A DNA stretch of 29,274 nucleotides from positions 1-29,274 of the IMG/VR virus record IMGVR_UViG_3300017706_001313; one strand, 5' to 3'. The DNA is from a virus. A model generated the notes under the pieces. The model had not been told where the DNA came from, did not search any database, and saw only the letters and a list, made by a program, of their open reading frames with translations. Shown one piece after another: positions 1-29,274 of this stretch. The stretch's first letter is position 1. Each line of letters begins with the position of its first letter. A program made the position numbers and the translations under genes.

Positions 1-253
1 GTTTAGCTTCATGCTTACCTAATAATTGCTGCATGGCCTTTAAAACTTGAGCAACACCTTCCTCTTTATTGTCTATCTTAGATAATAAATACTTGTATTT
101 TAGTTCAATAGCGTCAGCCCTTTGTTTCAATACAGGAACCTCTTTACTTAGATTATCAATATTTTCTTTAGCACTATTAAGCATGTACCCACCAGCTAGT
201 CCAACCACCAAAAGCACAGCAACTGATATTGAAACTATTTTCTCTTTATCCAT
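1..253 (-). CDS. Membrane-anchored coiled-coil protein, cut by left edge (spanin- or holin-like)
   Basis: The frame opens with MDKEKIVSISVAVLLVVGLAG and remains open to the window edge (84 codons seen, C terminus missing). Residues about 6-24 form one hydrophobic segment preceded by a short charged N terminus. The rest is charged and heptad-like (NSAKENIDNLSKEVPVL, then LKYKYLLSKIDN). One N-terminal membrane anchor followed by a coiled coil is the layout of Rz-type inner-membrane spanins, which link inner and outer membranes at the last step of lysis. Its place after the tail fibre genes fits the T7-like order, where holin and spanin follow the fibre. This assignment is inference from architecture and position; a structural membrane protein remains possible. 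The frame is credible because it is the last of a tightly packed same-strand series. Confidence 0.6.
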   Translation of the reverse strand, partial: MDKEKIVSISVAVLLVVGLAGGYMLNSAKENIDNLSKEVPVLKQRADAIELKYKYLLSKIDNKEEGVAQVLKAMQQLLGKHEAK

Positions 254-269
254 ATTACTTCACACAGCA

Positions 270-377
270 TCACTTCTTTTTAATCTTGGTTTTCTTTTTA
301 GTAACCTTATAAACTTTCTTTTTAATAGGCGTAACTTTTTTCTTAGCTTTATATTTTTTACGTTGAATGGTATTCAT
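270..377 (-). CDS. 35-residue lysine-rich protein
   Basis: A short frame starting MNTIQRKKYKAKKKV and ending TKKKTKIKKK-stop. About half of its residues are Lys or Arg and there are no acidic residues. It sits between the signal-peptidase-like gene (1 base apart) and the membrane-anchored coiled-coil gene, on the same strand, so it fits the operon exactly. There is no strong Shine-Dalgarno before the ATG (the leader reads TATCGCTATTAAC). No family is recognised. So basic a peptide may bind nucleic acid or anionic membrane; this is inference. Low-complexity AT-rich DNA can produce such frames by chance, which limits confidence. Confidence 0.45.
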   Translation of the reverse strand: MNTIQRKKYKAKKKVTPIKKKVYKVTKKKTKIKKK

Positions 378-378
378 G

Positions 379-810
379 TTAATAGCGATATACTTTTTTG
401 TGTAGGACTATTCCTACTAGATTATTCTTAGTGACTAAAATTGGATCAGCTTTACGGTTTCCGTCGCCTTCAATAATCCAACCCTTATCTGTTTTTATTC
501 TTAGTCGATGCAGTACAAGTCCTCCACTGTACCGATAAACTACAAAATCATTTTTGCTTAAATCATTGTAATTTACTTTTGCAATTACAGTGTAACCCTT
601 CTTGAAGAACCCTGACAGTGAATTAGAGAAACCAGAAGTTTTTATGACTCTAGCCTCTCCCCCGTAAAATTCTAAGTATAGTTCTGCCTGAGACTTTGCT
701 TCATCCCTGCTCTCGCATTGAATGTTATCTAAGCCAGTAGCTACAAAATAATAGGACCAACAACCATATATGACTGCTGTTGATAGTAGAAATGAAACGT
801 ATTTATACAT
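379..810 (-). CDS. Signal-peptidase-like (S24/S26-type) membrane protein
   Basis: This 143-residue protein has an N-terminal hydrophobic segment (about residues 5-24). Its body follows the order of blocks of the signal peptidase fold: a possible serine block at TSGFSNSL (59-65, with Ser62 placed like the GxS of S24/S26 peptidases), a strand block NDFVVYR (87-93), an HR block VLHRL (99-103, His101), then IIEGDGN (112-118) with Asp122, and NLVGIVL (130-136). The block HR...GDxN...D...VG is characteristic of the Sec11/archaeal type, which uses a Ser-His rather than Ser-Lys dyad. The serine block is weak (no SM pair), so it may be inactive or a diverged protease. It lies between fibre genes and probable lysis genes. 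Function (processing of a virion, lysis or host membrane protein) is inference. Confidence 0.55.
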   Translation of the reverse strand: MYKYVSFLLSTAVIYGCWSYYFVATGLDNIQCESRDEAKSQAELYLEFYGGEARVIKTSGFSNSLSGFFKKGYTVIAKVNYNDLSKNDFVVYRYSGGLVLHRLRIKTDKGWIIEGDGNRKADPILVTKNNLVGIVLHKKVYRY

Positions 811-820
811 GTCAATAAAT

Positions 821-1057
821 CTAATTTTTAATAGTTTCCTTTGCTGCCTCGATCTGTTCCAGCGTAAATGTGACCACCAGCTCTAAATACTCGCCGTATG
901 TCTCGCTTGGCACTGCGCCTGATACTTCTAACGTCTCCATGTCAAAATCGTTAAATACAAAATCGCTAGGGAAAGTGTCTGGCTCGTGAGGCACCGTCCA
1001 CTCGCAATTAGATTTACGAAAGTAAAAACCTTGTTCATTTATCTTTGATAATTCCAT
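821..1057 (-). CDS. Small acidic protein downstream of the tail fibre
   Basis: A 78-residue acidic protein beginning MELSKINEQGFYFRKSNCEW and ending LEQIEAAKETIKN. It follows the fibre gene by 2 bases on the same strand, so it is surely co-transcribed. The C-terminal third looks helical and the N-terminal two thirds mostly strand and loop. No domain is recognised. In many phages a small gene directly behind a receptor-binding fibre encodes a fibre-folding chaperone; position is the only support for that here. No membrane segment or signal peptide is seen. Confidence 0.7.
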   Translation of the reverse strand: MELSKINEQGFYFRKSNCEWTVPHEPDTFPSDFVFNDFDMETLEVSGAVPSETYGEYLELVVTFTLEQIEAAKETIKN

Positions 1058-1059
1058 TA

Positions 1060-2643
1060 TTATATTCGTTGAGTTAATACTGAGATTGCAAAGTCGGCAG
1101 TATCTGTAGGAGTTGAAGTAACTATAGCTGTATCATCAGCAGAACCATCAGATCTTTTAACCTCAACATTAGATCCAGTAGTAATAAGCTTGATTCTGCG
1201 CTTAGTTAAATCTTGCGCGCCGCTGGCTGCATAGAATCTGCCACCCACTGATACGCCTGTGATCACTTCATTTTCTGGAAGTATATCTGCATTTTCGATC
1301 AAGTAGCTGCCCCCTGTGCCGTCGGCGTGATCGTCTCTGAATGAGTGCAGGTCTTTTTGCTTCAAATGCCTGAATCCCTGTACGACGCCTGACTCGTTGG
1401 CCATTGCGTCGTTGCGGTTGCCGCTAATGTCTTTTAGCTGTCGGCAGTCGTCATCTAATGGCAAGGTTACTATCGAGCCCACCAAAACAAAAGATATTTC
1501 AGTTATTGTATTGGTAGATGCAGAATCGTTTACTATTTTAAGACTAGTGCTAGTCGATGTAATTTGAAATGTTCCAAAACCTGATGCCAAAACAGATCCA
1601 GTCTGTGATTGAATTTCTATTTGTCCAGCTGTAACTGAACCTGATAAAGTAACGTAATATTTTTTTCCGTATTCCAAAGCATTATTATATTCGATATAAC
1701 TATTATTGGTGCCGTCAGTTGTAAATGTTGTACTACTTGTAATTGATGAACCGTTTAATCCGTCTACCCAATTGGATTGCAGATCGTTGTAATTAAAAAC
1801 ATCACCCCCCCGCCGATACTCATGATTCGCAGCGAGCCACGGTTGCAGCCCTTGCTGGTATAGCTCGGAGGCTTGGGTTGCGGTTAGTGCGGTGTTGAAT
1901 ATGGCAAAATCAGACGAAGTAACGGCGTAGTATTTGCAGGGGTTTGTATTATTTAATCCTAAATCAATGCCAGCCGATGAACTTATATCTACACTACCAT
2001 GTAAGCTTCCGTTTATGTATAAAGTAGCATTATTATTTCTATCTAATGACAGACAAAAATCAATAACTTCACCCTTTGGTACACCTGTAATTGTATACTC
2101 CACTGAAGTAGATGAGTTAACAAAAAATATAGATAAAGTTTGATTAGAACGCATCCAAAGAGTCATTGTATTACTTCCACTAAAATTTAGATAAAATAAC
2201 TCAGTAAATACGTCATATTTAAATTTTGATTTAAATGTAATATCATTAGTACCTAAATCCATTTGTGATAAATAAATAAATCCTCCAGAAACCCCACCCG
2301 AAAACTCTCTGCGGTTGTCAGCGGCCTCACCGAGCACTGTTCCAGAGGCTCCCGTGGCTCCCGTAGGTCCAGTTGCTCCTTGAGGTCCAGTTGCTCCTGC
2401 AGGACCTTGGATTCCTTGGGGTCCTGTGGCTCCCGTGGCTCCCGTGGCTCCCGTATCTCCTTTTGCAGAAGATAGGTCCCAAATAGATGGGCTAGAAGAA
2501 GGGATTGTTCCTGCACTTGATGCAGATAATGCTGTATAACTGCTACCTTGATACGAAACAACATCCATTGCCTCGTAAACTGTATTTGAATCCCAAGCCC
2601 CTTTGAAATCTGGGCGTACTTTACCAATATTAATTGTAGGCAT
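1060..2643 (-). CDS. Tail fibre: carbohydrate-binding-like head, collagen stalk, LamG-like domain
   Basis: A 527-residue modular fibre. Residues about 8-58 (FKGAWDSNTVYEAMDVVSYQ and a later IWDL) match the short Trp/Tyr-rich carbohydrate-binding-like unit often found at the start of phage fibre proteins. Residues 62-101 are collagen-like Gly-X-Y triplets (GATGATGATGPQGIQGPAGA type), expected to trimerise into a stalk. Residues about 110-270 resemble a concanavalin/LamG jelly roll of the type found in marine phages (ATLYINGSLHG, then FAIFNTALTATQASELYQ). The C-terminal half contains a second strand-rich section (about 290-390) and ISGNRNDA, and ends in a compact domain. It probably binds the host surface at the distal end of the tail. 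It follows the T7 gp17-type adaptor by 4 bases, so the two probably form one fibre. Confidence 0.85.
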   Translation of the reverse strand: MPTINIGKVRPDFKGAWDSNTVYEAMDVVSYQGSSYTALSASSAGTIPSSSPSIWDLSSAKGDTGATGATGATGPQGIQGPAGATGPQGATGPTGATGASGTVLGEAADNRREFSGGVSGGFIYLSQMDLGTNDITFKSKFKYDVFTELFYLNFSGSNTMTLWMRSNQTLSIFFVNSSTSVEYTITGVPKGEVIDFCLSLDRNNNATLYINGSLHGSVDISSSAGIDLGLNNTNPCKYYAVTSSDFAIFNTALTATQASELYQQGLQPWLAANHEYRRGGDVFNYNDLQSNWVDGLNGSSITSSTTFTTDGTNNSYIEYNNALEYGKKYYVTLSGSVTAGQIEIQSQTGSVLASGFGTFQITSTSTSLKIVNDSASTNTITEISFVLVGSIVTLPLDDDCRQLKDISGNRNDAMANESGVVQGFRHLKQKDLHSFRDDHADGTGGSYLIENADILPENEVITGVSVGGRFYAASGAQDLTKRRIKLITTGSNVEVKRSDGSADDTAIVTSTPTDTADFAISVLTQRI

Positions 2644-2647
2644 GATA

Positions 2648-3544
2648 TTAAATTGTGACTATTAGTTCTCCGTTACTATTAATGTTAAAATCGTTTGAAT
2701 CAGCTTCTCCGTAGTGCTCAATACTTAATGTACCGTCAGATCCAATTGTAAATCTACCAAATGAAAGTGGAAACGAGGCCCCACCTGCAGGACCTTGAAC
2801 ACCTTGAACACCTTGGGTTCCTTGAGGACCTTGGTTACCTACTGGTCCTTGTGTTCCTACTGGTCCTTGGTTACCTGTGGTTCCTTGTTCTCCTGCAGGT
2901 CCTTGGGGTCCTTGAGGCCCAATGACCCCATTAAGTTCTAAAATAGTTTCATTAATAACTTTTCCTTGGAAAGCCGATAATGGACGATCTTCTAGTTCCG
3001 AGTTTAAATCATTAACTGTGTCGGCATACTTAATATAGTCAGTAGCAACCATATCAATATAATCAGCGTCAGGCATAACCCGAAGGTTGCCGTTACCGTC
3101 AAAACCAAGAGTCGTATTTAGATTATCTGAAACTGGATCCATTTCAGGATTAATCTTAGTTTCAGGAAACCGAATTGTGTGGTTTAAACGTTCCTTGATC
3201 CAAGCAACCGCCAGTGTTAATCTATCTAACTGAGCTTCAAGAGCATTAGGTAAAAATGACGTATCTCTGCTGTAATTGAGTGGTTGCTCAACTTCGGAAT
3301 CAACAAGTATAAGTACTTGAGCAAACTCAGAAGTGTAGTTTAAAGTCAGTACAGTTCGAGCTGTATTAAATGACCAATTCTCTGATCCAATCAAAGAAGT
3401 TGTGCCTGCAGATGTAACACCATAAACGGAAACATCGGAATCTTTAAGTGTTTTTCCAATCGGAGTTATTTGCTGTGGAGAAACTGCTGTAGCCGTATAG
3501 GTTACAAGTTTCCTTAAATCTATTTGATTACTTTGAACAGCCAT
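2648..3544 (-). CDS. T7 gp17-type tail fibre adaptor with collagen-like stalk
   Basis: 298 residues. The N-terminal part (1-165) matches the tail-attachment domain of T7-like tail fibres: a strand-rich block, SENWSFNTARTVLTL, then LPNALEAQLDRLTLAVAWI (99-117), the usual conserved helix. A possible coiled coil follows (about 178-206, with LEDRPLSAFQGKVIN), then collagen-like triplets GPQGPQGPAGEQG onward (209-254), and a 44-residue tail. It is much shorter than T7 gp17 (553 residues) and lacks an obvious receptor-binding domain. It therefore probably serves as the part that docks on the tail tube and carries the next-encoded fibre. A good ribosome site (AAGAGGT) lies just before the ATG, unlike several neighbours. 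Confidence 0.88.
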   Translation of the reverse strand: MAVQSNQIDLRKLVTYTATAVSPQQITPIGKTLKDSDVSVYGVTSAGTTSLIGSENWSFNTARTVLTLNYTSEFAQVLILVDSEVEQPLNYSRDTSFLPNALEAQLDRLTLAVAWIKERLNHTIRFPETKINPEMDPVSDNLNTTLGFDGNGNLRVMPDADYIDMVATDYIKYADTVNDLNSELEDRPLSAFQGKVINETILELNGVIGPQGPQGPAGEQGTTGNQGPVGTQGPVGNQGPQGTQGVQGVQGPAGGASFPLSFGRFTIGSDGTLSIEHYGEADSNDFNINSNGELIVTI

Positions 3545-3587
3545 ACCTCTTAATAACTATCTAAGAGAAATATGTCAAGTAATAGGA

Positions 3588-6500
3588 TTAGTCGATCAAA
3601 AAATCTGTACCCCAATTGGACTCTAAATACACACGAGTCTGATCATAATGTTTACCAATAGATTCATCTGCAACATGAGCCAAGGCTCCAACCAAAGCAG
3701 GTCCCAATATAGGGACATTGCCACCATATAAAGCTTTGGCATCATAGATTGCAGAACCTGCTCCTTCGGAAAATAGCGATGCAACTGAATTACCTATAGT
3801 TCTAGGGAGTGGCGCTAAGGTTGAATCAAAGTCTCCTGTTGCTGTTTCAAGTAAAGGTTCAAGAACACCTAGAGCTCCTGATTGTTGTAACACTCTAGCA
3901 GTAGTGTCCAAATTAATATCCCAAGGCATCATTGGTTCCCGAAGCTTGGCAATATCCTTAATAGCTGTAGAGACATACGAAATACCTAACATGGAGCCAG
4001 CATATACCAGCATACGCATGCCACTAATCTGTCCAGTGGTCCAAGGGTTGTCTCCCTTAGCATTAACAAACAAGTTACGGGCAACCATACGATTCATGGC
4101 TAGTGGGAAACTAGCATACTGAAACAGAGTCCGTACAGCTTCCCCTTCCCAAGTCCCAGCACGTAATCCGAATCGAACTAAAGATTGAGTCGATGCGTCT
4201 GGAAGCAGTACAGCTTCATCCATGTAATGAGTCATAAACTCCAACATCTTACTGTGCAGATTGTTGGACTTAATACTAGAAGCTCCCAATCTATCTACAC
4301 CATTAATGTCTTCAACAGAGTCTGCTAGCTCTTTCAAATCTGCTTTAGTTATTCCAAAGGATTCCATGGATAACAGTGTGTGTGGGTTCCAATCACCTGA
4401 TCTAGCTTGTTTTGCTAGACTCTCTGTCATAACATCCAAGAAAGCGTCTCGCATAATACCTGTCCAGAAATTTAAGCCATTCAAAGAAAACATAGCATCC
4501 GATGCTTTACTTAAAAAAGATCTATCGGTACCTTCCCCTAATGTTAAACGACCAGCAGCAGAGTTCATAATAGCATCAAGAGAGGCACCTGATCCATCGT
4601 AGAAAGCTCTAATGTTTGCATCCGAACCTTGGAATCTACGAGACGCAGCAATCTTTACTCGGCTGAGTAAGTCTTTCATGTTTGTCTTAGCCCCCAATTG
4701 ATCTAAGTTCATCAAAGCAATTGGTAAATCAGTAATTGCTGAAGCTGTAGACATGGGCAGATACACTAAATTAGAAAATCTGCGAAAGTCCTTAAATTTC
4801 TCGGACATATCTGCATTGATCGGATCATCAAGTTCTCCTGCCAACATGCGTACTGTATTACGTACTCGCTGAACAGATCCAAATGCAGCATCTACGACAC
4901 CTGTAGATTCAATATTAAATCCATTAGACCGAAGAATGTTGTCGAAGTTAGCTAAGGGCTTAGGTCCCAATGTTTCAACTACAGAAATCATTTCTGAGCG
5001 TCTACGAATCTGATCTTGCAGCAATCTACCTAAAGACTGGTCACCAGAAAACTCTTTAATGACTTCAAACTCTCGGCCTTCCAAGATATGTACTTTCCTA
5101 GAATGAGAAAAGAATTTAGCTAAGTCTTGAGACCAATGATCCACTGGATCCTTGGGAGATGTAATATCATAAAACCACTGTTCAATAAAGCTGTCTTTAT
5201 CAAAAGGTACTGGTTCATCTGGAGCTCCTTTTACTTTCTTAGAAGTGGTAGGCATAATGTACCCATGAGCCATTTCAGTCTTATCCCAATCAATTACTTC
5301 AAGCAATCGAGATCGAAAGTTGTCGTACCCCATTTTTGTAACCACCCGATTATTCCAAGTGGGCGTTAAGCCTAAATGATCATCACGTAATCTAATACCA
5401 GCACCATGCTTGTTAAGATTTGCTACTTGGGCATGTAATGTGTTTTTTACAGCTTCCGCTACATCAGTAAATGCAGCCTTGGATTCCCCTGACCATCGTT
5501 CAGGAGTATTACCGTATCTGTAATACATCAGAATATCTTCAATAAAGGCTTCAGAGGCTTCTGCTTTGGGTTTACCCTCCCAATTGTCTTTAATAACTTT
5601 AGGAAGCTTAATGAAGTCTGAAACATCTCCATCAAATAAATCAATCAGCTTATGCTTTGCAAGAACACTACGAATACCTGAAATATCTTTTACAATCTGA
5701 GATTTTTGAAGAGAAGCAATAGATCCACGTCCTAAATTAACACCTTTACGGGCACGACCATCAACAAACTTTTTGATTATCTTTAAAGCTTGTTCCTTAG
5801 ATTTATTTTTCAGGTACTTACTTTTTTTACTGAATCTGTTTGTTGCATTGTAATTAGCAATCTCCCGAAGAATAGCTGTACGCTCAGTTTCAATGGCCCA
5901 ATCAATCAATTGTTGCTTAGCTTCACTCTGAGATATATTTGCAGACTCTACTTCAGCTAGTAGCTGATTTGCACGTATGTAAGCTTCTTCACCTACTTCT
6001 TCAATTTTAACTGAATCAATATCTAATGTATCAAATACTTCATCTACTTTTCCAGTAATGATCTCAGTTCTGTACTTAAAGTTTCGAGCAACCCTAAAGT
6101 AAGGTAACTTTATAAAACTTCTAGCTGATTCTACCCACTCTCCCACAGGTACTTTGTCTCTAAATAACAAAGACGATTGCTCAGAACCCACGGATTTACT
6201 GATTGATTGTTCAGTAGATTCTCTTAATGGAGTAGATGCAGGTAAAGCTCTTTCTTTTAAAGCATCAAACTCAGCAGCATCTTCTTGTATTTTACGTTGC
6301 TTCTCAGTAATGATCGCCTGATCCAGTTGCTTCTCTAATCGAGCAGTGTCTTTTTCAACTGATTGAAGATTGTATGGAGGCTTGGCTTCTTTGACTTCCT
6401 TATCTATCTTATTCTTGATATTCTCTGAAGGCTTGAATCTACCCCCAACTTTCTTACCATCTATAATTGTACCTGCAGGATATCTTTTTGAAGGCTTAGG

Positions 6501-8267
6501 ATATCTTTTTGAAGGCTTAGAAATATCTTTGTAATTAAAAACAGTGTCTTCGTCTGGTTCCCATCCGTCTCCATATCTTCCATCACTCTTTCTTCCGTCT
6601 ACAGGAAGTACATCTACAGCATCTCTAAGTATTGCATCTCTGGGTGTGGATATGGTATCTAAACCCTCTATTTTTGTGATTCCATGAGCGTGCATAGCAG
6701 CGTGAGCTCCTACAAACTCTTCAAGATTATTTGTTAAATATTTCTTTTGTGTTGCACCTTCTTCAGGAAGATCAGCTAGAATATAATGTAATTCATCAAA
6801 ATTACCTTTAAGTCGTTGAGTTAGTGTTTTTAATTCTCTAATAGCTTCCAGTTCTTTTCCTACATAAGGGTCTGGGTCTAGTTTCCTAAAATAATGATCT
6901 TTCCATTTTTTTATTGTAGAAGTATTCATACCCTCGATTACATCTTTGGGTATTTTTCCATATTTCTCTTCTATTGAAGTTTTTATATGTGGAGAAAAAT
7001 CTGGTTCCTCTGGAACAACCTCATCTGCATATTGTTTCAATTGTGGAGTAAGTTCTTCTGGAACGAGTTTAGTTTTTATATTAGATACAACCTCATCTGC
7101 TTTATCTACATATTGTTTCAATTGTGAAGGAAGTTTATTTGACTCCCCTTTAACAACAGAATCAACGATTGCTTCTAATTCAGATTGTTGCTTGATTCTT
7201 CCAACATTAACTGGAAATTCTTTTTCCAATGGAATAATTGTCTTTAATGTCCGAAGCCAGATGTCAGACTCATTGTTGTAAAAGAAATCTTTAAGTTCTT
7301 TTTGAGCTTCAGGATTAGTTAAATAATCGTCTTCACTAAGGTTTAAGATTCTTTCTATATTCTTTTGATCAGAAATCTTGGCTCCAAGATCCCCTGAATA
7401 CTCTGCATCATATTTGGCAACATGTTTAACAACACTCTGTAAGTCACCAATGGCTGCAAAATTCTCCAACGCTTTGCGATCAATAGCATCTTGTCTAAAT
7501 GCTCTAGCTGTAGCATTTATCTTCATAGCATAAGGAGTGGCAAGAATACCCCCAAAGGCAGTGCCAAAAGTTGAGTCAGCAACAAAATCAAAAGAACCAT
7601 AGTCTCTACCCTGATTATGTGACATATACCATACAGCAGAGTTTTCAGCAATTTGCTGGGCAGCACCTATCTTGGATAACTGATATACATTTCCAAGTAA
7701 GGAAGTTTCACCTTTTGCTGTGTTCTTTAAAATAGTGTCTACCGTTTTTGTTCTATCTAAAATAGATTTTGTCTGTGCAATACTTCGTCCAGTTCTAGCA
7801 GCCGTATGTGCAGTCTTAGCTATTTTTGCCACAGCACTATAAGGTATCAACATAAGCGGAGCGTCAACCAATGTACCAACACCCATACCAGACGCAAAAT
7901 TAGCTACGGAGTTTCCATCCTGAGACATGCGAGCATACGCAGCTCTGTCTGTTTTATATTTTCTACGTAGTTCGTACTGTTCCTTTGTTAGCCCTTCTTC
8001 AAAAGGAACCCAAAGAGGTCCTAACAAATTTTCAAGATCATCCTCTCCGTATATAGAATTAAAAGCTTCCTTGGTCAGTGGCTCACTGTCTGAAAATAAA
8101 CCTGCAGAAACCTCTTTTAACTTAGCTCCTGCTGTGCCTACAAAAGAATCCTGAATGGCTAAGTTAGCGGAACCAACAGCACCATAAAAAGTACCAAAGT
8201 TTACATGTATCTTAGGGTTAACTTTTGACTGGTACTCTGCTGTGTTTTTAAGTTTTTCCGTAAACAT
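3588..8267 (-). CDS. Giant internal virion protein (T7 gp16-like core/ejection protein)
   Basis: At 1559 residues this is the largest gene of the window and occupies the position of T7 gene 16 (1318 residues), between the gp15-like gene and the fibre adaptor. The protein is mostly helical, with a hydrophobic stretch near residues 120-155 (VANFASGMGVGTLVDAPLML). A charged low-complexity region lies at about 370-690. A C-terminal region contains SNLVYLPMSTASAITDLPIA and LVYAGSMLGISYVSTAI. No N-terminal lytic transglycosylase motif is seen, unlike T7 gp16. In T7 the gp14-16 proteins are ejected into the host envelope and form the channel for DNA; the same role is inferred. A perfect 21-base tandem duplication (6478-6519) encodes KPSKRYP twice. 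Assignment rests on size, position and composition. Confidence 0.8.
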   Translation of the reverse strand: MFTEKLKNTAEYQSKVNPKIHVNFGTFYGAVGSANLAIQDSFVGTAGAKLKEVSAGLFSDSEPLTKEAFNSIYGEDDLENLLGPLWVPFEEGLTKEQYELRRKYKTDRAAYARMSQDGNSVANFASGMGVGTLVDAPLMLIPYSAVAKIAKTAHTAARTGRSIAQTKSILDRTKTVDTILKNTAKGETSLLGNVYQLSKIGAAQQIAENSAVWYMSHNQGRDYGSFDFVADSTFGTAFGGILATPYAMKINATARAFRQDAIDRKALENFAAIGDLQSVVKHVAKYDAEYSGDLGAKISDQKNIERILNLSEDDYLTNPEAQKELKDFFYNNESDIWLRTLKTIIPLEKEFPVNVGRIKQQSELEAIVDSVVKGESNKLPSQLKQYVDKADEVVSNIKTKLVPEELTPQLKQYADEVVPEEPDFSPHIKTSIEEKYGKIPKDVIEGMNTSTIKKWKDHYFRKLDPDPYVGKELEAIRELKTLTQRLKGNFDELHYILADLPEEGATQKKYLTNNLEEFVGAHAAMHAHGITKIEGLDTISTPRDAILRDAVDVLPVDGRKSDGRYGDGWEPDEDTVFNYKDISKPSKRYPKPSKRYPAGTIIDGKKVGGRFKPSENIKNKIDKEVKEAKPPYNLQSVEKDTARLEKQLDQAIITEKQRKIQEDAAEFDALKERALPASTPLRESTEQSISKSVGSEQSSLLFRDKVPVGEWVESARSFIKLPYFRVARNFKYRTEIITGKVDEVFDTLDIDSVKIEEVGEEAYIRANQLLAEVESANISQSEAKQQLIDWAIETERTAILREIANYNATNRFSKKSKYLKNKSKEQALKIIKKFVDGRARKGVNLGRGSIASLQKSQIVKDISGIRSVLAKHKLIDLFDGDVSDFIKLPKVIKDNWEGKPKAEASEAFIEDILMYYRYGNTPERWSGESKAAFTDVAEAVKNTLHAQVANLNKHGAGIRLRDDHLGLTPTWNNRVVTKMGYDNFRSRLLEVIDWDKTEMAHGYIMPTTSKKVKGAPDEPVPFDKDSFIEQWFYDITSPKDPVDHWSQDLAKFFSHSRKVHILEGREFEVIKEFSGDQSLGRLLQDQIRRRSEMISVVETLGPKPLANFDNILRSNGFNIESTGVVDAAFGSVQRVRNTVRMLAGELDDPINADMSEKFKDFRRFSNLVYLPMSTASAITDLPIALMNLDQLGAKTNMKDLLSRVKIAASRRFQGSDANIRAFYDGSGASLDAIMNSAAGRLTLGEGTDRSFLSKASDAMFSLNGLNFWTGIMRDAFLDVMTESLAKQARSGDWNPHTLLSMESFGITKADLKELADSVEDINGVDRLGASSIKSNNLHSKMLEFMTHYMDEAVLLPDASTQSLVRFGLRAGTWEGEAVRTLFQYASFPLAMNRMVARNLFVNAKGDNPWTTGQISGMRMLVYAGSMLGISYVSTAIKDIAKLREPMMPWDINLDTTARVLQQSGALGVLEPLLETATGDFDSTLAPLPRTIGNSVASLFSEGAGSAIYDAKALYGGNVPILGPALVGALAHVADESIGKHYDQTRVYLESNWGTDFLID

Positions 8268-8276
8268 AGTTATTTA

Positions 8277-10856
8277 TTATAAATTTAAATGTTGCATCAT
8301 CCAAATGTCAGATACTGATAGATCTTTTCTCCATTTGCTGTGCAGTTCCATCTTATCTTTACGAGTATATCTTATTGATTTATCTCGTTTCAGATCAGGT
8401 TCCCATGAATTTATAAAATTCATCTCTTGAACTTTTTCATTAGTAGATAAAGCTTCTAATTCATTTTCACCCACATATACAACTGCATTATATTGGTCAG
8501 TAAGATTCTGATATTGATTGTACTTACTGTTCCAAATTTGAATAGATCTTACATCCGAACTTCCTTGAGACATAACCATAGGGTTTAACCTTAAAATCTT
8601 TTTACCAGATATGTTCCCTGTAGTTAAGAATTTAAATCTATCTTCAGGAGAAACATACTCTTTTAATTTTTCGATTACGTCGTCATAGGATCTTTTGACC
8701 ATAAGAAATGCAGTTGTTTCTTCTGAGGGATGAATTTCCAAATTTTTATCGTAAGTGGATAACAGATCCACTATATCTACTCCTTTAGATTCTATGAGAT
8801 TAAGTGCATTATAAAATCTAACATCAGCATGCTCTTCTTTTGTAAGTCGGCCATTATTTAAGAAATCTAAATAATTCCAAGGAGCACCAATGTAACTTTG
8901 ATCATTAGTTTTATTCCAGATAACTTGTGATTCACCAAAAGAATCTCTAACTACTGTCATATCTTGAGCCAAAATTTTATCCACAACTCTTGAAACCTCT
9001 TCAGGTCTGGAAGTTGGATTAGCTAAGATATGTTGAGCAGCTACACCTCTGACATATGATTGTAAAAACAGACTGGTAGATCTTAAACCACCTTCATCAG
9101 CAGCATCTGTAACTTGCTTAGCAAAACTGTAGCTTGTCTCATAATTAAAAATATCACGAATAGATTCAGAAAATAAACTAGACTTACCTGACCAAAGAGG
9201 TCCTAACAACTTTTTAAGACCGCTTTCTGAACTTGTTTCCATACCTAATTTAAGTCTATCAACCAATATTGTTGGATCAGCTACAGACCTACGCTGAGCC
9301 TCAGCAACTAACCCTACAAATTGAAAGTCCTCATTATCTAACCCTTGAGCATAAGATGCAAAATCTGTCATCTTATCGGGACCCCAAAAATTAGTAAACA
9401 TGTTTGACACCTTAATTATATCTTCAGCTGTGGAATCTTCTGTTATCATTTGGTTAATTAAATGAGAACCTTCAAATACAGTTCGATCTTTACCTACAGG
9501 TGTAGGGCTTTGCTTATACGTTTCATCTAACCAACCCTCTCGAACAAATACTAGATCTGAGAGTAGTAATTTTGCTTGCTGGGGTGCTGATTTAAGTATA
9601 TCAGGTTGCTCAGTTAGTATCTGACCCCAATCTCCAAATTTAGCTTGGTTTTCATTAGCTTTTTCACCTACCTTTTGAACGTAATTTGCAAGCTTAGTAA
9701 GTTGGCTACTATCAAAAGAACCTTTATTGTAGAAACCTTTTAATAGTTCAGAATCATTAAAATACTCAATAGGTGATGACTCTGGGTTATTACGTATCCA
9801 AGAAATCATTTCAGAAATTATATCTGGAGCACCTAATTTACTAAACAGATGAACAAAGCGAGCTTTAGGTTCATCTACATCTATTAACTGAGCAGATAAA
9901 TTTGATAAATTATTCCTATATTCTGAAGTAGGTGTAGAGCCATTAGACATCATGTTAGCTGCTTCATGATATTTACTATTCAATGCAGACACAGCAGCGG
10001 AATCAGGTTTCCCTATTTCCTTCTGCATTTTAAGCAGATTCTTAGTAGCATACTTTAAAGCATCTTCACCGTATAAATCTTTGTTCTCGTCTAATTGAGC
10101 AAACAAGGAATCAATGCTTGCTTTGGTATTATGGATATTACCTGAACGAGATTGACCCATGACAAACAGATCAATGAAATCTGTTAAATGTTTATCTCTA
10201 ATTTTTGCAGCTCCTTTATTTAACACAGGAGAACTTCCACCTTGCATTACAGGGCTTTCAACAGCTAATTTGTGAACTTCAACAAGATTTGAAAAATCTC
10301 CAGAGTGTATATCTTCACCTGTACCTAATTTAGAATTACTGTTTTTTATAATATCTGAAGCTGCTTCATGGTTGTTTGTAATTTCAGACAAACTCTGTCC
10401 CACAGCAATCTTTGACTGCAATTTTAAATCATACCCAGCGTGAGTGGATCTAAGGTTTCCTAGTATATTATCAGATGTATTGGGTTCTAATTCAGGGTCT
10501 TTATCCACAGCCCTGTAGTTAGATGAATTTGGATCCACAGAACCCAACCAATCATTAAGATTTTCTCTTAGTTCATTAACTTTGTCCCATTGGCCAAGTT
10601 CTACAGCCGTATCTATATCTGCAGTGTGTTTATCCAGTTCTTGATTCATCCTAGAAGCTACTCGCTTCCCTACAGATTTCTGTATCTGTGCTTTACGAGT
10701 CTTAAGTACATTGCCAATGTGGGCAGAAGAATCTGCAACAGTCTTTAATGATCTGGAAACAGCACCTAATCCACCATCAGAAGTTGGCATACCTACACCA
10801 TAAGATGCAGCAGATGCCATTTGAGTCTTTTGTGTCTGTGAAGATAATCTAATCAT
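8277..10856 (-). CDS. Internal virion protein (T7 gp15-like)
   Basis: 859 residues, between the gp14-like and gp16-like genes, with 14- and 9-base gaps, in the same order and at a similar length to T7 gp15 (747 residues). The protein is largely helical, with no signal peptide and no clear membrane segment. The N terminus is Ser/Ala-rich (TQMASAASYGVGMPTSDGG), followed by long amphipathic helices (about 40-170). No catalytic motif is visible. In T7 the homologue is ejected with the DNA and forms the periplasmic part of the DNA-translocating channel. Function is from position and architecture, not from a recognised motif. Confidence 0.78.
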   Translation of the reverse strand: MIRLSSQTQKTQMASAASYGVGMPTSDGGLGAVSRSLKTVADSSAHIGNVLKTRKAQIQKSVGKRVASRMNQELDKHTADIDTAVELGQWDKVNELRENLNDWLGSVDPNSSNYRAVDKDPELEPNTSDNILGNLRSTHAGYDLKLQSKIAVGQSLSEITNNHEAASDIIKNSNSKLGTGEDIHSGDFSNLVEVHKLAVESPVMQGGSSPVLNKGAAKIRDKHLTDFIDLFVMGQSRSGNIHNTKASIDSLFAQLDENKDLYGEDALKYATKNLLKMQKEIGKPDSAAVSALNSKYHEAANMMSNGSTPTSEYRNNLSNLSAQLIDVDEPKARFVHLFSKLGAPDIISEMISWIRNNPESSPIEYFNDSELLKGFYNKGSFDSSQLTKLANYVQKVGEKANENQAKFGDWGQILTEQPDILKSAPQQAKLLLSDLVFVREGWLDETYKQSPTPVGKDRTVFEGSHLINQMITEDSTAEDIIKVSNMFTNFWGPDKMTDFASYAQGLDNEDFQFVGLVAEAQRRSVADPTILVDRLKLGMETSSESGLKKLLGPLWSGKSSLFSESIRDIFNYETSYSFAKQVTDAADEGGLRSTSLFLQSYVRGVAAQHILANPTSRPEEVSRVVDKILAQDMTVVRDSFGESQVIWNKTNDQSYIGAPWNYLDFLNNGRLTKEEHADVRFYNALNLIESKGVDIVDLLSTYDKNLEIHPSEETTAFLMVKRSYDDVIEKLKEYVSPEDRFKFLTTGNISGKKILRLNPMVMSQGSSDVRSIQIWNSKYNQYQNLTDQYNAVVYVGENELEALSTNEKVQEMNFINSWEPDLKRDKSIRYTRKDKMELHSKWRKDLSVSDIWMMQHLNL

Positions 10857-10870
10857 TAATTAGTCTTAGG

Positions 10871-11488
10871 TTATTTAATTTGTGAGCCATAAGCACCAGC
10901 TTGAGCAAAGGAACCCATAGCAGAAGCAATACCCCCAATCTTAGTAGCTTTGGCCTGACCTCTTAGGCTGCTTGCCTGATAAGCCCCTTCTGATAATGTC
11001 AATGAACTTTGGTAGGCTCCTTCTTCTAACGATCTTTCTTTCTGTATACCTTGAAGGTATGCTTGAGACTTAAATTCATACGATCTTTGTTTAAATTGAG
11101 ACAAAGCATCCAATGTTTTTTCTTCTTCCAACATTAAATCGGATTTCAATGTATCAGAAAAAGAGTAGTTAAATACACCAGATTTGGCTCCTGCTGCTTC
11201 TTTCTGAGCAGACAATCTTCTTAGTTCATCATCTCGTTCCTGCAACATACGCTGCATTTGAGCGTTGTTATCTGCTTTATTAAACTGAGACACAGATTGC
11301 TGGTATGCAGCATCCTGAGATTGAGCTACAGCGTTATTAAATGCTATCTTAGAGTTAGCTTCCGCACGAAGCTCTGCAGCCGTAGCCTGTTGCTTCATCT
11401 GAGCAGCCTGTCTCTGGGCACCCATATAAGCAACTGCACCCGAAGCTGCTGCTGATACTGCTGATACAACTAGAGCTATTTCTCCCAT
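10871..11488 (-). CDS. Internal virion protein (T7 gp14-like)
   Basis: 205 residues; T7 gp14 has 196. A small-residue-rich hydrophobic N terminus (ALVVSAVSAAASGAVAYMGA, about 5-24) is followed by a long Gln/Ala-rich helix (QRQAAQMKQQATAAELRAEA and on to about 170). A Gly/Ala/Ser-rich C terminus (IGGIASAMGSFAQAGAYGS) follows. This is the usual layout of the small ejection protein that inserts in the outer membrane in T7-like phages. The neighbours agree: tail tubular protein B upstream, gp15- and gp16-like genes downstream. Its start shares a base with the stop of tail tubular protein B. Confidence 0.82.
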   Translation of the reverse strand: MGEIALVVSAVSAAASGAVAYMGAQRQAAQMKQQATAAELRAEANSKIAFNNAVAQSQDAAYQQSVSQFNKADNNAQMQRMLQERDDELRRLSAQKEAAGAKSGVFNYSFSDTLKSDLMLEEEKTLDALSQFKQRSYEFKSQAYLQGIQKERSLEEGAYQSSLTLSEGAYQASSLRGQAKATKIGGIASAMGSFAQAGAYGSQIK

Positions 11489-14400
11489 TAATTTACGCTT
11501 ATTTTGTAGTTAATTGACACAATATTCAAGGGATAAGGTTCTAACTGTCGTATGATAGGGTCATTGGATGTATTATAAACAGATGAAGTAAGTAGTTGTT
11601 TATCAGTAAAACCAGTATACAATGCTGGAGATTCACCCATAGTAGTAGAAGCACTCTCCATGCCTCTAAAACTATCAATGTTGTCTCCCAATTGAATATC
11701 ATACCCCATACTTTTGTACAAGTATAATTTTATTTCAGCAACTCTAATATCCTCACCGTATATAGTTCCGCCAAAACCCTCGTAAGCCAGTGGTAAAGGT
11801 TGAATCTCTCCTGTGTATTTAATACCTATCAAAGCATATTTATTGCAGGATATGCCATCAGGAAGTTGAACAAAATTATTAACAACATCTAGTTCACCTA
11901 AATAAACACCATCAATAATAGTATCTAGTTTAGATAACCCTTGTAAGTGTGTTGGTACAGGAATTGTTTCTTGTGCCAAATAACCTAAAGAGGGGTAGCG
12001 AACACTGGAATCTAGGTAACTTAGATTTGGCTTAAAATTATCTGATTCAGTGTCGGTAAATACTTCAGACAAAGCTTCCATGGTTCTGACACCATTACGT
12101 TCAACTACAACAAATAGTTGATCTTCCTTATTTACAGGACTGGACTTAGGGAGAACCACTAAATCTGTAAATACTCCATTAGGTGTTGAGTGAGTTGACC
12201 AAGCATAGTAATCATCCTCTTGTCTATATGTAAGAGAAAATAGTTCACCTGAATCACTGATCAACCAAATAACTGATCTTGGGGATTGCTGGTATGTAAA
12301 AGCTTTAATACCTGAATCTAAGAATAAGTCTGGAACAAGCTTAGTTGTTGTCTTAGTAACAAATCGCTGTTGTTGCAGTTCGTATACAAATTCTGAAAAA
12401 ATACGTCCACTACTGTTTGTAAAGAACATAGAAGGACCTATTCTTGAAGCTGGAATAATACTACCAATAGCGGTTTCTTCATTTATTCGTATATTTGTAG
12501 ATGTGACAGCAGCCTGCAGCTCATTTGGTCTAATTTGCCACTCACCAGCCTCAGTACCGATTAGCAATGAGGTACTGGACAAAAACCACCGAATGACGGA
12601 ACTGGATGATCCCAATGGATAGGTGATACCTGTGGTATCTAAAACAGTACCATCAGATTCAATAGTTCTAAAATCAGTAGAATCATTTATCTTACTAAAC
12701 CAAACCATGTTTGGCTGGGCATTTGATCCACCATAAACTTGTCGTCTTTCATAGAAAGATACAGCCCAAGGATAGTTATTATCGTACCAAGCCCCTAGTC
12801 TTATTTCAGAAACAGAACCACCGTTTTGCATCCCATAGATGTCCCCTGTCTGTTCATTAGGTATGGTTGATAGTACATTACAAACAGCTTCCTTATCTGA
12901 AATAATATCTCTTAGTTGTAATGTAACCCAATCAGTAGCTAACTTGGCCATTAAGAACCTGTCAGTATCCCTACCAAGCTCGAACAAAGCTTTGTTACTT
13001 GTTACTCTAACAGTATGTGTAGCTTGTTCATCTGGATCAGATATTAAATCAAAAAGTGATATAGTTCCTGTAGTTGACCTAATTTCAGCACTTTCATCTA
13101 CAGTTAGCCATTCATTACTTTCAATAACATCGAACTGAACATTAGAAGATAGATTACCAATAATTATATTGCCAGCATCACTTGCATTAGAGAAATTAAC
13201 AAACTGCAGAGCTGAGTAAGCACTAAATCTAGTTGCTGTACTGTTGCGGAGTACTTCTGCAGATAGGTTCCTAGAGTTGTCTCTATCAGATTTGCTACCA
13301 TACCATCTAAAGCCTTTGTCTGTACCTGTTAGACTACCCCAATCAAGTATCTGATACACATCTCCTGATCGGTAATTTACAGCGTGACAAGCTTGTTCGT
13401 GACCCACTAAATATTCTGTTGGGTGATCTTCAAGTCCTTTTAACTTGTCGATACGTACCCATCTTGTAACACCATCAGCCCCTGTGTGACTGTCAGGTCC
13501 TGCAGGACATACTTTATCAAAGTGGTTGTTTGCCGAGCATCTTACCCAAGCTCCTACGTGATCACTCTGCCATAAAACTGTGTCTGATCGGACATCTAAT
13601 TTTCCTGACTTAACACCATTAGGGTTCCTTCGTACAGAGTATTCAGCCCAAGTAGTACCACCGTAAATAGGTGCCAATTTAGTTGTCTTATCTTCAATAT
13701 TAAGAACTCTGTCTACAGGGTCTACATAACAAGATGTACCTGTGGGATTCTCTGGAGCAGAAACACCACCATTGTTAGGTGTGGTTGTAAGTACTCTAGC
13801 AAAAGCCCACTGGTTATTAATATTGTATTCCACATATTTTGCACCACTTACTGTGTGCATATTATTAATAACAGATGTACTCCAAGAAAAATCAGAGGAG
13901 TTAGTAGACACTAACTTAACAACTTCTTTTTCTTCGGATAACTGAAGTTTATAAGCCCCTGTTAAACTTTCTTCATAGGGTTGCGATAAAAAATTTACCA
14001 AACCAAATGACCAAGCATCAGGTTGTTTTACATTATTTGAAGTTGCTTGTAATGCAAATCCATCACTACTTAGTAGTATAAAGTTACCGCTATCTTGTAA
14101 GGTAACTGAGGTATATACCACATTACTGTTTAATTGATATGGCGGATAGTTTCCGTGAGTAAATACTATCTGATCAATTGACGTGTGATACCTTACATCG
14201 TTAATCTCATTGTCTTGATAAGGTGAGTTAGTAAGCTCAATAACCAATGAACCTTCTGGATCATATACAGAAAGTTTTCCTGAAGATAAAATAACAACAT
14301 ACCTGTTAGTGTCTCCAACCTGAAATGGTATTAATTTAAGTGTACCTGTAGGTAAACCAGTTAAGAACTTGAAACCTTCCCTGAAAGATACAGGACCTTG

Positions 14401-14529
14401 AATAGTGGGTAGAAAGTTTCTTGATTTTTGTAAACCACTCCTGTATTTATCTAAGTCAATTCGACCCCTAAGTAACGGGCTCAAAAGACCCGCACTCATG
14501 TCTGTAGCTATTGCCTTAAATTGAGCCAT
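11488..14529 (-). CDS. Tail tubular protein B (tail nozzle)
   Basis: 1013 residues, longer than T7 gp12 (794). The N terminus (AIATDMSAGLLSPLLRGRID, then KYRSGLQKSRNFLPTIQGPV and FREGFKFL) is the signature of nozzle proteins: G-x-L-S-P-x-x-x-G-R-x-D, K-Y, N, and G-P-x-x-x-R. The remainder is strand-rich, as expected for the beta-propeller nozzle, with FYERRQVYGGSNAQPNMVWF and FLSSTSLLIGTEAGEWQI as further typical stretches (around residues 600-680). An insertion around 250-430 (Trp- and Cys-containing) accounts for the extra length and may be a decorating domain. It overlaps the tail tubular A gene by 14 bases. In the virion it forms the lower tail that seals the DNA channel. Confidence 0.92.
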   Translation of the reverse strand: MAQFKAIATDMSAGLLSPLLRGRIDLDKYRSGLQKSRNFLPTIQGPVSFREGFKFLTGLPTGTLKLIPFQVGDTNRYVVILSSGKLSVYDPEGSLVIELTNSPYQDNEINDVRYHTSIDQIVFTHGNYPPYQLNSNVVYTSVTLQDSGNFILLSSDGFALQATSNNVKQPDAWSFGLVNFLSQPYEESLTGAYKLQLSEEKEVVKLVSTNSSDFSWSTSVINNMHTVSGAKYVEYNINNQWAFARVLTTTPNNGGVSAPENPTGTSCYVDPVDRVLNIEDKTTKLAPIYGGTTWAEYSVRRNPNGVKSGKLDVRSDTVLWQSDHVGAWVRCSANNHFDKVCPAGPDSHTGADGVTRWVRIDKLKGLEDHPTEYLVGHEQACHAVNYRSGDVYQILDWGSLTGTDKGFRWYGSKSDRDNSRNLSAEVLRNSTATRFSAYSALQFVNFSNASDAGNIIIGNLSSNVQFDVIESNEWLTVDESAEIRSTTGTISLFDLISDPDEQATHTVRVTSNKALFELGRDTDRFLMAKLATDWVTLQLRDIISDKEAVCNVLSTIPNEQTGDIYGMQNGGSVSEIRLGAWYDNNYPWAVSFYERRQVYGGSNAQPNMVWFSKINDSTDFRTIESDGTVLDTTGITYPLGSSSSVIRWFLSSTSLLIGTEAGEWQIRPNELQAAVTSTNIRINEETAIGSIIPASRIGPSMFFTNSSGRIFSEFVYELQQQRFVTKTTTKLVPDLFLDSGIKAFTYQQSPRSVIWLISDSGELFSLTYRQEDDYYAWSTHSTPNGVFTDLVVLPKSSPVNKEDQLFVVVERNGVRTMEALSEVFTDTESDNFKPNLSYLDSSVRYPSLGYLAQETIPVPTHLQGLSKLDTIIDGVYLGELDVVNNFVQLPDGISCNKYALIGIKYTGEIQPLPLAYEGFGGTIYGEDIRVAEIKLYLYKSMGYDIQLGDNIDSFRGMESASTTMGESPALYTGFTDKQLLTSSVYNTSNDPIIRQLEPYPLNIVSINYKISVN

Positions 14530-15127
14530 ATCCGTTGTGTGCCCTTAAAAATTCAGAAGTGCTTTCCGTCATGTATTTTTGAAGGGGTTTTTGTCTTGCA
14601 TCTTTAGCACTGGCAGATGACAGTTCTACTTGATACCTTGCGTCTAAAACTTCTTTAAGATCCTCGTTTTCAGTGAGCCTAAAACACAAAGACTTTGCAA
14701 GATGCAAAGAAATTAGCGAAGCGATTGTGTGGGATATATTTGTTAATTCCACATCAAAAGAAACATAGTTAACAACCAGTTTCTTCATATTACTGTGAAT
14801 CAGTGTTCCCGACAATCCATAATCAGGTACCAGATCAAAAGCTTCATCTAAAACTTTAAGAATATGATCCACATCACTAGGTAATTCAAAAGTGTATGTG
14901 TAGTTCCCAGTTATATCAGTATCTTCTGCGGATGGACTGAGTACAAAAGACTTAGTTGAGTATGACCAATTCTTGCTCGTAAGAACAGATCTTATAGACC
15001 AATCAATTGATTCTGAAACAATGTTAGCTACTACTTCATTAGATTCAAGAGATTGTATGGCATTAACTTTAAGCTCTCTTAGTGCCTGATTCGCAATCTC
15101 TAATTTAGTAATCATATTTACATACAA
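14516..15127 (-). CDS. Tail tubular protein A (adaptor)
   Basis: 203 residues; T7 gp11 has 196. ITKLEIANQALRELKVNAIQ, followed by IVSESIDWSIRSVLTSKNWS and a strand block ending LPSDVDHILKVLD, is the usual order for the adaptor that joins portal to nozzle. The first Met gives MYVNMITKLEIANQ; the second Met (residue 5) is an equally likely start, since homologues begin near M-x-x-K-L-E-I-x-N. A G-run from the terminator hairpin upstream (GTGGGGGC) lies about 8 bases before the first ATG and could serve as ribosome site. Confidence 0.9.
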   Translation of the reverse strand: MYVNMITKLEIANQALRELKVNAIQSLESNEVVANIVSESIDWSIRSVLTSKNWSYSTKSFVLSPSAEDTDITGNYTYTFELPSDVDHILKVLDEAFDLVPDYGLSGTLIHSNMKKLVVNYVSFDVELTNISHTIASLISLHLAKSLCFRLTENEDLKEVLDARYQVELSSASAKDARQKPLQKYMTESTSEFLRAHNGYGSI

Positions 15128-15128
15128 A

Positions 15129-15168
15129 TGCCCCCACCCCTAAACAGCAAGAAAAAAGAGTGGGGGCA
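15129..15168 (-). terminator. Intrinsic-terminator-like hairpin between head and tail genes
   Basis: TGCCCCCAC (15129-15137) pairs perfectly with GTGGGGGCA (15160-15168). Read leftward, the hairpin is followed by TTTGTATG, a weak U-tract, and its loop holds TCTTTTTT. It lies in a 61-base gap between the decoration gene and tail tubular protein A, so it probably lowers transcription from the abundant head genes into the tail genes. The 3' arm lies immediately before the tail tubular A start. Confidence 0.7.
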
Positions 15169-15188
15169 CTATATCAACGATGCAACGT

Positions 15189-15626
15189 CTAAGTATTGTC
15201 TACGTAGAGAACATAACCAATTAGCTTATCACCAGAAGCAAGGGAACCTACTCCAGTGGTGGCAAATAAGGTTGTTTTCTCACTAGTAGTAACCATTGCT
15301 GGAGAAAACTCCGTGGCTGCGGTTACGCCGTCCAAGAACACGTCCTTGTTGTCATCTACAGGTGTTTTTGTAGCCGTGTAACCCAGATCTGCAGTGGCTG
15401 AATTAGATAGACTAATTTCAGTTACAGCCCCACCAACAAAGACAGTGGTGGGTCCGAACTCTAGTAGTTCAATCTGGGAACCAGACGACACAGCACCTGT
15501 GGCAGTATAATCAAACTTACAAATACGGACACGACCACCAACATCATTGTTGTTATTCAAGATGGGACGATCTAGCCGAATATTTGCTAGTTGTGTCGAA
15601 GCGACATCAAATGTAATAGCACTCAT
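15189..15626 (-). CDS. Probable head decoration protein
   Basis: 145 residues, directly downstream of the major capsid gene with a 19-base gap and a good ribosome site (AAAGGA before AATAATATG). The protein is almost entirely strand and turn: DVGGRVRICKFDYTATGAVS, IELLEFGPTTVFVGGAV, then DNKDVFLDGV and a closing SGDKLIGYVLYVDNT. Thr, Ser and Val are abundant. It contains no catalytic motif or membrane segment. Position after the major capsid protein, small size and beta content fit a capsid-surface decoration protein. Family membership is inferred, not recognised from a named signature. Confidence 0.65.
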   Translation of the reverse strand: MSAITFDVASTQLANIRLDRPILNNNNDVGGRVRICKFDYTATGAVSSGSQIELLEFGPTTVFVGGAVTEISLSNSATADLGYTATKTPVDDNKDVFLDGVTAATEFSPAMVTTSEKTTLFATTGVGSLASGDKLIGYVLYVDNT

Positions 15627-15645
15627 ATTATTTTCCTTTCGTTAA

Positions 15646-16671
15646 TTAAGCTTCAAGGCAGCGAATTTCACCAGCGATCTCACCCCACATACGGCTTCCG
15701 CCAATGCTTTGCTTGAATAAGATATAAGGGATGTTCTTCTTACTTGAATCATTAAAGAAATCAGAAACAAGATCTTGTCCGATAGATAACTTAAATGCAC
15801 GAGGCAAGAAAGCCATACAACGTCGCTCATCACCACCAGAACCTTGAGACAAGGCTAGTCGCTCACAGTGAATGAATCGGAATCCGTGGAAGTTACTAAT
15901 AGTTCCGTCTGCTAGTGCTTTCTTGTAAGCATAGTCGGAATTTACAACTTCATCAATATCCATTAGGTCACGAATCTGACGAGCAGTAATAACCAAAGGA
16001 ATAACATCCGATTCATCAATAGACTCAATACGAAGCATTGTTTCACGCAAGCCTTTAAGTTTTTCAAGTGTTAGTCCAGAAGCTGTACCTGATGTTCCAT
16101 CATAATTAGCTCCAACAGACACACCTTCAGAAGCTGCACCAGTTAGAGTGTATTGACCTCCAGTTTTGATTGGATTAGACGAACCTTTACTGTTTGCTCC
16201 TACTCGAATCTTAATGTCATTCTCGTCATCAGGGGTACGAGTGTAGCTTACCATGTCAGTACCTTCTTTACCCGTACGAGCATCAGCAAAATACTTTTCA
16301 ATGATGAAATCATCACGTTTCCGCTTACCAGATTTCAACAAAGCTTGGCTGTACGAATTAGATGGATCTTGCACGATCACCATCTTATCCTTGGGATCTA
16401 CGATGTGCTTACCTAATTCAAAATGACGAAGCGAGATATGACGAGCATCGTGTGGGATATCCGATGTAGGATTATCTCCAAAACGAGTTACGTCTTCTTT
16501 CATTTCCTCAGCTTCACCAATTCGTTGGTAAACATCTGTTTCACTGCTTTGCGATGTGCGATCTACGAGAGGATCTAAGATAGACTCACTTTGTTGGTAA
16601 GCCTGATCAAAACCCTCGATAAATTGTTTTTTCTCTGCTACCGTAATAGCATTGGGTCCTTCTTGAAACAT
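15646..16671 (-). CDS. Major capsid protein
   Basis: 341 residues, between scaffold and decoration genes, the usual place of the major head protein. The N terminus is helical (AITVAEKKQFIEGFDQAYQQ), as is the N-arm of HK97-fold capsid proteins. The central part includes RDDFIIEKYFADARTGKEGT, a Gly-rich loop (about 175-205), and LVITARQIRDLMDIDEVVNS (about 232-251). The C-terminal half, FHGFRFIHCERL to IPYILFKQSIGGSRMWGEI, reads as the A-domain end. Length is in the range of podovirus capsid proteins. The leader is AT-rich (ATAAAATATT before ATG) with no Shine-Dalgarno. Confidence 0.85.
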   Translation of the reverse strand: MFQEGPNAITVAEKKQFIEGFDQAYQQSESILDPLVDRTSQSSETDVYQRIGEAEEMKEDVTRFGDNPTSDIPHDARHISLRHFELGKHIVDPKDKMVIVQDPSNSYSQALLKSGKRKRDDFIIEKYFADARTGKEGTDMVSYTRTPDDENDIKIRVGANSKGSSNPIKTGGQYTLTGAASEGVSVGANYDGTSGTASGLTLEKLKGLRETMLRIESIDESDVIPLVITARQIRDLMDIDEVVNSDYAYKKALADGTISNFHGFRFIHCERLALSQGSGGDERRCMAFLPRAFKLSIGQDLVSDFFNDSSKKNIPYILFKQSIGGSRMWGEIAGEIRCLEA

Positions 16672-16837
16672 AATATTTTATAATTTGAGTTAGTGTATTT
16701 AACGGATTGGTTTGATAAGCTATCCTTTCGGACTCATCTTGTAGTACGATACCAGCGGCCTTCCGAAGCTGTACACGGACCCAAAAAAGGCTACCCGATA
16801 GTCTATGACTACAGGGTAACCTTGAATTTGTCAAACT
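16672..16837 (-). promoter_or_regulatory. Structured leader of the major capsid gene
   Basis: A 166-base gap, the longest inside the late cluster. It holds CCCGATAGTC-TAT-GACTACAGGG (an 8-bp hairpin with a small internal loop, about 16794-16816) and a TTCGG/CCGAA pair further left (about 16726 and 16761). A perfect TTGACA on the minus strand lies at 16834-16829, but no convincing -10 element stands 16-18 bases downstream. It probably carries mRNA structure or a promoter for high capsid expression; which is not decided by the sequence. Confidence 0.4.
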
Positions 16838-17812
16838 TTAAGAATCTCCGTTGTAAATTCCTTGATACAGTTCTGTACGTTGATTTAAGATACGCTGTCG
16901 TTTGGCTTTGTCTGCAGCATTCATCTTGGCCAATCCATTTTGGTCTACCATAATCAAATCTCGGTACTTAGTATCTAGGTCCTTAATTTGAGATTTCATT
17001 GAAGCAACGGAATTATCCGAGAAAGTAGAACCACCTACTCCTGTGTCTGGCAATCCTAGATCTTTAACACTAGGGGCAATTAAATTAAATAACTTCATTA
17101 CCGCAGGATGATTTGCAACGATAGGACTCCACTCAACCAGTTCATTCAATTCAGGGATCTGTTTTGAAATAACTTCAAATGCTTCGTTTGCAGACTTGTG
17201 ATTGCTAGCGTATTCCATACCCCACTCCTGCTGCAAAGCATTGTTTTGAGCCTGAACGGATTCATTAATCTGTTGAGATAATTGTGCCTCAGCTTTTACA
17301 CTGTGCTCTGCCCAGATTTCTTGAAGCTTGCCGTAGTCTCGTTGATGCAAGTTTAAATTAAAGGCTACTTCTTTTAAATCTGCCGATGTGGATTCATCAA
17401 AAGTAAATTCTTTTGACTCTTGATCCTCTAAAAACACAGATACAGATTCCTTACCTGCATAGGCTTCCGCCGATTCTGGTTTGATATGAGTATGAAATTC
17501 ATCCCACTCAGAGTCTGACCAATCTTCTTGTGGAGCTTGCAATCGTTTGCGACCCAAAGCTGATTGAGCATTGATGGCCTGCTCAGCCAAAGACTTCAGA
17601 GACTTGGTGTTCTTAAAGAACTCTCGCTCCCGTTGATCTTCAGGTAATGTATTAACAAATGTCTTATACATGTCCTCTGATTCAAAATCATAACTAGGTG
17701 CTTCGGAGGCTGGTGCTTCGGAGATTCCAGCACCTCCACCAATACCTCCGCCTCCAGCTGCTGATAGTGCACCTTCTTCTTCTCGTAATAGTTCTTGAAT
17801 TATCTTATTCAT
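16838..17812 (-). CDS. Scaffold (capsid assembly) protein
   Basis: 324 residues, acidic and helical, directly upstream of the major capsid protein. After a Gly-rich N-terminal stretch (SAAGGGGIGGGAGISEAPAS) comes the block YKTFVNTLPEDQREREFFKN...LAEQAINAQSALGRK, which is widely shared by T7-like and N4-like scaffolds (about 50-93). The C terminus is a charged helix (KYRDLIMVDQNGLAKMNAAD to LYQGIYNGDS), which in such proteins contacts the capsid protein. It directs head assembly and leaves the mature head. It overlaps the Bbp19-like gene by 8 bases. Confidence 0.88.
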   Translation of the reverse strand: MNKIIQELLREEEGALSAAGGGGIGGGAGISEAPASEAPSYDFESEDMYKTFVNTLPEDQREREFFKNTKSLKSLAEQAINAQSALGRKRLQAPQEDWSDSEWDEFHTHIKPESAEAYAGKESVSVFLEDQESKEFTFDESTSADLKEVAFNLNLHQRDYGKLQEIWAEHSVKAEAQLSQQINESVQAQNNALQQEWGMEYASNHKSANEAFEVISKQIPELNELVEWSPIVANHPAVMKLFNLIAPSVKDLGLPDTGVGGSTFSDNSVASMKSQIKDLDTKYRDLIMVDQNGLAKMNAADKAKRQRILNQRTELYQGIYNGDS

Positions 17813-18068
17813 TGTTCGTCATTGCTTTTTGTGTCTGTTTAATTAGTTCATCCATATCATATTTGGACTTACATAATATATTTAGATAGCTCATCCCTAG
17901 GTGACGCTTACCTTCGTTGGATTGAGTAACATTCGGATCCGAAGAAAACTTGGGATTCGTAACATTGCAGTCTTTAAAGAATTGCTCAAAGAATATCTTA
18001 CCTTGAGGGGTGCTGTAAATGTGATCTACAGCTTCCTTAAACCTACGCTTCCTTAGAAGTGCTTTCAT
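17805..18068 (-). CDS. Bbp19-like small head-region protein
   Basis: 87 residues. STPQGKIFFEQFFKDC (19-34) and NEGKRHLGMSYLNIL (51-65) match the pattern of the small Bordetella phage Bbp19-like proteins: a helix with T-P-x-G-x-x-x-x-x-x-L/F, then E-G-x-R-x-x-G. Such genes are common near the portal and scaffold of podoviruses. Its function is not established. It overlaps the scaffold gene by 8 bases and the gene before it by 26, so it belongs firmly to this operon. Confidence 0.75.
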   Translation of the reverse strand: MKALLRKRRFKEAVDHIYSTPQGKIFFEQFFKDCNVTNPKFSSDPNVTQSNEGKRHLGMSYLNILCKSKYDMDELIKQTQKAMTNNE

Positions 18069-18306
18069 CTTTTAACCTAGTGTACCTGCTGAATGTGATT
18101 CCAAAGTAGAAAAAAACAACTTGAAAAGCTTTTAGATCTACATCTATAGGTGCATCTTTATTATCTGAATCTATAATAATCCTAGAAATATAGAAAGGTG
18201 TGTTCCAAATGTAAGGCCCTGTACCTTTAAAGGAATAATAACCTGATTTGTTGAAAATAAACTGAAGGGTACTCCTCCCAAATGAAAAATTTAATAGTGT
18301 TTTCAT
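18043..18306 (-). CDS. Small unknown protein between portal and Bbp19-like gene
   Basis: 87 residues starting MKTLLNFSFGRSTLQFIFNK. It is rich in aromatic residues (12 Phe, 7 Tyr) and ends in a charged tail (RYTRLKDESTSKEA). Residues 67-78 (AFQVVFFYFGIT) are hydrophobic and might cross or touch a membrane, but the rest is strand-like. One base separates it from the portal stop, and it overlaps the next gene by 26 bases. No family recognised. Confidence 0.6.
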   Translation of the reverse strand: MKTLLNFSFGRSTLQFIFNKSGYYSFKGTGPYIWNTPFYISRIIIDSDNKDAPIDVDLKAFQVVFFYFGITFSRYTRLKDESTSKEA

Positions 18307-18307
18307 A

Positions 18308-19957
18308 TTAAATATTGAGTAACTTACCTAATCCTTCGGGATCATCGGATCGGGCTTTCGCCACATCCTTCATAGCCCCAGCTATATTAGGTAATTGCTC
18401 AATTTGTTGATTTTGCTGTTCTTGTTGGTTTCTTGCTCCCCTACTATCGTCTACTTCTTTCTTTGGTGCAACAACTTTTCTACTAACATTTCGCATTCTA
18501 GTAAGCTGATCCACCAATTCTACATCATTTATTGCATCCATGATTTCAGGCTTTACTGAAACAAGTGGTGTTAAATCTTGGAGTAAGCCTGATAAGTTAC
18601 CAACACCTGATGCGTATTGTGCATGGGCTGCTGGACTCGTGAACACAATCTCAAGGGAACTGTCAGACAGGGATTCAGGCAATTGTCCGAAATCAAAAAT
18701 ATCGTCTTTTGACTGCATCCACTCGATAACGTGCTCAATTACAGGAGCAAGAAATTCTGTTTCCATTCGAGCAAGTAAGGGTCCAATTTGTTGAAGCATC
18801 TGACTACGTTCGTCTTGGATCTCAACAATAGATTGACGTTCTTTCTTTTGGTCACGGATAATCTGATCCGTAAAGAAAGACATTTGAATCTGTTCTCGAT
18901 AGTCCCGTAACAACTCCAGAGTAATCTGAGGTTGTGAACCACTCATAATAGGTTCAGGAACAGGTGTACCTTGCTCTCGGTATATAATACTTCGGGCTCC
19001 GTAGCTGATCGGTAATAATAATGAATCTTCTTCCGCACTAATTGTAGGTGCATTTGAAAGTTCTGCACTCTTGAGTAGTTCCATCACCATCTTATTCAGT
19101 ACACGAATGGCTGGCATACAGGAATATGCAGGACCTCTTCCCCAGATCTCACCAGCAACAACCATCCAACGTGGTACTAAATACGGAAAATAAGTAAGTC
19201 CACCTTCTTTCAGTATGGCATCCAAAGCTGGTAGATAGTATGTAGCTTGGTAGGGTCTAGCTGTACCTACTTTACCATGACGCTGAGCTCGAATGTCTTG
19301 ACTAGGCTCAACAGCATATACCAACTCATGTTTAGCATCCGTAGTCTCAGGATCAAAGCCTTTTACATTGACCACCTCTGGGAACATTTGAATCAATGCT
19401 TTTGTGGTCATGAACTTCCTGTGATATAAGGTATCCACCTTACCCACTTCGTTCACGTCAAAGAATGAATCTGCAAGCGCACAAGACTTAAATGTGATAA
19501 TGGGACCTGATCTGTCAACATAGGTAACAGAGGTTCCAAAGGATCCTAGGTCATGAAAGGCTTCATGGCCTGCACTGTAGAATTGGCAATCAGGTAATGC
19601 TAAAATGTGCATTACCTTGTTACTTAACTTCTCAATAAAAATAAGTTCTTCGGTAGTCAGGTCAGCACTCGGCTTGGCCTCTGGCTTTAGATATGCCCAA
19701 TTGTTTGACTTAGGCATCAAGTAACTGCACATACCATTAGCAAACATTTGATTTGCTCGTACGGCTGTGTGGTCATACAACATCTTACTGTTGTCTTGGT
19801 TCCTTGTGCTCGTATGGCCCCCAGCAGACTTGAAATCTGCTCTGTTAGGGGTAACATACGTCTGAGCCTCTTGAAGCGTAGATTCGTGGCCTGAGCGCAT
19901 CTGCTTGAGCTGCGAATACCTCTCACCTAACCGAACTATTTTTTTAAGCGGTGGCAT
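18308..19957 (-). CDS. Portal (head-tail connector) protein
   Basis: 549 residues, the same scale as T7 gp8 (536). RANQMFANGMCSYLMPKSNN, then WAYLKPE (about 67-90), is the typical start of the podovirus head-to-tail connector family. AEIWGRGPAYSCMPAIRVLN (about 267-286) and the helix LLKSAELSNAPTISAEEDSL match the R-x-P-A-x-x-x-L-x-x-I-x-x-L-N region and the stem. The C terminus is Gln/Asn-rich. It forms the dodecameric ring at the capsid vertex through which DNA is packaged and released. Its ATG overlaps the stop of the proline-rich gene by one base (TAATG). Confidence 0.93.
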   Translation of the reverse strand: MPPLKKIVRLGERYSQLKQMRSGHESTLQEAQTYVTPNRADFKSAGGHTSTRNQDNSKMLYDHTAVRANQMFANGMCSYLMPKSNNWAYLKPEAKPSADLTTEELIFIEKLSNKVMHILALPDCQFYSAGHEAFHDLGSFGTSVTYVDRSGPIITFKSCALADSFFDVNEVGKVDTLYHRKFMTTKALIQMFPEVVNVKGFDPETTDAKHELVYAVEPSQDIRAQRHGKVGTARPYQATYYLPALDAILKEGGLTYFPYLVPRWMVVAGEIWGRGPAYSCMPAIRVLNKMVMELLKSAELSNAPTISAEEDSLLLPISYGARSIIYREQGTPVPEPIMSGSQPQITLELLRDYREQIQMSFFTDQIIRDQKKERQSIVEIQDERSQMLQQIGPLLARMETEFLAPVIEHVIEWMQSKDDIFDFGQLPESLSDSSLEIVFTSPAAHAQYASGVGNLSGLLQDLTPLVSVKPEIMDAINDVELVDQLTRMRNVSRKVVAPKKEVDDSRGARNQQEQQNQQIEQLPNIAGAMKDVAKARSDDPEGLGKLLNI

Positions 19958-20187
19958 TATAATCCTGAACCTAGTTGTTTCTTTTTCTGAGCACTTGGAG
20001 CTGGTGCCTTAGTTTGGCTTCGCCTAACTGCATTAGGTTGCCTCTGCTTTGTCGTAGGTGCAACCACGGCAGCAGATCCACGACCCTTCGAGGCTGCCTT
20101 AATCGGTGACCTTGGAGCAGGGGGAGGCGGAGGCGGTGGAGGCGGTGGAGGCGGAGGTGGAGGTGGAGATTTAGGTTTTGATCCCAT
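19957..20187 (-). CDS. Proline-tract basic protein (possible T7 gp7.3-like)
   Basis: 76 residues: MGSKPKS, then 16 prolines in a row, then a Lys/Arg/Ala-rich body ending QKKKQLGSGL. No acidic residue is present. The proline tract is encoded by alternating CCA/CCT/CCG codons rather than a single repeated codon, which suggests it has been kept as protein. T7 gene 7.3, which also lies directly before the portal gene, encodes a short, very basic tail-assembly protein with a Gly-rich C-terminal tag; position and composition suggest the same role, by inference. The stop overlaps the portal ATG. Confidence 0.65.
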   Translation of the reverse strand: MGSKPKSPPPPPPPPPPPPPPPPAPRSPIKAASKGRGSAAVVAPTTKQRQPNAVRRSQTKAPAPSAQKKKQLGSGL

Positions 20188-20210
20188 AGTTAAATTTTGT
20201 TAAATTGTTT

Positions 20211-20555
20211 TTATCTACCTCTTTGGTGTCTGTCAAAACTAATGTTCATGCCTACAAAGTCCCCAAATTTAGCCTTATAAGATGTACGGCCAGGATATTT
20301 AGGCATTCGTTTACCTGAAGACTTAGCCTGTGGCTTAGCTGTTACTACATCCTTCTTAGTATTGGTTATTCCTGATCCCAGACTGGTTCTTTGTTGAGCA
20401 TTTACTGCTCTGTCAGAGCTACGTCTGCTTTGAGAAACAGGAAGACCACCACCAATACCTACATTAGTTCTGGATAAATTAAGCTGTCTGGCAGTCGGAC
20501 CTACTAGATATCCTCTGGCTTTGGGAGCTGGTGGTCTAGGAAGCATTTTTGCCAT
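20211..20555 (-). CDS. Small basic protein, related in tail motif to the proline-rich protein
   Basis: 114 residues, rich in Arg, Lys, Ser and Gly. It carries RTSLGSGI at about 56-63, similar to the QLGSGL end of the next protein. The C-terminal KYPGRTSYKAKFGDFVGMNI may be folded. It overlaps the gene before by 20 bases. No family is recognised. Its basic nature and place before the portal suggest a minor virion or head-assembly component that touches DNA. Confidence 0.6.
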   Translation of the reverse strand: MAKMLPRPPAPKARGYLVGPTARQLNLSRTNVGIGGGLPVSQSRRSSDRAVNAQQRTSLGSGITNTKKDVVTAKPQAKSSGKRMPKYPGRTSYKAKFGDFVGMNISFDRHQRGR

Positions 20556-20928
20556 ATCGTGAGAGAATTCTGTCGGTAGAAATAAATTTTATCGGTTTGT
20601 CTGGGTATTTTAAATACCGATTAAATCCAATTGTGTCAAGATAGTATGGCATCATGGTTACCAAAGAAGTAATACTCAAGCCCTGAGCATAGGTTACCAG
20701 CCAATAAGGATCTCTCTTAGGTGAGTCCCATACATTTGGATTAGACCTCGTTTCCTCGTGACCTAACAATATAATGTTGGGTGCGAAAAATACATACCGC
20801 TTAGCCTCTGGAAAACTTGATATATAGGAATCCAGCAGCTTAACGAAATCTTCGCCTACACTGTGATATGTGATGACCGCCTGATCCATTGGAGTCAATC
20901 GAGTCGGTAGTGGTTCATTGATTGCCAT
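20536..20928 (-). CDS. Unknown protein, perhaps GNAT-like (T7 gp13-like)
   Basis: 130 residues with no signal peptide. The order of blocks (DQAVITYHSVGEDFVKLLDS, NIILLGHEE, DPYWLVTYAQ, a helix MMPYYLDTIGFNRYLKYPDK, then PIKFISTDRIL) is vaguely like T7 gp13, a small GNAT-like protein needed for virion assembly. This likeness is weak and could be misleading. It lies 1 base after the large terminase stop. Confidence 0.6.
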   Translation of the reverse strand: MAINEPLPTRLTPMDQAVITYHSVGEDFVKLLDSYISSFPEAKRYVFFAPNIILLGHEETRSNPNVWDSPKRDPYWLVTYAQGLSITSLVTMMPYYLDTIGFNRYLKYPDKPIKFISTDRILSRYGKNAS

Positions 20929-20929
20929 T

Positions 20930-22255
20930 TTACCAGTCTAATTCTTTTACTTTGTACTCAATGCGGTCATTCTTATTCAAGGTACTGTGTTTGCTGGCTT
21001 CTTTCAGCCCAACAGCCAATGTAGCAAAAGCATCTGCCCCGTGAGAGCATTTGTCGTGAACAGGTGTTTTCCTGTATACCTGTTTCAATTCGTCCCACTC
21101 TTTACGGTATCCCTTGAGGTGTTCAATCCCCATGGCACATTCAGTCTTGTTCATCCAACATCTTGGCAAGACAGTACGAACCGCTTCAATCTGATCGCTC
21201 TTACTTAACCGCTTTACTGCATTAGCCTTGATGCCAAGGGATCGGAGAACCTCTTTCCGTGATCTACCTGTACCCAGTTCCCTGACATTCACATCGTGAG
21301 GTAAATAATGCTTCCCATAAACCACATCGTTCATAGTAGACCAAAGATCTAGCTTACGAGCGTAAAAAGGTAGACCCTCACCAGAAGATTCAAAGTAATT
21401 AACAATCCTGACCTCTTTTCCGTACTGCTGAAAGAACCATATAGATGTCGAGTCATCCATTCCTAAGTCCCAAGCCGTATGCACAGGAAGCGAGGGATCA
21501 GGGGCCAGTGTTTCCAGTACCTGACCCTTACGAGTAATCCTCGTCATGATATCACCGTAATAGGCCCCCTCAACTGGTGTGTGGAAGCTACACATGTACT
21601 CCGATTGGAACTTCGCCTCACTGGTTGATTCATTGCGAGCCTTACGAAGCTGTTCGGGAGACATTGCCTTAGTCTTGGTAGCCGATAAGTGACTAGCAAA
21701 CCAGTCTTTGTCCGCCTTGGCTCGCTCCAGCAAGTGAAAGAAGTGATTCTGGCCTCTGGGGGTTCCATTGAACAAAGCCCAACCACCATTCTCATTTAAA
21801 ATGGGTGAAGTCAACTGCCAAGCCACGGGATCACACAAACTATACTCAGAAAATACTATACCCAAGGGATTAATGCCTACCAATTTGTCGGGATTGTCCG
21901 CTCCAAGCAGTTGAATCACGGAACCATTACTCAAAGTAAGACTCATCTCCTGCTCAGACTTGCGAACAACCAAATCCCTAGGAATAAAATCAATAAACTT
22001 GCGACCATCTTTGTCCTGACCCTGCCAAATAATCCGTCTAATCTGATTCTGGAACGGACCAATGTACAAATACAACCCTCGCCTCTGGAGAGTCTTGGTG
22101 GCCATAACGTTAATAGATGTCAAATCCTTACCTGCTCGCCTGTGCCATGCAACAACAGCCCGAAGATTCGATTTGTCAGGATCAAACATGTACTTCACAA
22201 ACGGAAGCTGGTAGGGTCGAGGTACCCAACCCTGTGCTGGAACAGTTAATTCCAT
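20930..22255 (-). CDS. terL: Large terminase subunit
   Basis: 441 residues. The ATPase is at the N terminus: a Q-motif-like RPYQLPFV (13-20), Walker A AWHRRAGKD (36-44, Lys43), Walker B LGIVFSEYSL (131-140, Glu137) and the coupling motif LFNGTPRG (161-168). The RNase-H-like nuclease follows, with acidic residues Asp263 (TAWDLGMDDST), Asp321 (LPHDV) and Asp408 (HGADAFA). It cuts concatemeric DNA and drives it into the prohead through the portal. Here the terminase genes stand at the head of the late cluster, before portal, whereas T7 has them near its end. The ATG overlaps the stop of the small subunit (TAATG). Confidence 0.96.
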   Translation of the reverse strand: MELTVPAQGWVPRPYQLPFVKYMFDPDKSNLRAVVAWHRRAGKDLTSINVMATKTLQRRGLYLYIGPFQNQIRRIIWQGQDKDGRKFIDFIPRDLVVRKSEQEMSLTLSNGSVIQLLGADNPDKLVGINPLGIVFSEYSLCDPVAWQLTSPILNENGGWALFNGTPRGQNHFFHLLERAKADKDWFASHLSATKTKAMSPEQLRKARNESTSEAKFQSEYMCSFHTPVEGAYYGDIMTRITRKGQVLETLAPDPSLPVHTAWDLGMDDSTSIWFFQQYGKEVRIVNYFESSGEGLPFYARKLDLWSTMNDVVYGKHYLPHDVNVRELGTGRSRKEVLRSLGIKANAVKRLSKSDQIEAVRTVLPRCWMNKTECAMGIEHLKGYRKEWDELKQVYRKTPVHDKCSHGADAFATLAVGLKEASKHSTLNKNDRIEYKVKELDW

Positions 22256-22851
22256 TACTGTTGGGCTATCTGATCCTCTGGGGACTCAAACTCACTGTAA
22301 TCATCCTCCTCAGCTAACTCAATAATCTTGGCCTCATCTACCAACTTATTAGAGGCATCCTGTGTCTGGGCAATCAGATCCTTCTGAGTCATCTTACTAA
22401 AATCAACAACATTGATATTAACGGAACTCTTCATGTCCGCTTGCAAATCAATCGTCTTAGGCTTGGGAGCAAAGTAACTGGCTAACTTATCAACAATACC
22501 TGCCCTATCCTTGTCCGTGAGATCAGCTGTACCGTCCTGAACCATATCAATCATAACCTCAATCGGATTAAACTTAGCCTCCATAAATGTGGCCATAATA
22601 ATCTTCCGCTGCTCCGCTGGGCTGGGGGCCTTGGCCATCAACTCCATTAACTGATCTCTAACCTGTGTAATCTGGGCAACCTCCTTTTCTTTATCACTAA
22701 GCTCAACCTCAGCAACTTTCAAATCTCTCTCGGCTTTGTAACGGCGTTTATAGCAACGATCTACTTTCTTCTTTTTCTGAACCGCAGCTTGCTTTGGCTT
22801 GATTCCATTCACTGTCTTGCGTTTATCTGCAAAAAAATCTCTCTTTGGCAT
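22255..22851 (-). CDS. Candidate small terminase subunit
   Basis: 198 residues. The N terminus is strongly basic (KRDFFADKRKTVNGIKPKQA), followed by a long charged coiled coil (about 35-80), a compact helical part (IIMATFMEAKFNPIEVMIDM, then DRAGIVDKLASYFAPK) and an acidic C-terminal tail. A DNA-binding N terminus, oligomerising helix and C-terminal tail, and a stop that overlaps the large terminase ATG, fit the subunit that recognises viral DNA. It is the first gene of the leftward late cluster. No specific family motif was recognised. Confidence 0.65.
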   Translation of the reverse strand: MPKRDFFADKRKTVNGIKPKQAAVQKKKKVDRCYKRRYKAERDLKVAEVELSDKEKEVAQITQVRDQLMELMAKAPSPAEQRKIIMATFMEAKFNPIEVMIDMVQDGTADLTDKDRAGIVDKLASYFAPKPKTIDLQADMKSSVNINVVDFSKMTQKDLIAQTQDASNKLVDEAKIIELAEEDDYSEFESPEDQIAQQ

Positions 22852-22900
22852 GTTGGTAACTTAGCAATAGTCTACTCAATTTGTCAACAATTCATTGGTT

Positions 22901-23237
22901 TGACCCCACCACTTGCAGCAGAAAGTACAATAAAAAAACCTAATGCCCTTTTTTTACCTTATACGTTTATCAACGACTTAAGTCATTTGACCCCGTTGAC
23001 CCCGCTTTTTCATAGGATTGTGTTAAAAATTAAAAAAAGAGTGATCTGAGTCTCAGAAAAGCGGGGTCAACGGGGTTATATTACATAAGTCCTTAATAAA
23101 CGTATAAGATAAAAAAACCCCACACGTTGTTAGGCTCTGCTGTGGGTAGTGGGGTCAGTGTTCCATAAGATCTTGCTAAATAAGAATCTCTGTAACATTT
23201 GCTAATGGGGTCAGTGGTGGGGTGAGTAGTGGGGTCA
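22901..23237. repeat. Cluster of seven TGACCCC/GGGGTCA sites (iteron-like)
   Basis: TGACCCC occurs at 22901-22907, 22988-22994 and 22997-23003. Its complement GGGGTCA occurs at 23063-23069, 23151-23157, 23207-23213 and 23231-23237, with near copies GGGGTTA (23072-23078) and GGGGTGA (23219-23225). All left-hand copies point one way and all right-hand copies the other, symmetric about the inverted repeat centred near 23033. This looks like a set of binding sites for one protein. It lies just upstream of the late genes and at the strand switch, so an origin or a late-gene control site is possible. Confidence 0.7.
22949..23117. repeat. Long inverted repeat, 61-base arms
   Basis: 22949-23009 pairs with 23057-23117 with seven mismatches. 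The inner 20 bases (accccgttgaccccgctttt and its complement) are perfect. The outer ends are seven T paired with seven A. The 47-base centre is AT-rich (TGTTAAAAATTAAAAAAAGA). It contains no gene. It could extrude as a cruciform, act as a bidirectional terminator, or be an origin. Confidence 0.85.
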
Positions 23238-23264
23238 TTTTGAAAAAAACCAAAAATTGGATGC

Positions 23265-23307
23265 GGGGGATGGGTCCCCCCTTGTTTGGGGGAACAGAGT
23301 TTCCCCC
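23265..23307. repeat. Two adjacent GC hairpins
   Basis: GGGGGA-tggg-TCCCCC (23265-23280) and GGGGGAA-cagagt-TTCCCCC (23288-23307). They stand between the GGGGTCA cluster and the palindrome cluster. A run of seven C follows a few bases later. No U-tract follows, so they are not typical intrinsic terminators. Confidence 0.65.
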
Positions 23308-23338
23308 ATAGCCCCCCCTTCATGCACAAATATTCTAC

Positions 23339-23820
23339 GAGCCTTCGGCTCCAGCGATTCAGAAGCTACGCTTCGCTACGCTAAGCTACGAGCCTTCGGC
23401 TCCAGTGTTTCAGAAGCTACGCTTCGCTACGCTAAGCTACGAGCCTTCGGCTCCAGCGTTCTCAGATGCTCCGCTCCGCTCCGCTCGTCGAGCCTTCGGC
23501 TCCAGTGGTTCAGAAGCTACGCTCCGCTTCGCTCCGCTCCAGTCGCCCTTTGGGCCAGTCGCTTGAGGCTCCTGTAGGGGCTCCTTCCGCTCCGCTACGC
23601 TCCGCTACGCTGTTCTTCGAGCCTTCGGCTCCAGTGATTCAAAGGCTTCGCTACGCTCCAGTCGCCATTTTGGCCAGTAGCTTGAGGCTACTGGGGCTCC
23701 TTCCGCTCCGCTCCGCTCGTCGAGCCTTCGGCTCCAGTGGTTCATAAGCTACGCAGGTAGCCTCAAGAGCTGACGCTCCCAAGGCTCCTTCTGCTACGCT
23801 ATTCTTCGAGCCTTCGGCTC
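23339..23820. repeat. Palindromic repeat cluster (GAGCCTTCGGCTC family)
   Basis: GAGCCTTCGGCTC, a 5-bp stem with a TTC loop, occurs exactly at 23339, 23390, 23441, 23490, 23619, 23722 and 23808. The first three units are 51 bases apart and include TACGCTTCGCTACGCTAAGC, itself full of small palindromes. A second motif, CAGTCGCC(C/A)TTT(G/T)GGCCAGT, occurs at 23540 and 23659. The stretch is richer in GC than the late genes and full of short runs of GCTCC and GCTACG. Frames across it give only repetitive peptides (RAFGSS, SEATLRYAK), which I take as by-products. Similar clusters of small palindromes are known from some organellar and cyanobacterial genomes; origin here is unknown. Confidence 0.9.
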
Positions 23821-24101
23821 ACTGGTTCATGTACCCATAGTTCGCAAGCTCACTAGAGATACATGTACCAGTGGTCCCCTGATTCAGTGAACGCTTGAAC
23901 ACATGAAAAAGACTTCCTATGTACGAAAGTACCACAGATACTCTCGTCAAATTGGATGTTTGGAACATGGTTTCATGTCCCACAGAACCACCGAACCAAC
24001 CAACAACAGCTCCCAACCCGCATAAACACAGGGCTCACAGCTCCCTTGACCCATCAAATCCTCACCCTTCTAAAGCCTGCAATCCTTTTCATGTATTCAA
24101 G
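23821..24101. repeat. Inverted repeats before the rightward genes
   Basis: ACTGGTTCATGTA (23821-23833) pairs with TACATGTACCAGT (23860-23872) with one mismatch. CTTGAACACATGAAAA (23894-23909) pairs with TTTTCATGTATTCAAG (24086-24101) with one mismatch, enclosing about 176 bases. Between them lies GTAC-GAAA-GTAC (23921-23932), a GNRA-loop hairpin. No convincing gene is present here; the open frames on both strands have no ribosome site and odd composition. Confidence 0.6.
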
Positions 24102-24159
24102 TGCTTGTTTAGTGAGCCTACCTAACAACTAATACAACGACCAAAGAGAAGTGGTTTGT

Positions 24160-24318
24160 ATGCTTAAAAAAGACAACATTGAACGTGGAAACTGGACTCA
24201 ACTAAACACTAAACTAACAAACAAAGACAAGCTAGTCTTTAGAAGTATGGTAGTGATTAACCTAATAATGATTGCTGCCTGCGTTATCAAAGTTTACCTA
24301 CTCCAAGCAACCAACTAG
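24160..24318 (+). CDS. Small membrane protein (52 aa)
   Basis: MLKKDNIERGNWTQ begins a charged N-terminal half of about 25 residues. One hydrophobic segment follows (MVVINLIMIAACVIKVYLL, 30-48), and the protein ends QATN. The ribosome site AGAGAAG lies 8-14 bases before the ATG, which supports translation. It is the first rightward gene after the strand switch. A possible promoter is TTGTTT (24105-24110) with TAATAC (24130-24135), although the 19-base spacing is not ideal. No family recognised; small single-pass proteins of this kind are common among early phage genes. Confidence 0.65.
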   Translation: MLKKDNIERGNWTQLNTKLTNKDKLVFRSMVVINLIMIAACVIKVYLLQATN

Positions 24319-24343
24319 CCTCGTTTCGTCTGCGCAACCCACA

Positions 24344-24443
24344 TTTTTTGGGATAGAAAATTGTATCATCACTGTCAAGAGTTGCTCGTACCTGCGCTTG
24401 CCTCTTTGACAGCAATAATTCATTTTTCTATTGTCCCCAAAAA
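24344..24443. repeat. Long imperfect hairpin, possible structured RNA
   Basis: The left arm (24344-24381, TTTTTTGGGATAGAAAATTG to ACTGTCAAGAG) pairs with the right arm (24402-24443, CTCTTTGACAG to CTATTGTCCCCAAAAA) with a few bulges. The loop is GTTGCTCGTACCTGCGCTTGC-like, of about 20 bases. The 286-base gap between the two flanking genes holds no other gene. It may be the end of the upstream transcript, a leader structure or a small RNA. Confidence 0.55.
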
Positions 24444-24555
24444 TATCATCCCAACTAGCATAAGTCCTTCTTATTCAGCTATTAGCAATGCTACTGCCCC
24501 AACTTAATTGGAAGTTTTTACTCGTCCCCGGTAAGAAACCGCCACAGACTCAACT

Positions 24556-24570
24556 TGTCCACACTGGACA
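24556..24570. promoter_or_regulatory. Perfect short palindrome before a small-gene pair (operator-like)
   Basis: TGTCCA-CAC-TGGACA, 35 bases upstream of the next ATG. The size and position fit an operator bound by a dimer, or a small mRNA hairpin. Confidence 0.4.
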
Positions 24571-24604
24571 TCTAACAACATAAACGGCCCTGCGCCCTTT
24601 CACT

Positions 24605-24868
24605 ATGCAAATTAAAACCTTATTCTTGGTATCCCTTACGCCCGCCACCCGTGGCGACTACTCGGGCTATGTAGCTTTGCTTGTATCCCGTTCCAAAGAG
24701 ATTACAAAGCACTTTCTGTTTGAGGAACAGATCGAATCCTTTGCCCCTCACGTCGGAAAAGTTGGAGATTATTTGATCACAACAGAAACCCGAAAAGGGA
24801 AGCCCATAACGAACGTGGAACCAGTTCCCGAAATATCAAACGCCTTATCTGAATTCTTAGGAGCTTGA
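24605..24868 (+). CDS. Unknown small protein (87 aa)
   Basis: The protein reads MQIKTLFLVSLTPATRGDYS onward, with alternating hydrophobic strands (GYVALLVSR, KHFLFEE, GDYLITTETRKGKPITNV), suggesting a small all-beta domain. A short OB-like fold would fit, but no motif proves it. No signal peptide. No strong ribosome site precedes it (CCCTTTCACT). It is followed after 4 bases by the next gene, so the two form an operon. Base composition is higher in GC than the late genes. Confidence 0.65.
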   Translation: MQIKTLFLVSLTPATRGDYSGYVALLVSRSKEITKHFLFEEQIESFAPHVGKVGDYLITTETRKGKPITNVEPVPEISNALSEFLGA

Positions 24869-24872
24869 ATCT

Positions 24873-25454
24873 ATGAAAATTCCAGCACACACACGAGTAC
24901 GCCGAGATTGGCGAGCCACCATCGAACCGACAGGTAAAGTAAAGCCAGCAGCGCAGCGCCGAGACCTTGCTCGCTTCATGCCTCGCAACAGCAACGAGCT
25001 CGACAGGCTAGCCAACAACGACCTTGCAAGGGCCACAGTTTCCGCCCACCTTGAACAAGCCATCGGCAAATGCAACCGAGCATTCACCAGCACAACCGCC
25101 AATCAATGGGAGATCGTGGAATGTTCTTTGCATCACATCACACAAGACGACGTAGACGCAGCACGAGAGGCAGCCGAGGAGGCTACCGCCCTATTCACTC
25201 AAGAAAGCCGAGACTTCCAACAGGCCCCACTTGATGAAATGGCCTTGCGGAGCAACGAGATAGAGGAGTATTTACCTTTTGCGCCCAGCGTTCACCAGCT
25301 ATGCAAGGAAAACGGCAAATGGCCTTTTGAGAACCATGTTGACGCTGACTTGCTAGAAAAAGAGTACATTAGACAAGCTCGACAAGATCAGCCCCCACAG
25401 CTTGCAACTGGCAGCCGCCGACGCCAGTATTTCAAACAGCCAGTTTTAGACTAA
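24873..25454 (+). CDS. Unknown basic-to-acidic helical protein (193 aa)
   Basis: MKIPAHTRVRRDWRATIEPT opens a basic N-terminal part with RRDLARFMPRNSNELDRLAN. A helical Ala/Glu-rich centre follows (DDVDAAREAAEEATALFTQE, about 91-110). The C terminus, with RQARQDQPPQLATGSRRRQY, is basic. No catalytic motif or membrane segment is seen. Its codons end in C or G far more often than those of the late genes, a possible sign of separate origin. A strong terminator follows the stop codon. Confidence 0.65.
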   Translation: MKIPAHTRVRRDWRATIEPTGKVKPAAQRRDLARFMPRNSNELDRLANNDLARATVSAHLEQAIGKCNRAFTSTTANQWEIVECSLHHITQDDVDAAREAAEEATALFTQESRDFQQAPLDEMALRSNEIEEYLPFAPSVHQLCKENGKWPFENHVDADLLEKEYIRQARQDQPPQLATGSRRRQYFKQPVLD

Positions 25455-25457
25455 AAC

Positions 25458-25493
25458 AAAGGGACTCGGCAAATTTTACCGAGTCCCTTTTTT
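25458..25493 (+). terminator. Intrinsic terminator
   Basis: AAAGGGACTCGG (25458-25469) pairs perfectly with CCGAGTCCCTTT (25479-25490), followed by more T. The 9-base loop is CAAATTTTA. It begins 4 bases after the stop of the 193-residue gene. The A-run before and the T-run after make it potentially bidirectional. Confidence 0.92.
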
Positions 25494-25504
25494 CAAAATT
25501 TTTC

Positions 25505-25537
25505 GGGCTTCGCCCAAACACAGTGGAACTACGTTCC
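25505..25537. repeat. Two triloop hairpins in a row
   Basis: GGGC-TTC-GCCC (25505-25515) and GGAAC-TAC-GTTCC (25525-25537, extended by one T-A pair). The layout, a short stem with a pyrimidine-rich three-base loop, is the same as in GAGCC-TTC-GGCTC of the 23.3-23.8 kb cluster, so the two places may hold the same class of element. Confidence 0.55.
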
Positions 25538-25569
25538 AAGTTTAATCCAAGTACAACGCTTACACTACC

Positions 25570-25818
25570 ATGCAACAAGAAATCAACAACAAATATTTAG
25601 CAGTAAAAGCCCTTGCCAAAGTCCGAGGAATCAAACAATTCAGTGACGAAAACAAACAGAAGATCCTTACACTATGCGGTTTTGAATTAACCCCAACAGA
25701 AATCCTAAACGAAGTATTAGAGGCTCCCAAGGAACGCTTGCAACGTGGAGTCAAAGCAGCCCGTACCCAAGGATCCAAAGTTCTTACAACCCTAGCTTCC
25801 ATTCTTAAACCAGAATAA
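25570..25818 (+). CDS. Unknown small protein (82 aa)
   Basis: MQQEINNKYLAVKALAKVRG leads a helical, basic protein. A short C-terminal half, with LTPTEILNEVLEAPKERLQR and GVKAARTQGSKVLTTLASIL, could form an amphipathic helix that touches membrane or nucleic acid. No family recognised. It starts 77 bases after the terminator and ends 2 bases before the next gene, a small operon of membrane and unknown proteins. Confidence 0.65.
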   Translation: MQQEINNKYLAVKALAKVRGIKQFSDENKQKILTLCGFELTPTEILNEVLEAPKERLQRGVKAARTQGSKVLTTLASILKPE

Positions 25819-25820
25819 CA

Positions 25821-26048
25821 ATGGACACCTTATTCATTGCATTCATAGCAGCCCTAGGATACCTGATCATTTTATGTAAGGTATTTAGCCCAAAATCAGT
25901 TGCTAAAAGTCACGTCCTTTGGGATGTAGTATTCACACTAGGCATCCCCCTATTGTTCCTTGGAACCTATTCAGGAATGGTGACCGCATTCCTTTCAGGA
26001 ATCATGTTTTCAGCAATGTCCTTTGTTCTATCCATTATGCACCGATGA
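25821..26048 (+). CDS. Small membrane protein (75 aa, two to three spans)
   Basis: Hydrophobic segments at about 3-22 (TLFIAFIAALGYLIILCKVF) and 35-71 (VVFTLGIPLLFLGTYSGMVT, then AFLSGIMFSAMSFVLSI), separated by a basic loop (SPKSVAKSH). It lacks a charged C-terminal tail beyond MHR. Size and spans would suit a holin, but placement away from the probable lysis genes at the left end argues against a firm call. It starts 2 bases after the preceding stop. Confidence 0.7.
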   Translation: MDTLFIAFIAALGYLIILCKVFSPKSVAKSHVLWDVVFTLGIPLLFLGTYSGMVTAFLSGIMFSAMSFVLSIMHR

Positions 26049-26069
26049 GTAATTTAGATAAAGCAAGAA

Positions 26070-26342
26070 ATGAGTGAAATATTCAAATACGATTACTTAC
26101 TAAAAATAGAGTATCAACATCACCCTCTTCCAAGAGGATCTTATTGGGCACAAAAACCGTTAGCAAATTATCATCACATTGAAATCCATCACACTAAAAC
26201 AGGTAAATATGTTTATTTTTACTCCAGAATACATGAAAATAAACTTACACTAATCAACCCCAGCTTCAGTAATGACTTTACAGATCATGAAATAATTAAA
26301 GAGGTAAGTGGTAAAATAGCTTACAGATTCGGAATCAACTAA
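26070..26342 (+). CDS. Unknown small protein (90 aa)
   Basis: MSEIFKYDYLLKIEYQHHPL begins a protein rich in His and Tyr (YHHIEIHH, YVYFYSR). Strand-like segments alternate with charged loops, so a small alpha/beta fold is plausible. The two HH pairs and further His could bind a metal; this is only suggested by composition. It is AT-rich, unlike the 193-residue gene. No family recognised. Confidence 0.65.
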   Translation: MSEIFKYDYLLKIEYQHHPLPRGSYWAQKPLANYHHIEIHHTKTGKYVYFYSRIHENKLTLINPSFSNDFTDHEIIKEVSGKIAYRFGIN

Positions 26343-26365
26343 TTACACTTTCAAGTTTGCTATCT

Positions 26366-26500
26366 ATGTTACGCAAACTGATAACAAAAATAGTACTACT
26401 CGTAGTACCCTTGATCCTTGATGCTGCAGTCATTGCGATAAGAGAATGGTTGTTAAGTAGAAAAAGGCTGCAAACTCAAGAAACAAAAAAGATCAAGTAA
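26366..26500 (+). CDS. Small membrane protein (44 aa)
   Basis: MLRKLITKIVLLVVPLILDA carries a hydrophobic segment (8-25) after a basic start. A charged C-terminal half follows (EWLLSRKRLQTQETKKIK). One membrane span with a cytoplasmic basic tail is likely. It has no strong ribosome site. It ends 3 bases before a terminator hairpin, which supports it as the last gene of this small operon. Confidence 0.55.
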   Translation: MLRKLITKIVLLVVPLILDAAVIAIREWLLSRKRLQTQETKKIK

Positions 26501-26503
26501 TCC

Positions 26504-26540
26504 AGCCTCTTGTCCTTCATTGGGCAAGAGGCTTTAATTT
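26504..26540 (+). terminator. Intrinsic terminator
   Basis: AGCCTCTTG (26504-26512) pairs perfectly with CAAGAGGCT (26525-26533), followed by TTAATTT. It closes the operon that starts at 25570. Confidence 0.85.
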
Positions 26541-26579
26541 AACCAAACAACACAATACAATACTACTACTACTACTAAT

Positions 26580-26921
26580 ATGAAACAAGAAACAACAACA
26601 GCAAATCCCATGGAAGATCAAGCATTTATGGGGGATCTACCATGTGTACTCGTAAAAACAGCACAAGCCAATATCCATGTTGGTTACCTTAAACACAGAG
26701 AAGGTGATACTCTTAAACTCACCCAAGCCCGTAGGCTTTGGTACTGGAGTGGAGCGTCAGGTTGTAATCAAATTGCTGCAGAGGGTGTCAAGTTCCCAGA
26801 CAAATGTAAGTTCCCGTGTCCAGTGGATCTGGAAGTCTTCCAAGTTGTAGAAATTATTCCAGTTACTGTCAAAGCTAAGAAAAGCATTGATTCCGTAAAA
26901 GTCTGGAGAATCGACCGTTAA
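26580..26921 (+). CDS. DUF6948-like protein
   Basis: 113 residues. The block RRLWYWSGASGCNQIAAEGV (51-70), followed by FPDKCKFPCPVDLEVFQVVE (72-91) and a closing AKKSIDSVKVWRI, is the pattern I know for phage proteins of the DUF6948 type: R-L-W-Y-W-x-G-A, then A-x-x-G, then C-K-F-P, then E-I-I-P, then S-I and W. These are small beta-rich proteins of unknown function, common in tailed phages. An ACT microsatellite lies just upstream (26561-26577), and a hairpin and the GGANAC array lie downstream. Confidence 0.8.
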   Translation: MKQETTTANPMEDQAFMGDLPCVLVKTAQANIHVGYLKHREGDTLKLTQARRLWYWSGASGCNQIAAEGVKFPDKCKFPCPVDLEVFQVVEIIPVTVKAKKSIDSVKVWRIDR

Positions 26922-26931
26922 AAACATACAT

Positions 26932-26959
26932 GGGCTTTAGGTACAAAAACCTAGAGCCC
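26932..26959 (+). terminator. Hairpin between the DUF6948-like gene and the repeat array
   Basis: GGGCTTTAGGT (26932-26942) pairs with ACCTAGAGCCC (26949-26959) with one mismatch and a six-base A-rich loop. The stretch after it (TAGTTGTTATGG) is a poor U-tract, so read-through into the array is likely. The first array start codon is 8 bases beyond. Confidence 0.55.
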
Positions 26960-26967
26960 TAGTTGTT

Positions 26968-27210
26968 ATGGTAACCCCAAAATCAGACGGATACGGACAC
27001 GGAAACGGACACGAATACGGAGACGGATACGGATTCGGAGACGGAAACGGAGACGGAGACGGATACGGAGACGGATTCGGAGACGGAGACGGAGACGGAG
27101 ACGGAAACGGAGACGGAAACGGACACGGACACGGAAACGGATACGGACACGGAGACGGACACGGAGACGGACACGGAGACGGAAACATAAACGGCAATGG
27201 AACAGGGTAA
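26968..27210 (+). CDS. Cassette 1, Gly-X repeat protein (80 aa)
   Basis: MVTPKSDG, then (Gly-X)n with X mostly His, Asn, Asp and Tyr, ending NINGNGTG. The head differs from later cassettes (no DQGN) because its element reads GTAACCCC, with one extra C, but PKSDG remains in frame. No ribosome site is clear. It may be the oldest or promoter-proximal unit. Translation is not proven, since the hexamer leaves all frames open. Confidence 0.4.
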   Translation: MVTPKSDGYGHGNGHEYGDGYGFGDGNGDGDGYGDGFGDGDGDGDGNGDGNGHGHGNGYGHGDGHGDGHGDGNINGNGTG

Positions 27211-27463
27211 CCCAAAATCAGACGGAGACGGAAACGGAAACGGAGACGGAAACGGAAACGGAAACGGATACGGATACGAAAATGGAAACGGATACGGCAA
27301 TGGATACGGATTCGATGACGGACACGGAGACGGAGACGGATACGGACACGGACACGAAAACGGAGACGGATTCGAAGGCGGATACGGAGACAAATACGGA
27401 TATGGAGACGCAGACGGAAACGGATTCGGAGACGGAAACATAAACGGCAATGGAACAGGGTAA
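27197..27463 (+). CDS. Cassette 2, Gly-X repeat protein (88 aa)
   Basis: MEQGNPKSDG followed by Gly-Asp, Gly-Asn and Gly-Tyr pairs, with a few departures (YENGNG, FDDGHG, FEGGYGDKYG). It ends NINGNGTG. The ATG overlaps the stop of cassette 1 by 14 bases. The start has Asp2 changed to Glu through GAT to GAA. Confidence 0.42.
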   Translation: MEQGNPKSDGDGNGNGDGNGNGNGYGYENGNGYGNGYGFDDGHGDGDGYGHGHENGDGFEGGYGDKYGYGDADGNGFGDGNINGNGTG

Positions 27464-27776
27464 CACAAAATCAGACGGAAACGGATACGGATACGGAAAC
27501 GCAGACGGAAACGCAAACGGATACGGATACGGATACGGAAACGGAAACGCAGACGGAAACTCAAACGGATACGGATACGGATACGGAGAAGGAGAAGGAT
27601 ACGGATACGGAAACGGATACGGATACGGACAAGGATACAGAGACGGAAACGGAGACGGAAACGGAGACGGAAACGGAGACGGAGACGAAGACGGAGACGG
27701 AAACGGAGACGGAAACGGAGACGGAAACGGAGACGAAGACGAAGACGGAAACATAAACGGCAATGGATCAGGGTAA
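27450..27776 (+). CDS. Cassette 3, Gly-X repeat protein (108 aa)
   Basis: MEQGNTKSDG followed by the longest uninterrupted run of Gly-X pairs among the MxQGN-headed cassettes, with Ala-Asp, Ala-Asn and Gly-Glu exceptions (GEGEGYG). The end, INGNGSG, matches later units. It overlaps the stop of cassette 2 and the start of cassette 4, each by 14 bases. Confidence 0.42.
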   Translation: MEQGNTKSDGNGYGYGNADGNANGYGYGYGNGNADGNSNGYGYGYGEGEGYGYGNGYGYGQGYRDGNGDGNGDGNGDGDEDGDGNGDGNGDGNGDEDEDGNINGNGSG

Positions 27777-27868
27777 CCCAAAATCAGACGGATACGGATA
27801 CGGATACGTATACGAAAACGAAAACGGATACGGATACGGATACGGAAAAGGATACGTATACGAAAACG
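27755..27868 (+). repeat. 114-base exact direct repeat, first copy
   Basis: Identical to 28002-28115, 247 bases apart. It spans the end of one cassette, the constant element and the beginning of the next, so duplication took place in units of a whole cassette. Confidence 0.9.
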
Positions 27869-28023
27869 GAGACGGATACGGATACGGAAACGAAAACGGA
27901 GACGTAGACGGAAACGGATACGGAAACGGAAACGAAGACGGAGACGGATTCGGAGACGGACACGAATACGGATACGGAAACGGAAACGAAGACGGATATG
28001 AAAACGGCAATGGATCAGGGTAA
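27763..28023 (+). CDS. Cassette 4, Gly-X repeat protein (86 aa)
   Basis: MDQGNPKSDGYGYGYVYENE, then Gly-Tyr-rich repeats with YVYEN inserts, ending YENGNGSG. Its first 106 bases, with the 8 bases before, are repeated exactly in cassette 5, a recent duplication. Tyr is unusually abundant, which in protein form would favour self-association; that is inference. Confidence 0.42.
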   Translation: MDQGNPKSDGYGYGYVYENENGYGYGYGKGYVYENGDGYGYGNENGDVDGNGYGNGNEDGDGFGDGHEYGYGNGNEDGYENGNGSG

Positions 28024-28115
28024 CCCAAAATCAGACGGATACGGATACGGATACGTATACGAAAACGAAAACGGATACGGATACGGATACGGAAAAGGAT
28101 ACGTATACGAAAACG
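28002..28115 (+). repeat. 114-base exact direct repeat, second copy
   Basis: The second copy of the 27755-27868 segment. After it the two cassettes diverge by loss or gain of hexamers. Confidence 0.9.
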
Positions 28116-28210
28116 AAAACGGAGACGGATACGGAAACGAAAACGGAGACGTAGACGGAAACGGATACGGAAACGAAGACGGATATGGAGACGGCAATGG
28201 ATCAGGGTAA
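28010..28210 (+). CDS. Cassette 5, Gly-X repeat protein (66 aa)
   Basis: MDQGNPKSDGYGYGYVYENE, closely related to cassette 4 but shorter by 20 residues. The start is taken at the element ATG; an ATG 12 bases upstream (giving MKTA first) is in frame but lies outside the constant element. It ends DGNGSG. GGAG stands about 9 bases before the start of the next cassette. Confidence 0.42.
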   Translation: MDQGNPKSDGYGYGYVYENENGYGYGYGKGYVYENENGDGYGNENGDVDGNGYGNEDGYGDGNGSG

Positions 28211-28355
28211 CCCAAAATCAGACGGAGACGGAGACGGAGACGAATTCGGAGACGGATTCGGAAACGGAGAAGTATACGGAGACGGACACGAAAGCGGGAA
28301 CGGATACGGATACGGATTCAAAGACGGATACGAAAACGGCCATGGATCAGGGTAA
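28197..28355 (+). CDS. Cassette 6, Gly-X repeat protein (52 aa)
   Basis: MDQGNPKSDGDGDGDEFGDG, the shortest intact cassette, ending YENGHGSG. It has more departures from the hexamer than others (NGEVYG, HESGNG, GFKDGY). The terminal element reads GGCCATGG in place of GGCAATGG, which changes Asn to His without affecting the next ATG. Confidence 0.4.
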   Translation: MDQGNPKSDGDGDGDEFGDGFGNGEVYGDGHESGNGYGYGFKDGYENGHGSG

Positions 28356-28371
28356 CCCAAAATTATATTAG
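28342..28371 (+). pseudogene. Broken cassette start
   Basis: The element gives MDQGNPK but the next bases are TTATATTAG, so the frame ends after nine residues. The repeat resumes only about 110 bases later. The array was therefore interrupted here by unique DNA, or the unique DNA is older and the cassettes on both sides expanded around it. Confidence 0.6.
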
Positions 28372-28374
28372 ATA

Positions 28375-28716
28375 ATGAGCTTTAGTTATTCAGGCGAAAA
28401 TATAACGCAAACTGGTAAAAACACCGATTTAAGCGGACTGTCTGGGCTGACTGGCATAAAGACTCATGCCAATGATCAGGTTAACCCAAAATCAGACGGA
28501 TACGGAAACGGAAACGGATACGAATACGGAGACGGATACGGAGACGGATACGGAGACGGATACGGATATGGAGACGGATACGAATACGCAGACGGATACG
28601 GAGACGGACACGGAAACGGAAACGGATACGAAAACGCAGACGGAAACGCAAACGGAAACAGATACGGAGGATGCGGATACGGAAACGGATATGGAGACGG
28701 CAATGGATCAGGGTAA
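28375..28716 (+). CDS. Cassette 7, with a unique N terminus (113 aa)
   Basis: The N terminus is MSFSYSGENITQTGKNTDLS, followed by GLSGLTGIKTHAN, then DQVNPKSDG in the same frame and Gly-X repeats with RYGGCGYGNG, ending DGNGSG. The unique section has normal composition and is clearly not made of the hexamer. NITQTGxNTDLSGL resembles short motifs I recall from phage or adhesin structural proteins, but I cannot confirm this. It is the cassette with the best case for being a real gene, and may show how the head of the family first looked. Confidence 0.5.
   Translation: MSFSYSGENITQTGKNTDLSGLSGLTGIKTHANDQVNPKSDGYGNGNGYEYGDGYGDGYGDGYGYGDGYEYADGYGDGHGNGNGYENADGNANGNRYGGCGYGNGYGDGNGSG
28574..28691 (+). 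repeat. 118-base exact direct repeat, first copy
   Basis: Identical to 28884-29001, 310 bases apart. It includes the non-hexamer bases GGAGGATGC, so the identity is by descent and not by simple repeat convergence. Confidence 0.9.
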
Positions 28717-29026
28717 CCCAAAATCAGACGGATACGGACACGGATACGGACACGGATTCGAATACGGAGACGGATACGGAGACGGATACGGAGACGGATA
28801 CGGAGACGAATACGCAGACGGATACGGAGACGGACACGGAAACGGAAACGGAGACGGAGACGGAAACGGAGACGGAAACGGACACGGATACGAATACGCA
28901 GACGGATACGGAGACGGACACGGAAACGGAAACGGATACGAAAACGCAGACGGAAACGCAAACGGAAACAGATACGGAGGATGCGGATACGGAAACGGAT
29001 ACGAAAACGGCAATGGATCAGGGTAA
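28703..29026 (+). CDS. Cassette 8, Gly-X repeat protein (107 aa)
   Basis: MDQGNPKSDGYGHGYGHGFE, then Gly-Asp/Gly-Tyr repeats and an end that repeats that of cassette 7 (RYGGCGYGNGY, then ENGNGSG). A 118-base exact duplicate of cassette 7 lies at 28884-29001. The extra GGA of GGAGGATGC breaks the hexamer phase by 3 bases but keeps the codon frame. Confidence 0.42.
   Translation: MDQGNPKSDGYGHGYGHGFEYGDGYGDGYGDGYGDEYADGYGDGHGNGNGDGDGNGDGNGHGYEYADGYGDGHGNGNGYENADGNANGNRYGGCGYGNGYENGNGSG
28884..29001 (+). repeat. 118-base exact direct repeat, second copy
   Basis: The second copy of 28574-28691, near the end of cassette 8. Confidence 0.9.
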
Positions 29027-29264
29027 CCCAAAATCAGACGGATACGGACACGGAAACGGAAACGGATACGGAGAAGGAAACGTATACGGAAACGGACACG
29101 GATACGGGGACGGGTATACATATAAACTCGTATTCGTAGATGGATACGAAAGCGGAAACGGATACGGAAATGGATACGAAAACGGAGACGGAGACGAAAA
29201 CGGAGACGGAAACGCAAACGAAGACGGATCAGACGGAGATGAAGATGGATATGGATCAGGGTGA
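29013..29264 (+). CDS. Cassette 9, Gly-X repeat protein (83 aa)
   Basis: MDQGNPKSDGYGHGNGNGYG opens the unit. The middle holds a non-repeat stretch, YTYKLVFVDGYES, from DNA unlike the hexamer. The end is DEDGYGSG with TGA in place of TAA. The codon frame stays open across the odd stretch, which is an argument that the frame matters. Confidence 0.42.
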   Translation: MDQGNPKSDGYGHGNGNGYGEGNVYGNGHGYGDGYTYKLVFVDGYESGNGYGNGYENGDGDENGDGNANEDGSDGDEDGYGSG

Positions 29265-29274
29265 CCCAAAATCA
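29251..29274 (+). CDS. Cassette 10 start, cut by right edge
   Basis: The element gives MDQGDPKS and then the window ends. GGGTGA replaces GGGTAA, so Asn5 becomes Asp and the upstream stop becomes TGA. The array continues beyond the window. Confidence 0.35.

Follow-up and report, generated by a model that had tools for sequence, protein, structure and literature searches.

Organization of the Gly-X array

The window, i.e. the entire IMG/VR record IMGVR_UViG_3300017706_001313 with its 29,274 bases, ends in nine complete open reading frames on the plus strand and the start of a tenth, all built of the hexamer (GGANAC)n and encoding chains in which glycine alternates with a second residue (Gly-X). 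Unit 1 (positions 26968 to 27210) encodes 80 amino acids from MVTPKSDG to GNGTG, and unit 2 (27197 to 27463; 88 amino acids, MEQGNPKSDG to GNGTG) starts 11 nucleotides before the stop codon of unit 1. Then follow, again on the plus strand, unit 3 (27450 to 27776; 108 amino acids), unit 4 (27763 to 28023; 86 amino acids, MDQGNPKSDG to GNGSG), unit 5 (28010 to 28210; 66 amino acids counted from the MDQG start), unit 6 (28197 to 28355; 52 amino acids, C-terminal GHGSG), unit 7 (28375 to 28716; 113 amino acids with a foreign N-terminus), unit 8 (28703 to 29026; 107 amino acids) and unit 9 (29013 to 29264; 83 amino acids, C-terminal GYGSG, stop codon TGA). The tenth unit is present with its start only (ATGGATCAGGGTGACCCAAAATCA, 29251 to 29274, plus strand) and is cut by the contig end. 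Since the contig stops within the array, the count of at least nine complete units is a lower bound. The sequence GGANACGGANAC occurs 143 times in the window, always on the plus strand, as compared to 0.03 expected occurrences, and the about 312 hexamer slots keep the same Gly-X phase from the opening to the closing motif in every unit.

The sequence-only reading had described at least nine units made of one degenerate hexamer that run off the window, and this agrees with our data, with the tenth start at 29251 and the contig end at 29274. Its statement that the units follow one another without a gap, as mere abutment, has to be corrected: Adjoining units overlap by 14 nucleotides (ATGGATCAGGGTAA) with the next ATG 11 nucleotides before the preceding stop, and units 6 and 7 are parted by about 107 bp. 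The conserved 29-base junction ATGGANCAGGGTRACNCAAAATCAGACGG was found seven times exactly and once with three mismatches, as compared to zero expected. The opening MDQGNPKSDG is exact in five units, and MEQGNPKSDG and MEQGNTKSDG are close forms as had been proposed, but unit 1 (MVTPKSDG) and unit 7 (MSFSYSGENITQTGKNTDLSGL) depart from it; likewise, the closings GNGSG and GNGTG are present, but GHGSG (unit 6) and GYGSG (unit 9) occur as well. Units 4 and 5 share 95.7% identity over 185 nucleotides, unit 5 being a recent duplicate. For units 7 and 8, the identity is 92% over 223 nucleotides.

Only one join of the array, that of unit 6 with unit 7, is broken. Here, a foreign sequence of about 107 bp (28364 to 28470, plus strand) lies inside a junction and supplies the N-terminus of unit 7 (MSFSYSGENITQTGKNTDLSGLSGLTGIKTHAN), which opens with MSFSYSGENITQTGKNTDLSGL instead of the usual motif. 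The insert-encoded N-terminus resembles that of the structural protein 54 of Synechococcus phage Syn5 (60.7% identity over 28 amino acids, E 8e-3).

The upstream gene encodes a DUF6948 protein with a predicted Sm/LSm-like fold

The gene upstream of the array (26580 to 26921, plus strand, 113 amino acids) had been named DUF6948-like, and it is indeed a true member of this family (PF22253, E 4.4e-22, 78.5 bits with a Pfam gathering cut-off of 27, profile positions 4 to 85 of 85). Its stop codon lies 46 nucleotides upstream of unit 1. A hairpin (GGGCTTTAGGT-ACAAAA-ACCTAGAGCCC, 26932 to 26959, plus strand) that is not followed by a T-run is located in between, and the RNA fold of the region from 26922 to 26975, which spans this hairpin, has a predicted energy of -22 kcal/mol. 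Related loci carry either a DUF6948 gene or a member of a sister family; the latter has the motif WGTTKGLGEL. Pfam covers the Sm-like partner only, and neither the Gly-X gene nor the WGTTKGLGEL family is represented there by a separate family. Matches of Gly-X to the Pfam families TrAA12 and sulphur globule and to an NCBIfam serine-rich family were discounted as weak and driven by composition.

Two independent AlphaFold2 models were obtained, with a pLDDT of 96.4 for the DUF6948 protein of the window and of 92 for the sister family. For both partner families, the top matches among PDB structures were overwhelmingly Sm/LSm proteins, including 3by7, with TM scores up to 0.63 (query) and 0.73 (target); the best Foldseek E values were between 1.6e-3 and 3.7e-3, none being below 0.001. 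The structure 3by7, an Sm-like protein of putative cyanophage origin, is among the closest folds to both families, but shares only 8 to 16% identity with them. A profile of 98 partner sequences had no match among the PDB sequences at E<=1, and hence no Sm sequence homology was detected. Judged by the models, DUF6948 and its sister family are thus predicted to be Sm/LSm-like proteins, the Sm fold being a strongly bent beta barrel of five strands. The two gene products differ in charge, with a pI of about 8.4 for the partner and of about 4 for Gly-X.

The Gly-X gene and its partner form a widespread gene pair

For the analysis of adjacency, loci were fetched only by their DUF6948 or sister-family proteins, without reference to Gly-X, and the testable cases were counted. 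A Gly-X gene immediately downstream of DUF6948 was present in 12 of 13 viral and in 35 of 39 genome loci, and the sister-family gene was followed by Gly-X in 75 of 76 loci. Family-wide, Gly-X was found directly 3' on the same strand at 122 of the 128 testable loci, as compared to 21 of 1215 control ORFs and two cases on the upstream side. Conversely, 155 of 194 Gly-X loci had a partner within 600 bases, and about 18 of the remaining 39 lack upstream sequence. The Gly-X gene starts at -10, -13 or -16 relative to the partner stop, and the two genes overlap or abut in 162 of 192 pairs. The window is an exception: Unit 1 begins behind the hairpin without overlap, whereas the Gly-X/Gly-X joins do overlap. 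The frame of Gly-X relative to the partner is mixed (-1 in 153, +1 in 31 and 0 in 15 of 199 pairs), and an obligate programmed frameshift fusion is therefore disfavoured. Among the Sm-like segments examined, there was one true natural fusion of the Sm-like protein to Gly-X (L182).

The pair occurs in phages as well as in MAG contigs for which many different phyla, archaeal phyla among them, have been assigned. In other phages, Gly-X is nearly always present as a single copy behind the DUF6948-type gene, and the array of the window is therefore the amplified form of a widespread pair. Tandem copies recur in unrelated phages, with five, four, four and three copies, and the arrays L197 (five copies), L163 (four) and L053 have kept their own boundaries and start sites. 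The neighbours of the pair are replication, recombination and regulator genes rather than tail genes, and the earlier suggestion of a repeat that varies a surface protein is thus unsupported. In some cases, Gly-X is followed in the same protein by a C-terminal domain similar to DUF7666 or DUF6745 (matches below the cut-off), and is therefore used as a module. In Iodobacter phage PhiPLPE the Gly-X gene, which directly follows gp84, is unannotated, and in Chlorobiaceae phage CV-1-33 it has been called in the wrong frame, as 'MAMAMALAMA'.

Relatives of the window fetched by the portal protein are contigs with 90 to 97% identity that end at or before window position 24379, short of the array. An exact junction search of viral contigs, a search with the 193-amino acid early gene at 24873 and a distant blastn search of the array against phages had no match, and, owing to the low complexity of the peptide, no relatives could be confirmed in the protein search with one Gly-X unit. 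Literature searches for DUF6948 and for DUF7666 returned no paper, and no description of the Sm-like plus Gly-X pair was found. Thus, the notion that the layout is undescribed agrees with the literature searched. Nevertheless, the window is not alone in having it, since single Gly-X genes are widespread and arrays recur.

Gly-X is conserved at the level of the protein

The Gly codon differs by phage (GGC, GGA, GGT or GGG), and within a Gly-X gene a single Gly codon accounts for a median of 98% of the glycines, versus 46% in ordinary ORFs. Accordingly, the hexamer is GGANAC in the window, and GGCNAC, GGCNAT or GGTNAC elsewhere. Since the codons vary between phages and are uniform in each gene, what is conserved is the protein pattern rather than any motif in DNA or RNA. 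In the window, glycine codons have changed from GGA to AGA (Arg) three times as compared to 41 changes to GAA (Glu; p 1.6e-9), and the T change in the X slot nearly always yields Phe (11 TTC, 1 CTC), with zero stops. At its synonymous sites, the window is almost invariant (5% and 10% deviation at hexamer positions 3 and 6), and in NAC the first base is variable while the second base, A, is kept (8% deviation). This confinement of variation to the first base of NAC would tend to speak against a diversity-generating retroelement, which diversifies adenines by means of a template repeat and a reverse transcriptase. Aromatic or His residues make up a median of 38% of the X positions, and basic residues are few. 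Four of 184 Gly-X proteins lack Asp and four of 184 lack Tyr; therefore, acidity is not universal. Of the roles considered in the sequence-only reading, a family of disordered Gly-rich proteins is supported by the retention of Gly-X under different codons and by the substitution bias at the amino acid level, whereas a structural DNA element is contradicted by the changing hexamer.

Discussion

Our work gives a new meaning to the array, which is no longer to be regarded as a strange lone element: The finding hinges on the DUF6948 gene, previously treated as a mere landmark. We propose that the array is the tandem-amplified Gly-X gene of a widespread phage pair that consists of an Sm/LSm-like protein and a coupled acidic disordered tail provided in trans, and we give this proposal about an even chance of being correct. 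It builds on the conservation of the pair and of the Gly-X pattern in the protein, the start/stop overlaps, the recurrent tandem copies, the predicted fold of the partner, the opposite charges of the two products and the one fusion. Points against it are the negative profile search for Sm sequences, the Foldseek E values above 0.001, the Gly-X proteins without Asp or Tyr, the small number of fusions and, in the window, the 46 nucleotides with the hairpin in front of unit 1. The closest analogy is Hfq. The acidic disordered tail of E. coli Hfq mimics nucleic acid (PMC5606850), and in Acinetobacter baumannii Hfq the GGFGGQ repeats are needed (PMC11617691). Both systems combine an Sm-type core, predicted in the case of the phages, with a disordered Gly-rich, aromatic-bearing tail that contains acidic residues, and in the L182 fusion, too, the Gly-rich tail comes after the core. 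However, the phage core and tail are nearly always separate coupled genes of which the tail gene can be amplified, Gly-X alternates strictly in contrast to GGFGGQ, and the phage partner, a putative RNA-binding protein, has no detectable sequence similarity to Hfq. DUF6948 proteins of phages and MAG contigs, the family to which the window gene belongs, likewise have a Gly-X gene downstream. Silk fibroin and the sulphur globule protein (PF17228) are comparable in composition, with Gly-X that is alternating or dense and with Tyr, but they come from other organisms with other partners and context, and PF17228 is a weak composition match below the cut-off (E 0.035).

According to this proposal, the Sm-like partner would form an RNA-binding ring and the Gly-X chain would serve as the tail of this ring, supplied in trans by the translationally coupled gene in analogy to Hfq's own tail. 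As for the Hfq tail, the polyanionic Asp and Glu residues might act as a nucleic acid mimic on the core, which is slightly basic, and in this way tune RNA binding and release, whereas Gly and Tyr/Phe may render the chain prone to condensation. The task of the pair early in infection would then be the handling of RNA from the phage or the host, and gene amplification would provide a greater dose and variety of tails. The synonymous homogeneity may result from ongoing hexamer slippage or recombination.

Other explanations deserve attention. Gly-X might act mainly by phase separation or as a gel, through Gly spacers with Tyr/Phe stickers as in FUS-type low-complexity domains or silk, with the Sm-like protein recruiting or limiting it and RNA handling being secondary. 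The many aromatic and His but few basic residues, the strict alternation retained across phyla and the use of Gly-X as a module on the DUF7666- and DUF6745-like domains (below the cut-off) all speak for such a condensate or scaffold; yet the abundant Asp may oppose self-association, and condensation by itself leaves the near-obligate Sm-like partner unexplained, so that we regard this idea as rather unlikely. Less probable still is a counter-defence or toxin-antitoxin-like pair in which the basic and the acidic protein neutralize one another or a factor of the host defence, and in which the gene is amplified to raise its dosage when the host exerts pressure. Two coupled genes with products of opposite charge in early phage regions, the amplification of Gly-X in some phages and hosts from many phyla would be in agreement with this possibility. 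However, PADLOC gave no match for the window protein and one weak match among 98 members (E 0.06), the partner resembles Sm proteins and not toxins or enzymes, and the co-presence is near-universal even though there is no obvious target.

Two further explanations deny the proteins a role. That the array is a neutral slippage product without function, or an assembly artefact with mis-assembled copies, may be suspected from the contig terminating inside it, the up to 96% similarity of neighbouring units and the metagenomic short-read source. We consider this improbable, as the start/stop overlaps are intact at every join but one, the units differ in length and sequence, unrelated contigs also bear arrays and the near-obligate partner is found at more than 120 independent loci. 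Finally, (GGANAC)n could work as nucleic acid, either as a structural repeat or as an ACGGA-based sponge that titrates a CsrA-type regulator, with the frames being incidental. The recognition core of CsrA is ANGGA, with which ACGGA is compatible, and the near-fixed synonymous sites of the window would fit as well; but GGC, GGT or GGG and NAT in related genes destroy the motif and keep Gly-X, the substitution bias (GAA far above AGA) acts on amino acids, and starts, stops and start sites are retained in independent arrays. The sponge for CsrA/RsmA was rejected because most related genes, using GGC or GGT, have lost ANGGA. The nucleic acid explanation is already largely refuted, and we assign it a very low probability.

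If our proposal of a tail in trans is extended, the pair might represent an undescribed two-gene RNP system in phages of very many bacterial phyla, in which an Sm-like ring and a separate, fast-evolving Gly-X chain form RNA condensates or remodel RNA early in infection, and some phages diversify and amplify the chain gene to at least nine cistrons; we put this forward tentatively, as a possibility with less than an even chance. A near-obligate phage gene pair across many phyla has apparently been overlooked so far because the Gly-X gene is of low complexity, often unannotated or misframed, masked by search filters and assembly-breaking. The Gly-X arrays are a natural experiment in the evolution of low-complexity proteins. 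Should the partner prove to be an Sm protein, this would mean that phages encode RNA chaperones of the Hfq type themselves, with the peculiarity of a disordered tail that acts in trans.

Discussion

DUF6948 (PF22253; 26580-26921 in the window) is more than the landmark beside the Gly-X array for which the sequence-only reading took it: the two form a gene pair. Among loci fetched by DUF6948 similarity only, a Gly-X open reading frame lies directly downstream in 12 of the 13 testable viral loci and, among loci of genome assemblies and MAGs of many phyla (some labelled archaeal), in 35 of the 39 that could be tested, as compared to 21 of 1215 control ORFs within DUF6948 loci. A sister family (consensus IVVLDRGFVYVG..RxWGTTKGLGEL) is followed by Gly-X in 75 of 76 testable loci. 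This set is only nearly independent: its query was derived from loci originally found through their Gly-X repeats, and its 80 loci include a few contigs already in the Gly-X-fetched set. In the reverse direction, a partner is located at most 600 bases away in 155 of 194 Gly-X loci; of the remaining 39, about 18 have no upstream sequence. Gly-X usually starts 10, 13 or 16 nt ahead of the partner's stop, and at one locus (L182) both are fused as one chain. The pair is present in the isolated or annotated phages Vibrio IKEMa6-1, Dickeya Setonix, Iodobacter PhiPLPE, Chlorobiaceae CV-1-33 and MW202898, and also on a Monoglobus plasmid. In PhiPLPE, the Gly-X ORF immediately after gp84 is unannotated (L279:1190-1430), and in CV-1-33 its position is annotated as MAMAMALAMA..., apparently in the wrong frame.

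The neighbouring genes, i.e. regulators, the recombination genes RecE, ERF and RecT, and replication genes, place the pair in early regions. In the window, a DUF7300 gene (PF23974; 26070-26342) is located in the early region upstream of DUF6948. Tandem 51-base repeats (CTACGAGCCTTCGGCTCCAGCGTTTCAGAAGC...; 23335-23757) lie between the structural and early regions; as blastn against the relatives L023 and L026 gave multiple, differing matches there, this region varies among close relatives.

The window spans an entire IMG/VR record (29,274 bases) and is a podovirus-like fragment as judged from portal phrog_332, terminase and major head protein PF19821. Its final 2.3 kb carry nine complete Gly-X frames and the beginning of a tenth on the + strand, with 143 tandem GGANAC pairs (0.03 expected). 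The units overlap, as in the sequence-only reading. The junction ATGGATCAGGGTAACCCAAAATCAGACGG closes one frame (..GGA TCA GGG TAA) and starts the next (ATG GAT CAG GGT AAC..) 11 nt before the previous stop, a geometry near that of the partner/Gly-X offsets. It occurs seven times exactly (degenerate search positions allowed) and once with three mismatches, and the Gly-X phase is unbroken between opening and closing motif in all units. Unit 1 does not overlap DUF6948 and is preceded by a hairpin. Units 4 and 5 (95.7% identity) are recent duplicates. The join of units 6 and 7 is broken by a foreign insert of about 107 bp (28364-28470), so the N-terminus of unit 7 differs. In the Synechococcus phage (cyanophage) Syn5, structural protein 54 has an N-terminus similar to the insert peptide (60.7% over 28 aa, E 8e-3); the insert may be a captured structural-gene fragment, or the two may share an N-terminal motif. 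As had been noted, the array runs off the window: the contig ends inside the tenth frame, so the number of copies counted is a minimum, and it may have been altered when the repeats were assembled from short reads. Many other contigs (L010, L017, L021, L293, L294, L296, L297, L305, L307, L322 and L324) end a few hundred bases past DUF6948, within or just before the Gly-X gene; Gly-X repeats seem often to be the reason why phage contigs break off.

The claim that the layout has no known counterpart holds in part. The open-access literature searched neither describes the pair nor mentions DUF6948 or DUF7666, and a curated family search with the Gly-X gene gave no match above the family cut-off. 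However, tandem Gly-X copies recur in other loci (five in L197, four each in L163 and L160, three each in L053 and L232), the window having the highest copy number among the arrays found here. In places Gly-X is also fused to a C-terminal domain, either one similar to DUF7666 or DUF6745 (matches below the curated cut-offs) or, in Monoglobus and gut phages, an unnamed one. These fusions (L144:4834-5286, L081:8504-9340, L282:4261-5022, L112 and L058) suggest a reusable module.

Since a hexamer repeat leaves several frames open, openness by itself is little proof of coding. Three lines of evidence argue for selection at the protein level. In the Gly slots of the window, G-to-A changes fall on codon position 2 (GAA, Glu) 41 times and on position 1 (AGA, Arg) three times (p 1.6e-9), and in the X slots second-base changes to T give almost only TTC (Phe). 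The Gly-X alternation is conserved between phages despite codon change: most segments use GGC, 34 use GGA, 14 GGT and 9 GGG, and the X codons have C or T as their last base. Finally, start and stop signals are retained at each copy in other arrays (..GTTGAGGAGTAGCATGGG.. in L197, ..GGATGAAGGAGAAGCATAACATG.. in L163). Within one Gly-X gene, a single Gly codon has a median share of 98% vs 46% in ordinary ORFs; such near-uniform synonymous sites are a mark of continuing slippage or recombination.

AlphaFold2 models of DUF6948 (pLDDT 96.4) and the sister family (pLDDT 92.2) have mainly Sm/LSm proteins as top PDB matches, including 3by7, a phage-like Sm protein. With best E-values of 0.0016 to 0.0037 and no match to Sm proteins in a sequence-profile search of the partner family against PDB sequences, the Sm/LSm fold is a consistent prediction rather than proof. 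With a median pI of 8.3-8.4 (8.7 for DUF6948 of the window), the partners are mildly basic, while the window Gly-X proteins have a pI of about 4.05-4.15. We favour the idea that the partner is an Sm-like core, possibly forming a ring and binding RNA, which would interact during infection with a separately encoded acidic, aromatic and presumably disordered Gly-X tail. Hfq offers precedents: in E. coli its acidic, disordered tail mimics nucleic acid (PMC5606850), and in Acinetobacter baumannii its function depends on a long, acidic-tipped tail of GGFGGQ repeats (PMC11617691). There the tail is part of Hfq itself, whereas Gly-X is almost always encoded apart from the proposed core. The main rival, that Gly-X proteins form condensates, fits the same gene-pair anatomy. 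If Gly-X acts as a tail in trans, translation coupling would balance the amounts of tail and core, and the amplification in the window phage would provide a greater dose and variety of tails.
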